DNA from: Anaerolineales bacterium
GTDB lineage: Bacteria; Chloroflexota; Anaerolineae; Anaerolineales; UBA11579
DNA: 64,000 bases
Direction of reading: 5' to 3'
NCBI GenBank assembly: GCA_021463845.1
Contig: JAJTXV010000002.1
Span: 166,962-230,961 of the forward strand
Of the stretch, positions 1 through 64,000 are shown in pieces. Position numbers and translations under genes: made by a program. Within the stretch, counting starts at the first letter, position 1. Every line of letters starts with the position of its first letter. Under the pieces are notes generated by a model. That model was not told the DNA's origin. It worked only from the letters and a program-made list of their open reading frames with translations, and made no database searches.

Positions 1-179
1 TCGTCGAGATCCCCGGTGGGCGCCGCCACGGCTACCTGGTGGATGCCTGCGGCGCGCTGCGTGCGGCGCAGCACCCAGGCCAGCACCGGCTGGCCATTGA
101 GATCGGCCAGCACTTTGCCGGGCAGGCGGCTGGAGCCCATGCGCGCCTGGATGATGGCGACAACTTTGAGCGTGCTCAC
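1..179 (-). CDS. SpsF-like cytidylyltransferase, N-terminal part (runs off window)
   Basis: Only the first 59 codons are visible; the gene continues past the left edge. The N-terminus carries the nucleotide-binding signature IIQARMGSSRLPGKVL, typical of SpsF/PseF/NeuA-type transferases that activate a sugar with CMP. The GTG start at 179 overlaps the stop of the upstream glycosyltransferase as GTGA, so the two are translationally coupled. Its position after a NeuB-type synthase fits activation of a nonulosonic acid, but the sugar is inferred. It could also be the fused cytidylyltransferase/hydrolase form, which cannot be judged from this fragment. Confidence 0.85.
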   Translation of the reverse strand, partial: MSTLKVVAIIQARMGSSRLPGKVLADLNGQPVLAWVLRRTQRAAGIHQVAVAAPTGDLD

Positions 180-1213
180 GCCACCGCCATTTCGTAGGCG
201 CGCTGCAGGCCCAGCTTATTCTTGGACCAATCGGCGCGTTCTTCGGCATGCTGGCGGGCGCGTTGCCCGATGGCATGTAGGTCAGTGTTTTGCATCGCAG
301 CCACAATCTTATCGGCAAGTGCGGCTGAGTCGCCCACCGGGAACAGCCAACCCTGCTGGCCAGGTTGCACCCACTCGCGATTGGCGGGGATGTCTGATAC
401 GAGTGCAGGTAACCCGCAAGCCAGCGCTTCCATCAAAGATACAGATGAGCCGTCACTGCGCGAGGCGCTGACGTACAGATCAGCCGCGGCGTAATACTCA
501 GGCAAGTCTTCCTGCGAGATATAGCCGGGCATATGGATGCGCTCGGCGAAACCCGAATCTTGCACCAGCTGGCGAATGCGCGGCGCTAGGCTGCCGCCGC
601 CTGGCAGCAGCAGGCGCAGCTGCGGCTGGCTGGGCGCCAGCGCCAGGAAGGCGCGCAGGGCGGTCTCGGTGTCGTAGACCGACTCCCAACTGCGCAGGTG
701 CAGAAGCACGAAGGCATGCTGCCAGCCCAGCTGCTGGCGCAGCGGGCTGGTGGCTTGTGGCTGGAAGCGATGCAGGTCAATCCCCCACGGGAAGATGACG
801 GCGCGCTGCGAGTCGAAGCCAAACTCCACCACGGCGTCCACGACGGCCTGACAATCAGCGATCAACACGCGCGCCGCTCTCAACGCAGTGCGGGTCTTAT
901 AGCGCGCCAGCCAGTTGCGTTTCGCGGTGTAGAGAATATCTGAGCCCCAGCTCATAGCCACCAGCGGCCGCGTATTACGGGCTTGCCAGGCGCAGGTGTG
1001 CAGCGGGCCGGCGTGCACCAGGTCTGGTTTGTGCTGGCGTACCACGTCACCCACGCGGCCGTGCACCTGCTGCACGCCTGCGGGCAACTGATCGCCTGCC
1101 ACGCGCTGTGCCCCGGTGCACAGGAACAAGCCAGCATGCCCGGCTTCCGCAATGGCAGCGAGGAAACGGCGGTCATGCGGGCCGTGCTGTTGGCTGACGT
1201 ACAAAACTTTCAT
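176..1213 (-). CDS. Glycosyltransferase family 4 (GT-B)
   Basis: This 345-residue protein has the two-lobed GT-B layout of GT4 retaining glycosyltransferases, which transfer an NDP-sugar to a growing glycan at the inner membrane face. The N-terminal lobe opens with MKVLYVSQQHG and a glycine-rich turn is implied near the start. The C-terminal lobe holds DGSSVSLMEALACGLP near residue 265, the nucleotide-diphosphate-binding region with the acidic pair expected of the family, followed by a G-W-L-F-P segment. It lies 21 bp after a NeuB gene and overlaps the next gene by 4 nt, so it is probably co-transcribed. Donor and acceptor cannot be read from sequence. Confidence 0.88.
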   Translation of the reverse strand: MKVLYVSQQHGPHDRRFLAAIAEAGHAGLFLCTGAQRVAGDQLPAGVQQVHGRVGDVVRQHKPDLVHAGPLHTCAWQARNTRPLVAMSWGSDILYTAKRNWLARYKTRTALRAARVLIADCQAVVDAVVEFGFDSQRAVIFPWGIDLHRFQPQATSPLRQQLGWQHAFVLLHLRSWESVYDTETALRAFLALAPSQPQLRLLLPGGGSLAPRIRQLVQDSGFAERIHMPGYISQEDLPEYYAAADLYVSASRSDGSSVSLMEALACGLPALVSDIPANREWVQPGQQGWLFPVGDSAALADKIVAAMQNTDLHAIGQRARQHAEERADWSKNKLGLQRAYEMAVA

Positions 1214-1234
1214 TCAAGCTACGCGCGGTGCGCC

Positions 1235-2299
1235 TCAGGCCAAATCGCTCAGGCGCACTTCTTTGCCAAAGGGCATGTCGGCGGCGGCTTTGCGTCCCAG
1301 CACCTGCGGAATATCCCATGACATGAGGGCGCCTTCCACGGCCGGGCGCAGCACTTCGAGCATGTCTTCGGTGAATACTTCGCCCGCCTTCACATCCCGC
1401 GCCACGCGCAAGCAATGGCGCTGCACGATATAGGTGTCCTTCTCGTTCTCAGCTACGAACTTCTGCTCAGAGCCCAGGGCGCGTTCAAGGATGCGTACTT
1501 CGCTCACCATGTAGGCCCAGTTGGCTGGGTTGAGGGCGAATTTGTGGTCTGGCCCCTCACGGTCATTGCTGTCGGTGAAGTGGCGTTCAATCACGCGCGC
1601 CCCCAAGGCTACAGCCCCCACCACCGGCGCTGCGCCCTGCGTGTGGTCAGACAGGCCCAGGATGACATCCGGCCACTTTTGGGCATAGGTCTTGAGCACA
1701 TTGAGATGCAAATGGTCGTAGTTGCTCTCGGCGGCGGTGTAGTTGGTGTTGCACTGCATCAGTACGATCTGCTGATTGACCGGTTGCACCATCGCCATGG
1801 CGCGTTCCACATCGGCCATATCGCAGTCCCCAGTAGCCATCAGGATCGGCTTGCCAAAGCTGGCCATGCACACGATGGCTTCCGGCCACGACATCAAGCT
1901 GGAGCCAGCTTTGAAGGCAGGTACATACGGCACGAGCATGTCGATGGCGTCGTGGTCGTAAGGTGACGAGAAATAGTGGATGCCGTACTTCTCACAGGCC
2001 TCTTTGAGTATTGGTGTCCATTCAAAGGGGATGGAGGCATCCTCATAGACTTCGACGACGCTCTTGGTCCAGGCTGCCTGGTGCGAAAGCTGGCCGCCCA
2101 GAGAGCGGAAACCGTAATCCGAGACGATCTTGGGAGCGCGGAAGTTCTGGAACTTGGCCGCATCGGCGCCCGCTTCCTTGGCCAGGCGAATCAGCTCAAT
2201 GGCGCGGTCCAGATCCCCGTCATGGTTGGCGGCAATGTCTGCAATAAAGTAGGTCGGGTGCTGCAAGCCAATCTTGCGACCCAGAATGTCGATCTCCAT
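1235..2299 (-). CDS. neuB: NeuB/SpsE-family nonulosonic acid synthase
   Basis: The 354-residue enzyme condenses phosphoenolpyruvate with an N-acyl-hexosamine-type sugar to give a sialic, legionaminic or pseudaminic-type acid. The TIM-barrel part (about 1-280) shows the ADIAANHDGD start, a LMQCNTNYTA strand, an LGLSDHT segment and the active-site stretch HFTDSNDREGPDHKF. Residues about 293-354 form a SAF (antifreeze-like) domain, LRVARDVKAGEVFTEDML. Length and domain order are those of a complete NeuB, unlike the shorter paralogue at 32964-33704. The gene follows an SDR gene by 5 bp and precedes a glycosyltransferase and a cytidylyltransferase, which fits synthesis, activation and transfer of one sugar. 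Confidence 0.9.
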   Translation of the reverse strand: MEIDILGRKIGLQHPTYFIADIAANHDGDLDRAIELIRLAKEAGADAAKFQNFRAPKIVSDYGFRSLGGQLSHQAAWTKSVVEVYEDASIPFEWTPILKEACEKYGIHYFSSPYDHDAIDMLVPYVPAFKAGSSLMSWPEAIVCMASFGKPILMATGDCDMADVERAMAMVQPVNQQIVLMQCNTNYTAAESNYDHLHLNVLKTYAQKWPDVILGLSDHTQGAAPVVGAVALGARVIERHFTDSNDREGPDHKFALNPANWAYMVSEVRILERALGSEQKFVAENEKDTYIVQRHCLRVARDVKAGEVFTEDMLEVLRPAVEGALMSWDIPQVLGRKAAADMPFGKEVRLSDLA

Positions 2300-2304
2300 G
2301 CAAC

Positions 2305-3234
2305 TTATCCTTTCGCTGCCACAGCGAGCATGCCCTGCAGTTTGTGACGGTGGCCGTTTTGCAATTCATCATATAGGCGTGTTACGCCATCGGCCACGCT
2401 TGGCAGGCGGCGGCCGAGCGCCTGGCTGAGGCGGCTGACATTCAGGCGTAGATCGGCCGAGCGCGGCGCGGTGGACTCGGTGTGCGCGGGGCGCACCAGC
2501 TGCTCATCAAAACCAAATTGGCGCGCGATCATCACGCCGAAGTCATACTTGCTCAGGCTGTCGCTGCTGCCGGCGTTGAAAATGCCATGCACACCCTTCG
2601 CTAACAACTCTAGAATAATTTCAGACAGAAAGCCAACGTGCAGCGGAGTGAACAAGCGGTCAGTGAAGCCGTTCACGGCCTGCCCTGATGTGAGATTGTT
2701 GTAAAAGAACTCCGCCAGGCTGTGAACGCCATTGGGGCTCCAGCCAAATAGGTTGGGGCGCAAGATCAGCCACTGCGGGTGGGCGGCCTTCACCGCCAGC
2801 TCAGCCATCCGCTTGGTCTTGGCATATACGCTCAGCGGGTTGGGCGCATCAGTCTCTTTGTAGGGCGCCTTGGTGCCGTCATAGACCGCATCCGTTGAAA
2901 TGTGTACGAAACGCATGCCGCGGCGGGCAGTTTCCTGCGCCAGCTGGCCGGGCAGCTCCGTATTCAGCTTGCGAGCCAGTTCAGATTGCTGTTCGCAGGC
3001 GTCGATGTCGGCAAGAGCTGCACAGTGTACCACCCAGTCTGGTTGGGCCGCGTCCAGCACACGGGCCACCGCGCCCGGCTCCAGCAGATCAGCTTGCACA
3101 GTGTCGAATGCGGCGTTCGCCAGCGGGCGCTGGTTGGTAACGCCCACAACTGCGTACTGCGCAGTGGCGTGCAGAGCGAGGTTGCTGCCCAGCAGGCCGC
3201 TGGCCCCGGTGACCAGGACGCGGGGTTGGCTCAC
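2305..3234 (-). CDS. RmlD/SpsK-like SDR sugar-nucleotide reductase
   Basis: A 309-residue extended short-chain dehydrogenase. A Rossmann motif TGASGLLGSN lies near residue 9, and the catalytic YxxxK is visible as YAKTK near residue 138. The overall pattern, including HISTDAVYDG, resembles dTDP-4-dehydrorhamnose reductase (RmlD/SpsK). It probably reduces a 4-keto NDP-sugar made by the neighbouring dehydratase. The GTG start at 3234 overlaps the dehydratase stop by 4 nt. The exact substrate is not determinable; a CapF-like role is another possibility. Confidence 0.82.
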   Translation of the reverse strand: MSQPRVLVTGASGLLGSNLALHATAQYAVVGVTNQRPLANAAFDTVQADLLEPGAVARVLDAAQPDWVVHCAALADIDACEQQSELARKLNTELPGQLAQETARRGMRFVHISTDAVYDGTKAPYKETDAPNPLSVYAKTKRMAELAVKAAHPQWLILRPNLFGWSPNGVHSLAEFFYNNLTSGQAVNGFTDRLFTPLHVGFLSEIILELLAKGVHGIFNAGSSDSLSKYDFGVMIARQFGFDEQLVRPAHTESTAPRSADLRLNVSRLSQALGRRLPSVADGVTRLYDELQNGHRHKLQGMLAVAAKG

Positions 3235-4238
3235 GCCAGCTTGCCTGCCTTCATATCCGCCTCGATGGGCGCAATGATGTCGCGGATCTCGGCCGGGCTC
3301 AACATCTGCTCGTTCTCGTTGCTCACATAATGGAATCCATCCGGCAGCGCCTTGCCCTTATCAGCCCACGAATGCACAAAGAAAGGGCCCTGTGCAGGCT
3401 GGATCACGTACATGTTCTCCAGCTCCACTGCTGAGCGCGCCTCATCTTCTGAGATCAGCATCTCGTGCAACTTCTCGCCGGGGCGGATGCCGACCACTTC
3501 AATCTCGGCGTCCGGGGCGATGGCCTGGGCCAAATCCGTGATGGTGGTGCTGGGCAGCTTGGGTACGAATACTTCGCCGCCGTGCATGATCTCAATGCAA
3601 TTGAGCACAAAGTCAACGCCCTGCTCCAGCGAGAGCCAGAAGCGGGTCATGCGCTCATCGGTGATGGTGAACTTGCCCGCCTCGCGCTGGCGCAAAAAGA
3701 TGGGCACCACGCTGCCGCGGCTGCCGACCACGTTGCCGTAGCGCACACAGGCGAAACGCGTCGGGCGATCACCGGAGTAGGCATTGCTCTGTACGGTGAG
3801 CTTCTCGGCGGCCAGCTTGGTGGCGCCGTAGAGATTGGCGGGGCTGACAGCTTTATCGGTGCTGAGCGCCAGCACCTTCTCGACGTTGTTCTCCAGCGCG
3901 GCTTCGATGACATTGGCCGTGCCGAGGATATTGGTCTTGATGGCTTCCATCGGGTTGTATTCACAGGCCGGTACTTGCTTGAGCGCCGCGGCGTGGATGA
4001 CGATGTTGACGCCATCCATGGCGCGCTTGAGGCGCTGCTCATCACGAATATCGCCGATGAAGTAGCGCAAGTTACCCTGGTTGAAGCCCGCCTCGCGCAT
4101 TTCGTGCTGCTTGAGCTCATCGCGGCTGAAGACAATGATCTTCTCCGGCTGGTATTTCTCCTGCAGTATGCGAATGCAGGCCTTACCAAAGGAGCCGGTG
4201 CCGCCGGTGATGAGGATGGTTTGATTTTTCCAGTTCAT
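3231..4238 (-). CDS. pseB: PseB-like UDP-GlcNAc 4,6-dehydratase
   Basis: The 335-residue protein matches inverting UDP-N-acetylglucosamine 4,6-dehydratases, the first step to pseudaminic-type acids. Visible features are TGGTGSFGK at residues 11-19, the SRDELKQ segment, RYFIGDIRD, HAAALKQVP and STDKAVSPANLYGATK, which contains the YxxxK pair. RYGNVVGSRGSVVPIF is the substrate-side signature. The product would be a 4-keto-6-deoxy UDP-sugar for the next SDR or an aminotransferase. No PseC, PseG or PseH is seen nearby, so the end product is open. FlaA1- or CapE-like chemistry is an alternative. Confidence 0.85.
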   Translation of the reverse strand: MNWKNQTILITGGTGSFGKACIRILQEKYQPEKIIVFSRDELKQHEMREAGFNQGNLRYFIGDIRDEQRLKRAMDGVNIVIHAAALKQVPACEYNPMEAIKTNILGTANVIEAALENNVEKVLALSTDKAVSPANLYGATKLAAEKLTVQSNAYSGDRPTRFACVRYGNVVGSRGSVVPIFLRQREAGKFTITDERMTRFWLSLEQGVDFVLNCIEIMHGGEVFVPKLPSTTITDLAQAIAPDAEIEVVGIRPGEKLHEMLISEDEARSAVELENMYVIQPAQGPFFVHSWADKGKALPDGFHYVSNENEQMLSPAEIRDIIAPIEADMKAGKLA

Positions 4239-4248
4239 AGCTCTCTCT

Positions 4249-5097
4249 TTACTTGCTGAACACGATCAGCGGATAGCGGCCGTGCTTACCGAAGAAGCGC
4301 GGAAACAGCTCCTCCACACGATACAGCACTTTGAGCCAAAAACGGCCCGCCCATGGCTCACGAATATAGAAGCGCAAAAAGTGGGTGCCCAGCGTGCGCC
4401 ACACAAAAATATCAATAGGGAAGTAATCGCTCAGCGCCTGGCGCAGCTCTTTGTAACCGCGCTTCTTGACGAAGGTGCCGCGCCCCATAGTTTTCTCTTG
4501 TGGAAGGTGGTCCTTCTCTGGCGCGGCGCCGCGCACGCGCTTGATGAAATCAGTCAGCTTGACGAAGAACGTGTCCAGGGGCGCATCACCCCAGCCGTTG
4601 ACCACCGCGGCGCTGCGCCCGGGCGCCAGGACGCGGTGCAGCTCGCGGTACCCGGTGACCTGCTCGCCTTCCGGCACATGGTGGATGGTGTGCAGGGACA
4701 CTACGCCGTCGAATACATCGCTGGCGAAGGGCAAGCGGGTCACATCCGTCACGACGAACAGGCCCTTATCGCCAATACGTTTGCGGGCCGCTTGCAGGGC
4801 CGTGATGGAGAGATCGGCGCACACACGCTTGTGATAGCCTGCCGAATATTCGAGATATTCGGGGTACTGGATCGGGCCGGAGCCCGCATCCAGCAGCAGG
4901 CGGCCACTGGGTGCCAGGTGACGCTTGACGCGCAGGTGAGCGCGGTGGATGTACTCCTGCGAGACCGGGCGCAGGTCCTCGTAGCGCGCGTTTTGGAACA
5001 AGCCGTCTGAGATCTCCTGCCAGCCGACGCGGTCATAAAACTCGCGTACCTGGCGCTTGATCTCGCGCTCATCCAGGTTGGTTTGTGTCCCAGTCAA
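4249..5097 (-). CDS. Class I SAM-dependent methyltransferase
   Basis: A 282-residue protein with a methyltransferase-11-type fold. LLLDAGSGPIQYPEY near residue 70 is motif I for S-adenosylmethionine, VVTDVTRLPFASDVFDGVVSLHTIHHV spans motifs II and III, and a reductase-like hydrophobic C-terminus follows. The start is TTG at 5097, preceded at 6 nt by GGGAG, so a non-ATG start looks real. It overlaps the 3' end of the KpsS-like gene by 29 nt. It probably methylates a sugar or lipid-linked intermediate; the substrate is unknown. Confidence 0.8.
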   Translation of the reverse strand: MTGTQTNLDEREIKRQVREFYDRVGWQEISDGLFQNARYEDLRPVSQEYIHRAHLRVKRHLAPSGRLLLDAGSGPIQYPEYLEYSAGYHKRVCADLSITALQAARKRIGDKGLFVVTDVTRLPFASDVFDGVVSLHTIHHVPEGEQVTGYRELHRVLAPGRSAAVVNGWGDAPLDTFFVKLTDFIKRVRGAAPEKDHLPQEKTMGRGTFVKKRGYKELRQALSDYFPIDIFVWRTLGTHFLRFYIREPWAGRFWLKVLYRVEELFPRFFGKHGRYPLIVFSK

Positions 5098-6664
5098 AGG
5101 GTTCTCCCATCAAATAATCAAAAGTGCGTGCATAGCGCTGCTGGCCTTCAGGTGTGAATATCTGTGCCAGCGGTGTGGCCTCTACATCCTTGGCAAAGTG
5201 CAGCAGATGCCAGGGGAAAGGCTGCGGGTAATCGAAAAAGAAGCGGTAGGCGTAGTGCCAGGCTTGGTCTACTTCTGCTGGCTTGAGTTGCGCGGCGAGC
5301 AAGTCCGCCAGGCTGCGCTCCAACATGGTGAAGTAGTCTTCCCAACTGGCCGGGTCTTGCGTGAAGCCTTTGCCGCGGTAGTGCGTGCGGCCCACAACAA
5401 TCACGGGGCGGCCGCTCATGGCCATCTCGAGGCCAACCGTGGTGGTGTACACCAGCCCCAACTGGGCAGCCTCGACCAAGTCGTAGGTATTGACGGGGTC
5501 GCCTGCCCCTACCAGGTGAATATTCTCAGGCAACTCGGGCATGGCCTGCTTGACCAGGTCGGCCACCGAAGGGCCGTCGAGGTTGCGCTCGCCGGGATGT
5601 ACGCGCAACACCAGCTGCACATCTTTACGCTCAGCAAAGTAGGCCAGGGTGCGGCGCAGCCAGGTGCTCATATCGCCACTGAAGGTACTGCGGCCCAGGG
5701 TCAGGCTGTCGCCGATGACGTTGGCGGCCAGCAGCACCACCGGGCGCGCATCCAAGCCGAGCTTGGTGCGCACTTGGGCAGCGCCTTCGGCGGGCGCATC
5801 CTGCCACTTTCGGTAGAAGTGGCGGAACAAGCCCGCCGCCTGGCGCGTAGCGAACAGCTCCTGCACTTCGGCACGCTGGGCATCGGTAAAGAGCTGATTG
5901 CGTCGGGCGGCCCACAAGGCATCCGTCTCCTGCAGCATGACGGACTGGTTGTGTGCCAGCCAGATGCGGCCGCGCTGCTCGCCAAATTCGTAGCTCACCA
6001 TCGGAATGCTGAGATGGCGGGCGGCGTGCAAGATGGCGCCAAATTCAAGGATCAAGCCATTGGGCAAAATGACCACATCCGGCTGCTCGCGCTGCAACCA
6101 GGCCAGCGCGGCGGAGGCGGCAGCACGATTGGACTGCAAGCGCAGTTGGAATAGCTGGCTGCTCTTATCGACCTCTTCGACCTGCTGAGTGTATTGCACG
6201 TCCATTATCGAGACTTGCTCCACCGCGGCGTCCAGCGAATTGGGCAGCGGTGTGGCCGGTGCATTCAGGAATGACTCCACCGGCAGCACAGTCTGCATGG
6301 GTGCGAACACGCTACGCGCATACGCATCGCGGCGGCGCAGGTCAAAGCGCGGCACATCTGCTTTCCAGGTGGCATGTGGCAAGTAAGCCAAGGTGACATC
6401 GTGACCCAGGCCGCACAGGGCCAGCGAAAGCAGGCTGGCGTGATGGATCCAATAGTGCAGTGTGGCAAAGACCAGCGCTTTGCGGCCCGTCTGTGTCTTT
6501 ATAGGGGAGTTTTGCACCGCGTCAATCCAAGCCGGCAACTGGACGCGCAGTTCTTCGAGCTTGAAGCCGTCGATCGGCGCGTCGCCACCACGCAGCGCCC
6601 AGGCGAGCTCTGCCGTGGCGGGTACGTGCCCCAGAAGATCCTTGAGACGGCTGGCAGCGGGCAT
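5069..6664 (-). CDS. KpsS/KpsC-like capsule polysaccharide biosynthesis protein
   Basis: A 531-residue protein taken from the ATG at 6664, just after the Wzt-type gene ends at 6670; an upstream in-frame ATG at 6700 would overlap that gene. The C-terminal half carries RVHPGE, then VYTTTVGLEMAMSGRPVIVVG and TRTHYRGKGFT-like sequence, the pattern of the Capsule_synth family. Those proteins build the beta-Kdo linker or related surface glycans. The N-terminal 100 residues match nothing I recognise. It sits directly downstream of the export ABC transporter, which supports a role in capsule or S-layer glycan assembly. The specific activity is unassigned. Confidence 0.7.
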   Translation of the reverse strand: MPAASRLKDLLGHVPATAELAWALRGGDAPIDGFKLEELRVQLPAWIDAVQNSPIKTQTGRKALVFATLHYWIHHASLLSLALCGLGHDVTLAYLPHATWKADVPRFDLRRRDAYARSVFAPMQTVLPVESFLNAPATPLPNSLDAAVEQVSIMDVQYTQQVEEVDKSSQLFQLRLQSNRAAASAALAWLQREQPDVVILPNGLILEFGAILHAARHLSIPMVSYEFGEQRGRIWLAHNQSVMLQETDALWAARRNQLFTDAQRAEVQELFATRQAAGLFRHFYRKWQDAPAEGAAQVRTKLGLDARPVVLLAANVIGDSLTLGRSTFSGDMSTWLRRTLAYFAERKDVQLVLRVHPGERNLDGPSVADLVKQAMPELPENIHLVGAGDPVNTYDLVEAAQLGLVYTTTVGLEMAMSGRPVIVVGRTHYRGKGFTQDPASWEDYFTMLERSLADLLAAQLKPAEVDQAWHYAYRFFFDYPQPFPWHLLHFAKDVEATPLAQIFTPEGQQRYARTFDYLMGEPFDWDTNQPG

Positions 6665-6669
6665 GGCGG

Positions 6670-7944
6670 TTAGGCGGCCCCCACGCGGTCGATGGTCCAT
6701 GCCAGTTGCGGACGCACGAAACCCTGGCGCGGCTCAGGCCAGTGCATGCCGGGGGCGCCCATCGCGTCCACAGTGAAGGCCAAGGCGCGCTCATCCCAAA
6801 AATAGCGGCGCACGCGGAAGGCACTGGCATTCACGCCCAGCAAATATTGACCTTCGTTCAAGAAATCGGCGGGGATGGTGGCGCGGCTGACGTAGCGACC
6901 GGCCTCACGCGTGCCATGTTTCTCAAAGGCCACGGGGTCATCGGTATCAAACGAAGTGAGGATGACCTCACCGCGCATACTCTGCAAGTAAATACCTACG
7001 CGCAAGCCTTGAATGGGCTGTGCCAGCGTGTATTCAAATTCGATCTCAAGCGGTTGGCGAGACTGGGCGGTCTCCACCACGCTGCCGCTGGGATCTTTGA
7101 CGCGCAGGGCCACAGGCGCAAACGGCGCGGCATCCGCGGGCACTTCGTCAGCGGCCCAGGTGCGCTCACCGTTCTTCTGAAAGCTGGAGGACATGTAATA
7201 GTCCACCGCCTCGCGGGTCGGCGCACGGAAAGCCAGCTGGCCACGCTCCATCACAATGCATTCTTCAGTGAGACGCAGAATGGCGGACATGTTATGGCTG
7301 ACGAACAGCACCGTGCGGCCGGCGGCGGCCACATCGCTCATCTTGCCTAGGCACTTGCGCTGGAACTCAGCATCGCCCACGGCGAGCACTTCATCCACCA
7401 CCAAAATTTCGGGCTCGAGATGAGCAGCCACAGAGAAGGCCAGGCGCAGGTACATGCCGCTGGAGTAGTGCTTGACGGCGGTGTCAATGAATTTATCCAC
7501 GCCAGCAAATTCAACGATCTCGTCAAATTTCTTGGCGATCTCGCGACGCTGCATGCCTAGGACCGCGCCGTTGAGAAAGATGTTCTCGCGGCCGCTAAGC
7601 TCGGGGTGGAAGCCAGTGCCCACTTCCAACAGGGAGCCAACGCGGCCGTTGATCTCGGCAAAGCCCGTGGTGGGATCGGTGACGCGTGAAAGGATCTTGA
7701 GCAGCGTGCTCTTGCCGGCGCCATTGCGGCCGACCACGCCCAGCACCTGGCCCTGCTTGACGTCAAAGGTGACATCGCGCAGCGCCCACACCGTCTCGGC
7801 GCGCTCGCGCAGCTCGCCCTTGAGAAGGCGCACCGGCCAGGTGACGGCCGCGCCCAGGCGTTCGCCCAGGGTGCTGTAGGCCTGTTGGCTGCCGCCCAGG
7901 CGGTATTGCTTACCTAGACCTTCGACACGTATGGCGTAGCTCAT
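6670..7944 (-). CDS. Wzt-type polysaccharide export ABC ATPase with C-terminal glycan-binding domain
   Basis: The 424-residue subunit powers export of a lipid-linked polysaccharide. Residues about 1-240 form the ATPase: GRNGAGKSTLLK is Walker A, YSSGMYLRLAFS is the signature region and ILVVDEVLAVGD is Walker B, followed by a switch histidine in FVSHNMS. Residues about 255-424 form a Wzt-type beta-sandwich (FEYTLAQPIQGLRVGIYL) that in known O-antigen exporters recognises the finished chain end. The gene starts one base after the permease ends. The C-terminal domain implies that chain termination or modification is coupled to export. Confidence 0.93.
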   Translation of the reverse strand: MSYAIRVEGLGKQYRLGGSQQAYSTLGERLGAAVTWPVRLLKGELRERAETVWALRDVTFDVKQGQVLGVVGRNGAGKSTLLKILSRVTDPTTGFAEINGRVGSLLEVGTGFHPELSGRENIFLNGAVLGMQRREIAKKFDEIVEFAGVDKFIDTAVKHYSSGMYLRLAFSVAAHLEPEILVVDEVLAVGDAEFQRKCLGKMSDVAAAGRTVLFVSHNMSAILRLTEECIVMERGQLAFRAPTREAVDYYMSSSFQKNGERTWAADEVPADAAPFAPVALRVKDPSGSVVETAQSRQPLEIEFEYTLAQPIQGLRVGIYLQSMRGEVILTSFDTDDPVAFEKHGTREAGRYVSRATIPADFLNEGQYLLGVNASAFRVRRYFWDERALAFTVDAMGAPGMHWPEPRQGFVRPQLAWTIDRVGAA

Positions 7945-8802
7945 CTAGACCACATCCGCAAAGGTGCGCTCCATGCTGCGGAAATACATCAGGCCGCTCA
8001 CCAGCATGACAGACGCAGAGGCCAGCGAGACCCACAGCATGTTCTCGGAATACACAGGAACGCCCAGCAGCGCCTGGCGGAAACCCTCCACCACGCCCAC
8101 CAACGGGTTGAGCGCGTACAGCCACTGCCACTGTTGCGGCAGACGCTCAAAAATGCTGGAGGCTTCGTAAGCGATGGGGCTGGCCAGCATCCAGAATTGG
8201 GTCAGGAAGGGGATGATGTACTTGACGTCACGATAGTGCACATTTAGGGCCGCCAGCCACAGGCCAACGCCCAAGGCAGTCAGCAGCGTGATGAGCACAT
8301 ACACCGGCAGCAGAAGTAAATTGGCCGGCGCAAACTGATAATAGATCATCATCCCGACCAGGATCAGGAAGGCGACCGCGAAATCAAGCACGCCGCTGAG
8401 CACATTGGCAAGCGGAACAATGATGCGCGGGAAATAGACCTTGGTGATCATGTTGCGGTTGGCCACCAGCGAACGGCTCGCGTCGCTAACCGCGTTGGAG
8501 AACAGGTTCCATGGCAACAAGGCCGCAAAGGTGAACAGCGGACGCGGCACGTCGCCGGTCGGCAACCCAGCTACTTCGCCAAAGAGCAGGTTGAGCAGCA
8601 GCATCTGCAGGAGAGGCTGCAGGATGGCCCAGCCGCCGCCCAGCAAGGTCTGCTTGTAGCGCACCAGGATGTCACGCCAGGTGAGGAAGACGATAAGTTC
8701 ACGGAAGTTCCACAGCTCCCGGAAGTTCAGCCCCACCATGCCGCGCTGCGGCCGGATGAGCACTTTGGTGCTCGGCGCGCTTTTGGTTACAGCAGTGCTC
8801 AT
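7945..8802 (-). CDS. Wzm-type polysaccharide ABC exporter permease
   Basis: A 285-residue ABC-2 permease with about six membrane segments. [22 protein letters not shown] after the N-terminal cytoplasmic helix is the family hallmark, followed by [10 protein letters not shown] and [13 protein letters not shown]. It forms the transmembrane channel partnered by the adjoining Wzt-like ATPase, and the genes are contiguous. It overlaps the upstream fucose-synthase-like gene by 4 nt. Family knowledge places it in the inner membrane, exporting undecaprenyl-linked glycan. Confidence 0.93.
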
Positions 8803-9758
8803 TTGATCAGCTCAGCACGGTGCTGCAAGTACCAGTCAATCGTCTTGCGCAACCCTTCTTCGAAGTTCACACGAGCGCGAAACCCGAACAGTTCCTCGGC
8901 GCGGCTCACATCCAGCAGGCGGCGCGGCTGCCCGTTGGGATAGGCCTCGTTCCACACTAACTCGCCCTCAAAGCCAACCAGGCGGCTGATGAGCTCGGCG
9001 AGATCCTTGATGCTGATCTCATAGCCGGAGCCGAGATTGACGGGCTCATCACCATCGTATCGCTCGGCCGCCAGCACAATGCCTTCGGCGGCATCTTCTA
9101 CATAGAGGAATTCACGCGTGGGCGAACCATCTCCCCACAACTCGACCTGTGTATCGCCGTTCTCCTTGGCTTCCACAAATTTGCGGATAAGGGCTGGGAT
9201 AACGTGCGAAGACGCCGGGTCAAAGTTATCTTTGGGGCCATACAGATTTACGGGCAACAGATAGATGGCATTGAAGTCGTGCTGTTGGCGGTAGGCCTGG
9301 GCCTGCACCAGCAGCATTTTCTTCGCCAGCCCGTAAGGGGCATTGGTCTCTTCAGGATAGCCATCCCAAAGCTCATCCTCGCGGAAGGGCGTGTTGGCAA
9401 ATTTAGGATACGCGCACACCGTGCCCAGCGCGACGAACTTGTCCACACCGCTCTCCCAGGCCTGGTGCATGAGCGGAATGCCCATCATGATGTTCTTGTA
9501 GAACAAGTCGGCCGGCTTTTCGCGATTGAGGCCAATGCCACCCGCCAGTGCAGCAATATGGATCAGCACATCCGGCTTGGCATCTTGCAGCATGCGTGCG
9601 ATCTCTTCCGGCTTAACCAGATCATAGTCCTTGCTGCGCGGGATGAAGATGTCCGTGGCGCCGCGCTGGCGGAGTGTCTCCACCACAAAAGAGCCTAGGA
9701 AGCCGCCACCACCGGTGACGGTCACACGTTTGCCTGTCCAAAAGTTTGCTTCAGCCAT
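8799..9758 (-). CDS. fcl: GDP-L-fucose synthase-like SDR (Fcl/WcaG)
   Basis: The 319-residue protein resembles GDP-4-keto-6-deoxymannose epimerase/reductase. It has TGGGGFLGS near the N-terminus, [21 protein letters not shown], the active-site YGLAKK (YxxxK) and a [16 protein letters not shown] segment characteristic of Fcl. I chose the ATG at 9758 because AAGG lies 5 nt upstream; an in-frame GTG at 9764 is also possible. The partner GDP-mannose 4,6-dehydratase is not in the window, so the substrate would have to come from elsewhere on the genome. Confidence 0.87.
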
Positions 9759-9766
9759 TTTCACCT

Positions 9767-10774
9767 TTACTGCACAATGAACTGCGCGTTGCGAAAACGC
9801 GGGTTATGCGGGTCTTTGATCAAGCCGTCTTGCAGCGCATGCAAAAGTTCACGAATGCCGTCATCCACTGTGTAGCGGGTCTGGTAGCCCAGTACGCGGC
9901 GCACCTTTTCAAAAGAGACGCTGATGTCGCGCATGTCGCCGCCAAAGGTCAAGTCCTTGTAATTGACAATGATCTCCGGCAGGCGCTTGATGATCAAGCC
10001 TACGATCTCATCCTTGCGGTAGTTTCCAGTTTCGTCGCCGAGATTGAAGATCTCGCCGCGCACCTTGTCGTCTGGCGCGCCCAAACCCAGAATGATGCCC
10101 GCCACGATGTCACGCACGTGCACAAAAGAGCGCGAGTAGCCGCGTTGGTAAATAAGCAGCTCGCGCTTGGTGAATGCTTCCAGAACAAATTGATTGACGA
10201 TCAAGTCAAAACGCGTGCGGGGTGAGATGCCAAACAGCGTGGCAAAACGGAAGATGACCGGCGTGCAGGATGAATCCTTGTGTGCCTGCAAATACTCCTC
10301 GGCCGCGATCTTGGTTTCCGCATACAGAGACTGGGGATGCAATGGAGAGTCTTCGGTTACCAGGACGCCATCATGCGACTGGCCGTAATTGCTGTAGGAA
10401 GAGGAAAAGACAAAACGCTTGGCACCCATTTCGGCCGCTTGTTCGAAAACATGTTTCGTGGTGTCCACGTTGTAACGCCAGGCTACAGACTTACCCACCG
10501 CCTGGCAGGCCGGGAAGCCTACGATGCCTGCCAGGTGCACGATCGCGTCGGGCTTGGCCCCGGTGCGCAGCAACTGGCGAAACGTGTGCGGCTCACCCAC
10601 ATCGGCCTTGATGAACTTGAAATTAGGGTGGGCTAGATAAGCCACCAGCGAATCGCCGCCGAACAGCAGCTTGTCCATCACCGTGACCTGGTGACCGGCC
10701 TGGAGCAGGTCACCCACCAGCAAAGAGCCGATATAGCCAGCCCCGCCAGTGACGACGATGTGCTGCGCGCTCAC
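9767..10774 (-). CDS. NAD-dependent sugar-nucleotide epimerase/dehydratase (SDR)
   Basis: A 335-residue extended [19 protein letters not shown] is the dinucleotide-binding motif, [10 protein letters not shown] carries the catalytic serine region, and YAETK is the YxxxK pair. It resembles UDP-glucose 4-epimerase/dehydratase-like proteins of polysaccharide loci. The GTG start overlaps the stop of the upstream regulator by 4 nt, so the two are translationally coupled and this is the first enzyme gene of module C. Substrate and product are not assignable from sequence. Confidence 0.85.
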
Positions 10775-11277
10775 GCTGCATTCTCCTGGATGTTGGCATC
10801 CATGATCAGGTGCACCTTATGCCCGGTGACGCGCAAGGTGGCAGCTACCGGGCGCTCAGACTCAACGAGCATCCCCTGTTCCATACAGGTCAGTTTGCAG
10901 ATGTCCAAAATATCGCTGGGGCTGCCGGGCGCCACTTCCAAAGCTACGGCTTTCACACCCGCGGCGCGTGCCTCCGCCAGCAGGGTCTGCACGCGGCTGC
11001 GGGTGCGGCGATACAGCGCCATGGACTGCTCGACATAGTCCACCGTTAGGCGTGCCCGCAGGCTGAGGCCTTGTGGGGTGATGATGTAGCGCAGCTTGCG
11101 GCGCTGAGCGCGGGTGACCTTTACGTAGCCTTTGGAAATAAGGCGTTTCAGGTGCCAATTGACCGTACCCACGGCCACCCCCAGTTGGCCGGCCAGTGAG
11201 GCCTGGGTGACATCCGGGTCGGTTTCGATATGCTCCAGCAGAAGAAGATCCCGCGCGGGATCGGCGTGTTGTTCCAT
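10771..11277 (-). CDS. EPS-associated winged-helix (MarR-type) regulator, copy 1
   Basis: A 168-residue protein. Residues about 10-95 match the EPS-associated MarR-type family: a helix-turn-helix VTQASLAGQLGVAVGTVNWHLK (positions 23-44), then RLISKGYVKV and a wing leading to the helix LTVDYVEQSMALYRR. Residues about 106-168 form an extra domain with LDIxxLxCxExGML, also present in the paralogue at 34281-34769; its function is unknown to me. It is the first gene of its operon, has a clear promoter and dyad just upstream, and overlaps the next gene by 4 nt. I infer an autoregulating local repressor or activator. Confidence 0.85.
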   Translation of the reverse strand: MEQHADPARDLLLLEHIETDPDVTQASLAGQLGVAVGTVNWHLKRLISKGYVKVTRAQRRKLRYIITPQGLSLRARLTVDYVEQSMALYRRTRSRVQTLLAEARAAGVKAVALEVAPGSPSDILDICKLTCMEQGMLVESERPVAATLRVTGHKVHLIMDANIQENAA

Positions 11278-11290
11278 AGGTTGCCTTCAA

Positions 11291-11307
11291 AATTCAGGCG
11301 CTGAATT
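11291..11307. promoter_or_regulatory. Palindromic operator candidate, AATTCAG-GCG-CTGAATT
   Basis: A perfect 7-bp inverted repeat with a 3-nt centre, equivalent to TTCA-N5-TGAA. On the minus strand it shares its ATT with the 3' end of the -10 hexamer and covers the predicted transcription start. The same TTCA-N5-TGAA element occupies the same register at the promoter of the paralogous regulator (34781-34793). This is a likely self-binding site of the winged-helix regulator; binding is inferred. Confidence 0.7.
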
Positions 11308-11332
11308 ATAACGTCAGGATTGCAAAGGTCAA
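11305..11332 (-). promoter_or_regulatory. Sigma70-type promoter of module C
   Basis: On the minus strand TTGACC (-35, 11332-11327) and TATAAT (-10, 11310-11305) are separated by 16 nt. The -35 overlaps the end of the upstream membrane-protein gene. The transcript would start near 11298 with a leader of about 20 nt containing AAGG 6 nt before the ATG of the regulator. Confidence 0.75.
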
Positions 11333-12870
11333 GCGCGCAGCCAGTCCCACAGGATGTAGAGCGCACAACTGGCCAGGCCTACGCCAACCAGTTGATGCAG
11401 ATCTACGATCGGCCACCACTCCAGGCCCACATAGCGGCGCAGGTACCAGGGTACGAACCAGGCGCACAGAATCAGCGTGGAGACAAGGCTGCGGCGTAGC
11501 CACGGGTCTTTGGTCTCCCCTTGCTGTACCCAAGCCCAGGCGGCTAAAAGTACCTGTACCGAGGCAAAAGCGCTACGGTAGCGCGGGTTATCCCATAGAT
11601 CACCGCCGCCGCGGTAGGAGGCAGTGATGCTGACCGCCCAGTTGGCGAGCAGCCAAACACCCGGCAAACCAAACCAGGCGCGTGTGCGCAAAGCTAGGTA
11701 GCTGGCATAGACCAACAAGGCCAGGACCACCGTCCAGCCCAGCGCACGCCAGATCCCGATCACCATCCATACGGTTGGGCCGCCTGCTGCCAGGGCAGCT
11801 GGCAACAAGGGGCGCACGAGACCATACACGACCAGGAAGGGTACCTGGGTCCAAAGGGGCATGCGCTCGAACTGGCGCGCCACCCAGCCGGAGGAGTTCT
11901 CGCTGACGTACACCTGCCAGGCGGCGGATTGCACCAGCCAGCTATCAGCTATATCGCGCACTACGAACAGGTACAAGAGCCCCAGCAGAAGCGCTACGCC
12001 GAGCGCATACAGCACGCGCTTGTCGCGCAAAATACGCCAATCGGTGAGTACCAGCCAGGTAACCAACGCAAAGAGAAGTAGTGAAGAAACAAATGGCCAG
12101 GAAAGGAATGCGGCGGCAGCGAATCCCGCCAACAGCAGCCACCCGCCGGAGCGACGTTCGCCGCTTGTCACCTGCTGCACACCAAGCAAGACAAGCGGCA
12201 ACAGACACACAGTGAAGGCCTCGCGCATCTGCGAGGAGCCTAACAATGCCGCCTCCGGATACAGCGGCAGCCCCCAGGCCGCCAGCCAGGCAACCTTTTT
12301 GCCAAACGCTCGCGCCGCTACAGCCCAGATGAATCCAACCGCCAAGCCAGAGACAACCGCAGCTGGCAACAGGGTCAGAATAGGCATGTGGCTGGGCGCC
12401 GCCAGATACTTATAGATGGCTGCGCTCAAAAACAGCAAACCGCCATACTGATCAGTACTGCTGTAACCGGCAAATGCCTTCCACAACGGCTCACCAGACT
12501 GCGCCAGCTGCCAGGCGGCTGTATCCCGGTTGAAGGCATCCTGCATCACATAGCCAGCGGCTTGCACATCCGTATCGTAGCCCCAAGCCGGCAAACCAAG
12601 CAGCCATACGATACTGAGCACAAGGCGAAAGACAATTGCGCCGAATACGAGCCAGGCAAGCCACTTCGGCGCCTTTTCCGCGCGCAAAGTGCGCCAGACC
12701 AGCAGACAAAAGCCAAGCAAGAGCACAATGAGGCCGGCAAACGACCACCAGCCCTGTATAGAGGCAAAGCCATTGGAAATCCAGGCCAGCAAGGCAGACA
12801 AGGCAAAAACTGCAAAGCCTATAAGAAAATAACTGCGTGCCTGATCAGGTTTTGTACGCTTTTTAGCCAT
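11329..12870 (-). CDS. Multi-membrane-span protein, GT39/ArnT-like
   Basis: A 513-residue polytopic membrane protein with about eleven hydrophobic segments. The first large outside loop contains YDTDVQAAGYVM and then STDQYGGLLFL, acidic loop motifs reminiscent of the GT-C fold used by lipid-phosphate-sugar-dependent glycosyltransferases. It is the last of three consecutive large membrane proteins before the second regulator. I infer a glycan-modifying GT-C enzyme acting on the periplasmic side, but the catalytic motif is weak. A polymerase or ligase role is possible. Confidence 0.6.
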   Translation of the reverse strand: MAKKRTKPDQARSYFLIGFAVFALSALLAWISNGFASIQGWWSFAGLIVLLLGFCLLVWRTLRAEKAPKWLAWLVFGAIVFRLVLSIVWLLGLPAWGYDTDVQAAGYVMQDAFNRDTAAWQLAQSGEPLWKAFAGYSSTDQYGGLLFLSAAIYKYLAAPSHMPILTLLPAAVVSGLAVGFIWAVAARAFGKKVAWLAAWGLPLYPEAALLGSSQMREAFTVCLLPLVLLGVQQVTSGERRSGGWLLLAGFAAAAFLSWPFVSSLLLFALVTWLVLTDWRILRDKRVLYALGVALLLGLLYLFVVRDIADSWLVQSAAWQVYVSENSSGWVARQFERMPLWTQVPFLVVYGLVRPLLPAALAAGGPTVWMVIGIWRALGWTVVLALLVYASYLALRTRAWFGLPGVWLLANWAVSITASYRGGGDLWDNPRYRSAFASVQVLLAAWAWVQQGETKDPWLRRSLVSTLILCAWFVPWYLRRYVGLEWWPIVDLHQLVGVGLASCALYILWDWLRA

Positions 12871-12876
12871 TGCTCT

Positions 12877-15396
12877 TTATGGGCAACCTTCCGAAAGATG
12901 CGAAGACGGGACTATTGTGCCGTATTCCGTAAGCACTACAGCCAGAACATGTACATCCTGGCTGCTGCATCGGATCACAATAACGTCCGAAGCATTGGGA
13001 AAATGCAGATCCTCGCCCTCATGCGGCAGCAGCAAAGCTGTAGGCTCAGAACCAATCAAGAAGAAGCTCAGGCGCGGATAGTCCTGCACTTGAGTAAGCA
13101 TAAAACCACTTTCACGCCCCTGCCCCGCGCCGTAAAAACTGGGATAGAGTGCGCGACCGTGCAAGATGCTGGCTTGGCCGCTTTCCAAAAGGGTGATCAA
13201 CTCTGCCGGAGCAGCGGGAATCTCTTGCACAGCCGCCAACGCCTGCTCGGAATTCAATCTCTCGTATCGGGGCTGGGAAATTGCTTCAATCATTGAGTAG
13301 GACAAGCCAGCCAGCAACAACGCGAGAAACACGCCCGCCCAGGCAGGCCACGAGTGTGCTTTGCCTTTTGGCGTGGAAGGCTTTTCGATTGATAGCAGCC
13401 CCTCACGCCAGGCACTTTTAGGCAGCACCGCGGCGACCCACAGCACCACTTGGCCAATGCCGATGGCGTAATACACCAATACAGTCCAATCCGCGGGTAG
13501 GTTGTAGCGCCAACCAGCCACACGCGCCAGGGCCAGATTGGCAGTGAAGCCCAGATTAATCAGCAAGGGCACCAAGCCGACCCAACGCCATCGCTGCCAG
13601 GCGGCGGCCAGGCCTATGCCAACAAGCAGTATGTTGAATGCGACAACTACATAGCTTTCAGGTGCGAGCCCACCGTCCCAATTAGGCCAGTAGGGCAGCT
13701 CGCGCACATGCGCTTCGAGGCTGCGCATCACGCCAGTGGTGGGCAGGGTCATGAAGTTTACGATCTGGTTGCGCACAAAATTGTCAGTGACGAAACCAGC
13801 CACATACAAGGGGTCTTGCAGCGTAAAGCTGCGCACCGCACCCATCTGGCGGGCATAGTATTCGCCCTCAGTCTCGTTGGGCAGGAACGGCAGCCCAAAA
13901 GTGCCCGGCTCATAGCTGTATCGATTTGCCAGAAAACCCGAAACAATCGAGTCCTCGATCGCCCACTGCCCCATCCCCAAGCGGTTGCGCACAACCCACG
14001 GGCTGGCCACCAGCAGCACCCCGAGGCCAAACAGTACGGCGGAGCGCCAACCCTTGCGGATACCCCACACCAATACCGCCAGCAACACAAATGCCGGCAC
14101 CACGGTAAGCATTTGTGAGCGCAGCAACACAAATGCACCCAGCACGCCGCCCACCAAGAGGGCTTGGCGCGCATCCGGCTTGGGTTTGCTAAGCCAGCCG
14201 ACGGCAAGCACGCCCACAGTGGCGATCCCCAGAGCGGCGGGCAAATCTGCCATCAGCATCTTGGCGTGCGAAAGATTGATGATATGCCCCAGGGCGATCG
14301 CGTTGGTCTCGCGGAAAATAATCAAACCTGCCGCCAGCAAGCCCGAAAGGCGATGGTGCAGGCGCGCACCCAGCAGATAAAGCGCAACCGGAAACAGCGC
14401 CAGCACCAGCACTTGCACAGTGACCACATGGGTGTAGTTGGAATTAACCAGCGCCTCAACTCCCGCCAGGAACATCGTATACAGCGGGCGGCGAATGGCT
14501 ACCAGGCCGCCAAAACTAAAGCCTTCCCCGATCTGGACATTCTGCGCGATCACATCGTGATTGAACGCATCGGAAAGCGGATAACTTTGGTAATTAGGGC
14601 TGGTCAGATCCGAGCTGTAGTACGTTGGCTGGGCAGGCTGCCACAGCCACATGCCAGCCGCCACGAGCCACACCAGCACCGCCAGAACAAGATCGATCTT
14701 CGCAAAGGCGCCATTGCGTTTGCGCAGCCAGGCTGCGGCGGCCAACAAGCCTAGAGCCGCAAACAACACGAGCGCCACCTGGGCAAGCAACACTGGCGCG
14801 TTGGGCGCCACCCAACGGGTTGCATCAAAGCCCAGCCCCAGCCGCGTCACCCAGATAATGATGAGGACTCCCGTCAAAATCGAAGTGGCGACAATGCTGT
14901 AGCGCAGCAGTTCCTGCTGCTGGAGCAGGGCTTTCAGGGTGATCCCACGGGCTTTGAGCCAAAACAATAGAAGGGTGGCAGCTAAAACCACTACATAAGC
15001 AAACACTGGCTGCAGACGTTGAACATACAGCGCCAGGGCGCCAAACAAAGTTATCGAATAATCAGGTGCTACCAGCGCCCCTGCGGCAGCGACTGCAAGA
15101 AGGGTGGCCAAACCTATGCCCACGACCGACGGATTGGCGTCTGCCAGCCAGGCCAGCATGCGCTCTCGCGGCCGGCGCAACGCATGCCAGCGCAACAGTA
15201 CAACGCCGATTGCCAGCACAGGCACCAACACCAGCGCTGCAAGCATCAACCGCTCTGCGGAATATCCGAGCAGCACAGCTGCGCTGCTCTCACTTGGGAT
15301 TGCCAGCAACTTCACAATAGTGAGGATGCCGCACACCAGGCTTGCGGCCAGAATGATGCGCCAGAAAAAGTCAGACTTTTGTTTTGAGGGGCTCAT
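12877..15396 (-). CDS. Large multi-membrane-span protein, GT-C-like
   Basis: An 839-residue membrane protein starting at the ATG at 15396. An upstream TTG at 15423 lies inside a dyad and is less likely. About seven helices precede a loop with YSSDLTSPNYQSYPLSDAFNHD, followed by FGGLVAIRRPLYTMFLAG, which is where GT39-type enzymes carry catalytic acidic residues. About six more helices follow, then a soluble C-terminal region of about 130 residues. It is longer than typical ArnT proteins (about 550 residues), with an additional helical block at the N-terminus. The substrate is unknown. Confidence 0.6.
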   Translation of the reverse strand: MSPSKQKSDFFWRIILAASLVCGILTIVKLLAIPSESSAAVLLGYSAERLMLAALVLVPVLAIGVVLLRWHALRRPRERMLAWLADANPSVVGIGLATLLAVAAAGALVAPDYSITLFGALALYVQRLQPVFAYVVVLAATLLLFWLKARGITLKALLQQQELLRYSIVATSILTGVLIIIWVTRLGLGFDATRWVAPNAPVLLAQVALVLFAALGLLAAAAWLRKRNGAFAKIDLVLAVLVWLVAAGMWLWQPAQPTYYSSDLTSPNYQSYPLSDAFNHDVIAQNVQIGEGFSFGGLVAIRRPLYTMFLAGVEALVNSNYTHVVTVQVLVLALFPVALYLLGARLHHRLSGLLAAGLIIFRETNAIALGHIINLSHAKMLMADLPAALGIATVGVLAVGWLSKPKPDARQALLVGGVLGAFVLLRSQMLTVVPAFVLLAVLVWGIRKGWRSAVLFGLGVLLVASPWVVRNRLGMGQWAIEDSIVSGFLANRYSYEPGTFGLPFLPNETEGEYYARQMGAVRSFTLQDPLYVAGFVTDNFVRNQIVNFMTLPTTGVMRSLEAHVRELPYWPNWDGGLAPESYVVVAFNILLVGIGLAAAWQRWRWVGLVPLLINLGFTANLALARVAGWRYNLPADWTVLVYYAIGIGQVVLWVAAVLPKSAWREGLLSIEKPSTPKGKAHSWPAWAGVFLALLLAGLSYSMIEAISQPRYERLNSEQALAAVQEIPAAPAELITLLESGQASILHGRALYPSFYGAGQGRESGFMLTQVQDYPRLSFFLIGSEPTALLLPHEGEDLHFPNASDVIVIRCSSQDVHVLAVVLTEYGTIVPSSHLSEGCP

Positions 15397-15404
15397 GAAG
15401 TACT

Positions 15405-15439
15405 GATAGTTGGCAACCGCCAACTATCTTCAAATCATA
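15405..15439 (-). promoter_or_regulatory. TATGAT -10-like box followed by a perfect 10-bp dyad
   Basis: GATAGTTGGC (15405-15414) and its complement (15419-15428) flank a 4-nt loop. A TATGAT box (15439-15434 on the minus strand) lies immediately upstream, so the dyad would cover the start of a transcript reading into the 839-residue protein. No T-run follows, so it is not an obvious intrinsic terminator. It could be an operator or a processing hairpin. No convincing -35 is seen. Confidence 0.45.
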
Positions 15440-15448
15440 TCTTAACAG

Positions 15449-17485
15449 CTATGGGCACTCGAAAGCATTGCCGATCGGCATAAAGATCTCAACACCCACA
15501 TCCTGAAAATCATGCACTGATTCGTAATAGCGCAGCAACGGAATGCTCACCCAGCGCTTCCAGGCGTTATTCTCAACGATCAGGCTGTCGCCATATTCCG
15601 GGTTCCGCCCACGGAACACAGTGTCTTCCAACTCCCCAACGATCAAGGCGTACTTGTGCTGTGCAAGGTCCGCCGCGAAACCTTCGAAGAAGACTTGATT
15701 TGCAGACAAAGCCTGGTCCATCACATATTTCTTCTCATACTCTGGATGGAGTGCTACCTGGGTTTGATAACGGAAGGTCAGCAACTGCCTTTGGTCGAGA
15801 AACAAGATCGGGCCGTACTGAGCCGCACAAGCAACATTGGCGTCAATACGCTCCATGATGTAAGTCAGGCGTTCCTCGTTAGGCAAACTCAACGGGGCGC
15901 CTGAGTACAAAGGAAACAAAGCTGGTATTAGCAGCATGGCGGTAAGAGCAGCCTGGACACTGGTTTTGTTTTCTACCCATTCAGCCAAGTGCTTGTGCAG
16001 CCCAGCTTCCCATGCAACACCGGCCAACAGCACCAATGTAACCAGCAGCATATCGAGATTGTGCAGGTCTGCGCCCCCGCCAACTTTTGCGCTGGCGATC
16101 AGGCCAACCACCAGAAACGCACTCAGGCCGCCAAGAACCACAATACGTTGTAATGATGTCGTCTTCCAATAGCCAGTGCGCACAAGGTAAAGCATTAGCA
16201 GCAGCAATGGACCTGCTGCTGCCAGCAAGCCAAGCACAATGCCGGGAGGAAACACGTCATTGGGCAGCATGCGTTCCCAAGCGAACGGCTGGCTGGTTAC
16301 CGTGGCCTGCAGGGCTTGCACGCTGCTCACGCCTTGCGCTCCGGGCGTTGCATCCACGACGCCCGTAGGCGTTGGTGCAGGAGCAAACAAACTGGCCAAT
16401 ATCCCGCTGATGATAGGCAGCCCGGCGCTCCATAATCCGCTCACGCCAAGTACGAACGCCCGTGTCCAATCCTGCCAGCGCAGCTTACCCTGCTGCCAGG
16501 CCGCGTCAGACAAGCTGAGCATCACCGCCCAGATCGCCGGAGCAAAGGTCCAGGTGAAGCGGCTGGCAGCCACATAGGCGCCGGCCAACGCAACCAGCGG
16601 GATCGCGATCAACAGAGAACGGCGGCGGGCAAACGCCACCAGAATGGCGCCGAGGATTAGCGGGGCATAGATAGGACCTTGGTTGAGAAAGATCAAAGCC
16701 CACAACCCTGCCAGAAACCATTGCCAACGCGCGTCTTTTATTGGCCGGAATGCAAACCAACCCAGCAACGCATACGGCAGGGTGGTCATCAATGCGCTCC
16801 AGGCGCGCGCGCCGGAAATGGAAAGTTCATCCCATAAAAAGGGCAGGCCCCAAAGGGTCTGGCGGCCGCGGTCTATCCAGGCAAAGATAGGTTCGCCAGC
16901 CGGATAGTTATAGCGTTCACGCCCAAATAGCAAGGAGTAGTCCCAGAGGCGGTTGCCTTCCGACCAATGCAATGCCAGGGGATAGTTGGTGACGCGCACA
17001 AACGCATCGCCGATCACGAGACCTACAGCCACAAATAAAAGTGAGAGCAGGAATCCCCTCCAAGTAAGCAGAACCTTGCGTTCACGGGTCAACAGCAAAG
17101 CAACTGACAGGACAGCCAAGCCATACAAAAAAGTACGCGTGAAAAAGCCAGTGAACAAACTGCCCCACGGTGAGTAGTAAATAAAGTACCAAGGGAAGAC
17201 AACCACCAGCGCTGTCAGAAGCCAGCGCAAGCCAGGCACAGCATCCAAGCGGTCAAACAGTGCGTTTTTAGTAGAGATTGCCGTCTTGGACTGCCCCAGG
17301 CCACGCTGCATCACCCATAGAAGCGCTGCCAGCAGGAGCCCACAGCCGAGCAGGGTCAGCAACCATTTCAGCGAAAGCCGGCCAATAAAGAAGCCAGAGC
17401 CCCATGCGATCTGGAACGACTCAGCAAAAGTGCCCAGCGCAAACACTACGGCAATCCCCAAAAGCAGACCCTTGCGGTTAGTCAT
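15449..17485 (-). CDS. Large multi-membrane-span protein of unknown function
   Basis: A 678-residue protein with about a dozen hydrophobic segments and a soluble C-terminal region of about 130 residues, ending in SVHDFQDVGVEIFMPIGNAFECP. The first large loop contains YNYPAGEPIFAWIDRGRQ. No conserved catalytic motif is recognisable. Its gene overlaps the upstream GT4 gene by 8 nt and lies in a set of three large membrane proteins, suggesting a role in glycan polymerisation or modification. This is an inference from position only. Confidence 0.55.
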   Translation of the reverse strand: MTNRKGLLLGIAVVFALGTFAESFQIAWGSGFFIGRLSLKWLLTLLGCGLLLAALLWVMQRGLGQSKTAISTKNALFDRLDAVPGLRWLLTALVVVFPWYFIYYSPWGSLFTGFFTRTFLYGLAVLSVALLLTRERKVLLTWRGFLLSLLFVAVGLVIGDAFVRVTNYPLALHWSEGNRLWDYSLLFGRERYNYPAGEPIFAWIDRGRQTLWGLPFLWDELSISGARAWSALMTTLPYALLGWFAFRPIKDARWQWFLAGLWALIFLNQGPIYAPLILGAILVAFARRRSLLIAIPLVALAGAYVAASRFTWTFAPAIWAVMLSLSDAAWQQGKLRWQDWTRAFVLGVSGLWSAGLPIISGILASLFAPAPTPTGVVDATPGAQGVSSVQALQATVTSQPFAWERMLPNDVFPPGIVLGLLAAAGPLLLLMLYLVRTGYWKTTSLQRIVVLGGLSAFLVVGLIASAKVGGGADLHNLDMLLVTLVLLAGVAWEAGLHKHLAEWVENKTSVQAALTAMLLIPALFPLYSGAPLSLPNEERLTYIMERIDANVACAAQYGPILFLDQRQLLTFRYQTQVALHPEYEKKYVMDQALSANQVFFEGFAADLAQHKYALIVGELEDTVFRGRNPEYGDSLIVENNAWKRWVSIPLLRYYESVHDFQDVGVEIFMPIGNAFECP

Positions 17486-18626
17486 TCTGCAAATCCTGTA
17501 TCAGTCGCGCGTAAGCAGCGCCCATCACGTCTACAGTGTATCGTTCCCGCGCAACTTGCTGAGCAGCTTGACCCAATCGGGAGCGCAAGCCCGCGTCAGC
17601 GATCATGCGCCGCAATTGCGCAGCCAGGCTGACTGAATCTTTAGGCTGTGCGAGAAGTGCAGTGCGCTCGTCCTCCAGCACATCAGTGGACGCTTCGATA
17701 CGCGTCGCCACTATCGGCAATCCAGCAAACATGGCTTCCAGTAGGGCGAGCGACATGCCCTCCCAAAGTGAAGGCTGCACAAATCCATCGGCCACTGCCA
17801 ACAATTTAGGCACATCGCTGCGCACACCTGCAAAGCGCACCTGTTCACTGATCCCTAGTGCAAGGGCCTTTGCCTGCAGCTCTTGATGTAAAGGTCCATC
17901 GCCAATAAAAGCAAAGACGACGTTGGGGTCGTGAAGCGCATCAATGGCGTCCAAGAGATACGCATAGCCCTTTTGCACCATAAGACGCCCGACAGTGACC
18001 CATAGGATCTGACCGGGTAAAACTCCCAGCGATTCCCGCAGCGCTTGCTTTTGCGCGTCAGTAAGCACAACCTCGGCGGGCGGCGTGATGCCATTCTCGA
18101 TCACCGTGAGTTTCTCAAGTCGAGCTCCTTCTTCGCGCTGGGCCAGGCTGCGCACCTGGCTGGACACGCAAATCATCTGCGAGCAGATGACCGAATTCGT
18201 AAGCTTGCCATGCAGCCAGCCAAGCCATCCTGGTGCATTCTCAATATGCCCGTGGTGGCTTCCCAGGCGTACCCGTGTGCCTGCCAGCCAGGCCAATGGC
18301 AGCCCTAGCAAATTGCTGTGCGGCGTATAGGTCAGCACCACTTCATGGCGACGAAGCAGAAGGAAAAGTCGCAGCGAGGCTGCGGTCAAACGCAGCAAGT
18401 TGGCAAGCACAAACCCACCAGGATTCCACCCACCGAGTGAAACCACAGGATAGGCATGCTGGCGTTGCCAGTCAGCTGCCAGGTTCTGCTTGTCATACAC
18501 AAAGACTGCCTGGACCGAATAGCCTTGAGCATGCAAGTAATCCGCCAACAGAAATAGCACCCGCTGCGCTCCGGCCACTTCCATCTGAGTTCCGAGCAAG
18601 AGTATTGAAGGTTTTCGGCTCGACAT
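17478..18626 (-). CDS. Glycosyltransferase family 4
   Basis: A 382-residue GT-B protein. The N-lobe has LLGTQMEVAGAQRVLFLLADYL, the usual GT4 glycine-alanine turn and helix, and GSHHGH. The C-lobe has VTVGRLMVQKGYAYLLDA, FIGDGPLHQEL and QPSLWEGMSLALLEAMFAGLPIV, where the two glutamates are the E-x7-E pair. It starts 16 nt after a TATAAT box, so it may head a sub-operon with the three membrane proteins. Sugar specificity is unknown. Confidence 0.9.
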   Translation of the reverse strand: MSSRKPSILLLGTQMEVAGAQRVLFLLADYLHAQGYSVQAVFVYDKQNLAADWQRQHAYPVVSLGGWNPGGFVLANLLRLTAASLRLFLLLRRHEVVLTYTPHSNLLGLPLAWLAGTRVRLGSHHGHIENAPGWLGWLHGKLTNSVICSQMICVSSQVRSLAQREEGARLEKLTVIENGITPPAEVVLTDAQKQALRESLGVLPGQILWVTVGRLMVQKGYAYLLDAIDALHDPNVVFAFIGDGPLHQELQAKALALGISEQVRFAGVRSDVPKLLAVADGFVQPSLWEGMSLALLEAMFAGLPIVATRIEASTDVLEDERTALLAQPKDSVSLAAQLRRMIADAGLRSRLGQAAQQVARERYTVDVMGAAYARLIQDLQND

Positions 18627-18642
18627 GGGAGGAAACTGAGCG

Positions 18643-18682
18643 ATTATAACGAGGCGGCACTGCCGCGCGGCGCTTTCGCGCC
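18643..18682 (-). promoter_or_regulatory. Intergenic TATAAT box with two adjacent hairpins
   Basis: In the 63-bp gap between two glycosyltransferase genes, two short hairpins lie back to back: GGCGC with a GAAA-type tetraloop (18669-18682) and GCGGC with a 3-nt loop (18654-18666). They are followed on the minus strand by TATAAT (18648-18643), 16 nt before the next ATG. The hairpins lack a T-run. They may protect the upstream mRNA end while the box starts a new transcript. A -35 is not evident. Confidence 0.45.
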
Positions 18683-18689
18683 CAGATAA

Positions 18690-19619
18690 CTAGAGCTCTT
18701 TGTTGAAATATGAATGGAGCCTTGGCAGTAGGCCAAGCTTGGCAAGCACTCCGCGCAAGGCAAAGCGTAATTTGCCGAGCAGCCAAAGGGGTTGTCGCTT
18801 ACGCAGATAGCGTACATAATCCGGCATAATCTCAGTCAGTGGGCGCCATTGCCCAAAATTCTGCACTGCATCCAGGCGCATGCGCTTTGCTGCTGCAAGC
18901 AGTTCTGGCTGCACTTTGTCATACACGCCGTAACGCAGCTGAACAACTGTGCGCTCCACAAGCGCCTCGCGGCCACCTTCACGCGTGCTCAGGCCTTGGG
19001 CTGCATCGGTAAAGTAGCCGAGCACTCCGTCTACGCGGCCCATTCGCAGTCCGTTTGCCGCCATGCGCAGCGAGAGATCCATGTCAGCAGCCACGCTTAG
19101 CTGTTCATCAAAATAGCCGACTTGGTTCGCGACCTCACGCCGCACCACCCAAAAGGCTCCACCTTGCGCAAAGGCCCGCGCGAAATGGGCGGCATCATAA
19201 ACTGGCGTACTGCGGTAGTGACCCTCGCGTTCCCCATATTTGGTCACGGTAACGTAATCGCCGTAGCACAGCGCCCAATCCGCGCCCTCCATGGCTCTCA
19301 CTTGGCGCTCGAGAGAGCCAGGTTCGCGGCAATCGTCAATGTTCCAAATTGCCAGCAGTGAAGCACTGGCGGCGGCCCAAGCCCGATTCCACGAGGCGCC
19401 GAGTGACTCGCGCGACACAGAATGCACTTGAACTTGAGTGGGGTAGCTTGCCTGAAATGTCTGAATGGTTTTGAGTTCAGCAGCAGAGGGCTCGTTACAA
19501 ACAAAAACAACTTCTGCATCGTTGAACACGGTCTGCTGCTGGAGCTGCGCAATATAAGCAGGCAAATAGGCTTCACCCTTGTACACTGAAGCCAAAATGC
19601 TCACTCGCGCGGATCTCAT
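18690..19619 (-). CDS. Glycosyltransferase family 2
   Basis: A 309-residue GT-A protein with VSILASVYKGEAYLPAYIAQLQ at the N-terminus and WNIDDCREPGSLERQV, which supplies the metal-binding acidic pair in place of a DXD. DLSLRMAANGLRMG is the acceptor-side region. It probably adds one sugar to a lipid-linked glycan in the cytoplasm. The ATG overlaps the stop of the upstream GT4 gene by 4 nt. The C-terminus ends in basic and hydrophobic residues that may contact the membrane. Confidence 0.87.
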   Translation of the reverse strand: MRSARVSILASVYKGEAYLPAYIAQLQQQTVFNDAEVVFVCNEPSAAELKTIQTFQASYPTQVQVHSVSRESLGASWNRAWAAASASLLAIWNIDDCREPGSLERQVRAMEGADWALCYGDYVTVTKYGEREGHYRSTPVYDAAHFARAFAQGGAFWVVRREVANQVGYFDEQLSVAADMDLSLRMAANGLRMGRVDGVLGYFTDAAQGLSTREGGREALVERTVVQLRYGVYDKVQPELLAAAKRMRLDAVQNFGQWRPLTEIMPDYVRYLRKRQPLWLLGKLRFALRGVLAKLGLLPRLHSYFNKEL

Positions 19620-20785
19620 GTGCCCGCACGCTCAATATCATCAAAAATTCGCAGCGCGCCACGCACAAAATCCCGTGTGGTCCAGGCCTTGGCGCGTTCA
19701 TGGCCTGCCGCGACCAAACGCTTGCGTTGGGATTCATCTGAATGCAGAGTTTGCACCGCATTGGCAATTTCCACCGGATCGGTAGGATTCACCAGTACTG
19801 CCGCGGCGCTCAGTTGTTCCTCAGCGCCACTCACGCGTGCCGCGATGACGGGGCAGCCCAGCGCAAACGCCTCCAGAGGAGGCAGGTTCTCTGGCCCAAA
19901 GAAACTCATGTAGGTCAAAGCCAGTGCATTGCGATACAGAGCATACAAGTCGGCGCGGCTCACATAGTCAAGAAACTTAACTTGCTTCTCCAGCCCATGC
20001 AGCTTGATCAGCTTTTGAATACTACGCCGGGCGCCAAAATCAGCGCCTGTAAGCACCAACTGGAGAGTCAACCCCGCCTTCTTTAGCTCAGCCAAAGCCA
20101 GTAGAAGATTAGCGTGGTTTTTATGCACCCACAGCTGAGCAGGGTAGAGCAGATAGCCCGGTTCCAATCCGAAATCAGCCAGCACCTGCCCGTCATCGTG
20201 AACCAAGCTCTCCAATGCGGCTAGTGGGGTTGGGTGCGGCAGCAGGGCGATTTTTTCAGGGGCAACATTGTAAAAACGAACAATTTCATCCCGCCCGGCC
20301 TGCGTACCGGCAACAATAAACCTGGCCTGGGGCAAGCCGCGTTTGTAATGCCGCTCGCGGGTTTGCCATTCGCCACCTGCGCTGACTTCAGGAAATTGGG
20401 GCTGAAGGCGATGCTGCAAATCCAAAACCAGCGGCACAAACGGCATCTGCAATGCACTGATTCGTGGGCTCAAGAACCACGCGATCTCAGCTCCAGCGCC
20501 ACGGGCCTGGCGCTCCAAGCTTGAACGCCAGCCAAGGCTGCTTTCAACGCTGGGAACATAGCGAAAAAGCTTGCGCAGCAAACGTTCTGTCAAGCCAGGT
20601 TTGGAATAGCGCTGCCATGACAGATTGCTTACAGACTCAATTTGAAGATCTGTAGGGCTTAGGACGATAAATTGATGCTGTGACTCAGGGGCAACGAGTT
20701 TCAACGCCCGCAGCAATTCGCCCTGAAAAGTAAACGCGCCGCCATCATGAGTGTAGTACTGATCCAGTACAACTGCGATCTTCAT
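19616..20785 (-). CDS. Glycosyltransferase family 4
   Basis: A 389-residue GT-B enzyme. N-lobe: MKIAVVLDQYYTHDGGAFTFQGELL. C-lobe: LYPAQLWVHKNHANLLLAL, LVLTGADFG and SFFGPENLPPLEAFALGCPVIA, where PENLPPLEA marks the donor-binding loop of a mannosyl- or rhamnosyl-type GT4 subgroup. It overlaps both neighbours by 4 nt. Transfer of a hexose from an NDP-sugar is the family role; the actual linkage is not predictable. Confidence 0.9.
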   Translation of the reverse strand: MKIAVVLDQYYTHDGGAFTFQGELLRALKLVAPESQHQFIVLSPTDLQIESVSNLSWQRYSKPGLTERLLRKLFRYVPSVESSLGWRSSLERQARGAGAEIAWFLSPRISALQMPFVPLVLDLQHRLQPQFPEVSAGGEWQTRERHYKRGLPQARFIVAGTQAGRDEIVRFYNVAPEKIALLPHPTPLAALESLVHDDGQVLADFGLEPGYLLYPAQLWVHKNHANLLLALAELKKAGLTLQLVLTGADFGARRSIQKLIKLHGLEKQVKFLDYVSRADLYALYRNALALTYMSFFGPENLPPLEAFALGCPVIAARVSGAEEQLSAAAVLVNPTDPVEIANAVQTLHSDESQRKRLVAAGHERAKAWTTRDFVRGALRIFDDIERAGT

Positions 20786-21549
20786 TCTTTTTGGGCCACA
20801 ACCATAATATGCCAGGTGTCGGGGCCAATGGCTTTGTCAGTCTGATAGGCCGGCAGCCACTCAAGCACGTTAAATCCAGCTTGCTGTAAAAACAGAGCCA
20901 TCTCCTGCACCAGGAAATAACGGTTGAGCTGGGTTTCCTCAAATTCAGCGATCACATGACCAACCGTATCGGTCTCTCGCAGGCTATAGCGCACCTCGGC
21001 TAGTTGGCGGTCCACATGCAGCGTGGTATGCGAACTACGAAGCAGTTCGCCGCCCGGCAAAGACCAGCGAGCGTGGCGCACAGGTTCGTAGCCGCGCAGC
21101 ATGGCAGCAGCATGCCAAAACTCAAGTATCAGCAAACCTTTGTCGCGCACAATCCTGTGCGCGTTGCGCAAGACTTGCAACACGGCCTCGTTGGTCTGCA
21201 CATAACCAATGGAGTCGAATAAACAATAGGCTGCATCAAACACGCGGTCGATTTGTAAATTTCGCATGTCGTGCAACTCAAAGGCAACCGTCGAAGCAAG
21301 CTGCGTTGCCTCCGCCTGTGCTACGGCCAACAAGTCTGCCGAATAGTCTGTGGCCAATATTTGGTAGCCAAGCTTTTCAAGCTCGAATGCATGCCGGCCA
21401 GTGCCGCAAGCCAGCTCTATCAGTGCTTGAGTCTGGCCAGTGCTATAGCGCTGCAAGCAGTTGTGTACAAAAGTAGCCTCGTCTTGATAGGGCTTGTTTG
21501 CATATATGTAGTTGTAATACTCGGCATATTTACCGAGGTATGAACTCAC
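20782..21549 (-). CDS. Class I SAM-dependent methyltransferase
   Basis: A 255-residue methyltransferase starting with GTG at 21549. Motif I is LIELACGTGRHAFELEKLGY near residue 45, followed by ATDYSADLLAVAQ and AYCLFDSIGYV. It is similar in layout to small-molecule or sugar methyltransferases. The gene directly abuts the aminotransferase gene upstream and overlaps the GT4 gene downstream, so a glycan or amino-sugar N- or O-methylation is plausible. The substrate is unproven. Confidence 0.85.
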   Translation of the reverse strand: MSSYLGKYAEYYNYIYANKPYQDEATFVHNCLQRYSTGQTQALIELACGTGRHAFELEKLGYQILATDYSADLLAVAQAEATQLASTVAFELHDMRNLQIDRVFDAAYCLFDSIGYVQTNEAVLQVLRNAHRIVRDKGLLILEFWHAAAMLRGYEPVRHARWSLPGGELLRSSHTTLHVDRQLAEVRYSLRETDTVGHVIAEFEETQLNRYFLVQEMALFLQQAGFNVLEWLPAYQTDKAIGPDTWHIMVVAQKE

Positions 21550-22668
21550 CTAGCCCTCCCAGTTGGGAGCGCGACGAATGGCATCGCAGATAATATCTAT
21601 CGTCTCGTCGCTGAGATTCCAGGTAGACGGCAAATACAAGCCGTTCTCCCACAAAGCATCTGCCACCGGGCAGGGTACATCTCTGAAACCCTGCATCTTT
21701 TCAAGCACGGGTTGCTGGTTCATTGGGCAGAAGAAGGTGCGGGTTTGGATGCCGCTTTCCGCCAGCGCCTCAACAAGCTTGTTGCGGTCGATGCCAAATT
21801 CCTTGGTATCCACAACAATCCCATACATCCAATACACATTCTTGGCCCAGTCCAGTTCAGCCGGGAGTTGCAGGCCTTTAACCCCTTTCAACTTCTCGTT
21901 GTAACGGTGAGCTACGCGGCGCTTTTGTTCGACAATATGGTCGATCTTGCGAAACTGGGCCAGTCCAAGTGCAGCCACGAAACCCGGCATGCGGAAGTTA
22001 AAACCAGCCAGCTCATGTTTGAAGCGCGGTTGGGTGAAGGCAAGGTTACGCAGCAATTTAACGCGCTCGGCAAAGGCGTCATCGTTGGTGGTGATCATGC
22101 CGCCCTCGCCCGTGGTGATAACTTTGTTTGCATAGAAGCTGAAGCAGGCCATATGGCCAAAGCTGCCAGTCATGCGGCCGCGCACTGTGGCGCCGTGCGA
22201 CTCAGCACAATCCTCGATCACGATCAGATTGTGCTTATTGGCAATCTCCATCAAACGATCCATATCCACGGGATGGCCATACAAATGGACGGGAATGATA
22301 GCTTTGGTGCGCGGCGTGATCACCCCTTCGATCAGATCGAGATCCAGATTCCATGTCATACCCTCTGAATCAACAGGCACGGGCACCGCGCCGTTGTGCA
22401 AGGCGGCCAGGGCAGTAGCAATGTTTGTGCTCGAGCTTACTAGCACCTCATCACCAGGTTTCAGGTCCAACGCGGCCACAGCCAAGTGCAGGGCGGAAGA
22501 GCCGCTGTTTACCGTAACCCCGTGTTTGCAACCCACATAGGCGGCAAACTCATTTTCAAAGTCTTCAATATACTTACCAAAAGTTCCAGAAACTTCGCCT
22601 TTACGCAAAGCATCAACGACGGCCTCGATCTCATCTTCGCTAATCACCGGTTCAAAGACAGGGATCAT
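21550..22668 (-). CDS. DegT/DnrJ/EryC1-family sugar aminotransferase
   Basis: A 372-residue PLP enzyme that converts a keto-sugar nucleotide to an amino-sugar nucleotide. SGSSALHLAVAAL binds PLP phosphate, IEDCAESHGA carries the PLP-ring aspartate, and FSFYANKVITTGEGGM places the Schiff-base lysine at residue 182. The sequence is closest in pattern to perosamine-synthase and PglE-like members. It overlaps the cupin gene by 4 nt. The product could be a 4-amino-4,6-dideoxyhexose, but the 3-amino route is not excluded because a cupin isomerase-like protein adjoins it. Confidence 0.9.
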   Translation of the reverse strand: MIPVFEPVISEDEIEAVVDALRKGEVSGTFGKYIEDFENEFAAYVGCKHGVTVNSGSSALHLAVAALDLKPGDEVLVSSSTNIATALAALHNGAVPVPVDSEGMTWNLDLDLIEGVITPRTKAIIPVHLYGHPVDMDRLMEIANKHNLIVIEDCAESHGATVRGRMTGSFGHMACFSFYANKVITTGEGGMITTNDDAFAERVKLLRNLAFTQPRFKHELAGFNFRMPGFVAALGLAQFRKIDHIVEQKRRVAHRYNEKLKGVKGLQLPAELDWAKNVYWMYGIVVDTKEFGIDRNKLVEALAESGIQTRTFFCPMNQQPVLEKMQGFRDVPCPVADALWENGLYLPSTWNLSDETIDIICDAIRRAPNWEG

Positions 22669-23078
22669 TTCTTTACCTCGACAAACACTTTATCCTCGGC
22701 CTCGCCGAGGTAAGGGCCTTGTTTTACACTTATGCACTGCATATCTTCCAACACTCGGATGGCATGTACGCCGTGGATCAGCACAACGGCATCGCCAGCG
22801 TGCATTTCGATCTCGCGCAGCAGACTGCCCTCGTCGCTGTATAGCTCTACTACCACGATCCCTCGCTGCACCACAAACATCTGCTGCAAATCAGAGATGG
22901 TACGCTCCACGGGCTTATGGAAATGGGGCGGCTCCACAAAACCCGCTTTGTGAGCAAGCAGGCCAAACTGAAACGACGACTCCGCGGGGGAAAAGAAGGT
23001 GGTCTTCTCAACCCTTTCGGTTGCCCAAATGATCTCAGCATACTTGATGCCGTTGTACTCAACGATCTCTACACTCAT
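22665..23078 (-). CDS. Small cupin protein, polysaccharide-associated
   Basis: A 137-residue single-domain beta-barrel. The stretch PPHFHKPVERTI supplies two histidines and a glutamate-type metal or substrate ligand set, and GDAVVLIHGVHAI gives the second cupin motif. Family relatives near aminotransferases include sugar ketoisomerases (FdtA/WxcM), but the catalytic pattern is not clear enough to name that activity. It overlaps the GT2 gene upstream and the aminotransferase downstream, so it may prepare or bind the keto-sugar substrate. Confidence 0.75.
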   Translation of the reverse strand: MSVEIVEYNGIKYAEIIWATERVEKTTFFSPAESSFQFGLLAHKAGFVEPPHFHKPVERTISDLQQMFVVQRGIVVVELYSDEGSLLREIEMHAGDAVVLIHGVHAIRVLEDMQCISVKQGPYLGEAEDKVFVEVKK

Positions 23079-24109
23079 TACGTCCTGCCACGAAGAAGAT
23101 TGACGAGTTTAGCGCGCACAGACTTCCATGCTACCCGAATTGGCCAGTATGCCTGCAAGAAAAGACGCGCCAGCCCGGTTTGCAGCCGATACATGGGCGA
23201 GGAGAGCAGCTGCTCAATGTCGGCTACCGGGCGACGCTCTATGTGAACTCGACCCTGCTCCAAGTCGTCCCGCAAAGCCTTGATGGCTGCGGGGTGCTGG
23301 CCTGCAAACCGCTCCAGCCATTGCAGGCCGCCCAGTTCACCTAGATGCATAGGTGATGCAAGCTGCAAAAACTGCTCCTGGTACCACTTCTTGTTCTTTT
23401 GAAAGGCGGGCGACCAGTCAACATTTGAGTAGTAGCCAACTTTCTGTTCTGCCTGCTTGGGAAAGACATATGAATAGTGATACATTGCCATGCCACGCCC
23501 AGAAGGGGCAGGAGCATGCAACCAGTTGAGGCTCGCCAGGTCCTGACCTTGTGCATTCAATACAGTGGCCGGGCGGTGGGAGGTGTATTTGTATCCTGGC
23601 CCCCACCGAAACAAACGGGGAACCCGGGGGTATTGATGTAGATGCCACTCGCCAGTTATGTAACTTTCAAAACTTCCGAAAAACTCCAAATAAGGAAACG
23701 ACACACCGGAGATTTCAGGGGAGTCAGAGAGCATCTGCATCAGTGCAGTCATATCTTCTTCCAGATAGAACTCATCGCTATCTATCTGCCACAACCAATC
23801 GCCAGTAGCTTTCGAGGCATACGCCTCTGACATTTCGTTTTTTTCCGGCCAAAACCCGTCTGCATACCCAGCGTCAGCGGCATCAACAACCAGCAGCTTG
23901 TTCTCTGGATCATGTTGCTGCTTGAATTCTTTCAGCATTTCCAACGTGCCGTCGATGGAATGTCCATCTGGACGCGCCAAGGCGCTGGCAGCGCGCACGG
24001 CGCCCTCAACCACAATGATCTGGTGCGCGAATGGATACAACGCCCGAAGGTTGTATTCCAGGAACGGCATCGCATTCAGCGCAAGAATGCCGAACGTTAC
24101 CTTATCCAC
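23078..24109 (-). CDS. Glycosyltransferase family 2
   Basis: A 343-residue protein starting with GTG at 24109. The GT-A half shows FGILALNAMPFLEYNLRAL and WLWQIDSDEFYLEEDM, where DSD is the metal-binding motif. This resembles GT2 enzymes that act late on surface glycans. A conserved aromatic-rich segment (SYVFPKQAEQKVGYYSNVDW) lies near residue 215. The C-terminal 60 residues are basic and may associate with the membrane. It overlaps its downstream neighbour by one base. Confidence 0.82.
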   Translation of the reverse strand: MDKVTFGILALNAMPFLEYNLRALYPFAHQIIVVEGAVRAASALARPDGHSIDGTLEMLKEFKQQHDPENKLLVVDAADAGYADGFWPEKNEMSEAYASKATGDWLWQIDSDEFYLEEDMTALMQMLSDSPEISGVSFPYLEFFGSFESYITGEWHLHQYPRVPRLFRWGPGYKYTSHRPATVLNAQGQDLASLNWLHAPAPSGRGMAMYHYSYVFPKQAEQKVGYYSNVDWSPAFQKNKKWYQEQFLQLASPMHLGELGGLQWLERFAGQHPAAIKALRDDLEQGRVHIERRPVADIEQLLSSPMYRLQTGLARLFLQAYWPIRVAWKSVRAKLVNLLRGRT

Positions 24110-25343
24110 TCTGGCTCCACTGGGGCACCAATACTCTCAGATATTGGTCAAGAACCTTTTCGGTTGCGAACTTTGTTCGAGTGTATTTCTCGGTCTGCCT
24201 TTTTTGCTTGCTCAGTTCGGGCGAATTCAAGATCTCAGCAGAGCGCCGGGCCATGGCATCTACATCAAGGCCTCCCACCAGGAAACCGTTCTCCCCATCA
24301 TCAATGATGTCCGCGTTGCCGCCGCGCTTAAAGGCAACCACTGGCAAACCCAAAGAAGCCGCTTCCACAATTGCCATGCTGAAATTTTCCATCAGCGCGG
24401 GCGAGACAGCAATATCACACGCTTTTACATACTGGATATGCTTGTTGTAGCTCACTTGGCCGGGCAGCAGTATCTGTGTCTTTGCCTCATGCTGCTTGAG
24501 CCTCTCCATTACATTAGGCTCCACAAACCCTGGTATGTAAAAACCAAGTGGGGATTTTGCTTTTGCCATCAATTTGTCAATCACCTTAATCAGGTAACGA
24601 GCACCCTTGATATAGCTGCCGGCAGAGGGGAGATATACAATTTTGGCCTGCCTAGATAGGCCAAGCTGTTTTGCTACATTCCCAGGCTTTATACGGTCAA
24701 CCCCGAGTAGGTCAATAATATTAGGCGCGACGCTTATTGGCCCCATGAATCTATATGTTCTCTTAAACCAGCGCTTCATGTAGTTAGAGGGACAAAGCAC
24801 ATGGTCAACTTTTTGAAGCACCCTGTTCTCTAGCCATATTGCAAAGCGCGTGTCTAGCCGAGAGAAGTCTCCCATGCCTGATTCTGCGGCCAAGCGCGCC
24901 GGATTGTGATGTGAGATAAGCACAAATCGCTGATTCTTTGCCTTGCGCAGCCATAAGCCAGGCGCACCATGATCCGAAAGCAACACAGTATCTGGAGAAA
25001 AGGCATAAATTGAACGCGCCATTTGCAACGCGCCCGGTGCGTTACGGAGGATCTCTGCAGTTTGATAGGCAAGCTTACGAGGCTGGAAAAGTCGCCATGG
25101 CAACAGCAATAATACGAACAGTCGTTTGAACCACACGCGGGACATTCCGTGGCGAACAATCCCTTTGACAGGCTTAGCCTCCACGTCGTTGTCATAAAAT
25201 GTGAACAGCCGCGCATCAAAACCGCGCTGACGTAGAGCCCGCCACAAGTTGTAGTGAGCGCTTGCCACTCCCCCAGCGCTGTATGGCGGGGCGCTGGGCG
25301 CCACAATAGCAATGCGTATATCTTTGGGCCTCAGTGCGGCCAT
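24102..25343 (-). CDS. Glycosyltransferase family 4
   Basis: A 413-residue GT-B protein from the ATG at 25343; a TTG at 25358 is an alternative. The N-lobe carries IAIVAPSAPPYSAGGVASAHYNLWRAL and ISHHNPARL. The C-lobe carries VYLPSAGSYIKGARYLIKV, FYIPGFVEP and ALMENFSMAIVEAASLGLPVV, where the two glutamates are the family pair. It overlaps the preceding GT2 gene by 13 nt. The codons look less GC-biased than those of the flanking housekeeping genes, as in much of module B, which may point to older transfer. Confidence 0.88.
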   Translation of the reverse strand: MAALRPKDIRIAIVAPSAPPYSAGGVASAHYNLWRALRQRGFDARLFTFYDNDVEAKPVKGIVRHGMSRVWFKRLFVLLLLPWRLFQPRKLAYQTAEILRNAPGALQMARSIYAFSPDTVLLSDHGAPGLWLRKAKNQRFVLISHHNPARLAAESGMGDFSRLDTRFAIWLENRVLQKVDHVLCPSNYMKRWFKRTYRFMGPISVAPNIIDLLGVDRIKPGNVAKQLGLSRQAKIVYLPSAGSYIKGARYLIKVIDKLMAKAKSPLGFYIPGFVEPNVMERLKQHEAKTQILLPGQVSYNKHIQYVKACDIAVSPALMENFSMAIVEAASLGLPVVAFKRGGNADIIDDGENGFLVGGLDVDAMARRSAEILNSPELSKQKRQTEKYTRTKFATEKVLDQYLRVLVPQWSQSG

Positions 25344-26341
25344 TGCGTCTTCAGCCAAAAAACGGTTTTGTCTAAAAGGCTCCGGTGGCCCCCTTGCACC
25401 AGTCTCGAGCTCTTGTATAGCGCCCAGGCTTGTTCATTATGCAGCGCTGCTGAGCGACAGGCTGCCCACCAGCGCTGTTCAAGCACCACATTTAGAGCGC
25501 TGTCGTCATATATCTTCTTATGCCGGTTGGCCCGCTCAATGCCGCGCAACCAAGCCTCTGTCCGCCGCAAGAAAGTGCTATTGGCCTCGAATTTCCAGAC
25601 AGAGATCTCGTTATGCAAATCCAGGTCGCGCTTTGCAATCCTCAATCCAAGGTGTCTCAGCTGGCGCGCTCTCACCAACGCGGCGGTCTTCGCCTGCTGG
25701 TAACCAAAAGCATTGCCGACCTGGCCAGCATGGATGCGATAGCGCAACAGCACTTCAGGCAAATTGGCAAAGCGCAGTTGTCTCGCAGCCCGCTCCCACA
25801 GATCGTAGTCCTGGGCACGCTCAACTGTCGGGCTGTAGCGCAAGCCTTTGTCAAGAAAGTCTTTGCGGCGCAGCATCACTGCACTGTGCATCAGTGGTGA
25901 GTTGAACAACAGTTCTGCCCGGATTTCTGCGGGCAAAACTGGCAATTTCCAGATTTGTTCCTTGGGCAAACCAATGGTTTGCGCCCAGACGCCAACCAGG
26001 CTGACCTCAGGATTATTGTCCAAAAAAGCAGCTTGTGCTTCAAGCCGTCGCGGCAAGCTGATATCGTCGGCATCCATACGCGCCCAATAGGCTGCCCGGG
26101 CCATGCGCAATCCACGATTCAGCGCCTTTGAAAGCCCGGTCCGCCGGCTGTTGCGTACCCAACGCCAGCGCGGGTCCTGCACTCCGGAGATCACTTCGGC
26201 GCTTCCGTCGGTGGAGCCATCATCAATACAGATAAACTCAAAATCATCCAAGGTCTGAGACAGGATGCTTTCAATCGCCTCGCTCAGGTACGGCAATCCG
26301 TTGTGAACAGGCATCACCACGCTTACCAAAGGAGATCTCAA
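25331..26341 (-). CDS. Glycosyltransferase family 2
   Basis: A 336-residue GT-A enzyme. VSVVMPVHNGLPYLSEAI and FICIDDGSTDGS are the nucleotide-sugar motifs, and ARMDADDISLP holds the DXD. The start appears to be TTG at 26341, overlapping the stop of the upstream gene as TTGA; no ATG or GTG lies near the conserved N-terminus. It should transfer a sugar at the cytoplasmic membrane face. The acceptor is unknown. Confidence 0.88.
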   Translation of the reverse strand: MRSPLVSVVMPVHNGLPYLSEAIESILSQTLDDFEFICIDDGSTDGSAEVISGVQDPRWRWVRNSRRTGLSKALNRGLRMARAAYWARMDADDISLPRRLEAQAAFLDNNPEVSLVGVWAQTIGLPKEQIWKLPVLPAEIRAELLFNSPLMHSAVMLRRKDFLDKGLRYSPTVERAQDYDLWERAARQLRFANLPEVLLRYRIHAGQVGNAFGYQQAKTAALVRARQLRHLGLRIAKRDLDLHNEISVWKFEANSTFLRRTEAWLRGIERANRHKKIYDDSALNVVLEQRWWAACRSAALHNEQAWALYKSSRLVQGGHRSLLDKTVFWLKTQWPH

Positions 26342-27435
26342 CCAGTCAACCTTTTTAGCAGATTCATTTCTAAATCCACTACGCGGTCAAGGGCAAAGTG
26401 AGTTTGAACATATTCGCGCCCGGCTTTGCCTACCCTTGTGCGCAGTTCTTCGTCATCCAATAAACGCCGAACACCTTCACGCAAACTTGCGGCATCGGTC
26501 TCGCAAAGAACCCCGTTTTGTCCATCCGATATGATCTCTTGAATACCAGTAACACGCGTACCCAACACGGGAAGTCCACAAGCCATAGCCTCGATCAAAG
26601 CCTTGGGATGCCCTTCGTAAAGCGAGGGCAGAGCAAAAAGATCACACTGCTGTAGAAGGCCAGGAAGATCTTTATTGGGCACGGCGCCAAGGAATTTAAC
26701 TTGCGCCCGCCCGCCTTCAGAGAACTCCTCAAGCTGGTCCTGCTGGGGCCCGTAGCCAACCAGCCAAACCTCCACATCAAAATCAATTATCGCTCTGATG
26801 AATTGGAATAAATTCTTCTCATTGTCCAGACGGCCAACAAAACCAATTCTCAGTTTTGGGTTAACCTGGCGATTGCTGGCAGGGGAGAAGCGGTCGGTTT
26901 CGACGTAGTTCGGAATGACATTTATAGTTTCTGGCTTAACCCCATACTTGTTTGCAACCACATCGGCTATTCTTTGGGTGGTTACAGCTACCTGATCTGC
27001 CTCAGAGAACACTTTGTTCTCGAGCTTATCAGCATGTTTCGCCTGCTTTGATTTTGGACCATATTTGTTGTACTGAATTTCCGACAATAAATAGCCACAA
27101 CGTGCAATAAACTTCTTTTTCGCTTTGCGCGCCGCAAGCAGCCCTATATCTGCACCAGCGATCTGGTTGCTTTTGTATACATCGGCCATCAGGGAACTGC
27201 CAACCACTTTGCGCTCGTACGACGACAGTTTCACGCCCTCGATATTGGCATAAATTTGCAATCCAGGTATTGCATCCGCAAACGTCAGATCCCCCCGGTC
27301 ACCATAAGTAACAAACTCAATGCCCACGCCACGTGACTGCAGTTGACGATACAGGGCAAGCTCGCGGTCAAGCATTCCAACCGTGCTCCATGTATGGAGC
27401 GAAACCCCTTGAGTGAAGAATAAAGCCAAGTTCAT
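26338..27435 (-). CDS. Glycosyltransferase family 4
   Basis: A 365-residue GT-B protein. LRIGFVGRLDNEKNLFQFIRA opens the C-lobe, VWLVGYGPQQDQLEE follows, and FALPSLYEGHPKALIEAMACGLPVLG carries the E-x7-E pair. The N-lobe starts MNLALFFTQGVSLHTW, then RELALYRQLQSRG. It overlaps genes on both sides by 4 nt and shares its reading direction with the whole module. The sugar donor is not predictable. Confidence 0.9.
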   Translation of the reverse strand: MNLALFFTQGVSLHTWSTVGMLDRELALYRQLQSRGVGIEFVTYGDRGDLTFADAIPGLQIYANIEGVKLSSYERKVVGSSLMADVYKSNQIAGADIGLLAARKAKKKFIARCGYLLSEIQYNKYGPKSKQAKHADKLENKVFSEADQVAVTTQRIADVVANKYGVKPETINVIPNYVETDRFSPASNRQVNPKLRIGFVGRLDNEKNLFQFIRAIIDFDVEVWLVGYGPQQDQLEEFSEGGRAQVKFLGAVPNKDLPGLLQQCDLFALPSLYEGHPKALIEAMACGLPVLGTRVTGIQEIISDGQNGVLCETDAASLREGVRRLLDDEELRTRVGKAGREYVQTHFALDRVVDLEMNLLKRLTG

Positions 27436-28520
27436 CTAGGGACCGGCAGGAGCGGCTCATATAATTCACGATAATAGCGGCTGGCAATGACCGGCCAATC
27501 AAAGTGTTGAATGCGCTCCAACCCGCGCTCAATTAAATGTCGGCGCAACTTGGGGTCTTCGATCAGACGTTCAACAGCCGCGGCCAAAGCGGCGGGATCT
27601 TCGATATCTGCTAACAATCCATTCTGCCCATCGGCAATCACATCAGGTACCAACCCAACTCGTGTACCCACAAATGGCACACCGGATGCTAGCGCCTCCA
27701 GCACACCTTTAGGCCCGCCCTCCTCGCGCGAAGCGAGCAGATATACATCAATCGCATCAAACAAGCGTGGGATGCGGTGGTAATCCTGCTCCACCACATG
27801 CACATACGGAACGCCAGCTGCCTCCAACCCTTGCTTGACGTAGCCGCGCGCCGGGGCGCTTAGCAACACAAAGATATTCTTATGGCGAGCGCGAAGACGG
27901 GCGAGCGCGTCAACAAGTACATCCGGGCCCTTGATCAGCTTAGGGACGTTGCCCTCAGCCATCCCTTGCCCATCCTTGTGAAAGGAACCAATACAAAAAG
28001 CATCCGAAGGAATGCCGAGCTCGCTACGGCGCGCCTGCCGCTCCATCATACTGGCTGGTCGAAATCTTTCCAGATCAACACCCAGCGGTATCCGCACCAG
28101 CTTCTGCGGATCAACACCCCATGAAATGAAGCGCTTTTCCATTATTGAGCAGGACACATGCAACCTGTCTAGGTCATCAATGTTTGTGAGAACGCGGTCC
28201 AAGGCTTCCCGAAACTCGGGTTTGTCCTTGTCGCCGTGAAAAACAGTTCCTATATTCTTGTTCCTGCCTTTACGCAAGTTGTTTACATAGGCCACAAGAT
28301 CCCAAAGAGACGCGTAATGTATGACCTGTCCATATAATCCTTTTGTCGTTCTTGCAACATTGGCATCAAAGGGAAATTGCTTCTTGATATTCTCTGTAAT
28401 GTAGTGAGCGTCCCAATCCAATGACCAATTCGAAAAAGGAGCGACATAATACAAACTAGGCGATTTGCCTCTAGGCGAGACTAGAGAAAACAAAGAACGA
28501 ATACTCCGGGGGATACTCAT
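27432..28520 (-). CDS. Glycosyltransferase family 4
   Basis: A 362-residue GT-B protein with an unusual N-lobe (YYVAPFSNWSLDWDAHYITENIKK) and a clear C-lobe: IGSFHKDGQGMAEGN, then FVLLSAPARGYVKQGL and YLLASREEGGPKGVLEALASGVPFVG, with the paired glutamates. HFDWPVIASRYYRELYEPL at the end is a typical GT4 tail. Overlaps of 4 nt with the upstream ABC gene and the downstream GT4 gene show tight coupling. Confidence 0.88.
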   Translation of the reverse strand: MSIPRSIRSLFSLVSPRGKSPSLYYVAPFSNWSLDWDAHYITENIKKQFPFDANVARTTKGLYGQVIHYASLWDLVAYVNNLRKGRNKNIGTVFHGDKDKPEFREALDRVLTNIDDLDRLHVSCSIMEKRFISWGVDPQKLVRIPLGVDLERFRPASMMERQARRSELGIPSDAFCIGSFHKDGQGMAEGNVPKLIKGPDVLVDALARLRARHKNIFVLLSAPARGYVKQGLEAAGVPYVHVVEQDYHRIPRLFDAIDVYLLASREEGGPKGVLEALASGVPFVGTRVGLVPDVIADGQNGLLADIEDPAALAAAVERLIEDPKLRRHLIERGLERIQHFDWPVIASRYYRELYEPLLPVPR

Positions 28521-30400
28521 CCTTGTGCTCCTTGCGCTTCCCTCGGATTAAATGAACTAGCAGCACCAAATTGCAGATCACAAAAGTGCTTGTATTCCTT
28601 ACAGCGTTCATATAACTTCGTATGCTTGCCCTGGTCTACTACTCGGCCAGCCTCCATCACCACAATGTTGTCGGCGTGAATTACCGTAGAAAGGCGATGG
28701 GCAATCACCAAGGCTGTGGTGTCTTTGATGATGTTGTCAATCGCCTCCTGTACCTGGCGTTCCGACTCCGTATCCAGGGCGCTGGTTGCTTCATCTAGGA
28801 TCAGTATCCGCGGCTGATGATATACAGCCCGAGCGATCGTGATGCGCTGCTTCTGACCACCAGACAATAGAACTCCTCGGTCGCCCACCAGGGAATCGTA
28901 TCTATCAGTCAGCTTATCAATGAACTCTGTGGCATTGGCAATCTGGGCAGCTTGCCTCACACGCGCCATATCAGGAACATCATCGGGATAAGCAATATTG
29001 TGAGCCACCGAGGAGTTGAACAGAATGTTATCCTGCGACACTACTCCAATCATTCGGCGATACGCGGGCAGATCTAGGCTGCGCAGATCAACTCCATCAA
29101 TCGTGATCTGCCCGCTCTGCGGGTCGTAAAAACGCAAGATTAAATCCGTGATTGTGGATTTTCCCGCGCCACTCTCACCAACTAGCGCAGTCATCTGACC
29201 CTTGTGTATACTCAGATTGATGTTCCGCAGCACTTTTTCGATCCCATAAGCAAACGATACATTATCAAATCGGATCTCATCTTCAAAATGCTCTTTAACA
29301 AGATCTCCGCTTGTTACCAAGGCTCTTTCGTCAAAGAACTCTTGCACGCGCTCACTAGTAGCAACTGTTGTCTGAACTACCTTAAAAGAGCGCGCGATCG
29401 AGGTGATAGGATCCAGGATTGAGCGACCTACATACAAGTAAAGAAAGAAGCCCGTAGTGCTCAGGCGGCCCGAAATGAATTCGTTTGCAGCAAAAAGAAG
29501 CACCATCACATTTACCAATGAATTGATTATGAAGGTCACAGGTTCATCAACATTTTTAAAGAAGCCAAATCTAAACACAGCCAAAATCGCCTGCTTTGAT
29601 AGGCGCTGCAATCTCGAACTCTCGTAATCCTCTGCTGCAAATGATTTAACGACACGGATGTTGGAAATCACCTCTTGCAAGTAAGATGTGACCTGTGCCT
29701 GAATACCAAACTGCTCCCGCACGCGGCGCTGAGTTGGCTTCTTAATAAGCTGGATAAAAATGTACTGAGCCAAGGCTGCCAAAACCACAAAAAGGCTCAG
29801 CCGAAGACTGGTCTTAAGCAAGAGGAAGCCGTACATCAAGACCAAAACGCCAGAAACAACAATAGTACGCACAATTGCTTCAAGGCCATAAACTACAGCG
29901 TCTGTATCCTTATCCAGGCGGGATATAAGTTCGCCGGTTCGGTTTCGGCTAAAGAAATCCAGGGAAAGGTCTATTACGTGTGAGAACAAAGAAGCTTGCA
30001 TGCCTCGTCCGGCTCTGACTCGTATCCATACTCCCAAAAGATATATAAGGAAATTGAGTACATAAAGCGCAACCGAAACAGCAAGATAGAGCATTGCAAC
30101 AGTCACAATCACATTCCAAGCACTTGCCTCTTCAGGAAATAGCAGGTGAAGTAAGTACTGGCCAATATTGTTTAGGTCAATTTCAGCAAGATTATCCGGT
30201 ACTCTTTCGGCAAGTTGACCAAATGCTTCCGGGCCATGAACAGCCACTTCCAGCACAGGTGCAGTCACCATGGGTTGCGCCGCAGTCAACAAACTTGCTA
30301 CAAAATACATGACCAACGAAAGCAACATCTGTGGCCAGTAAGGCCTCATATATTTGCTCAACAGCTGAAAGAACTGTCCGAACTCGTAATTCCTTCTCAT
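28517..30400 (-). CDS. MsbA-type ABC exporter, fused permease-ATPase
   Basis: A 627-residue half-transporter. About six membrane helices (residues 20-330) precede the nucleotide-binding domain with GESGAGKSTITDL (Walker A), LLSGGQKQRITIARAV (signature) and ILILDEATSALD (Walker B). Members flip lipid-linked sugars, lipids or peptides as homodimers. Sitting amid glycosyltransferases, it probably flips a lipid-linked oligosaccharide, in the manner of PglK. That would give this locus two export systems, the other being the Wzm/Wzt pair at 6670-8802. Confidence 0.92.
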   Translation of the reverse strand: MRRNYEFGQFFQLLSKYMRPYWPQMLLSLVMYFVASLLTAAQPMVTAPVLEVAVHGPEAFGQLAERVPDNLAEIDLNNIGQYLLHLLFPEEASAWNVIVTVAMLYLAVSVALYVLNFLIYLLGVWIRVRAGRGMQASLFSHVIDLSLDFFSRNRTGELISRLDKDTDAVVYGLEAIVRTIVVSGVLVLMYGFLLLKTSLRLSLFVVLAALAQYIFIQLIKKPTQRRVREQFGIQAQVTSYLQEVISNIRVVKSFAAEDYESSRLQRLSKQAILAVFRFGFFKNVDEPVTFIINSLVNVMVLLFAANEFISGRLSTTGFFLYLYVGRSILDPITSIARSFKVVQTTVATSERVQEFFDERALVTSGDLVKEHFEDEIRFDNVSFAYGIEKVLRNINLSIHKGQMTALVGESGAGKSTITDLILRFYDPQSGQITIDGVDLRSLDLPAYRRMIGVVSQDNILFNSSVAHNIAYPDDVPDMARVRQAAQIANATEFIDKLTDRYDSLVGDRGVLLSGGQKQRITIARAVYHQPRILILDEATSALDTESERQVQEAIDNIIKDTTALVIAHRLSTVIHADNIVVMEAGRVVDQGKHTKLYERCKEYKHFCDLQFGAASSFNPREAQGAQG

Positions 30401-31629
30401 GTAGTCACCAAATCCAGAATACGCTCAGAAGCCTTTCCGTCAGAAGAGCCCATGAATCTCTCAATGTATTCCGCACGCATCTCGGTATCGATCTGCATTT
30501 CAGTCAAAGACAGGCCAGGGAGTTTTTGTATAACATCTGGGATCGTCATCCACATATTGACTCCGGGGGCGTTGAAGGCTGACCCCTGCTCCCTAGTCCG
30601 CCATAAACGATGGTAGACCGGCTCGGGTTCGCCGACATCTGACACTGGGCTTGGGCGATCGATCGTAAGGCCATAGACCCCACAATAAGCCGCTTCAAGC
30701 GCTGCAAAACTATAAAAATGAATGCATACATCAGCAATGCTAAGCAGCTCTAAAGTAGTTGATGGATAATGCTCCTCATCATATAGAGCCAAATCAGCCT
30801 GCTCTATGACCGATGGGCGCAACGGATCTTTCTGCCTTGCTTTCGCTATGAGCACAGCATCATTGTTCTTTGCAAAAGCCCGGATGGCTCCGGCGAGCTT
30901 CCTGTCATTCCATCCACTTAGTAACCATCTAATGTAAGTGCGCCCGAAATCGCCGTATTTTAGAGTAGCCTGCCAAAAAGCCTGTATGCGCTGAAACAGA
31001 GTATCCGCTGCAAAGAAACGCGGCCACAAACCGTTTATATTTCCCAAAGTGATCGGCAGATACAACACAAGCTTTTGGTCCGCAGCCAAGCCATATTTTT
31101 TGCGAATTTCCTTTGGCTCAGCCTGGTCTACATTATCCATCTGAGGAAAGCCGGTCAAAGCAACTTTTTGCTGCAAAAGACTCGTTGCCCTGGCCTTATC
31201 AACTCCACGAACCTCCGCGTAGTAGCTTGCCCCCCAGTCCAGCCAGAAAGCGCTGTACAGGCAAAGTTTGTCTGTATTGCACAAACTTTCCAAATCGACC
31301 TCAGCAAAAGTATCGATGCCATGCTGAAGCGTTATAAACATGGCCTTGGTAGTGGCGACCTTGTAGCGCGACCGTGAGTGCAATGAGAATACCGCCTTGG
31401 CTGAAGTCTCTGCTAACTCTGTAGAAACTTCCTCAATGGACTGGAAGTGCCGGATCACGGCTCTTGAGGAAACCAGTGCCAACGGCAATTGCGAGGGATC
31501 AAGGTGCACCTTACCCTTGGAATCTCTGAAGATCCAAATCTCTACATCAAGCCCGCGCCGAAGCGCCTCTTCAATTAGTGGGCCAAGTAATTTGTAGTAG
31601 TTACTTCTGTGGATCAAAAAAACAACCAA
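30397..31629 (-). CDS. GT-B-fold transferase resembling CDP-glycerol glycerophosphotransferases
   Basis: A 410-residue protein. TTG at 31629 is chosen because AAGGAAG lies 8 nt upstream and a stop codon closes the frame just beyond. The N-terminal lobe starts VVFLIHRSNYYKLLGPLIEEAL and the middle has LQHGIDTF, KVALTGFPQMD and LVLYLPITLG. The C-terminal lobe has ALYDEEHYPSTTLELLSIADVCIHFYS, which resembles the TagF-type donor-binding end. Transfer of glycerol phosphate or a sugar to a glycan is inferred. It overlaps the ABC exporter gene by 4 nt. Confidence 0.6.
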   Translation of the reverse strand: MVVFLIHRSNYYKLLGPLIEEALRRGLDVEIWIFRDSKGKVHLDPSQLPLALVSSRAVIRHFQSIEEVSTELAETSAKAVFSLHSRSRYKVATTKAMFITLQHGIDTFAEVDLESLCNTDKLCLYSAFWLDWGASYYAEVRGVDKARATSLLQQKVALTGFPQMDNVDQAEPKEIRKKYGLAADQKLVLYLPITLGNINGLWPRFFAADTLFQRIQAFWQATLKYGDFGRTYIRWLLSGWNDRKLAGAIRAFAKNNDAVLIAKARQKDPLRPSVIEQADLALYDEEHYPSTTLELLSIADVCIHFYSFAALEAAYCGVYGLTIDRPSPVSDVGEPEPVYHRLWRTREQGSAFNAPGVNMWMTIPDVIQKLPGLSLTEMQIDTEMRAEYIERFMGSSDGKASERILDLVTT

Positions 31630-31642
31630 CAGTCAGTCTTCC

Positions 31643-32278
31643 TTAATCTAAAAGATCAGAGAAATCAGTTTCAGCATTGGACCCGATCCACAAAATATCG
31701 CCTATAAGCTTCTGGAATGGATACTCTTCAAAGGCACAGTGGTAATAGGGGCGGTAGGCATCGTGCACGACCACCACACCCCCTGGCTTGAGTAAATCCT
31801 TTGCCGCCAATGTGCAGCGGCGGCGCTTTCGCCCATCTACAAGCACCACATCGAATTTTCGACCTAAAGTAGCCGGGAAGACTACATAGTCATCCATAGG
31901 CACCAAGCGATCCTCAGCATGATCGTCCAAAAATGGCGAGAGCTTCCCATAGTCAAAAACATCAAAGCGAATATGAGGAGAGACGAAGACGATACGGCCA
32001 TCTTCCTGATACTTCTGGAATGTCTGGCTGGCCGCAAAAGTTGCTTCTAAGCTACTGGAAAAGTATTCGCGGTCGTATTCCAACGAGTTCCAGAAGAAAT
32101 CAACGCTCTCTCGCTGCAGTAAACCACTATAGTAATGTGTGCTTCGGCCACTGCCCCATTCAAGCACATCGAGCTTGGTGGCAGTAGCCGCTTTGCGCAA
32201 CAGGATCTGCTCAAACAGATCGGCATCTGTCACGCTCATCCATGCTTTGTGGCTCCATTGCGAGTCATCTAAAACCAT
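31643..32278 (-). CDS. Class I SAM-dependent methyltransferase
   Basis: A 211-residue protein with motif I LDVLEWGSGRSTHYY near residue 37 and FDVVLVDGRKRRRCTLAAKDLLKPGGVVVVHDAY as the post-motif strand pair. It is close to the small methyltransferases found in polysaccharide clusters. Its stop codon overlaps the ribosome-binding site of the next gene. It is the third SAM methyltransferase in the locus. The target (sugar hydroxyl, amine or phosphate) is unknown. Confidence 0.8.
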   Translation of the reverse strand: MVLDDSQWSHKAWMSVTDADLFEQILLRKAATATKLDVLEWGSGRSTHYYSGLLQRESVDFFWNSLEYDREYFSSSLEATFAASQTFQKYQEDGRIVFVSPHIRFDVFDYGKLSPFLDDHAEDRLVPMDDYVVFPATLGRKFDVVLVDGRKRRRCTLAAKDLLKPGGVVVVHDAYRPYYHCAFEEYPFQKLIGDILWIGSNAETDFSDLLD

Positions 32279-32307
32279 ATCTCAAGCTCCATGAACAATT
32301 GCGGGCA

Positions 32308-32967
32308 CTACGCGCTACCGCTCTTCTTGACTTCCTCTACTAAGGTCTGAAAGCGATCCATCTCGTCCAAATTCTTCGTCTTGTTGCTCTTGTGCATCCG
32401 ATAGCGGTACAGCGGTATCTGCAAATGATGGATCTTGTAATAGTCAGCTAGCCGGGCGCGCAGCTCTTCTTCCTCGCGATGGCGGAAGTTTCCGTTGTAC
32501 AAGCCAAAATTGGCGATCAGATCCGTGCGGTACATGATGCCGCACGAGACGGGGTGGTCTTTGGCATAGCGCCGCTCGAGCTTGTTGCCAAACTCATCGA
32601 CCAGAATGTAGTCGCACGATACACAGAAAGCATCATGATTTTCAGCCAGGTAGCGCGTCAGAAACAACAGCAAATCTGCGTTGATATAGTCATCCGCATC
32701 CACACGCACGAAGTACTGGCCGCGCGAAGCGCGTATGCCGCGGTTGGCCGATTCAGCCACACCCACGTTCTCTTCATTCACGATGTAGCGAAAATTGGAA
32801 TGGCTCTCAAATTTCTTGAGCTGGGCCAGGGTGTCATCCGTACTGGCGTCATCGACAACAATGACTTCGTACTGATTCTGCGGGAAGTTCTGCGAAAGGC
32901 AACTGCGCAGGCAGCGCTCAATATACGCTCCGTAGTTGTACGAAGTTACGATGATCGAAGCCTTCAT
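32308..32967 (-). CDS. Glycosyltransferase family 2 (short)
   Basis: A 219-residue compact GT-A domain: ASIIVTSYNYGAYIERCLRSCL, VIVVDDASTDDT and RVDADDYINADLLLFL, the last holding the DXD. Length is that of a bare catalytic domain with little C-terminal extension. The ATG overlaps the stop of the short NeuB gene. Its location directly after nonulosonic-acid-type genes suggests it may transfer that sugar, although nonulosonic transferases usually belong to other GT families. Confidence 0.88.
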   Translation of the reverse strand: MKASIIVTSYNYGAYIERCLRSCLSQNFPQNQYEVIVVDDASTDDTLAQLKKFESHSNFRYIVNEENVGVAESANRGIRASRGQYFVRVDADDYINADLLLFLTRYLAENHDAFCVSCDYILVDEFGNKLERRYAKDHPVSCGIMYRTDLIANFGLYNGNFRHREEEELRARLADYYKIHHLQIPLYRYRMHKSNKTKNLDEMDRFQTLVEEVKKSGSA

Positions 32968-33704
32968 TTCGCACCTTCCAGCGCGTTCAGGCGCAGCATG
33001 CTGATCTCATCGGTCAGGTTGCGCAGCTGGCGCAGTTCGTCAAAGTCCATGCCGCCCAAATGGGCAAGTTCGGTTGGATTTTGCAATGCCCTGTTTGGCG
33101 TAAAATGCTTCTCAACGTATTCCGCGCCGCGCGCGACCGCGAACAAGGATGCGCCGATGCCAGGAGTGTGGTCGCTATAACCAAGGAATTGATGCGGGCC
33201 AAACACCGGCATCTCAACTTCAGCGTTGATAGTGGGGTATTTTGAAACACAATAGAAATAAACAACATTCTCGTCCTCAAAAGGCATGCCCTTTGTTTTC
33301 CAGTCCCAGGCGCCAAGTGAGATCAATACTTTTTTGCCCGTTGCCAGGATCTGCTTGCACAAATCCACATCCGCAATCGTGCGGCTAGCAATCTTGTATG
33401 TTTGCAAGCCGAGTTCTTCGCACCACTCAACTCGGTCAGCAGAAAACACCGAAGCAAACAACTCAATGCCTACATGGTCACAGTAAGTCTTTAGATCCTT
33501 GAGCTCACTTTTGTCGAACTGCAGATACTCGCGATCTTTGTTTCCAAACAGAGCCTGCGAGTCATACAGTTGCACCTTTACCGAATCTGCACCCGCCAGC
33601 TTGCACTGCTGCACCATCATCTGGGCCCTGCTCATGCTCCCACTGAATTGGGGTTGGATCTCAGCTATCAAGTTGACTTTAGGAATTAGTTTGTTTTGAT
33701 ACAT
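32964..33704 (-). CDS. Short NeuB-like synthase lacking the SAF domain
   Basis: A 246-residue protein that aligns with the NeuB barrel: VNLIAEIQPQFSGSM, LAGADSVKVQLY, LQTYKIASRTIAD, FYCVSKYP and LGYSDHTPGIGASLFAVARGAEYVEKHFT. It ends about 100 residues before full-length NeuB would, so it has no SAF domain. The GPDH segment present in the 354-residue paralogue (1235-2299) is replaced by NPTELAHLGGM. Whether it still makes a nonulosonic acid is open. It sits between a CMP-sugar synthetase and a GT2 gene. Confidence 0.8.
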   Translation of the reverse strand: MYQNKLIPKVNLIAEIQPQFSGSMSRAQMMVQQCKLAGADSVKVQLYDSQALFGNKDREYLQFDKSELKDLKTYCDHVGIELFASVFSADRVEWCEELGLQTYKIASRTIADVDLCKQILATGKKVLISLGAWDWKTKGMPFEDENVVYFYCVSKYPTINAEVEMPVFGPHQFLGYSDHTPGIGASLFAVARGAEYVEKHFTPNRALQNPTELAHLGGMDFDELRQLRNLTDEISMLRLNALEGAK

Positions 33705-33705
33705 G

Positions 33706-34284
33706 TCATTCCTTTATCCAGCCAGGTTGGCCTTGGGCCTCAATTGTTTCTAAGTCGGCTGCGGTGTGTACATCCATAGCATCGGCTATGTACACGCCAC
33801 AGTGGGTGCTGATCGACTGTTGAAAAACATACTCATACTTCATTATGCGAAAGCAGGCATTCTGCACCAGATCAGCATCCACCGAGAACACTTCGTTCAG
33901 TTTGCGCTCCTCAAGCTTTTCGATCGCGCCATCCAGGTCCGCCGGGTTGAGCTGCGGAGAGTTGGCCTGCAGCGACACCACCAACTCGGGCGCCGGGTCA
34001 AATTGGCGTGCCGCATGCACGATCACATCTTGCTTGAATACTTCGTGGCCCGCCAGCTCCTGCGGCCGCACAATCACGCTCGCGCCAAATTCCTCAGCCC
34101 GTGCCGCTATCTCAGCATCCTCGGTGGAGACAAAGCAGCGGTCCACATACTTTGACTGATCCGCCGCGCGGATGGCCCAATACAACAGCGGCCGGCCCCA
34201 CAGGGTGGCGATGTTCTTGCGCGGCAACCGCTGAGAGCCGCCGCGCGCCGGGATCACTGCATACACACGCTTGTTCCCGATCAT
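33706..34284 (-). CDS. neuA: NeuA-like CMP-nonulosonate cytidylyltransferase
   Basis: A 192-residue enzyme that activates a nonulosonic acid with CTP. YAVIPARGGSQRLPRKNI at the N-terminus is the CTP-binding signature, RCFVSTEDAEIA and SLQANSPQLNPADLD follow. It is about 30 residues shorter than typical NeuA (about 220-230), ending in a C-terminal GQPGWIKE. The ATG overlaps the stop of the regulator upstream by 4 nt, making it the first enzyme of module B, and it is one base from the NeuB-like gene. It could alternatively activate Kdo-like sugars. Confidence 0.87.
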   Translation of the reverse strand: MIGNKRVYAVIPARGGSQRLPRKNIATLWGRPLLYWAIRAADQSKYVDRCFVSTEDAEIAARAEEFGASVIVRPQELAGHEVFKQDVIVHAARQFDPAPELVVSLQANSPQLNPADLDGAIEKLEERKLNEVFSVDADLVQNACFRIMKYEYVFQQSISTHCGVYIADAMDVHTAADLETIEAQGQPGWIKE

Positions 34285-34769
34285 ACGATCTTGCGGCCTC
34301 CGTTGCCGGCCGGCTGGCTGCGCTCCAAGGAATAGGCGCCATTTCGCATACGGATCATGTACTTGCCCGGCTTTTCGTCAAGAGTCAGCATGCCGGTTTC
34401 CAGGCAACTAAGTCGGAAAATATCCAGCTCCGGGTCGCTGCCATCGATATACACGCTTTCAATACCCTTGGCTTCCATGCTGGCGATCAGGTCCTTCGCC
34501 TGCTGGCGCAGCACGTGATACACCTTGAGCGAGTCTTTGACATACTGGGTGGCATTGCGCTGGAAGGCGCGCATGCCTTCGCCGGTCAGGTTGTAGCGCA
34601 GGCGGGTGCGGTCCATGCGCGTGGCCTTGATGTAGCCGCGGCTGATGAGGCGCTTGATGTACCAGTTCACGCTGCCGATCGCCATGCCAAGGCTGCTAGC
34701 CAGCCCAGCCTGGGTAATGGTTTCGTCTTCGGCAATTGCTTCGAGTAGTCGGTATTCGCGCTGTTTCAC
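34281..34769 (-). CDS. EPS-associated winged-helix (MarR-type) regulator, copy 2
   Basis: A 162-residue paralogue of the regulator at 10771-11277, starting with GTG. Its helix-turn-helix ITQAGLASSLGMAIGSVNWYIK (residues 18-39) followed by RLISRGYIKA is nearly the same as in copy 1, so both may read the same DNA site. Residues about 102-162 repeat the extra domain with LDIxxLxCxExGML. A -35/-10 pair and a TTCA-N5-TGAA element lie immediately upstream. The 4-nt overlap with the next gene is repeated in both copies. Confidence 0.85.
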   Translation of the reverse strand: MKQREYRLLEAIAEDETITQAGLASSLGMAIGSVNWYIKRLISRGYIKATRMDRTRLRYNLTGEGMRAFQRNATQYVKDSLKVYHVLRQQAKDLIASMEAKGIESVYIDGSDPELDIFRLSCLETGMLTLDEKPGKYMIRMRNGAYSLERSQPAGNGGRKIV

Positions 34770-34780
34770 AGGAGCCAGCT

Positions 34781-34793
34781 TTCAGGAAATGAA
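34781..34793. promoter_or_regulatory. TTCA-N5-TGAA operator candidate, copy 2
   Basis: TTCA-GGAAA-TGAA on the plus strand. The adjoining TT extends the right arm to TGAATT, matching copy 1 at 11291-11307 outside the spacer. Its ATT is shared with the -10 hexamer, exactly as in copy 1. It would lie at the transcription start of module B. Confidence 0.6.
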
Positions 34794-34822
34794 TTCTGAC
34801 ACGCGCGCGGCAAAAGTGTCAA
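34793..34822 (-). promoter_or_regulatory. Sigma70-type promoter of module B
   Basis: On the minus strand TTGACA (34822-34817) is a perfect -35 and CAGAAT (34798-34793) a reasonable -10, with an 18-nt spacer. The transcript would start about 17 nt before the GTG of the regulator, inside the operator candidate. Confidence 0.65.
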
Positions 34823-34842
34823 TAGCTTATCTAAGCCTGCTT

Positions 34843-35937
34843 TTAGCTTAACTTCTCGAACAAGATCGCTTCGATGCGCTCGGCGGTGCGTCCGTCCCAT
34901 AATTCGGGCTGTCTGGGAGCCGCTTTTTGCCCTTGCAGGGCTCGGTAACCCTGAATAATGCCCTCGCGGCTATTACCAACCAAGCGGTTTCCGCCGGTTT
35001 CCAAGGTGATGGGCCGCTCAGTGTTCTCGCGCGCCGTCAGGCAAGGAATCCCCAACACGGTGCTTTCTTCCTGAATGCCGCCCGAGTCGGTCAAAATGAA
35101 TTGTGCCTGCGTCATCAGGCTCACAAACTCAAGGTAGCCTACCGGCTCCAGCAGCTTGACCCTGCTCTCTTCCAGCATTTTCAGAAGGCCCCACTCAGCC
35201 ATGCGTGCTCGGGTGCGCGGGTGTACCGGAAAGACTAGCTGGGTGCTCTGCTGGATCTGGACCAACGCTTCGGTAATTCCGCGCAGCGCGTCGTGCTCAT
35301 CCACGTTAGATGGCCGATGCAGTGTCACCACGCCATATTGGCCCGGTGTCAGGCTGTGTGCTTCCCAGGTCGCCATCTGTTCCGCAGCCGGCTTGAAGCG
35401 CAGCAAGCTGTCCACCATGATGTTGCCCACGCGGAACACGCGCTCTGTCGGGATGCCCGCCGCGGCCAGGTTGGCGTCCGCATCCGGTGAGGGGGTGAAC
35501 AAATAGTCCGCCAGCACATCCGCCACGATCCGGTTGTGTTCCTCCGGCATCTCACGGTCGAAGCTGCGCAGGCCAGCTTCCACATGGGCCAGGGGAATGT
35601 TCAGCTTATTGGCCGCGATCGAAGCCGCAAGAGTGGCATTGACATCACCGAACACCACCACCATATCCGGACGGCGCGCCGTGAATTCTTTGTCAAGCTC
35701 CACGATCACACGCGCTACTTGCTCATTGACGCTTCCGCCGTGAATGTCCAGATACAGATCGGGCTCAGCCATTTCCAACTGGCGGAAAAACACATCCGAC
35801 ATGTTGGCGTCAAAATGCTGGCCCGTATGGATCAGGCGCGCCTGCAGGCGGCCCTTGGCCTTGACCGCCGCCATCAGCGGAGCAGCCTTCATGAAGTTCG
35901 GTCGCGCCCCAACCACCAATGCCAATTGCTTAGTCAT
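34843..35937 (-). CDS. wecB: UDP-GlcNAc 2-epimerase, non-hydrolysing (WecB)
   Basis: The 364-residue enzyme interconverts UDP-GlcNAc and UDP-ManNAc, feeding the ManNAc branch of nonulosonic acids or enterobacterial-type antigens. VGARPNFMKAAPLM at the N-terminus, TGQHFD, HVEAGLRSFD, EEHNR and ILTDSGGIQEESTVLG are its signature segments. Length equals the family's norm. The ATG touches the stop of the LhgO-like gene, so the two are probably co-transcribed. Module B begins about 75 bp downstream with its own promoter. Confidence 0.95.
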   Translation of the reverse strand: MTKQLALVVGARPNFMKAAPLMAAVKAKGRLQARLIHTGQHFDANMSDVFFRQLEMAEPDLYLDIHGGSVNEQVARVIVELDKEFTARRPDMVVVFGDVNATLAASIAANKLNIPLAHVEAGLRSFDREMPEEHNRIVADVLADYLFTPSPDADANLAAAGIPTERVFRVGNIMVDSLLRFKPAAEQMATWEAHSLTPGQYGVVTLHRPSNVDEHDALRGITEALVQIQQSTQLVFPVHPRTRARMAEWGLLKMLEESRVKLLEPVGYLEFVSLMTQAQFILTDSGGIQEESTVLGIPCLTARENTERPITLETGGNRLVGNSREGIIQGYRALQGQKAAPRQPELWDGRTAERIEAILFEKLS

Positions 35938-37143
35938 CTAGTTCACCAATTCCGCTGCCTGGGCGGCGACATACTCACCAATCGCCAGGCTGGCCGTCGC
36001 GCCCGGTGAGGGCGCATTGAGCACATGCAGCCAACCATCGCCGTGGGCAAAACGGAAGTCTTCCACAAGCTTGCCATCCGTATCCACGGCCTGGGCGCGC
36101 ACTCCAGCCCGCGCTGGCAGCAAATGCTCCGCCTTGATCGCCGGCAGCATCTTCTGCACCTCGCGTGCAAAAGCGCGCACGCTGCCTGAGCGCATTAGCT
36201 CGCCCAAACCTGTACCCAGGTTGGGCAGCACCAACCGCCAAAAGCCACTGTAGCTCAACGACTCTAACGTATCTGTAAGCTCAAAGTCCCGGCTGAAATA
36301 CCCTTCGCGCCGCAAGCTGAACACCGCGTTCGGCCCCACCAGCACTTCGCCATCCGTCATCCGCGTCAGGTGCACGCCCAGAAACGGAAAGCGCGGGTCA
36401 GCCAGCGGGTAGACCATGCCACGCACCAGATGCTGAGCTTCTGCCCGCAGTCGGAAGTACTCACCCCGAAAGGGCACAATACGCAAGCCAGGGTCAATTC
36501 CTGTCAGGCGCGCCAGCCGGTCGCTGAACAAGCCGCCGCAGTTGACCGCAATCCGCGTTTGCACCTCACCATTGCTGGTTTGGAGATGCAGTACTCCATT
36601 TTTACGTTCAAAACGCTGTAATTTGGCGTTCAGGCGCACTTCTGCGCCCTCACGCACCAGTTCTTCGGCAAGCGCCTGCGCCACATGCCTGTAATCCACA
36701 ATTCCGGCCTGCCGCACCCAAATCGCTTGAATGGCCTTTACATGCGGTTCTATCTCAGCAATGCCTTCAGGGCCGATGATCTCCAGGGCCAGCCCGTTCT
36801 CGGTGCCGCGCTCGTATAGCGGCTGCAGCCGCGGCAGCTCTTCTTCACTGGTGGCGACGATAAGCTTGCCGGTCATCTCATACTTGATGCTGTGTTCGTC
36901 GCAAAAGGCCAACATAGCCTGGCGCCCGGCCGCGGTCAGCTGCGCCTTGAGACTACCGTGTTTGTAATAAATGCCTGAGTGCAGCACGCCGCTGTTGCGG
37001 CCGGATTGGTGTGCCGCCACCTGCGGCTCTTTTTCCAGCACCACCAGCGAGCTGCCCGGGTACTTTTGCAACAAGGCGCGCGCCGTGGCCAGGCCGATCA
37101 GGCCAGCGCCAATTACGGCGAAGTCATGCGTCTTGGTTTGCAT
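35938..37143 (-). CDS. lhgO: L-2-hydroxyglutarate oxidase (LhgO)-like FAD oxidoreductase
   Basis: A 401-residue DAO-family enzyme. FAVIGAGLIGLATARALLQKYPG is the FAD-binding Rossmann motif, HQSGRNSGVLHSGIYYK is the LhgO-characteristic flavin loop, and LHVLNAPSPGATASLAIGEYVA is the C-terminal FAD motif. The enzyme oxidises L-2-hydroxyglutarate to 2-oxoglutarate with electrons to the membrane quinone pool. It precedes wecB with no gap. A metabolic link with glycan genes is not known, although LhgO-like genes do occur in sugar loci. A weak TATGAT box lies 15 nt upstream. Confidence 0.88.
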   Translation of the reverse strand: MQTKTHDFAVIGAGLIGLATARALLQKYPGSSLVVLEKEPQVAAHQSGRNSGVLHSGIYYKHGSLKAQLTAAGRQAMLAFCDEHSIKYEMTGKLIVATSEEELPRLQPLYERGTENGLALEIIGPEGIAEIEPHVKAIQAIWVRQAGIVDYRHVAQALAEELVREGAEVRLNAKLQRFERKNGVLHLQTSNGEVQTRIAVNCGGLFSDRLARLTGIDPGLRIVPFRGEYFRLRAEAQHLVRGMVYPLADPRFPFLGVHLTRMTDGEVLVGPNAVFSLRREGYFSRDFELTDTLESLSYSGFWRLVLPNLGTGLGELMRSGSVRAFAREVQKMLPAIKAEHLLPARAGVRAQAVDTDGKLVEDFRFAHGDGWLHVLNAPSPGATASLAIGEYVAAQAAELVN

Positions 37144-37172
37144 GTTAAATTCATCATAACTCAGCCAAAAAC

Positions 37173-37201
37173 TTGACGGCGCAGCACGCGCACACTAGAA
37201 T
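37173..37201 (+). promoter_or_regulatory. Promoter of the cobalamin-uptake operon
   Basis: TTGACG (37173-37178) and TAGAAT (37196-37201) are separated by 17 nt, close to the sigma70 consensus. The transcript would start near 37208, just before the riboswitch. Confidence 0.7.
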
Positions 37202-37213
37202 GGTCTAGCTCAT

Positions 37214-37345
37214 TAACATTGCAACTGGGTGGTTGTTTGTTCCGACAAACAGCAACTGCGAAGCCGGTGAGAATCCGGCGCTGTCCCGCAACTGTGATCC
37301 GTCATCTGAGACGGTAAGCCAGGTCGCCGGCCCAGCTTGCTCAAG
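37214..37345 (+). ncRNA. Cobalamin (B12) riboswitch aptamer
   Basis: The conserved core GCCGGTGAGAATCCGGC is followed by GCTGTCCCGCAACTGTGA, the hallmark B12-box region, and then by GTAAGCCAGGTCGCC, which is the 3' conserved strand. It is preceded by a matching 5' arm. It lies 100 nt upstream of a terminator and btuF. Binding of adenosylcobalamin should favour the terminator. The aptamer boundaries are approximate. Confidence 0.92.
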
Positions 37346-37409
37346 CACAATCCTCGACGATAGGAGGTGCCTCACCGTTCAAGCCCAGAACCACCGCTTG
37401 ACAACACCT

Positions 37410-37437
37410 TCCCTGCCGCGTGCAGGGATTTTTGTTT
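37410..37437 (+). terminator. Intrinsic terminator, riboswitch expression platform
   Basis: TCCCTGC (37410-37416) pairs with GCAGGGA (37422-37428) across a 5-nt loop, followed by a T-run. It lies 20 nt before the btuF GTG, so it most likely forms the off state of the cobalamin riboswitch. A TCAAGC/GCTTGA pair just upstream could belong to the competing antiterminator structure. Confidence 0.75.
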
Positions 37438-37458
37438 AATCAACTAAGGAGACTTACT

Positions 37459-38418
37459 GTGAAGAAACGCATTCTCAGCAGCCTTGTGCTGCTCGCTCTG
37501 TTGGCCGCCTGCGCCCCCGCAGCCGTGGCCACCCAAGCTCCCACAGTGGTGGAACCCACCACTGCGCCCGTTGTAGTCGATACCAGCATCAGCCTCACCG
37601 ATGACCTTGGCCGCGAAGTCATCCTCGAAGCCCCCGCCGCCCGCGTGGTGTCCATGGCGCCCTCCAACACCGAGTTGCTCTTCGCCGTGGGTGCTGGCGA
37701 CCAAGTCGTCGGCCGTGACCCGTACTCCAACTTCCCTGACGAAGCGCTGGACGTGGCCGACATTGGCGACACGTACGCCAGCCTGAACACCGAGCTGATC
37801 CTCAGCCTGGAACCTGACCTGGTGCTTGCGGCCGGCATTACTCCGCCAGAACAGGTGGACCAGCTGGAGCAGATCGGCATCACGGTCTACTGGCTCGGCA
37901 ACCCCACGGACCTCGAGGGCTTGTATCGCAACCTCGAGACCGTCGGCATCCTCACGGGCAATGAGCAGGAAGCCCTGGCCGCCATTGACGAGCTCAGCGC
38001 CCGCGCCGATGCGGTGCTGGCTGCAGTCGCCAATGTCACCGATAAGCCCACCGTCTTCTACGAAGTCGATGGCCAGACCGACCCCAACGCGCCGTTCACC
38101 GCTGGGGCGGGCACCTTCATTGACCTCATCATCAACCTGGCTGGTGGCGCCAACGTGGTTGGCGATCAGGATGGATACATCGCCTACAGCATTGAAGACC
38201 TGCTGGTAGCCGACCCAGACGTCATCCTGCTGGGTGACTACGCCTGGGGCGCCACGGTCGAGTCCGTTGCGGCCCGCTCGGGCTGGAGCGCTCTGTCCGC
38301 CGTAGCCAATGACCAGGTCTACCCGTTCAACGATGACCACATGAGCCGGCCCGGCCCGCGCCTCATCAACGCGCTGGAGGATCTGGCGCGCCTGCTGCAT
38401 CCAGAGCTTTTCGACTAA
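37459..38418 (+). CDS. btuF: BtuF-like cobalamin-binding lipoprotein
   Basis: A 319-residue solute-binding protein starting with GTG at 37459, with AAGGAG 8 nt upstream. Residues 1-18 form a lipoprotein signal ending in LLAAC, so Cys18 is probably lipidated. The mature part is a Peripla_BP_2 domain: DDLGREVILEAPAARVVSMAPSNTELL, DPDVILLGD and NDQVYPFNDDHMSRPGPRL. It captures cobalamin outside the membrane for the permease-ATPase pair next door. The riboswitch strongly supports B12 as the ligand over iron-siderophores. Confidence 0.9.
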   Translation: MKKRILSSLVLLALLAACAPAAVATQAPTVVEPTTAPVVVDTSISLTDDLGREVILEAPAARVVSMAPSNTELLFAVGAGDQVVGRDPYSNFPDEALDVADIGDTYASLNTELILSLEPDLVLAAGITPPEQVDQLEQIGITVYWLGNPTDLEGLYRNLETVGILTGNEQEALAAIDELSARADAVLAAVANVTDKPTVFYEVDGQTDPNAPFTAGAGTFIDLIINLAGGANVVGDQDGYIAYSIEDLLVADPDVILLGDYAWGATVESVAARSGWSALSAVANDQVYPFNDDHMSRPGPRLINALEDLARLLHPELFD

Positions 38419-38430
38419 GCACCACAAATA

Positions 38431-38461
38431 CTGCGGGGCGAGCATAATGCTCGCCCCGCAG
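38431..38461 (+). other. Intercistronic hairpin between btuF and btuC
   Basis: A perfect 14-bp inverted repeat, CTGCGGGGCGAGCA with its complement, and a TAA loop. It has no T-run. It starts 12 nt after the btuF stop and ends 10 nt before the btuC start. It may stabilise the btuF mRNA end or lower btuC expression, giving more binding protein than permease. Confidence 0.7.
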
Positions 38462-38471
38462 CCGCACTTAT

Positions 38472-39485
38472 ATGAAATCTTTCATCCGCCGCCATCCATT
38501 TATCACCACTGCCATCCTCTTGGTCGGCGCATTTTTGCTTAGCATTGCGCTGGGCTCTGTCTTCATCCCGCCTGAAAGCATTTTCAAGGCCTTGCTTGGT
38601 CTTGAACCATTGCAAGGCACGCTAAACACGATCCTGTTCGAGATCCGCCTGCCGCACGCCGTGCTCATCACGCTCACCGGCGCGGCCCTGGCCGCCAGCG
38701 GCACGGCCTACCAAGGTTTGTTCCGCAATCCCCTGGCCGACCCATACCTCATTGGCATTGCCTCTGGCGCCGGGCTTGGCGCCGTCACCATGATGGCGCG
38801 CGATTGGCCCAAGGATCTGCTGGGTTTCTACAGCGTTCCGGCGGCGGCTTTCGCAGGCGCCCTGGTTACGGTTGCCATCGTGTATTCGATCGCTCGCTTG
38901 GGCAAAACGGTGCCGGTCACCACGCTCATCCTGGCGGGCGTCGCTGTCAGCACCTTTGCCACTTCGCTCAGTTCATTCCTCATGCTGCAATCCGAAAGTG
39001 AATTACGTCGCGCCATTGCGTGGCTTCTGGGTGGCGCCGCCCTCAGCGGGTGGCAGCCCGTCATCGCCATGCTGCCTTATGTTGTCGTTGGTGTCACCGC
39101 GCTGCTATTCTCCGGCCACCAACTCAACGTCCTGCAAACTGGCGAAGAACAAGCCCAGCAGTTGGGCCTGCCGGTGGAGCGCATCAAACTGGTGCTCATC
39201 ATCGCCGCCTCGCTGGCGGCGGCCGCCGCGGTGGCCTTCTCCGGCATGATCGGCTTCATCGGCCTGGTCATTCCGCACTCCCTGCGTCTCATCTGGGGCG
39301 GCGACCATCGCCGTTTGCTGCCGCTCTCCTTGTTCGGTGGTGCCGCAGCGCTGCTGGTGGCCGATGTAGTCGCCCGCACAATTCTTCCGCCGCAGGTAGT
39401 TCCCGTTGGCATCATCACTGCCCTGGTCGGCGTGCCCTTCTTCCTCTGGCTGCTGCGCCGTGCCAAAGCGCAGATGTATTGGTAA
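38472..39485 (+). CDS. btuC: BtuC-like FecCD permease
   Basis: A 337-residue membrane protein with about ten hydrophobic segments. Family marks are LGSVFIPPESIFKALLG, IRLPHAVLITLTGAALAASGTAYQGLFRNPLADPYLIG and FSGMIGFIGLVIPHSLRLIWGGDHRRLLPLS, the last being the ATPase-coupling loop. It is the cobalamin channel of the BtuCDF importer, working with the adjoining ATPase. No clear ribosome-binding site precedes the ATG, so translation may depend on the upstream message. Confidence 0.92.
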   Translation: MKSFIRRHPFITTAILLVGAFLLSIALGSVFIPPESIFKALLGLEPLQGTLNTILFEIRLPHAVLITLTGAALAASGTAYQGLFRNPLADPYLIGIASGAGLGAVTMMARDWPKDLLGFYSVPAAAFAGALVTVAIVYSIARLGKTVPVTTLILAGVAVSTFATSLSSFLMLQSESELRRAIAWLLGGAALSGWQPVIAMLPYVVVGVTALLFSGHQLNVLQTGEEQAQQLGLPVERIKLVLIIAASLAAAAAVAFSGMIGFIGLVIPHSLRLIWGGDHRRLLPLSLFGGAAALLVADVVARTILPPQVVPVGIITALVGVPFFLWLLRRAKAQMYW

Positions 39486-39487
39486 CC

Positions 39488-40261
39488 ATGCTGTCGATTC
39501 AGAATCTCTCGCTCACTTATGGCAGCTCTCAGGTCCTGACCGACTTGAGTCTCGAGCTCCGCCCGGGCGAAGTACTCGGTCTCATTGGCCCCAACGGCGC
39601 CGGTAAAAGCAGCCTCATCCGCGCCCTCAGCGGTGTGCTCGCCCCGCACAGCGGGCACATCTCTTTCAATAGGCAGGACCTGCTGGCCATGTCCGAGGCC
39701 CAGCGCGCCCGCCTGGTCAGCGTAGTGCCCCAGTCCACCCAGCTGCCGCCAGCCTTCACTGTCTATGAATGCGTGGCTCTGGGGCGCACTCCACACCTCA
39801 ACTGGCTGGGCACCCTAAGCACAGCCGATAAGTCAAAAATTGACTGGGCCATGCAGGTTACCGAGAGCGCCGCGTTAAAAAACCGCCGCGCCGGTGAGCT
39901 TTCTGGCGGCGAGCAGCAGAGCGTGCTGCTCGCTCGCGCCCTTGCGCAGGATTGTCCCATCCTGCTGCTCGACGAGCCCACCGCTCACCTGGACCTACAC
40001 CACCAGGTAGCCATTCTCAATGTGGTCCGCAGCCTGGCCCGCGAGCGCGAGCTGGCTGTGCTGGTCGCCCTGCATGACCTCAACTTAGCTTCCCTGTTCG
40101 CTGAACGCTTGGCCTTGCTGGTCAACGGCCGTCTGCAGGCACAGGGCACTCCGCAGGAAGTGCTGACCCAGGACGCTCTGTTGCGGGCCTATGCGGTTTC
40201 CACTCGCATCCTGCCCAATCCTGAAACCGGCCAGCCCTGGGTCGTCCTGCAAGACAAGTAA
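39488..40261 (+). CDS. btuD: BtuD-like cobalamin ABC ATPase
   Basis: A 257-residue ATPase from the ATG at 39488, two bases after the btuC stop. LIGPNGAGKSSLIRALSG is Walker A, GELSGGEQQSVLLARALAQ is the signature and ILLLDEPTAHLDLHHQ is Walker B, with VALHDLN holding the switch histidine. It energises B12 import through BtuC. The order riboswitch-F-C-D is standard and no cobalamin biosynthesis genes follow, so the cell may depend on uptake. Confidence 0.93.
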   Translation: MLSIQNLSLTYGSSQVLTDLSLELRPGEVLGLIGPNGAGKSSLIRALSGVLAPHSGHISFNRQDLLAMSEAQRARLVSVVPQSTQLPPAFTVYECVALGRTPHLNWLGTLSTADKSKIDWAMQVTESAALKNRRAGELSGGEQQSVLLARALAQDCPILLLDEPTAHLDLHHQVAILNVVRSLARERELAVLVALHDLNLASLFAERLALLVNGRLQAQGTPQEVLTQDALLRAYAVSTRILPNPETGQPWVVLQDK

Positions 40262-40314
40262 ATTCAGCCTGTGATTCCGCCGCGCGCCGCCGCCCGCGTG
40301 CGTACAATGCGCGG

Positions 40315-41307
40315 GTGTCTGTCAAACGCATCCTGTTAGTCGAAGATCAGCCGCAAGCCGCCCACGCGCTGCTTGAAGGCCTGGCCAGCCTCGGCCCCGC
40401 CGTCACAGTGCATGGCGCGCCTTCAGCAGAAGCCGCGCTGCGCGCCCTGCAAGACGCGCCGTTTGATATGCTGATTGCCGACGTGCTCTTGCCGGGCATC
40501 TCCGGCCTGGAGCTTATGGCTCGCTTCCGCCGCCACAACCCAGCCACCCGTGTCATCCTGCTCAGCGGAGTTCAAGACGAATCCATCCGCAGCCAGGTGG
40601 CCCGCAGTGGCGCAGACGGCTTCTTCTTCAAGCCGGTCGAGCTGGCCGATGTGCTGGATGCTGTTGAGCGTCAGCTTGGGCTGGTCAAAACCATCCTGCC
40701 TACCGAGCTCTCTGTCATCAAGAACTCGCAAGACAGCGCCAGCATTGCCCAGCAACTGGCCGAGCTGCGCTTCACCTTGCAGGCCTACTCTGCTCTGCTC
40801 ATCGCCAGTGACGGCCAGGTGCTGGCTCGCGCCGGTGTGCTGCCTAACCCGGCCGTCGAGGCCACGCTGATTACGCACATGCTCTCCGTTATCCAGGCTA
40901 GCCAGCGCATGGGCAGCCTGCTGGGCGCCGCCGAGCCGGATGACCTGCTGGCTATCCGCGGCGCAAACGAGCATGTCTACTTTGCCAGCCTGGGTTCCGG
41001 CCGTTGCCTGGCCGTGGTCACCAAGCCCCTTAGCACGGCCCGCGCCGCCGCACTAGCGCAGGCAGTGCACAAAACCAGCCTGCGCCTCACCCAGTCTTCG
41101 GCTCCGTCTCCACAGAACGCCGAAGCCAAACTGGAAGAAACTGACCCGCATCTCGAAAAATTGCTGGCCATGGAGGACACGCGGCCCAGCCGCGTGGCCG
41201 CTGAGCGCTATTGGGAGAGTACCGACCTGCAGGCGCCGCGCATTCACGGCGCCATCAGCTACGAGCAGGCAGCCCAGATCGGCCTCGCACCGCCCATCCA
41301 GCAATAG
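40315..41307 (+). CDS. Response-regulator receiver fused to a roadblock/LC7-like domain
   Basis: A 330-residue protein starting with GTG. Residues 1-125 form a receiver domain with acidic Asp11, phosphoacceptor Asp56 in MLIADVLLPG and a lysine in FFFKPVE. Residues about 145-260 (TLQAYSALLIASDGQVLARAG through YFASLGSGRCLAVV) look like a roadblock/LC7 fold, found with small GTPases in bacteria. The last 65 residues are low in pattern. No DNA-binding domain is seen, so it may regulate a GTPase partner rather than transcription. A TACAAT box at 40303 lies only 6 nt before the GTG, so the message may be leaderless. Confidence 0.75.
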   Translation: MSVKRILLVEDQPQAAHALLEGLASLGPAVTVHGAPSAEAALRALQDAPFDMLIADVLLPGISGLELMARFRRHNPATRVILLSGVQDESIRSQVARSGADGFFFKPVELADVLDAVERQLGLVKTILPTELSVIKNSQDSASIAQQLAELRFTLQAYSALLIASDGQVLARAGVLPNPAVEATLITHMLSVIQASQRMGSLLGAAEPDDLLAIRGANEHVYFASLGSGRCLAVVTKPLSTARAAALAQAVHKTSLRLTQSSAPSPQNAEAKLEETDPHLEKLLAMEDTRPSRVAAERYWESTDLQAPRIHGAISYEQAAQIGLAPPIQQ

Positions 41308-41355
41308 CTCGCGCTGCATGTTACAATTTTGCGCCTTCGGCTAACCCCGACCCTT

Positions 41356-41426
41356 TGGGGCGTGGTGCAATGGCAGCACACCGGACTTTGAATCCGTGGA
41401 TCCTGGTTCGAGTCCAGGCGCCCCGA
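41356..41426 (+). tRNA. trnQ: tRNA-Gln (TTG anticodon)
   Basis: Seventy-one bases fold as a cloverleaf. The acceptor TGGGGCG pairs with CGCCCCG (one T-G pair), the D arm is GTGC/GCAC, and the anticodon loop CTTTGAA reads TTG, decoding CAA/CAG. The T arm is CCTGG/CCAGG with loop TTCGAGT. CCA is not encoded. A weak TACAAT box lies at 41322-41327. Confidence 0.95.
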
Positions 41427-41512
41427 CTTGCGTCAAACATGCAAGCATCTGAAGACCCCCTCCCTGATTCTTCGCTTCTCCTATTCTTAACGCCTGGCAG
41501 GTGGCCGGCTGC

Positions 41513-42865
41513 ATGACCACCCGCGTCGTCATCCTGGCCGCCGGCAAAGGCACGCGCATGCGCTCGCGCCTGCCCAAGATTCTGCATCCCCTCGGTGGCA
41601 TGCCCATGGTGCAGCACGCCTTGGATGCTGCCCGCCAGGCCAGCCCGTTGCCGCCCGTGCTGGTCATCGGCCACGGGGCCGCTGCCATCCGCGCCGCCAT
41701 CGGTGACCAGGCCGAATATGTCGAGCAGCACGAGCAGAACGGCACCGGCCATGCAGTCATGCAGGCCCAGGCCGCTCTGGAAGGCAAGGCCGAGCAGGTC
41801 ATCGTTTCCAACGCTGACCTGCCGCTCCTCACCGGCCAAACCTTGGCCGCCCTGGCCGAGGCGCACGCCAAAAGCAAGGCGGCCATCACTCTGCTTACCC
41901 TGAAGCAAAAGAATGCCCGCGGCTTTGGCCGCATCAAACGCCTCAAAGGCAAACCAGTGGCCATCATTGAAGAGGCCGAAGCCACGCCAAAGCAGCTCCT
42001 CATTGAAGAGCTCAATGTCGGCGCGTATTGCTTCAATGCCAAATGGCTATGGGCCGCCCTATCCAAGCTCAAGCCTTCCGCTAAAAAGGGCGAGTATTAC
42101 CTGACCGATCTACTGGCCATCGCTGTCAAGCAAAACAAAAAAATCCATAGCCTGGAACTGCAAGACCCCACCGAGGCGATTGGCATCAACACTCGCGAAC
42201 ACCTGGCCGAAGCCGAATTCGCTCTGCGCCAACGCATCAACCGCCACTGGATGCTGGCCGGTGTCACCATTCAGGACCCGCTGACTACCTACATTGAACC
42301 CGGCGTCACCCTGGGCCAAGACACCACCATCCTACCCAACACCATGCTGCTGGCCGGCACCCAGGTGGGTGAGGACTGCATCATCGGGCCAAATACCTCC
42401 ATCAGCCACAGCCGCGTCGGCAATGGCTGCCACATCCAGGCCGCCGTCGTGGAGCACGCCGTCATTGAGAATGATGTTGAGATCGGCCCGTTTGCCCATC
42501 TGCGCAAGGGTGCCCACCTGGAAGACGGCGTACATATGGGCAATTTTGGCGAGATCAAGAACTCGCGCCTGGCCCCCGGCGTCAAGATGGGCCACTTCTC
42601 CTACATCGGTGACGCCACCATTGGCAAGGACGTCAACATCGGCGCCGGCACCATCACCGCCAACTACGACGGCAAGAACAAAAACCCCACTGTGATCGAA
42701 GACGGTGTCTTCATCGGCAGCGATACCATGTTGGTTGCCCCGCTGCACATTGGTAAAGGCGCCCGCACCGGCGCCGGCGCGGTGGTAACCAAAGATGTAC
42801 CCCCTCATACTGTGGTGGCGGGCGTGCCCGCCCGCGCCATCCGCAAACTGGAAGGTTCTGATTAG
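41513..42865 (+). CDS. glmU: Bifunctional GlmU: GlcNAc-1-P uridylyltransferase / GlcN-1-P acetyltransferase
   Basis: The 450-residue enzyme makes UDP-GlcNAc, the precursor of peptidoglycan and of the sugars in the polysaccharide locus. The start is the ATG at 41513, with AGGTGG 8 nt upstream; an in-frame GTG at 41501 is less likely. The N-terminal Rossmann part carries LAAGKGTRMRSRLPKILHPLGG. The C-terminal left-handed beta-helix has hexapeptide repeats and ends with ARTGAGAVVTKDVPPHTVV. It is complete, with both catalytic halves. Confidence 0.95.
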   Translation: MTTRVVILAAGKGTRMRSRLPKILHPLGGMPMVQHALDAARQASPLPPVLVIGHGAAAIRAAIGDQAEYVEQHEQNGTGHAVMQAQAALEGKAEQVIVSNADLPLLTGQTLAALAEAHAKSKAAITLLTLKQKNARGFGRIKRLKGKPVAIIEEAEATPKQLLIEELNVGAYCFNAKWLWAALSKLKPSAKKGEYYLTDLLAIAVKQNKKIHSLELQDPTEAIGINTREHLAEAEFALRQRINRHWMLAGVTIQDPLTTYIEPGVTLGQDTTILPNTMLLAGTQVGEDCIIGPNTSISHSRVGNGCHIQAAVVEHAVIENDVEIGPFAHLRKGAHLEDGVHMGNFGEIKNSRLAPGVKMGHFSYIGDATIGKDVNIGAGTITANYDGKNKNPTVIEDGVFIGSDTMLVAPLHIGKGARTGAGAVVTKDVPPHTVVAGVPARAIRKLEGSD

Positions 42866-44141
42866 TCCGCTCATAGCCCTGCTTGCTCTCTTACTGGTAT
42901 TTGATTTACTGGTCACCGCCACTCGCGCCAGCGTCATCAATGTGCGCCAAACTCGCCTGGTCAGCCTGGAAGATGAGCTGGGCACCAAAGCCGCTCGCAC
43001 ACTGGAGCTGCTCAAGCACCGTCAAAACCTGCGTGATGCGCTGCAGCTCTCCTTGGCGCTGTTGCGCTTCCTGATGGCTGGCTTGGTGCTGGATTTCCTC
43101 ATCCCCACCTCTCAGGGCAGTGCCTCAGCCGTCAACCTGGGTGTGCTGGTTGCCATTGGCTTCGCTATCTGGCTGGTTGAGTTCTTCGTCGAGCGCCGCG
43201 TCCTGCAGGACCCTGAGCGCTGGTCACTGCGTCTCAGCGGCGTAGCCCGCGTGGTCAATACGCTCATGCATCCAATCATCTTTGTACTCTCGCGCCTCAG
43301 CCCGGGGAATGAGAATGTGGCCGATCTCGAAACCATCACCGAAGATGAGCTCAAATCCTTCGTGGCCGCCAGCGAGCAGCAAGGCGTACTTGAAGAAGAC
43401 GAGCACGAGATGATCATGTCGATCGTGGAGTTTGGCGACACTCTGGCGCGCGAGATCATGGTGCCGCGCATTGATATCTTTTCACTCGATGCCAATACGC
43501 CGCTCAAAGACGCTGTGGATGCCTTGATCGAATCCGGATACTCGCGCATCCCCGTCTACAACGAGACCATTGACGATATTGTCGGCGTGCTCTACCTCAA
43601 AGACATCCTCAAAGCCTGGCGCAGCGGTGAAGAAAACACCAAGCCCCTGCGCGAACTGGCCCGCGGCGCTTACTTCGTTCCCGAATCCAAAAAACTTGAC
43701 GAGCTTCTGTCTGAGATGCAGGGCAACCGCATTCACATGGGCATCGTAGTGGATGAGTATGGCGGTGTGGCTGGCCTGGTCACTCTGGAAGACCTGATGG
43801 AAGAGATCGTCGGCGAAATTCGGGATGAGTATGATGACTTGGGTGAAGAGCAAAACCACCAAAAGGTCTCAGAGGATGAGTATCTATTTCATGGGCGCAT
43901 TCCACTGGCAGACTTTAACGAAATCATGCAAAGTGACCTCAGCACAGAGAATGCCGACACCCTGGGCGGCTTCTTGTTCAGCGCCCTGGGCCGCCTGCCG
44001 CGTGTAGGCGAGCAGGTAAAACAAGATGGCCTGCTCTTTACCGTAGAATTCATCACCGGCCGCCGCATCCGCAGGGTTCGTGCCCTGCGCACTCCATCGG
44101 CCTTGCTGGAAACAGAGAAAGAAAACAATGTCAAAGAGTGA
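42795..44141 (+). CDS. CNNM/CBS/CorC-type membrane protein (hemolysin-related)
   Basis: The protein has 448 residues from the ATG at 42795, but that start overlaps glmU by 71 nt and yields an odd N-terminus (WWRACPPAPS). The conserved part begins LISPLIALLALLLVFDLLV, which follows GGAAGG at 42850 and an ATT at 42861 whose last base starts the glmU stop TAG. A non-standard ATT start is therefore possible. Membrane helices come first, then a CBS pair (REIMVPRIDIFSLDANTPL, YSRIPVYNE) and a CorC_HlyC transporter-associated domain (DTLGGFLFSALGRLP). Magnesium/cobalt efflux or envelope maintenance is the family role. Confidence 0.8.
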   Translation: MYPLILWWRACPPAPSANWKVLISPLIALLALLLVFDLLVTATRASVINVRQTRLVSLEDELGTKAARTLELLKHRQNLRDALQLSLALLRFLMAGLVLDFLIPTSQGSASAVNLGVLVAIGFAIWLVEFFVERRVLQDPERWSLRLSGVARVVNTLMHPIIFVLSRLSPGNENVADLETITEDELKSFVAASEQQGVLEEDEHEMIMSIVEFGDTLAREIMVPRIDIFSLDANTPLKDAVDALIESGYSRIPVYNETIDDIVGVLYLKDILKAWRSGEENTKPLRELARGAYFVPESKKLDELLSEMQGNRIHMGIVVDEYGGVAGLVTLEDLMEEIVGEIRDEYDDLGEEQNHQKVSEDEYLFHGRIPLADFNEIMQSDLSTENADTLGGFLFSALGRLPRVGEQVKQDGLLFTVEFITGRRIRRVRALRTPSALLETEKENNVKE

Positions 44142-44526
44142 GCTGGTCAAAGCCGCACAAGAAGCACAGAAGGCCGCCTACGCGCCGTATTCCAATTACT
44201 TTGTCGGCGCCGCACTGCGCACCAAAGCTGGCAAGGTTTACTTAGGCGCCAATATCGAGAACGCTGCCTATCCCGACTCGATCTGCGCCGAGCGCGTAGC
44301 CATGTTCACCGCCATCATGCAGGGCGAGCGCGAGTTCGACTCGATCGCTGTGGTGACGCGTGACGGCGGCTCCCCCTGCGGCTCCTGCCGCCAGGTGCTG
44401 GCCGAGTTCGCCCTGCACGCCACCGTCCTGCTGGCCAACCAGGCCGGCGAGATCCTGCAAGAATCCACCGTAGACAAACTGCTACCCGGCGCCTTCCTGC
44501 CCAGCAATCTCAACATCACCCCGTAA
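44128..44526 (+). CDS. cdd: Cytidine deaminase
   Basis: A 132-residue tetrameric-type enzyme that deaminates cytidine and deoxycytidine to uridines in pyrimidine salvage. The start is the ATG at 44128, overlapping the preceding gene by 14 nt. YAPYSNYFVGAAL, GANIENAAYPDSICAERVA and SPCGSCRQVLAEF carry the three zinc cysteines and the catalytic glutamate in CAER. Length is that of the classic small cdd form. Confidence 0.95.
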   Translation: MSKSELVKAAQEAQKAAYAPYSNYFVGAALRTKAGKVYLGANIENAAYPDSICAERVAMFTAIMQGEREFDSIAVVTRDGGSPCGSCRQVLAEFALHATVLLANQAGEILQESTVDKLLPGAFLPSNLNITP

Positions 44527-44531
44527 GCAGC

Positions 44532-45254
44532 ATGCGCACCCTGGTCATCAGCGATATCCACGCCAATCTCACCGCGCTTGAAGCCGTTCTGGCCGATGCC
44601 GGTGCAGTGGACGCCGTCTGGTGCCTTGGGGATGTTGTTGGCTATGGCCCTGACCCCAATGAGTGCATTGCCCGCTTAGGCGAGTTGCCCAACCTGGTCT
44701 GCCTGCAAGGCAACCATGATGCCGCCGCTATCGGCGAATTACCGCTCGAAAGTTTCAACGCCGAGGCGCGCACCTCTGTAGAGTGGCTACGTGACATACT
44801 CACGCCCGAATCGCTGTCTTTCTTGTTAACACTGCAACCGATGCGCGTAGAAAATAACGTCACCCTGGCGCACGCAAGCCCGCGCCAACCTGTGTTGGAA
44901 TATCTGCTCGATAGTTACTCTGCCCTCGAGAACTTCGGCTATTTTGATACGCCCTTTTGTTTTGTAGGCCACACCCACGTCCCAGTGTTGTTCATCAAAC
45001 ATGGCGCTGGCATCAATCTGCAGATCCCGGCCGCAGGTACTTCGGTGGAATTGCACGACCGCTGCATTGCCAACCCTGGCTCAGTAGGCCAACCGCGTGA
45101 TCGTGACCCGCGCGCATCCTATGCCATCTTCGACCCGGAGAGCGCCAGTTGGCACTACAAGCGGGTGGAGTATGACATCCCAGAGGTGCAGACCCGCATG
45201 CTGGCCGCCGGGCTGCCCGAGCGCCACATCAGTCGCCTCTCCGGCGGCTGGTAG
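44532..45254 (+). CDS. Calcineurin-like metallophosphoesterase (YfcE type)
   Basis: A 240-residue enzyme. ISDIHANLTAL, CLGDVVGYGPDPNE, LQGNHD and GHTHVP supply the two-metal site in the usual order. NPGSVGQPRDRDPRASYAI is a family-typical segment. It starts 5 nt after the cdd stop. It probably hydrolyses phosphodiester or nucleotide substrates, but the real substrate is not predicted by sequence. It may also act in a stress or RNA context. Confidence 0.92.
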   Translation: MRTLVISDIHANLTALEAVLADAGAVDAVWCLGDVVGYGPDPNECIARLGELPNLVCLQGNHDAAAIGELPLESFNAEARTSVEWLRDILTPESLSFLLTLQPMRVENNVTLAHASPRQPVLEYLLDSYSALENFGYFDTPFCFVGHTHVPVLFIKHGAGINLQIPAAGTSVELHDRCIANPGSVGQPRDRDPRASYAIFDPESASWHYKRVEYDIPEVQTRMLAAGLPERHISRLSGGW

Positions 45255-45315
45255 AGACGGAACTTTTCCTCGCGTGCGTGCGTTAGTAAGGGAGACAGAA
45301 CTCAAGGAGAGCAAA

Positions 45316-46263
45316 ATGAAGACGAAAGCCCCATTACTTCTTGTCATCGCCATCATCACTGCTGTACTGCTTGGCGCGTGCGCCCCGGCGGCCGCGGCTA
45401 TGGCCGATTATGAGCGCGGCGTAGCCATGGAAGCCCCATCTAGCCCCAACATGTCCTTCGGCGGCGAAATGGTTGCGATGGACAGCATGGAAGAAAGCTA
45501 TGGCGGCGGAGCAGCCAGCGCGCCTCAAGCGGCCAACGCTGAGCGTCTGGTGATCCAAAACGCCAGTCTCTCCATCGTAGTTGACCAGCCTGAAGAAAGC
45601 ATGCAAAACATCACGGCCCTGGCCGAGCGTTTTGGCGGCTTCGTCGTCAACTCTTATCTCTACCAGCGCACCTTGGCCAATGGCCTCGAAGCTCCTTCCG
45701 CCAGCATCACCATCCGCGTCCCGGCTGAACGCCTGACCGAAGCCCTCGACCTAATCGAGCAGGACGCCCGCATTGTGCAGAATCGCAACCTCTCCGGCCA
45801 GGATGTGACCGCCGAGTACACTGACCTGCAGTCTCGCCTCCGCAATCTGGAAGATGCCGAGCGCTTGCTGCGCCAGATCATGCAAGACGCCGAGGACACC
45901 GAGGATGTGCTCGCCGCCTTCAACCAGCTCAACTACATCACCGAGCAGATTGAAGTGCTGAAGGGCCAGATCAAATATTACGAAGAATCCGCCGCCATGT
46001 CCTCCATCAGTGTGGAGCTGGTAGCCAGCCAGGCCGTCCAGCCCATCACCATCGGCGGTTGGGAGCCGGTGGGCGTTGCCAAAGATGCCATCCAGGCCCT
46101 TCTGAGCGCCCTGCAAGGCATCGTCAATGCGCTGATCTGGTTGGTGCTGTATGCCCTGCCGATCCTGCTGGTGCTCGGCTTCCCGCTGTACCTGCTGGTG
46201 CGCTGGCTGCGCAATCGTCGTGCCGCCGGCAGCAAGCCTGTCGCCAAGCGCAAGAAGCGCTAG
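45316..46263 (+). CDS. DUF4349 lipoprotein
   Basis: A 315-residue protein from the ATG at 45316, preceded by AAGGAG. The signal ends with VLLGACAP, a lipobox, so it is probably a lipoprotein. RLVIQNASLSIVVDQPEESMQNI begins the DUF4349 domain; a coiled-coil segment (TAEYTDLQSRLRNLEDAERLLRQI) follows. A C-terminal membrane helix (IWLVLYALPILLVLGFPLYLLV) and a basic tail finish it. The role of the family is unknown; the layout suggests an envelope-anchored protein that bridges two membrane anchors. Confidence 0.88.
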   Translation: MKTKAPLLLVIAIITAVLLGACAPAAAAMADYERGVAMEAPSSPNMSFGGEMVAMDSMEESYGGGAASAPQAANAERLVIQNASLSIVVDQPEESMQNITALAERFGGFVVNSYLYQRTLANGLEAPSASITIRVPAERLTEALDLIEQDARIVQNRNLSGQDVTAEYTDLQSRLRNLEDAERLLRQIMQDAEDTEDVLAAFNQLNYITEQIEVLKGQIKYYEESAAMSSISVELVASQAVQPITIGGWEPVGVAKDAIQALLSALQGIVNALIWLVLYALPILLVLGFPLYLLVRWLRNRRAAGSKPVAKRKKR

Positions 46264-46276
46264 CAAGTGCTCTCAA

Positions 46277-46310
46277 ACAAAAAAGGCCGGCAAATGCCGG
46301 CCTTTTTTTA
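46277..46310. terminator. Bidirectional intrinsic terminator
   Basis: GGCCGGC (46285-46291) pairs with GCCGGCC (46296-46302) around a small loop. It is flanked by an A-run on the left and a T-run on the right, so it can stop transcription from both directions between the DUF4349 gene and the convergent lyase gene. Confidence 0.9.
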
Positions 46311-47195
46311 TTGCTGCGCTTTGCCCGCTCGTGCCAATACACGCTGCGCGGCCTTCACCAGCGGCATATCGATCATCTTGCCATCCAGCGCGAATGCGCC
46401 GCGGCCTTCGGCAGCGTGCTGCTCATACGCATCCACCACGCGTTGTGCCCAGCTGATCTCTTCCGCGCTGGGCGTGAAGGCCGCCAGCACCGGCGCGATC
46501 TGGTCGGGATGCACGATCTGCATCCCGCTGTAACCCAGCCGCGCGCCTTGCGCCGCCAAGCGCGCCAAGCCTTCGCCATCTTTGAAATTGACGTGCAGCA
46601 TATCGATCGCCTGCAGGCCAAAGGCCGCCGCATACGTAACCACTGCGCTGCGCGCGTGAAATATTTCGTCAGCTTCCTGCGTGCGGATAGCGCCCACATC
46701 GCTGGCAAAATCTTCTGATCCAAAAATAAGCGCCACCAGGTGCTCGTCTGCGTTGGCAATGTCTTTCAGATCCACTAACCCCATTGCGCTTTCGATCTGC
46801 GCCAGCAGGCTGAGTGTATTGGGCGCCAACCTGCGCTCCAGCTCTGCCTCTCGCAGCCGCGCGCCCACCGCTTGCACCTCCGCCGCGCTAGCCGCCTTAG
46901 GCAGCACCATGCCCTGCAGGTTTGGGTGGCTGGCCAGCGCCAGATCCTCGGCCTGGATGCCGCTGTCAGCCGCGTTCACGCGCACCAGGCGCTCACTCAT
47001 CCCAAAATCCAGCTCACTCAGCGCCTTGGCGATCAGGTTGCGCGCCTCGGGCTTGCTGCTCGGTGCAACGCCGTCTTCCAGGTCCAGGCACACACAATCC
47101 GCGCCCAGGCCTGCGGCTTTCTCCATCTTGCGCCAGTCGCTTCCGGGTACATACAACAGGGTGCGTCTGGCGCGCAATCGGCTGGTATCGGTCAT
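46308..47195 (-). CDS. HpcH/HpaI aldolase family, CitE-like CoA ester lyase
   Basis: A 295-residue TIM-barrel. RTLLYVPGSDWRKMEKAAGLGADCVCLDLEDGVAPSSK includes the magnesium/CoA-site aspartates of the CitE/CLYBL/malyl-CoA lyase family, and LLAQIESAMGLVDL and IFGSEDFASDVG follow. Such enzymes cleave malyl-, methylmalyl- or citramalyl-CoA. The next gene upstream is MaoC, and biotin-carboxylase genes lie before that, so a C5/C6 branched acyl-CoA is the likely substrate. It overlaps the MaoC gene by 4 nt. Confidence 0.87.
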   Translation of the reverse strand: MTDTSRLRARRTLLYVPGSDWRKMEKAAGLGADCVCLDLEDGVAPSSKPEARNLIAKALSELDFGMSERLVRVNAADSGIQAEDLALASHPNLQGMVLPKAASAAEVQAVGARLREAELERRLAPNTLSLLAQIESAMGLVDLKDIANADEHLVALIFGSEDFASDVGAIRTQEADEIFHARSAVVTYAAAFGLQAIDMLHVNFKDGEGLARLAAQGARLGYSGMQIVHPDQIAPVLAAFTPSAEEISWAQRVVDAYEQHAAEGRGAFALDGKMIDMPLVKAAQRVLARAGKAQQ

Positions 47196-47650
47196 GCTGC
47201 CTCTCGTTTCAAAAACATCACCGCCCGCTCAATTTCCACTACGGGCTCTCCGCTTTGCTTGTAAGCCACATGGCGCAGGCGCACCACACCCCGGTCAGGC
47301 TTGCTGCCAGACGGGCGCTTCTCCAGCACCTCGGTTTCCACCCAGATCGTGTCGCCGGCGAATACCGGCGTGGGGTGGTTGACCTTCTCATAGCCCAGAT
47401 TGGCCACGATCGTGCCTTCGGTCAGATCAGGCACGGTGATGCCCACCACTACGCCAAAAGTAAAAATTCCGTTCATAATTCGCCTGCCAAACTGGCTGCG
47501 CTTGGCAAACTCTTCATCCATGTGCAGAGGCTGGGTGTTCATCGTCAGCCCGCTAAAGATCACATTGTCTGTCTCTGTGACGGTCCGGGTACGGCTATGC
47601 CGAATGCGCTGGCCGACTTCCAGATCCTCAAAATACTTACCCGCCATCAT
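47192..47650 (-). CDS. MaoC-type (R)-specific enoyl-CoA hydratase
   Basis: A 152-residue hotdog-fold protein. YFEDLEVGQRIRHSRTRTVTETD starts the domain and GLTMNTQPLHMDEEFAKRSQFGRRIMNG holds the catalytic aspartate/histidine region. It is the size of mesaconyl-CoA hydratase-like members. The ATG at 47650 overlaps the biotin carrier gene by 14 nt; a second ATG at 47647 is adjacent. With the CitE-like neighbour it likely hydrates an unsaturated dicarboxyl-CoA, then cleaved by the lyase. Confidence 0.87.
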   Translation of the reverse strand: MMAGKYFEDLEVGQRIRHSRTRTVTETDNVIFSGLTMNTQPLHMDEEFAKRSQFGRRIMNGIFTFGVVVGITVPDLTEGTIVANLGYEKVNHPTPVFAGDTIWVETEVLEKRPSGSKPDRGVVRLRHVAYKQSGEPVVEIERAVMFLKREAA

Positions 47651-48128
47651 CCGGCTCCAGTTCCACCAGTAGCTGCTCTTTATCCACGCTCTGGCCCTCA
47701 GTTACGGCTACCACCGCCACTATTGCGTCTTGGCTGGCCAGAATACGAACTTCCATCTTCATCGCCTCCAACAGCAGCAGCACTGCGCCAGCGGCCACCT
47801 CGTCGCCCGGCTGCACCAGCACCTTGCGCACCTGGCCAGGCATCGGCGCCCGCAGGCTGCGCTCGCCGCCCGCGGCTTGCCCACCGGCGCGGCCGCCGGC
47901 TGTGCGCCGCAGCATATAAGTGCGCCCATTCACATGCAGCCAGGTATCGCCGCCATCCTTGGCCCAGGCCACCTTCACAGGCTGCCCATTCAGGTTCAGT
48001 ATCAATGGCTGCCCGCGCTCGAACGGGGTTTCGTGCACCTGGCCATTCACCACAGCCCGCAGCACCTCACCCATCATCTGCAGCTCAAGGGTGTGGACCT
48101 GTCCGCTGTGCTCAAAGGTGAACTTCAC
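47637..48128 (-). CDS. Biotin carboxyl carrier subunit (MCC-type BT plus biotinyl domain)
   Basis: A 163-residue protein starting with GTG at 48128. Residues about 1-85 resemble the BT linker domain of methylcrotonyl-CoA carboxylase alpha chains. Residues about 90-163 form a biotinyl domain with LEAMKMEVRI, the biotinylated lysine being Lys124. The GTG overlaps the stop of the biotin carboxylase gene in GTGA. In most MCC enzymes both parts are one chain, so this is a split alpha subunit (see finding). Confidence 0.88.
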   Translation of the reverse strand: MKFTFEHSGQVHTLELQMMGEVLRAVVNGQVHETPFERGQPLILNLNGQPVKVAWAKDGGDTWLHVNGRTYMLRRTAGGRAGGQAAGGERSLRAPMPGQVRKVLVQPGDEVAAGAVLLLLEAMKMEVRILASQDAIVAVVAVTEGQSVDKEQLLVELEPDDGG

Positions 48129-49624
48129 CGCTCGCCTCCGCCCATGCGGAAGCCGCTGCCACTAGCCCAAGGCGAATAAGGGTCCGCACCCTGTTCTGCG
48201 ATCATTGCCGGTTGCAACTCCAGTGCGGCCGCCGCCAACAATATCTCCGCGGGCAGTCCACTCTCCGCTTGCCAGCCGGCAAAGGTACGTTCAATGAATT
48301 GGGTATCAAAGTCACCAGCTGCCACTGCCGTATCAGCCAACACAGCCTGCAGGAAGTCAATATTGTTCACCACCCCAAGCAGCACAGTATCCGCCAATGC
48401 CGCCCGCATGGCTGCCAGCGCCTGGCGGCGGTCGGCCGCGTGCACGCTGAGCTTGGCCAGCATGGGGTCATAGTACACGCCCACGCGCTGGCCTTCGGCA
48501 ATGCCTGCGTCGATTCGGACACTGCTCGGCCACTGCAATCGCAGCACCTTGCCGGCCTGGGGCAGAAAATTTGCCGCAGAATCTTCGGCATAAATGCGGC
48601 ACTCCATCGCGTGCCCGCGCTGGGTCAGATCATTCTGCGCAAAAGGCAATCGCTCACCGGCCGCCACACGCAGCTGCCATTCCACAATGTCCACGCCAGT
48701 GGTCAGCTCCGTCACCGGGTGCTCCACCTGCAGGCGCGTATTCATCTCCAAAAAGTAAAACTCGCGCGTGGCCGGGTCTACCAAAAATTCCACCGTGCCG
48801 GCGTTGGTGTAGTCCACCGCGGCCGCCGCGGCAGTCGCCGCGGCGCACATCGCTGAGCGCAGCTCATCATCCAGCAGGGGCGAGGGCGTTTCTTCCACCA
48901 CCTTCTGCCGCCTGCGCTGCAGCGAGCATTCACGTTCGAACAGGTGCAGCAACGTCCCATGCTGGTCGCCCAGCACTTGCACTTCCACGTGCCGCGCCAT
49001 GGCCAGATACTTCTCCAGCACCAGGCGCTCGTCGCCAAACGCGCTGGCCGCCTCACGCCGCGCCGCGGCAATCGCCTCATCCAGTTCTGCGGCAGCCAGC
49101 ACCACCCGCTGGCCCACGCCGCCGCCGCCCGCAGCCGCTTTCACCAGCAGCGGGTATCCCAGCTTGCCCGCTGCGGCTTTCAGCTTGGCAACGCTGTCAT
49201 CGCCCTGGTAACCGGGCAGCACGGGTACGCCCGCCTGCAGCATCAGCTCGCGCGCCTTGGCCTTGTCGCCCATCGCACGCATGGCCGCCGGCGGCGGGCC
49301 AACCCACACCAGGCCCGCATCCATCACCGCCTGGGCAAACTCCGCATTCTCCGCCAGAAAGCCGTAGCCCGGGTGCACCGCGCCCGCACCGCTCTCCTTC
49401 GCGGCGCCAAGCACCGCAGCAATATTGAGATAAGACTCACGCGCGGCTGCGGGGCCGATCAGGACGGCCTCGTCCACCACCTGCGTATGCAGCGCGCCGG
49501 CATCCGCCTCGGAGTATACGGCAACGCTGGCCAAGCCCAGCTTCTTGCAGGCCGCCGCTATCCGCACCGCGATCTCGCCGCGGTTGGCGATGAGTACTTT
49601 GTTGAATGGGAATTTGTCGGCCAT
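48125..49624 (-). CDS. Biotin carboxylase subunit (AccC/MccA-like)
   Basis: A 499-residue enzyme from the ATG at 49624 (the conserved FNKVLIANRGEIAVRIA start lies 5 residues on). It carboxylates biotin with ATP and bicarbonate. The glycine-rich ATP-grasp loop reads KAAAGGGGVGQRVV, a little unlike the common GGGGKGMR. EMNTRLQVEHPVTE, GTVEFLV and the arginine in MECRIYAED are intact. The end, SPWASGSGFRMGGGER, matches the point where fused MccA proteins enter the BT domain. The upstream LRR gene ends 7 nt before this ATG. Confidence 0.9.
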   Translation of the reverse strand: MADKFPFNKVLIANRGEIAVRIAAACKKLGLASVAVYSEADAGALHTQVVDEAVLIGPAAARESYLNIAAVLGAAKESGAGAVHPGYGFLAENAEFAQAVMDAGLVWVGPPPAAMRAMGDKAKARELMLQAGVPVLPGYQGDDSVAKLKAAAGKLGYPLLVKAAAGGGGVGQRVVLAAAELDEAIAAARREAASAFGDERLVLEKYLAMARHVEVQVLGDQHGTLLHLFERECSLQRRRQKVVEETPSPLLDDELRSAMCAAATAAAAAVDYTNAGTVEFLVDPATREFYFLEMNTRLQVEHPVTELTTGVDIVEWQLRVAAGERLPFAQNDLTQRGHAMECRIYAEDSAANFLPQAGKVLRLQWPSSVRIDAGIAEGQRVGVYYDPMLAKLSVHAADRRQALAAMRAALADTVLLGVVNNIDFLQAVLADTAVAAGDFDTQFIERTFAGWQAESGLPAEILLAAAALELQPAMIAEQGADPYSPWASGSGFRMGGGER

Positions 49625-49631
49625 CAGAAGC

Positions 49632-50405
49632 CTAGTATCCCGATCGCTCACTGAGGAATTCCAGCCGCGAGCGCGGCAGGTTCTCAAGCTCAAAAGGAAT
49701 TTCACCAATGCGTGGGTTGGCATACAAGCCAAACATCAGCAGGTTGTCAGCCAGCGCCAGCCATTCCTGCGGCACCTGCCCCTCAAAGTCATTCGAACTA
49801 AGCAGCAAGCCTTGGAGCTGGGTCAGTTGGCCGATCGAAGCCGGCAATTCGCCGCTCAGCCGGTTATGGCGCAGGTTCAATATCTCAAGCGAGCGTAACT
49901 GCCCCCAGCTGTCAGGCAATCGCCCGGTTAGCTTGTTGCCTTCCAGGTCCAGGATGCGCAGACTCGCCATCTGGCCATACGCTGGGGGCAGTTCGCCCTC
50001 AAAGTAGTTGTGGTGCAGAATGAGGGCGTTCAGCTTCTGCAGCTCCGCCAGTTCTGGCGGCAGCGCGCCGCTGAGCTTGTTGTAGTACAGCACCAGCGTA
50101 TGCAGCTGGGTCAATTGCGCCATCTCAGCAGGCAGTTGCCCGGTGAGATTGTTCCAGTTCATCGTCAGGCTTACCACCCGCCCACCATCACAGGTTACGC
50201 CATACCACTCACACACTGGCGCGTCGCTTAACCAGCCGCGTTGGTCAACCCATTCGGGTCCATTGGTGCCTTCGTAAAATGCGACCAATACTGCCCGTTC
50301 TCGCTCCAGCGTTGCAGCGCTAGGCCCGCAAGCAGCCAACACGAGTGCTAAAAACAATAGGCCCAGACAAGCGGGCAGCGTTTTCACTTTCGCCTTTGCA
50401 GCCAT
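49632..50405 (-). CDS. Plant-type leucine-rich-repeat lipoprotein
   Basis: A 257-residue protein with a lipobox LVLAACGP near residue 24, then an LRRNT-like segment (LVAFYEGTNGPEWVDQRGWLSDAPVCEWYGVTCDG) and about seven repeats of the LxxLxLxxNxLxGxLP type. This plant-specific repeat class also occurs in Chloroflexota and Bacteroidota. It is probably exposed outside the membrane for protein binding. It lies 7 nt upstream of the biotin carboxylase gene in the same direction, so it may be read in the same message. No functional connection is known. Confidence 0.85.
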   Translation of the reverse strand: MAAKAKVKTLPACLGLLFLALVLAACGPSAATLERERAVLVAFYEGTNGPEWVDQRGWLSDAPVCEWYGVTCDGGRVVSLTMNWNNLTGQLPAEMAQLTQLHTLVLYYNKLSGALPPELAELQKLNALILHHNYFEGELPPAYGQMASLRILDLEGNKLTGRLPDSWGQLRSLEILNLRHNRLSGELPASIGQLTQLQGLLLSSNDFEGQVPQEWLALADNLLMFGLYANPRIGEIPFELENLPRSRLEFLSERSGY

Positions 50406-50446
50406 AGAACTATGCTTAATGGTAATTCATTGAGCACTGAGGTGGC

Positions 50447-50959
50447 ATGATGGATATGGAATTTCTGCTGCGCGAATTTACCGAGAACCCTAAGCGCATC
50501 AAGGCGCTGGTGGCCGGGGTCACCCAGGCCGAGGCGCGCTACAAGCCTGGCGCCAAAACGTGGTCGATCCTTGAAGTTGTCAATCATCTTTATGATGAAG
50601 AGCGCTTTGATTTCCGCGTGCGCATCGACATCATCCTCAACCGCCCCGCGGAAGATTGGCCGCCCATCGCGCCCGCAGCCTGGGTGATCCAGCGCAAGTA
50701 CAACACGCTTGACTTGGATACTTCGCTGGCTGCCTACCTCAGCGAACGCCGCCGTTCGCTGCGCTGGCTGCGCTCGCTTGGCACGGTGAACTGGAACGCG
50801 CGCTACGCCCGCGCCGGGCGCAGCATGCGCGCCGGCGATATGTTCGCCGCCTGGGTGGCGCATGACGGCCTGCACATTCGCCAGCTCAATGAGCTGCACC
50901 GCTTGTTGCTCGAGCGCGCCGTCAAACCCTACCGGCCGGGTTACGCCGGCGAGTGGTAA
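50447..50959 (+). CDS. DinB-family protein
   Basis: A 170-residue four-helix protein of the DinB/YfiT type. MDMEFLLREFTENPKRIKALV starts the first helix, WSILEVVNHLYDEERFDF holds one metal-site histidine and HDGLHIRQLNEL another. Members bind a divalent metal and often act in thiol or damage-related chemistry. It faces the carboxyltransferase gene tail to tail, with 9 nt between. The gene is the only plus-strand one in this stretch; the 41-bp gap to the LRR gene must hold divergent promoters. Confidence 0.85.
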   Translation: MMDMEFLLREFTENPKRIKALVAGVTQAEARYKPGAKTWSILEVVNHLYDEERFDFRVRIDIILNRPAEDWPPIAPAAWVIQRKYNTLDLDTSLAAYLSERRRSLRWLRSLGTVNWNARYARAGRSMRAGDMFAAWVAHDGLHIRQLNELHRLLLERAVKPYRPGYAGEW

Positions 50960-50968
50960 TCCCTCGTA

Positions 50969-52579
50969 CTACATCCTGAACACGCCGAAGCCTTCGCCCG
51001 TGCGCGGCGCCTTGAGCACCACTGAGAGCGCCAGGCCCAGCACCGTGCGCGTTTCGGCCGGGTCCAGGATCCCGTCGTCCCACAGTCGCGCCGTCGAGTA
51101 GTACGGGTGGCCCTCGTGCTCATACTTGTCCAGGATCGGCTGCTTGAGCGCGGTCGCCTCCGCATCCGTCAACGCAGGCTTGCTCTCGCGGGCGAGCTGG
51201 TCTTGCTTGATCGTCAGCATGACGTTGGCGGCCTGCTCGCCGCCCATCACGCTGATGCGCGCGTTCGGCCACATCCATAAAAAGCGCGCGTCGTACGCCC
51301 GGCCGGCCATACCGTAATTGCCCGCCCCAAACGACCCTCCGATGATCACGGTGAGCTTGGGCACGGTGGCCGTAGCCACCGCATGCACCAGCTTGGCGCC
51401 ATCCTTGGCGATCCCGCCAGCCTCATACTCCCGCCCCACCATGAAGCCAGTGATGTTCTGCAAAAAGAGCAGGGGGATGCCGCGCTGTTCGCACAGCTCA
51501 ATAAAATGGGCGCCCTTCAACGCGCTCTCACTGAACAGTACGCCGTTGTTGCCTAGGATTCCCACTGGATATCCATGAATCCGCGCAAAGCCGCACACCA
51601 GCGTTTCGCCGTAGCGAGCCTTGAATTCACGGAAGCGGCTGCCGTCTACTACACGCGCGATCACTTCGCGCACGTCATAGCTCTCGCGGAAGGTCGTCGG
51701 CAGCACGCCGTACAACTCCTCCGCTGGATACAGCGGCTCCTCCGGCGCGCTCACCGGTACTTGCAATGTACTGCGATCCGGCAGGGTCTCTACGATCTCG
51801 CGCAGAATATCGATGGCGTGCTGGTCATCCTCAGCAAAATGGTCCGCCACGCCCGAAAGGCGCGTATGCACATCCGCGCCGCCCAAGTCCTCGGCGCTTA
51901 CATCTTCGCCCGTGGCCGCCTTCACCAGCGGCGGGCCGCCCAGAAAAATAGTACCGGTGCCCTTCACAATAATGGCTTCGTCGCTCATCGCCGGCACATA
52001 CGCGCCGCCCGCCGTGCATGAGCCCATCACCGCCGCGATCTGCGGGATGCCCTTGGCGCTCATCTGCGCCTGGTTATAGAAGATGCGCCCAAAGTGGTGC
52101 TCTCCCGGGAACACCTGGTCTTGCATCGGCAAAAACGCGCCGCCCGAATCCACCAGATACAAACACGGCAGATGGTTTTGCATGGCGATCTGCTGGGCGC
52201 GCAAATGTTTGGTCACCGTCAGCGGGTAGTACGAGCCGCCTTTCACGGTAGCGTCGTTGGCTACGATCATGACTTCGCGCCCAGCCACGCGTCCAATGCC
52301 GGCTACGATCCCCGCTCCAGGCGCGTCGCCGTCATAGATGCCCTCGGCCGCCAGGGCCGATAGCTCCAGAAACGGTGAGCCCGCATCCAGCAGGCGCTCG
52401 ATCCGCTCACGCACATACAGCTTGCCGCGCTGCTCGTGCCGCGCCCGCGCCTCCGCCCCGCCGCCGGCGTGCGCCGCGGCCAGCTTGGCGCGCAGATCCT
52501 CCGCCAGAGAGCGGTGGTGCTGGGCGTTGGTCTTGAATTCTGGGGAATTGGGGTCTATACGGCTGGAGAGAGAGTCCAT
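50969..52579 (-). CDS. mccB: Methylcrotonyl-CoA carboxylase carboxyltransferase-like subunit
   Basis: A 536-residue carboxyltransferase that moves CO2 from biotin to a branched acyl-Co[41 protein letters not shown] and [20 protein letters not shown] match MCC beta chains more closely than propionyl-CoA ones. [19 protein letters not shown] forms the second CT half. The biotin carboxylase and carrier genes lie on the other side of the DinB and LRR genes. It follows mutS2 by 29 nt. Confidence 0.9.
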
Positions 52580-52608
52580 GCCTGAATTATAGACTTTCGC
52601 AGAAGGGC

Positions 52609-54972
52609 CTATTTGAAATAGGCGATGGTGACGCCTTCGCCGCCCTCATGCGGGTTGGCGAATACATAGCGCTCCACATATTCGCGCTTGCGCAGCATGT
52701 CACGCGCCATCTCGCGCAGTGTGCCCGTGCCCTTGCCATGCACAATTCTCGCCGAGCGCAACCCGGAGGCATAGGCGGCATCCAGATACCCATCCAGCTT
52801 GTTGTACGCATCCTCAAAGCGCATGCCGCGCAGCGAGACCTCGGCAGCTACGGCATCCGGCAGCTGCACCGTGCCCTGCCAGTCCGGCAGGGTATCGCCG
52901 GCAGGCTCGTCCAGCAACTCCAGGTCGGTGTAGCGCGCCCGCGCCCGCAACACGCCCACCTGCAGCTCGGCCTCTTCTTCACTCAGGCCGATCACTACGC
53001 CGCGCGCCCCCAGGCTGCGCACACGCACCGCATCGCCCAGGCGCAGCGCCCGGCCCGGGGCCGACTCTGGCACCGCCTGGCGCTGCACAGGCTCCTCAAC
53101 GGTTTCTTCCAGCGCTTCGATGGCCTGCTTCACCGCCTGCATCTTGGCCAGCGGCTGGCGCTCGCGAGCCAGGTCGGCTCGCAGCCGCCCAGCCTGCGTC
53201 TTCAGCGCGTCCAACTCCTTCTTGGCCTGCTTGCGCGCCGCTTCCAGCAGCTCAACCCGTTCATCTTCGATCTGCTCCAGGCGCTCCGCCAGTTCAGCGC
53301 GCAAACTCTCCGCTGTCCGCTCAGCTTCCGCCGCCCGTTCGTGCGCCTGGCGGGCGCGCTCACGCTCGCGGTGAATATCATCCAGCAGGTCCTCCGCCTT
53401 CAGATCCGCTGGGTCGATCCCGCTGCGAGCTTGGTCCAGCACTTCGTCGTTGAGCCCCAGGCGTTTGGCGATTGCCAGCGCATTCGAGCGTCCGGGCAAA
53501 CCCACGGTCAGGTGATAGGTAGGCGCCAGCGTCTTGAGGTCGAACTCCACACTGGCGTTCACAACACCTTTGGTGCCCTGGGCATATACTTTCAACTCAG
53601 GATAGTGCGTGGCTACCAGGGTGGTGATACCGCGCCGCACCAGATGATCCAGCAGCGCCCGCGCCAGGGCCGCACCCTCTTGCGGGTCAGTGCCGGCGCC
53701 CAGCTCATCGAAGATGACCAGTGAGCGCTGGTCGGCCTGCTTCAAAATGCTGACAATGTTCGTAACATGGCCGGAAAACGTGGAGAGCGACTGTTCGATC
53801 GATTGCTCATCGCCAATATCTGCGTATACAGACTCAAAAAATGAGATCTGGCTGCCTGCCGCAGCCGGAATATGCATTCCGCTCTGCCCCATCAGAGCCA
53901 GTAAGCCTACGGTCTTGAGGGTGACGGTTTTTCCGCCCGTGTTCGGGCCGGTGATCACCAGGCAATAGTTTTCAGGGAACAGTTCAATATCAGACGAGAC
54001 AACCTTCTCAGGGTCCAGCAGCGGGTGGCGCGCGTCGAACAAGCGCAGCGTGACACCCGGGTGCGGCCCATCCGTATGCGGGCGCAGCGCCAGCAGTTCC
54101 GGCGCGTGAGCGCGCAGCTGCTCGGCGTACTTGGCCCGCGCAAACACCACATCCAGCTCGGCCAGGCCGTCCAGCGCCGCGGCGATCGCATCGCTGTGGG
54201 TCTGCACCAGCGCGGTCAGCGCCAGCAGAATGCGGCGCTCCTCCTCGCGCTCCGCCAGCTGCAGCTCGCGCCAGGTGTTGTTCAGCTCCACCACACCCAG
54301 CGGCTCAATGAACAGGGTCGCGCCGCTGGCTGATTGGTCGTGCACCACGCCCTTCACGCGGCTGCGCTCCTCCGCCCGGATCGGCAGCACATAGCGCCCA
54401 TCCCGCTGCGTGAAGATCGGCTCTTGCAGCGCCTTGGTGTACGGCTCGCTGCTCAGCATCTTCTGCATCCGGCTCAGCAGCCGCTCATGCGCTACGCCCA
54501 GCTCACTGCGAATTTCGCCCAGCTTCTCTGAAGCGCTATCCAACACCTGGCCTCGCTCGGAGATGGCCTTGCTGATCGCATCCACCACGCCTGCTGGCTG
54601 CGGCATCTGCGCCGCCCGCTCGGCCAGCAGCGGGTAGCTTGACTCAGCATCCTGCAGTTGGCGCGCCAGAGTGCGCGCCGCCACCAGTGTGCCTTTTACA
54701 TCCAGCAGCTCGGGCGCGGTCAGCGCCATGCCGCGTCTGGCATTGCCCAGTGCCGGGCGCAAGTCGCGCGCGCCGCCCACGCCCAGCTTGGGCTGGTCCT
54801 CCAGCAGGGCGCGCCCTTCGCTGGTTTCGGCCAGCCGGTGCCGGGCCACGTCAATATCCGCCGCCGGGCGCAGCGCCTCGGCGCGTTCATGCGATACGCT
54901 GAAGGCCGTGTGGCGCGCCAGGCGCTCCAACACTTTGGGAAATTCCAGCGTGTGCAGGGCTTTTTCGTCCAT
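52609..54972 (-). CDS. mutS2: MutS2 endonuclease/ATPase
   Basis: A 787-residue protein from the ATG at 54972. An in-frame ATG at 54996 with AAGG 5 nt upstream is equally possible and would add 8 residues. The ATPase has [16 protein letters not shown] (Walker A, near residue 342), [18 protein letters not shown] and [18 protein letters not shown] coiled-coil region (about residues 500-620) leads to the C-terminal Smr nuclease with [19 protein letters not shown] and [12 protein letters not shown]. It has no MutS1-type mismatch-reading domain. It resolves recombination intermediates or collided ribosomes. Confidence 0.93.
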
Positions 54973-55020
54973 CCTGCGCAGTGTATCACGCAGCATGTGT
55001 GCCTTTTTGCACGAGCGCGT

Positions 55021-55049
55021 TTGCCCCGTGCTACATATTCCTGTATCAT
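55021..55049 (+). promoter_or_regulatory. Promoter of spoVS
   Basis: TTGCCC (55021-55026) and TATCAT (55044-55049) with a 17-nt spacer give a moderate sigma70 promoter. The leader would be about 65 nt. Confidence 0.55.
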
Positions 55050-55063
55050 CGTTTTCAGAGGAT

Positions 55064-55118
55064 GCGCCGTTGTGTAACGGTTTCACTATCCTCCCGGCCC
55101 AACGGCGCGTGAAGGGCC
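55064..55118 (+). promoter_or_regulatory. Structured leader of spoVS with competing hairpins
   Basis: GCGCCGTTG (55064-55072) is complementary to CAACGGCGC (55100-55108). CCGTT (55067-55071) can also pair with AACGG (55076-55080). GGCCC (55096-55100) can pair with GGGCC (55114-55118), which covers the ribosome-binding AAGGG. The alternatives conflict, which suggests a control element for translation. Confidence 0.5.
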
Positions 55119-55120
55119 AA

Positions 55121-55411
55121 ATGGACGTTATCAAGGTGTCAGGGGCATCACGTACCTCCGCTGTGGCTGGCGCCATCGCAGGGGTATTCCGAGAACACAA
55201 GCGGGCTGAGATACAAGCCATCGGTGCCGGGGCGGTCAACCAGGCCGTCAAAGCGCTGGTTCTGGCGCGCAGCTATCTGCAAGAGGATGGCTACACCGTC
55301 TACTGCACACCTGAATTTGCGGATGTCGAGATCGAGGGCAAGGTGCGCACTGCCATCAAGCTCGTCATCGAATGTCACGAAGTTGCTAAAGAAACAAAAA
55401 ACGCCGCATAA
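55121..55411 (+). CDS. spoVS: SpoVS-family (stage V sporulation protein S) small protein
   Basis: A 96-residue protein: MDVIKVSGASRTSAVAGAIA, then GAGAVNQAVKALVLAR and a C-terminal IEGKVRTAIKLVIECHEV. It is the Alba-superfamily-like SpoVS fold, conserved in length. Members occur in non-sporulating lineages such as Thermus and Chloroflexota, where the role is unclear (nucleic-acid binding is suspected). It is divergent from mutS2, and its stop codon lies inside its own terminator. Confidence 0.95.
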   Translation: MDVIKVSGASRTSAVAGAIAGVFREHKRAEIQAIGAGAVNQAVKALVLARSYLQEDGYTVYCTPEFADVEIEGKVRTAIKLVIECHEVAKETKNAA

Positions 55412-55433
55412 GCAGCGTTTTTCTCTTTTGTTT
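55391..55433. terminator. Bidirectional intrinsic terminator
   Basis: The arms AAAAACGC and GCGTTTTT, around an imperfect GC/ATAA/GC core, are nested in an outer pair GAAACAAAA/TTTTGTTTC. A- and T-runs on the two sides suit the convergent spoVS and kinase genes. The spoVS stop codon lies within the hairpin. Confidence 0.8.
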
Positions 55434-55438
55434 CACTT

Positions 55439-56116
55439 CTAGTGATGGGATGAGTGGCTGGCGAAAGTTTCTACTTCCTCCGGCAAAAAGACCACTTCCT
55501 CTTTACCCATCAGTTTTTCGCTCATCTTGAGTTTCACCAGCTCCACCAAGCCATCATGGGTGACGAAGTTCATGTTGTCGGTCGGCACGGTCAACACAGG
55601 GCACAAAGTGAAGTTGGTCACCCAGTCCTCGTACAGCCCGTTGAGCTGCTCCAGGTATTCGGTGGTGATCTTGGCTTCAAAGTCGCGGCCGCGCTGCGCA
55701 ATGCGGCGGTGCAATGTGGGCACCGAGGCGCGCAAGTAGATCACCAGGTCAGGCGGGCGCAGCAAGTCGCACAGTAATGTATACAAATTGCGGTACGAAG
55801 TGTAGTCGCGTTCATCCATCTGGCCTGAGAGGTACAAGTTCTTCGCAAAGATCTCCGCATCCTCATACACAGAGCGGTCCTGGATCACCGAGTTCGGGTC
55901 AGCCAGCAAGCCCAGGTGCATGCTCAAGCGGTGGCGCAGAAAGAACACCTGGGATTGAAAAGCCCAGGCGCGCATATCACTATAAAAATCTTCCAGATAG
56001 GGGTTCTCAGCTACAGGTTCGTAGTACGGGTTCCACTGCAAATGGCTGGCCAGCTTTGATACCAGTGTAGATTTTCCAACCCCAATGTTTCCGGCCACAG
56101 CCACAAAATGCTTCAT
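55439..56116 (-). CDS. Deoxynucleoside kinase (dAK/dGK/dCK type)
   Basis: A 225-residue salvage kinase. VAVAGNIGVGKSTLVSKLASHL is the P-loop, NPYLEDFYSDMRAWAFQSQVFFLRHRL the nucleoside-site region, and QDRSVYEDAEIFAKNLY the DRS motif. It phosphorylates deoxyadenosine, deoxyguanosine or deoxycytidine with ATP; the LID contains RRIAQRGRDFE. The C-terminus ends in a histidine-rich tail. It overlaps the PEP-synthase-like gene by 4 nt. Confidence 0.93.
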   Translation of the reverse strand: MKHFVAVAGNIGVGKSTLVSKLASHLQWNPYYEPVAENPYLEDFYSDMRAWAFQSQVFFLRHRLSMHLGLLADPNSVIQDRSVYEDAEIFAKNLYLSGQMDERDYTSYRNLYTLLCDLLRPPDLVIYLRASVPTLHRRIAQRGRDFEAKITTEYLEQLNGLYEDWVTNFTLCPVLTVPTDNMNFVTHDGLVELVKLKMSEKLMGKEEVVFLPEEVETFASHSSHH

Positions 56117-58440
56117 TCGTCCCTGCTCTCCTCTTTCAAAAATGCCACTGCGCGGCCGGATTCAGAGTCCATTATAAGCTCCATCACCTGGCCCGGCGCT
56201 ACATCGTCAACGTGTATCAAGCGCAAAGTGTTCTGCAACCCATCCAATTCGGGCGCCCAGTCCGTTAGATGGTTGGGCGCCTCGTAAAAGAAGGCGTTGT
56301 TGAAGATAGCGTCCGCATCATCCAGGTGCACCGCCAGCGGATAGATGCGCGATTCGATCAGATCCTGAAAGAAATGCGTTCCGTAGGAAGGCTCGGGCGC
56401 CGGGCCTACACCCTCGCCAGACAGTTCCACCAGCGCGCGCGTGTTGTAAATATCCGCGTAGCTGACGCTCACGCCCAGGTCCGGCGTGCTGGTGCCCCAG
56501 CGCCCCGGCCCCACGCAAATGAACTCTTCGCCTTCCAGCACTTTGTTGATCTTGCTGATCGCCCGCGTCAGTTCGCCGCGCGCCTGCGAGTTGGGCAGGC
56601 CATAGTAGCCTTGCGGCGTCACGAACAGCGCATAGCGTATGTTGGTGGCCCGGCCGTGCGGCGCTACTTTGCTGGTGGCAAATACGATCGCCTGCTTGTC
56701 CAGCCGCTCCGGCAGGCGCACTGCCACTTCATGCAAGTGGCTTTGCGGGCGGCACTGCAGGATAAATAACTCAATTTCCGGCTTTCCGTCGCGCTCAAAC
56801 ACGCGCATCGTAAATTCCATATCCACCGGCGAGCTGTACTTTTTCTCCAAATGGGCCAATATGCGTCGCATGCGCTCCGCGAACGGCGTATTGCGCACCA
56901 CGCCGTCAAAGGTCAGCACCAGTTCGTTGTCTGCACCCACCATGCTGCGGATCGGGCTTAGGTCACCCTCCCTATACAGCGAGGCGGCCAGCCGCAGGTG
57001 CGGATAACGCCCGTCCAGCACATCCGTGAATGGTAGGGTCTCGAAGGTATTGTCCTCAAGGTCGATCACATCCATATAGTGCTGCGAATAAGTGCGGATG
57101 GAGCGCGGGTCGCTCTGGGCGCGCAGCTCAGGGTGGCTCAGCGCCACTAGGCGCGGGTAATCGTTGCCTACATGGTCCACCGCCCGCGTACCCATACCCG
57201 CCACCAAGCGCACAAACCCGGCATCCCGCTGGATCTTGGGCGACCAGCGGAACAGGTTACGGCTGAATGCCACGCCGGCGAAGTGCGGGAAGTAGTAGCG
57301 CCCGTACGCCTCGCCCTGCACCACCTGGATCAGTACCGCCAGCCGTTCGTCGTAGTCTTCCAGCCCATGCGAGCGACGGTACAGCAGCGCATCCGGGTTC
57401 AATGCGCTGGCATACACCGCCGCGATCGCCTGCGCCAGGGCGCGCAGGTTTTCGGCATGCGTGCCCTGGTTGGGGCAAAAGAAGCTGGCGTACTTGCCCG
57501 CAAAGGACGAGCCAAAATTATCTTCCAGCAAGCTACTGGAGCGCACAATGATGGGCTGCCGGCCGATCTTCTCCAGCATGACAGACAATTCCAACAAAAT
57601 ATCCTCGGGGAAGCTGCCCGCCGCATACTCTTCTTTGATCTGTTCGTACTCTGTGCGAATAACGTCTTCGTCTTTGTATTTCTGGTCAGCCCAGTGCATC
57701 ATGCCGTTGTTGGACATGAACGCATACATCACATCCGCGCCCAAAAAGTACGAGTCGGGGATATCCACATTCTTGACGATGTCTTCTTCCGCCACGGCCT
57801 GCAAAATGCGCAACGCCAGCAGCATGCCGGCCGCCTTGCCGCCCACCTTGCCCTTGCCGATCTTGTAGCGGCGGATCTCGAGCAGATCATCCAGCGTGAA
57901 CCACTCTTTAGCGATGTTGATGTACGCCAGCTGGTCCGAGATCATGGATTTGAGCAGCACCACTTTGATCTCGCGCTCGCGCGCTTCATGGCGACGGCGC
58001 TGATCCGGCGCCATGCGTGAGATCGCCATGGCCTGCTCGAACAGCGCCTCTTGTGAAGCCAGCTCTGGGTTGAAAGTGCGCAACAGGTCTTCGCTCTCCG
58101 CGCCGCGCTCGGCCAACACGTCTTTCACCAGCGCTTCAAAGATCTCGAAGGGCAGGTTGTTGGCAAAGCTTACATCCGTCAGCTGGTCGCGCACCACATC
58201 CAGGCGCAGCTTCCATTCCTCCGGCGCTTCGTCGCCGATGGCGTCGAGCAGGCCTTCGCGCTGCTGCGAATCGATCGCCTGCTGGCGCACCATTTCCTCG
58301 AACGTGGCCGAGGGCAGGATGCCGCGCTGGATCAGCTCATTGCGCATCTTGGTGCGTATGCGCCGGCGCAGGGTGGGGTACTGCGCCAGCGTCAGATAGA
58401 TGCGATAAGCCGGGTCGATCGAGCCAAGGGGCAGCGTCAT
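56113..58440 (-). CDS. PEP-synthase-like ATP-grasp protein with unique C-terminus
   Basis: A 775-residue protein. Residues about 190-560 match the PEP/pyruvate-binding (ATP-grasp) domain: GKVGGKAAGMLLALRIL, RQPIIVRSSSLLEDNFGSSFAGKYAS, AVLIQVVQG and FILQCRPQSHLHEV. The N-terminal 180 residues are helical and unassigned. The family's phosphohistidine domain and TIM-barrel are absent; instead a C-terminal domain has CVGPGRWGTSTPDLGVSVSYADI. A catalytic role in PEP synthesis is therefore doubtful. It starts 5 nt after a terminator-like hairpin behind dnaN. Confidence 0.82.
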   Translation of the reverse strand: MTLPLGSIDPAYRIYLTLAQYPTLRRRIRTKMRNELIQRGILPSATFEEMVRQQAIDSQQREGLLDAIGDEAPEEWKLRLDVVRDQLTDVSFANNLPFEIFEALVKDVLAERGAESEDLLRTFNPELASQEALFEQAMAISRMAPDQRRRHEAREREIKVVLLKSMISDQLAYINIAKEWFTLDDLLEIRRYKIGKGKVGGKAAGMLLALRILQAVAEEDIVKNVDIPDSYFLGADVMYAFMSNNGMMHWADQKYKDEDVIRTEYEQIKEEYAAGSFPEDILLELSVMLEKIGRQPIIVRSSSLLEDNFGSSFAGKYASFFCPNQGTHAENLRALAQAIAAVYASALNPDALLYRRSHGLEDYDERLAVLIQVVQGEAYGRYYFPHFAGVAFSRNLFRWSPKIQRDAGFVRLVAGMGTRAVDHVGNDYPRLVALSHPELRAQSDPRSIRTYSQHYMDVIDLEDNTFETLPFTDVLDGRYPHLRLAASLYREGDLSPIRSMVGADNELVLTFDGVVRNTPFAERMRRILAHLEKKYSSPVDMEFTMRVFERDGKPEIELFILQCRPQSHLHEVAVRLPERLDKQAIVFATSKVAPHGRATNIRYALFVTPQGYYGLPNSQARGELTRAISKINKVLEGEEFICVGPGRWGTSTPDLGVSVSYADIYNTRALVELSGEGVGPAPEPSYGTHFFQDLIESRIYPLAVHLDDADAIFNNAFFYEAPNHLTDWAPELDGLQNTLRLIHVDDVAPGQVMELIMDSESGRAVAFLKEESRDE

Positions 58441-58445
58441 AATTC

Positions 58446-58478
58446 AAAAAAGCCGCAAGCGCACTACATGCGGGCGGC
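58446..58478 (-). terminator. Terminator-like hairpin between dnaN and the ATP-grasp gene
   Basis: On the minus strand GCCGC (58478-58474) pairs with GCGGC (58456-58452), with an inner GCA/TGC pair and a following run of six T. It ends 5 nt before the ATG of the ATP-grasp gene, so it may act as an attenuator rather than a full stop. Confidence 0.6.
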
Positions 58479-58510
58479 AAACCTTGCGTAAATTGTAAAT
58501 CGCCGTGAGC

Positions 58511-59644
58511 TTACTTGCCCAAATGCATGGGCATGATTACGTGCAAAAAGTCTTCGCTCCCCATCGGGCGCATCACACCCGGCGCGGCCGGCGCGGTGGT
58601 TTCCAGCGCGACATTCGGCGTCTTCATCACTTCCAGCGCCTCACGCAGGTAGCGCACATTGAAGGCGATCAGCACGCCGTTGCCTTCCACTGTGGCGTCC
58701 ACCTTGCTGTCATTGGAGCCGGTTTCCTCCGCCGTGGCCGAGATGTCGACCACGCCCGGAGCCTTGCCCTCGCCCGGCTTGATCTCCAGCCGCGTGATGT
58801 GCGAGCTCTCGCGGGCAAAGATCTCTGCCTGGCGCGCTGCCTTCAAAAAGGCGTCGGTCGCCACCACCGTGCGCGTCTTGAAGCTGGTCGGCACGATCTG
58901 CTGGATCTCAGGGAAGGCGCCTTCCACCAGCTGGCAGCGTAGCTCGGCATTCTTCATGCTGAAGATCACCTGGCCGCGGCCCGCCGGCATCACCATGCTG
59001 ATGTTCTCTTTGTCATCGGTGGCGATCCGCGCCACTTCGCTCAGCGCCCGCGCCGGAATGATGGCGCGCATCGTCTGCTCAGCCTTGGCGCCCAGCTTGG
59101 CCTTGCGGATCGACAAACGGAAGCCGTCGGCTGCCACCAGCGTCAGGTCCTTGCCCTCGACGGTGGTCAGCACGCCGGTCAGCACCGGGCGCGCGTCGTC
59201 TTTCGACGCCGCAAATACCACCTGCTGGATCATTTCCTTGAAGTCTCCGGCAGGCAGCTCGATGCCCGTCGCCTTATCCGGCTCCGGCATCGGCGGGAAT
59301 TCCTGCGCATCGATGCCCTTAATCTCAGCCTTGGCGCGCCCCGCTTTGATGTGCAGCGTCTGCGTGCGCACCGCCAGATCCAGCTCGATCGTCTCGCCAG
59401 GGAATGTAGATACCAGGTCGATCAGGGTACGAGCCGGCACCGTGGTGGCGCCTTCCTCGCTGATCTTGGCATTGATCCAGCAGGTAATGCCCATCTCACG
59501 GTCAGTTGCGGACAGTTTTAGCCGCCCATCCTCAGCAGAAATGAGCACATTTGCCAAAACAGGGTATGTACTGCGCGAAGAAACGGCGCGCGAGACGATA
59601 TTGAGGCCCTGGGCCAAATTCTCTTGGGGGACTGAGACTTTCAT
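58511..59644 (-). CDS. dnaN: DNA polymerase III beta subunit (sliding clamp)
   Basis: A 377-residue clamp taken from the ATG at 59644, where MKVSVPQENLAQGLNIVSRAVS is the normal N-terminus. Three repeated domains are visible, with LKLSATDREMGI, VLTGVLTTVEGKDLTLVAADGFRLSIRKA, and the C-terminal VIMPMHLG, the last being the partner-binding end. It rings DNA and tethers the polymerase. It is not next to dnaA or recF in this window, unlike the usual oriC arrangement. Confidence 0.97.
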   Translation of the reverse strand: MKVSVPQENLAQGLNIVSRAVSSRSTYPVLANVLISAEDGRLKLSATDREMGITCWINAKISEEGATTVPARTLIDLVSTFPGETIELDLAVRTQTLHIKAGRAKAEIKGIDAQEFPPMPEPDKATGIELPAGDFKEMIQQVVFAASKDDARPVLTGVLTTVEGKDLTLVAADGFRLSIRKAKLGAKAEQTMRAIIPARALSEVARIATDDKENISMVMPAGRGQVIFSMKNAELRCQLVEGAFPEIQQIVPTSFKTRTVVATDAFLKAARQAEIFARESSHITRLEIKPGEGKAPGVVDISATAEETGSNDSKVDATVEGNGVLIAFNVRYLREALEVMKTPNVALETTAPAAPGVMRPMGSEDFLHVIMPMHLGK

Positions 59645-59670
59645 GGGCACAAACTCCCGCTTAAGGATGC

Positions 59671-59689
59671 TAGCGGCCAAAAGCCGCTA
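59671..59689. other. Hairpin in the dnaN leader
   Basis: TAGCGGC (59671-59677) pairs with GCCGCTA (59683-59689) around a 5-nt loop. It lies in the untranslated leader, about 26 nt before the dnaN ATG. It may fold in the mRNA, with unknown effect. Confidence 0.5.
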
Positions 59690-59698
59690 CGATGGCTC

Positions 59699-59727
59699 AG
59701 TATATCATCTGATTGGTTGCCGCTAAA
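59699..59727 (-). promoter_or_regulatory. Promoter of dnaN
   Basis: TTTAGC (59727-59722) and TATACT (59704-59699) on the minus strand, with a 17-nt spacer, form a plausible sigma70 promoter. Transcription would start about 48 nt before the dnaN ATG. Confidence 0.5.
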
Positions 59728-59746
59728 CACCCCGATTTTTAAGCAA

Positions 59747-59772
59747 AATGCGGGCCTGTACAGGCCCGCATT
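59747..59772. terminator. Palindromic terminator behind gdhA
   Basis: AATGCGGGCCTG followed by its exact complement forms a 26-nt perfect palindrome, with T-rich sequence (TTTTGCTTAAAAAT) on the minus side. It lies 27 nt after the glutamate dehydrogenase stop and before the dnaN promoter. Confidence 0.8.
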
Positions 59773-59799
59773 CTTGGTTTTACTCGGCTTTTCGATGCC

Positions 59800-61086
59800 T
59801 TACAACCAGCCGCGCAGCTGCATGGCTTCCACGACTGAGCTGATCGCCACCATATAGGCTGCATCGCGCATCTTGACCTTCTCGCCCACCGACATCTTGA
59901 GCACCTTGCCGAAGGCTTCGGTCATCTTCATATCCAGCCGCTGGATCACTTCCTCCTGCGACCAGTAATAGTTCATGTCGTTCTGCACGCCCTCAAAGTA
60001 CGAGACGGTTACGCCACCGCTGTTGCACAAGAAGTCGGGGATGACGAAGATATTGCGCTTCTCCAGTTCTTCGTCGCCCTCCAGCGTCGTCGGCCCATTG
60101 GCGCCTTCCGCCACGATCTTGACCGTGTCGCTGATCTTCTTGCCGCTCTCGGCGTTGATCTGGCCTTCCAGCGCTGCAGGGATCAGCACATCTGCATCCT
60201 GCGAGATCCAGTCGTCGCCGCCGCTGATCGTGTATCCGGCCTCCTGCGCCTTGGCCTTGTTGATCGAGCCATATTCGTCGGTGATGTTCTGCAAAAAGGC
60301 AATGTCCAGGCCCTTCTTGCTGCTCACGCTTAGCGATGCCTTCTCTTCGCGGTCCCAATACGAAACGCACAGTACCTTGCCACCCAACAGCTGCGTGAAG
60401 CCCAACCCGGCGAACTGGGCCACGTTGCCAAAGCCCTGGATCGACGCGCTGGTCTTGCTTGGGTCCAGCTTGAGATGCTTCATCGCCTCGCGCACGTTAT
60501 AGATCACGCCGTACCCGGTGGCTTCCTTCCGACCCTTGGAGCCGCCGCCGCCCACCGGTTTACCGGTGATCACGCCGGGCGTGTACTGGCCCACCAGCTT
60601 GGAATACTCGTCCATCATCCAGCCCATCATCTGCGGGGTCGTGCCCACATCCGGCGCCGGCACATCCACGCGCGGCCCCAGGTTGTGATGGATCTGGCCC
60701 ACCCAGCCGCGGCACAGTTGCTCTTTCTCTTTCAACGAGAGCGAAGCCGAATCCACCGCCACGCCGCCTTTGGCGCCGCCCAGCGGAATGTCGGCCACCG
60801 CACACTTCCACGTCATCCACATCGCCAGGGCGCGCACGGTGTCCATCGTCTCCGACTGGTGAAAACGAATGCCGCCCTTTGTCGGCCCGCGCGAATCATT
60901 GTGCTGCACGCGATAGCCAAAGAACACCTTCTGGCTGCCATCGTCCATACGCACCGGGATCTGGAACTTGAACTCGCGGCGCGGCCAGCGCAGCTGCTCG
61001 GCCACATCCGTGTCCAGATGCAGCTGCTTGGCCACGTTGTCAAACTGGGCTTGGGCGATGCTGAAAGCGTTGGTGGTTTCCGACAT
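59800..61086 (-). CDS. gdhA: Glutamate dehydrogenase
   Basis: A 428-residue hexameric-type Glu/Leu/Phe/Val dehydrogenase that interconverts glutamate and 2-oxoglutarate with ammonia. PLGGAKGGVAVD holds the catalytic lysine, VDVPAPDVGT and GKPVGGGGSKGRKEATGYGVIY follow, and ASIQGFGNVAQFAGL is the dinucleotide-binding motif. No N-terminal extension is seen. It stands alone, with a leader hairpin (61125-61151) and a palindromic terminator. Coenzyme preference cannot be read from sequence. Confidence 0.95.
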   Translation of the reverse strand: MSETTNAFSIAQAQFDNVAKQLHLDTDVAEQLRWPRREFKFQIPVRMDDGSQKVFFGYRVQHNDSRGPTKGGIRFHQSETMDTVRALAMWMTWKCAVADIPLGGAKGGVAVDSASLSLKEKEQLCRGWVGQIHHNLGPRVDVPAPDVGTTPQMMGWMMDEYSKLVGQYTPGVITGKPVGGGGSKGRKEATGYGVIYNVREAMKHLKLDPSKTSASIQGFGNVAQFAGLGFTQLLGGKVLCVSYWDREEKASLSVSSKKGLDIAFLQNITDEYGSINKAKAQEAGYTISGGDDWISQDADVLIPAALEGQINAESGKKISDTVKIVAEGANGPTTLEGDEELEKRNIFVIPDFLCNSGGVTVSYFEGVQNDMNYYWSQEEVIQRLDMKMTEAFGKVLKMSVGEKVKMRDAAYMVAISSVVEAMQLRGWL

Positions 61087-61124
61087 TACTCTCCTGCTTA
61101 CTAGGGTGGGTATTTAAACAACTA

Positions 61125-61151
61125 TGCGGGCGCCTCGGTAGACAGCCCGCA
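61125..61151. other. Leader stem-loop upstream of gdhA
   Basis: TGCGGGC (61125-61131) and GCCCGCA (61145-61151) flank a 13-nt loop in the 182-bp gap before gdhA. The gap otherwise contains AT-rich sequence with a TTGACC -35-like hexamer at about 61217-61212 on the minus strand. No matching -10 is convincing. Confidence 0.45.
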
Positions 61152-61268
61152 GTTTAAAACAAGGTCTCGTTCTGATTAGCCGATTTTGATCTCATCGCAG
61201 AGTTCAGGTTTCGGTCAACAACACTACAGATAAATTCTACTCTGTTTTGACCTGCGGGTTAGGAAGTT

Positions 61269-61826
61269 TCACCGGCCCACGTCCTCCGCGCGGCGCACAG
61301 TCACCTTCTCGCCCTTGCGGATCACGCCCGGCTTCTCCACCCACGCCACCAGGCCGCGCTTGCCGATCGCCTGCTTGGGGAACGCGGAGCGCAGCTCCGG
61401 CCGGCCCGGGTACTGCTCCGCCAGGCAGCCGCCCGCCGTTACGCACGGCATGTTTTCGCCTTCCACCACCACGCCCGCGCCGCCCTCAAAGTACAGCCGG
61501 CTGCCGGCCGGCAGCTGCGTCAGGTCCGGCACGCCCGAAAGCATCAGATTGGCGCCCAGCCAGGCCGGCTCCACGCGCTCAACACCCATCGCCGTGGCGA
61601 TCTGCGCCAATTCTTCGGCCGAGACGATCGAGATCTGGCGCACATTGCGGATCAGTTCGCCTTTGGGATACGGCGCCTGGAATTTGTTGGCTTTCATGGT
61701 CAGGCCAAAATGCTTGTCGCCCACCAAGCCTTCCAAAGTCGTTTCTACTTCCTCAAGTTCAGTGCTGGGTATCAACTCCGGCGTGATCGCCAGCGCCTCA
61801 ACTACCCCACGCATATCCTCAGCCAT
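61269..61826 (-). CDS. MOSC-domain protein
   Basis: A 185-residue protein related to the molybdenum cofactor sulfurase C-terminal domain. GLVGDKHFGL, RQISIVSAEELAQIA and WLGANLMLSGVPDLTQLPAGSRLYF match the beta-barrel, and GENMPCVTAG holds the conserved cysteine thought to carry sulfur in the family. It lies 6 nt behind gatB. A role in sulfur or metal-cofactor chemistry is inferred from the family; the substrate is unknown. Confidence 0.85.
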   Translation of the reverse strand: MAEDMRGVVEALAITPELIPSTELEEVETTLEGLVGDKHFGLTMKANKFQAPYPKGELIRNVRQISIVSAEELAQIATAMGVERVEPAWLGANLMLSGVPDLTQLPAGSRLYFEGGAGVVVEGENMPCVTAGGCLAEQYPGRPELRSAFPKQAIGKRGLVAWVEKPGVIRKGEKVTVRRAEDVGR

Positions 61827-61832
61827 CTGTCC

Positions 61833-63296
61833 TCACTTTCCCAGCTTGCTCAGCTGGGCCTGCAATTCTTCACGCACGGCGGCCGGGTTGGCTTTGCCGC
61901 CCGCCTTTTGCATTACTTGCCCGAATAAGAAATTCAGCAGCGGCGCATTCCCGGCCAGATAGTCGACCGCTTGTTTGGGATTAGATACGATCACTTCGCT
62001 CACCCACGCAGCCAGCTGGCCGCTGTCCGAGATTTGCTGCAACCCGCGCGCTTTGATGATGCTGGTCGGGCTGCCGCCTTCGACGAACAACACACCCAGC
62101 ACCTCGCGCCCGCCGGCCGCGTTCACCTTGCCAGCCGCCACCTGGTCACACAAGGCCGCCAGTTGCTTGGCGCCAAAGCGCAGGCCTGCTATCTCAACGC
62201 CCGCTTCGTTCATCAATCCAAACAACGGGCCAGTCAGCCAGTTGGCGATCAGCTTGGCGTCAGCCGTCTTGGCCGCGGCAACCGTGGCTTCATAGAGATC
62301 TGCCACTTCACGCTCGGCTACGATCACATTGGCGTCATACGCTTTCAAGCCATATTTCTTGATAAACCGCTCGCGCCGCGCCTGCGGCAGTTCCGGCAAA
62401 CCTTTGCGGATCTTGTCAACCCAGGCTTTCTCCAGCACCAGCGGCGGCAGGTCCGGCTCGGGGAAGTAGCGGTAATCCTCTGCCACTTCCTTGGAGCGCT
62501 GTGCCTGCGTGGTGCCGCGGCCGTCGTCCCAGCCCAGGGTCTGCTGCACCACTTGGCCGCCGGCTTCCACCAGCTGTTCCTGGCGCGCCAGTTCATACGT
62601 TGTGGCGCGCTCCAGCGAACGGAAGCTGTTGAGGTTCTTGATCTCGGCCCGCGTCCCAAATTCCGTGCTGCCGATGGGGCGGATGGAAATATTGGGCTCG
62701 ATGCGCATCAAGCCCTTCTCCAGGTTGCCGGAGTTGACCCCCACATAGCGCAAGATACTACGCAGCGCATACGCGCAGTTGCGCACCGCCTCGACGGAGT
62801 GCAGCTCCGGCTCAGTCACGATCTCCAGCAGCGGCACACCGCTGCGGTTCAAGTCCACCAATGAAAACCGCTGGCCTTCGCGCTCCACATGGGTCAGCTT
62901 GCCGGTGTCTTCTTCAATATGCACCCGGCGGATGGCGACCCGCTGCTCGCCCTCGGCAGTATCGATCATCAGCCAGCCATTCTGTGCCAGCGGCTGTTCG
63001 TATTGCGAGATCTGGAACCCTTTGGGCAGGTCCGGGTAAAAATAGCTCTTGCGCGCAAAGATGCTGGTCAGGTTGATCGTGCAGTTCAGCGCCAGCGCCA
63101 CCCGCAGCGCATACTCCACCGCCGCCTGGTTGATCACCGGCAGCATGCCGGGCATACCGGCGCACACCGGGCACACCGCAATGTTCGGCTCGCCCACTGT
63201 GGAATCCACCACCGGGCACGCGCAGAACATCTTGCTGCGCGTCTCCAGCACTGCGTGCACTTCAAGCCCGATAACAGGCTGGTACTTGCTGGACAT
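61833..63296 (-). CDS. gatB: Asp-tRNA(Asn)/Glu-tRNA(Gln) amidotransferase subunit B
   Basis: The 487-residue kinase/tRNA-binding subunit of GatCAB, which amidates mischarged tRNAs. IGLEVHAVLETRSKMFC, ARKSYFYPDLPKGFQISQYEQPL and RSGVPLLEIVTEPELHS are its signatures. The C-terminal GatB_Yqey domain (about 340-487) is intact. gatA and gatC are not next to it in this window. Its presence implies that Gln-tRNA or Asn-tRNA is made indirectly, and the tRNA-Gln gene lies at 41356. Confidence 0.96.
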   Translation of the reverse strand: MSSKYQPVIGLEVHAVLETRSKMFCACPVVDSTVGEPNIAVCPVCAGMPGMLPVINQAAVEYALRVALALNCTINLTSIFARKSYFYPDLPKGFQISQYEQPLAQNGWLMIDTAEGEQRVAIRRVHIEEDTGKLTHVEREGQRFSLVDLNRSGVPLLEIVTEPELHSVEAVRNCAYALRSILRYVGVNSGNLEKGLMRIEPNISIRPIGSTEFGTRAEIKNLNSFRSLERATTYELARQEQLVEAGGQVVQQTLGWDDGRGTTQAQRSKEVAEDYRYFPEPDLPPLVLEKAWVDKIRKGLPELPQARRERFIKKYGLKAYDANVIVAEREVADLYEATVAAAKTADAKLIANWLTGPLFGLMNEAGVEIAGLRFGAKQLAALCDQVAAGKVNAAGGREVLGVLFVEGGSPTSIIKARGLQQISDSGQLAAWVSEVIVSNPKQAVDYLAGNAPLLNFLFGQVMQKAGGKANPAAVREELQAQLSKLGK

Positions 63297-63301
63297 ACTA
63301 C

Positions 63302-64000
63302 TTACCCAGCCTCCCCACTTACCGAGGAATCGTCGCCCACGTTGACCTGGCCGCGCACGCCGCGTACTTGGCTGCGCTCGCCGATCAGCGAGTGTTTCAG
63401 TACGCTGTCCTCGATGACGACTTCACGCTCCACCACCGCATCTTCAATTGTGCTGTTGCGCACGGCCGAGCCCGCCCCGATCGAGACATACGGCCCCAGC
63501 TCGCTGTTCTCAACTGTGGCGCTGGGGTGGATGTATACCGGCGGCCGCAGTGTCACACCGGCGCGCTCGGACGCGCCGCTGTTGTCGCGGCCCTTCTCCA
63601 GCAGCTTCTGATTTGTCTCAAGCACCGTATCCGGCAACCCGGCGTCCAGCCATTCGCCCACCACTTCGGTGCGCATGCGCAGCCCCTTCTTGAGCATGAT
63701 GTCGATCGCGTCGGCCAAAAAATACTCGTTCTTGGTCAGCACGCCTTTTTCCATCTGCTCGTCGATGGCGGTCATCAGATCTTCGCCGCGCTTGAAGTAA
63801 TAGATGCCCACCACCGCCAGGTTGTTGCTCATGTCGCTGGGTTTTTCGATCAGGCCGCTCACCAGTCCGTCTGCGCCCAGCGCCGCCACGCCAAAACGGC
63901 GCGGGTCGGGCACGGGTTTCACCCATGCCACCGCGTCCACTTCTTCCTTGTCCAGGGCGGAGAAGTCGGTCTCCACCACCGTATCCACAAAGATCACCAG
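63302..64000 (-). CDS. Sugar-1-phosphate nucleotidyltransferase, C-terminal part
   Basis: The gene runs off the right edge; 232 codons are visible, and the true start lies outside. GVAALGADGLVSGLIEKPSDMSNNLAVVGIYYF is the catalytic half, and from RAGVTLRPPVYIHPSATVENSELGPYVSIG on there are hexapeptide (left-handed helix) repeats. This resembles glucose-1-phosphate thymidylyltransferase or archaeal-type bifunctional enzymes. It could supply NDP-sugars to the polysaccharide locus. It lies 5 nt before gatB. Confidence 0.87.
   Translation of the reverse strand: MVIFVDTVVETDFSALDKEEVDAVAWVKPVPDPRRFGVAALGADGLVSGLIEKPSDMSNNLAVVGIYYFKRGEDLMTAIDEQMEKGVLTKNEYFLADAIDIMLKKGLRMRTEVVGEWLDAGLPDTVLETNQKLLEKGRDNSGASERAGVTLRPPVYIHPSATVENSELGPYVSIGAGSAVRNSTIEDAVVEREVVIEDSVLKHSLIGERSQVRGVRGQVNVGDDSSVSGEAG

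Follow-up and report, generated by a model that had tools for sequence, protein, structure and literature searches.

The two regulator loci

The window, the whole 64-kb stretch of DNA analysed here, contains two paralogous genes encoding winged helix-turn-helix (wHTH) regulators, each followed by polysaccharide genes on the minus strand. The features are listed below.

6670..10774, minus strand: two NAD-dependent epimerase/dehydratases, an ABC-2 permease and a Wzt-type ATPase, after regulator 1 (open reading frames, Pfam)
10771..11277, minus strand: regulator 1 (class A), 168 residues, a wHTH followed by a beta-alpha-beta-beta domain at the C terminus; distantly related to MarR_EPS
11289..11309, minus strand: predicted class-A operator, minus strand ATAATTCAGCGCCTGAATTTT; core at 11293-11305; best PWM score in the window
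11305..11310, minus strand: -10 box TATAAT of regulator 1; overlaps the left arm of the operator; kept in 80 class-A promoters
11327..11332, minus strand: -35 box TTGACC of regulator 1; 16-bp spacer; 5/6 match
32308..34284, minus strand: cytidylyltransferase, NeuB-family synthase and glycosyltransferase-like ORF, after regulator 2 (Pfam CTP_transf_3, NeuB)
34281..34769, minus strand: regulator 2 (class B), 162-residue paralogue; 42% identity to regulator 1 over 142 residues
34777..34797, minus strand: predicted class-B operator, minus strand AGAATTCATTTCCTGAAAGCT; core at 34781-34793; flank kept in orthologues
34793..34798, minus strand: -10 box CAGAAT of regulator 2; weak, 4/6 match
34817..34822, minus strand: -35 box TTGACA of regulator 2; 18-bp spacer; 6/6 match

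The genes after regulator 1 overlap or abut, which suggests that they form one operon. The glycosyltransferase-like call after regulator 2 is a sequence reading made without Pfam. Both regulators are located in an exopolysaccharide gene cluster setting, with epimerases, Wzt, NeuB and cytidylyltransferase. The window also contains a Cobalamin riboswitch (37213-37347, plus strand; 58.8 bits) upstream of an apparent substrate-binding protein/permease/ATPase transporter cluster (37420-40261).

Both regulators contain a wHTH DNA-binding domain, a feature of the MarR superfamily. TIGR04176 (MarR_EPS) is the best NCBIfam model for both (67.8 bits for regulator 1 and 51.4 bits for regulator 2); neither reaches its cut-off of 88, and the two proteins are therefore relatives rather than members of this model. 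No protein above the TIGR04176 cut-off was found in the 301 Chloroflexota genomes. HTH_24 matches both (48.7 and 46.3 bits), and the Pfam MarR model (PF01047, gathering score 24.6) scores regulator 1 at 23.9 and regulator 2 at 25.2. In the AlphaFold model of regulator 1 (mean pLDDT 90.4), residues 7-66 form the wHTH, 68-105 one long helix and 110-159 a small C-terminal domain. The first 94 residues (2-94) match MarR and PadR folds with Z scores of 11-13, including MexR (VIA-align, 1lnw_A; Z 12.9, rmsd 1.7, 80 aligned residues). A fold search with the whole model returned no match for the C-terminal domain, the hit list being filled by the wHTH, and this result does not indicate a new fold. The model, a monomer, suggests that dimerisation probably occurs through the single long helix, as in PadR and Sso10a; MarR-superfamily dimers form through N- and C-terminal helices.

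A pattern search of the window with TTCA-N5-TGAA gives two matches, both at the regulator promoters and none elsewhere: TTCAGGCGCTGAA at 11293-11305 for regulator 1 and TTCAGGAAATGAA at 34781-34793 for regulator 2. These are the two elements that a sequence-only reading of this DNA had reported. The bare count of two is unremarkable because 0.86 matches are expected in the shuffled window; the weight is carried by position. The longer pattern AATTCA-N5-TGAA occurs three times in all, both strands counted, a number reached in 0 of 100 shuffles. The own genome (2.33 Mb) holds 13 TTCA-N5-TGAA sites and 25 matches to the reversed pattern. It encodes only two clear regulator copies, each with one of the 13 sites less than 30 nt away, and the chance that both sites fall within 60 nt upstream of the regulators is estimated at about 1e-7. 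With a PWM built from the sites of relatives, the two window sites being excluded, regulator 1 (34.0) and regulator 2 (15.3) give the only scores of at least 4 in the window. The remaining 11 genomic sites score at most 11.5 (promoter sites of relatives, 14-37) and have no recognisable promoter context.

The site is in the same register at both promoters. Read on the minus strand, both -10 boxes end in the AAT of AATTCA, as had been claimed, and the accompanying claim that the dyad covers the start of transcription agrees with the predicted +1 positions. A start 6-7 nt past the -10 box would fall at about 11299 for regulator 1 and 34787 for regulator 2, which is the dyad centre in each case. 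The downstream side of the regulator-2 dyad has no symmetry past the 4-bp arms (TGAAAGCT).

Conservation of the site at promoters of relatives

Relatives were gathered from the own family and from a large genome collection, and their upstream regions were compared across Anaerolineae. The sequence-only reading had named a lack of enrichment at orthologous regulator promoters as grounds for refutation; the motif is clearly enriched there. The core occurs exactly, with its 5-bp spacer, in 89 of 92 distinct upstream regions (shuffle mean 0.45), and other spacers (2-4 and 6-8) give 0-1 matches in the same regions. When regions that share at least 15% of their 8-mers beyond the motif are removed, the exact core is retained in 61 of 64. 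The sequences are related and the counts are not independent events; the spacer bases and the surrounding promoter have nonetheless diverged.

The class-A consensus, at promoters of the regulator-1 class, is GTTATAATTCAgNNNcTGAATTTTgga. Its dyad, GTTATAATTCA-N5-TGAATTTT, has the -10 box fused to it and is centred near the predicted +1. In the three exceptions (L061, L101 and L111), gmd is the first gene and the regulator the second, and the site is located before gmd instead of before the regulator; G209 (L174, L231) has the same arrangement, with the site at the gmd promoter. The site hence follows the operon promoter and not the regulator start codon. Second operator copies lie 25-26 bp upstream, about 2.5 helical turns, in L088, L090 and L107; further upstream copies are present in L105 and L124, and overlapping copies 13-14 bp apart in L083 and L061. 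The copies at 25-26 bp could serve looping, cooperativity or activation. The upstream copies in L088, L090, L105, L107 and L124 read AAAATTCA-N5-TGAATA, and for this reason AAAATTCA looks like the natural left arm and TATAATTCA like the same arm adapted to hold the -10 box.

The site also tracks the regulator gene. Among 120 genomes of the class, nine have both site and regulator, two the site only, one the regulator only and 108 neither (Fisher 5e-11, relatedness not corrected), and the single regulator-only genome has a variant site (L149). Class-A-like sites in G042 and G141, which lack the regulator, precede a gatB-like gene and an unrelated small gene and were taken as chance. A search of 81 genomes of the order with the 21-bp class-A pattern gave 45 exact matches, and the reversed pattern gave none. 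All 45 are followed by polysaccharide genes: 30 regulator-1 orthologues, 13 gmd (GDP-mannose 4,6-dehydratase) genes, one of which (L218) was identified from its reading frame, and two glycosyltransferase-like genes, namely one glycosyltransferase and one membrane protein read as a mannosyltransferase type. Operons with gmd that carry a class-A operator include L129, L130, L139, L140, L061, L101 and L111, among others. These gmd operators indicate a small predicted regulon beyond autoregulation in several families. In the own genus, each regulator-bearing genome has one class-A site (exact except in G010, with one mismatch), so the class-A regulon there probably comprises no more than the operon of the regulator itself. 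A class-B site was also observed before a cytidylyltransferase-like gene in G050 (L248), a gene that regulators of the regulator-2 type may also control.

Operator classes and the predicted mode of control

We consider it very probable that the element is the operator by which each wHTH regulator represses its own exopolysaccharide operon. It is located at the promoter of that operon and is conserved in orthologues, as for a local autorepressor. Dimer binding, repression and ligand induction, which we infer, would proceed as follows. In the 21-bp dyad AAAATTCA-N5-TGAATTTT, one arm of which is altered to carry TATAAT, each TTCA/TGAA half-site would receive one recognition helix of a dimeric winged-helix protein. 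Since this dyad overlies both the -10 box and the predicted start, the bound protein would exclude RNA polymerase. Regulator 1 would repress the epimerase/Wzm-Wzt operon and regulator 2 the cytidylyltransferase/NeuB operon, until a signal relieves repression; this might be a sugar nucleotide that the C-terminal domain senses.

The sequence-only reading had proposed that both regulators control their own operons and possibly each other's. The first part is strongly supported: the site is conserved in front of orthologues, it moves with the operon promoter where gmd precedes the regulator, it co-occurs with the regulator gene across genomes, and it is found at other polysaccharide operons. The second part is not supported. 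A shared operator through which both paralogues regulate both operons would fit the identical TTCA/TGAA core and spacer, the similar recognition helices and the presence of both genes in one genome less than 24 kb apart. However, despite the common 4+4 core, the two clades keep different flanks. Regulator-2 orthologues have AGAATTCA-N5-TGAA-NN-CT (class B); the +15 base is T in 77 of 85 class-A sites and C in all 15 sites of the clade with an RTRL wing. This difference is kept throughout the sampled f1 and f2 genomes in which both paralogues coexist. Exact class-A sites are located at genes for regulator 1, gmd or glycosyltransferases. Those of class B lie at regulator 2, at one cytidylyltransferase gene and at two further positions that are probably due to chance, although this split of targets is partly forced by the search patterns themselves. 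Cross-control is thus possible but weakly supported and not favoured, and we regard a shared operator as unlikely; low-level binding of each protein to the other's site may occur.

The flank difference may be tied to the wing rather than to the recognition helix. A class-B-like recognition helix (GSVNWY) combined with a class-A-like wing is found in L126, L133, L134, L135 and L149, none of which has C at +15; this combination points to the wing. The association of the RTRL wing with C at +15 is clean (15/15 versus 3/92), but all C-type rows belong to one clade of the tree (support 100/98). A direct wing-to-flank code was accordingly not adopted: C at +15 arose once, which is one event and not proof. 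In published accounts, MarR wings contact the minor groove (PMC6401476, PMC6837509).

If the regulators instead acted as activators, the dyad would help to open or recruit polymerase at an otherwise weak promoter. Among 80 class-A promoters, the -35 box matches TTGACA at no more than three positions in 33 and at five or more in 44; the poor boxes, together with the second copies near -35 in some promoters, are what such a role would predict. The main dyad, however, lies over the -10 box and +1, where repressors typically act by steric hindrance, and the window promoters have -35 boxes with 5/6 and 6/6 matches. Activation is accordingly quite improbable, and steric repression of the own operon is preferred because the operator sits over the -10 box and +1 of a good promoter.

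It is still harder to credit that the conserved block is read as an extended -10 element by one specific sigma factor, or forms a hairpin in the 5' RNA, with no repressor bound. TATAATTCA is invariant in most class-A promoters, as a sigma-factor element might be, but the downstream arm is conserved too, the class-B loci L040 and L042 keep a dyad that is not fused to the -10 box, and second copies exist apart from it. Alphaproteobacterial copies are located 78-117 nt before the gene, the site tracks the regulator gene across genomes, and a transcript starting near the dyad centre would include just one of the two arms. Chance resemblance, or a recent duplication of promoter and gene, accords with the paralogy of the regulators and with the 0.86 bare cores expected per window, but is already refuted, its likelihood being negligible, by conservation over dozens of genera with diverged surroundings.

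Relatives beyond the phylum and known systems

Several plasmid-borne alphaproteobacterial relatives score above the TIGR04176 cut-off (148.5, 152.8 and 146.4 bits). Dyads resembling GCGTTCA-N4-TGAACGC are located upstream of alphaproteobacterial loci, being present in 13 of 15, usually with a 4-bp spacer (shuffle means for spacers 4 and 5, 0.03-0.05). Among 16 proteobacterial and campylobacterial loci, the spacer is 4 in 11 and 5 in two, and three have no exact match; two of the latter (L202, L205) have apparent near-matches, and the Aliarcobacter member (L201, Campylobacterota) has no site in its upstream region. The half-site seems to be shared across the broader regulator family, since alphaproteobacterial TIGR04176 members carry it upstream.

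In 12 of 13 Rhodobacterales loci (L164-L170, L202, L204, L205, L207, L208), GTGCGGTAGC is found 20-38 nt before the regulator start (GTGCGGCAGC in L170), downstream of the TTCA-N4-TGAA dyad where the dyad is present. It resembles the ops element, which recruits RfaH, and NusG/RfaH-family genes adjoin the regulator in L168, L202 and L204. This arrangement suggests paired control of initiation and elongation at these loci. In Chloroflexota, GCGGTAGC was found upstream in just 1 of 110 loci.

Chelatococcus plasmids (L163, L206) encode a long wHTH regulator whose C-terminal domain is NeuD-like; gmd lies directly downstream of it, and two TTCA-N5-TGAA sites are spaced 27-28 bp apart. The weak NeuD-like match is the only hint of a sugar-nucleotide ligand. 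A MarR_EPS-like clan extending from Chloroflexota to Alphaproteobacteria might share one ancient TTCA/TGAA code with a 4- or 5-bp spacer, in which the wing reads the outer bases and thereby insulates paralogues within a cell; in the longer members the C-terminal domain would sense a sugar nucleotide that the operon produces, for product feedback on surface-polysaccharide synthesis. We hold this extended picture as speculative and, as a whole, doubtful.

Anaerolineae are mostly known from metagenomes alone. The element provides a specific, testable operator for a widespread and essentially unstudied regulator family and predicts co-regulated polysaccharide operons (regulator plus gmd) in this class. 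A paralogue pair in one cell with slightly different flanks would be useful for studies of repressor-operator insulation. No published operator for a MarR_EPS-type family was found in the literature searched, mostly non-subscription, where the family name appears merely in passing; this absence does not prove novelty. MarR-like proteins that repress their own genes are textbook cases, and the operator/autorepressor arrangement is ordinary in kind.

The window regulators share with TIGR04176 MarR_EPS the polysaccharide-operon setting, and alphaproteobacterial members over the cut-off have TTCA-N4-TGAA upstream; the dyad as a MarR_EPS feature is our own proposal and not a curated criterion. Unlike that family, the window proteins score below the cut-off and have an extra C-terminal domain, and their operators have a 5-bp spacer and A/T flanks fused to the -10 box. 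The Chelatococcus protein of L163 is alike in its TIGR04176-like N-terminal half, its two upstream TTCA-N5-TGAA sites and the gmd gene directly downstream. It differs in a larger C-terminal domain with a weak match to NeuD_NnaD (19.7 bits, cut-off 160.8), a model with no match in the window proteins. The fold resembles PadR (VIA-align Z 12.6 to 3hhh_A over 93 residues) and Sso10a (Sso10a-2, 4hw0_C, Z 11.5 over 93 residues), but the matched chains stop before the C-terminal domain of the window regulator, and no PadR sequence family was assigned above cut-off. BpsR of Bordetella is a MarR-superfamily repressor of the Bps polysaccharide (PMC6837509). The window regulators resemble it in the wHTH fold, the site over the promoter and the predicted control of a polysaccharide operon, whereas BpsR is a canonical MarR protein regulated by 6-hydroxynicotinate (PMC6837509), and the window proteins probably dimerise through their one long helix.
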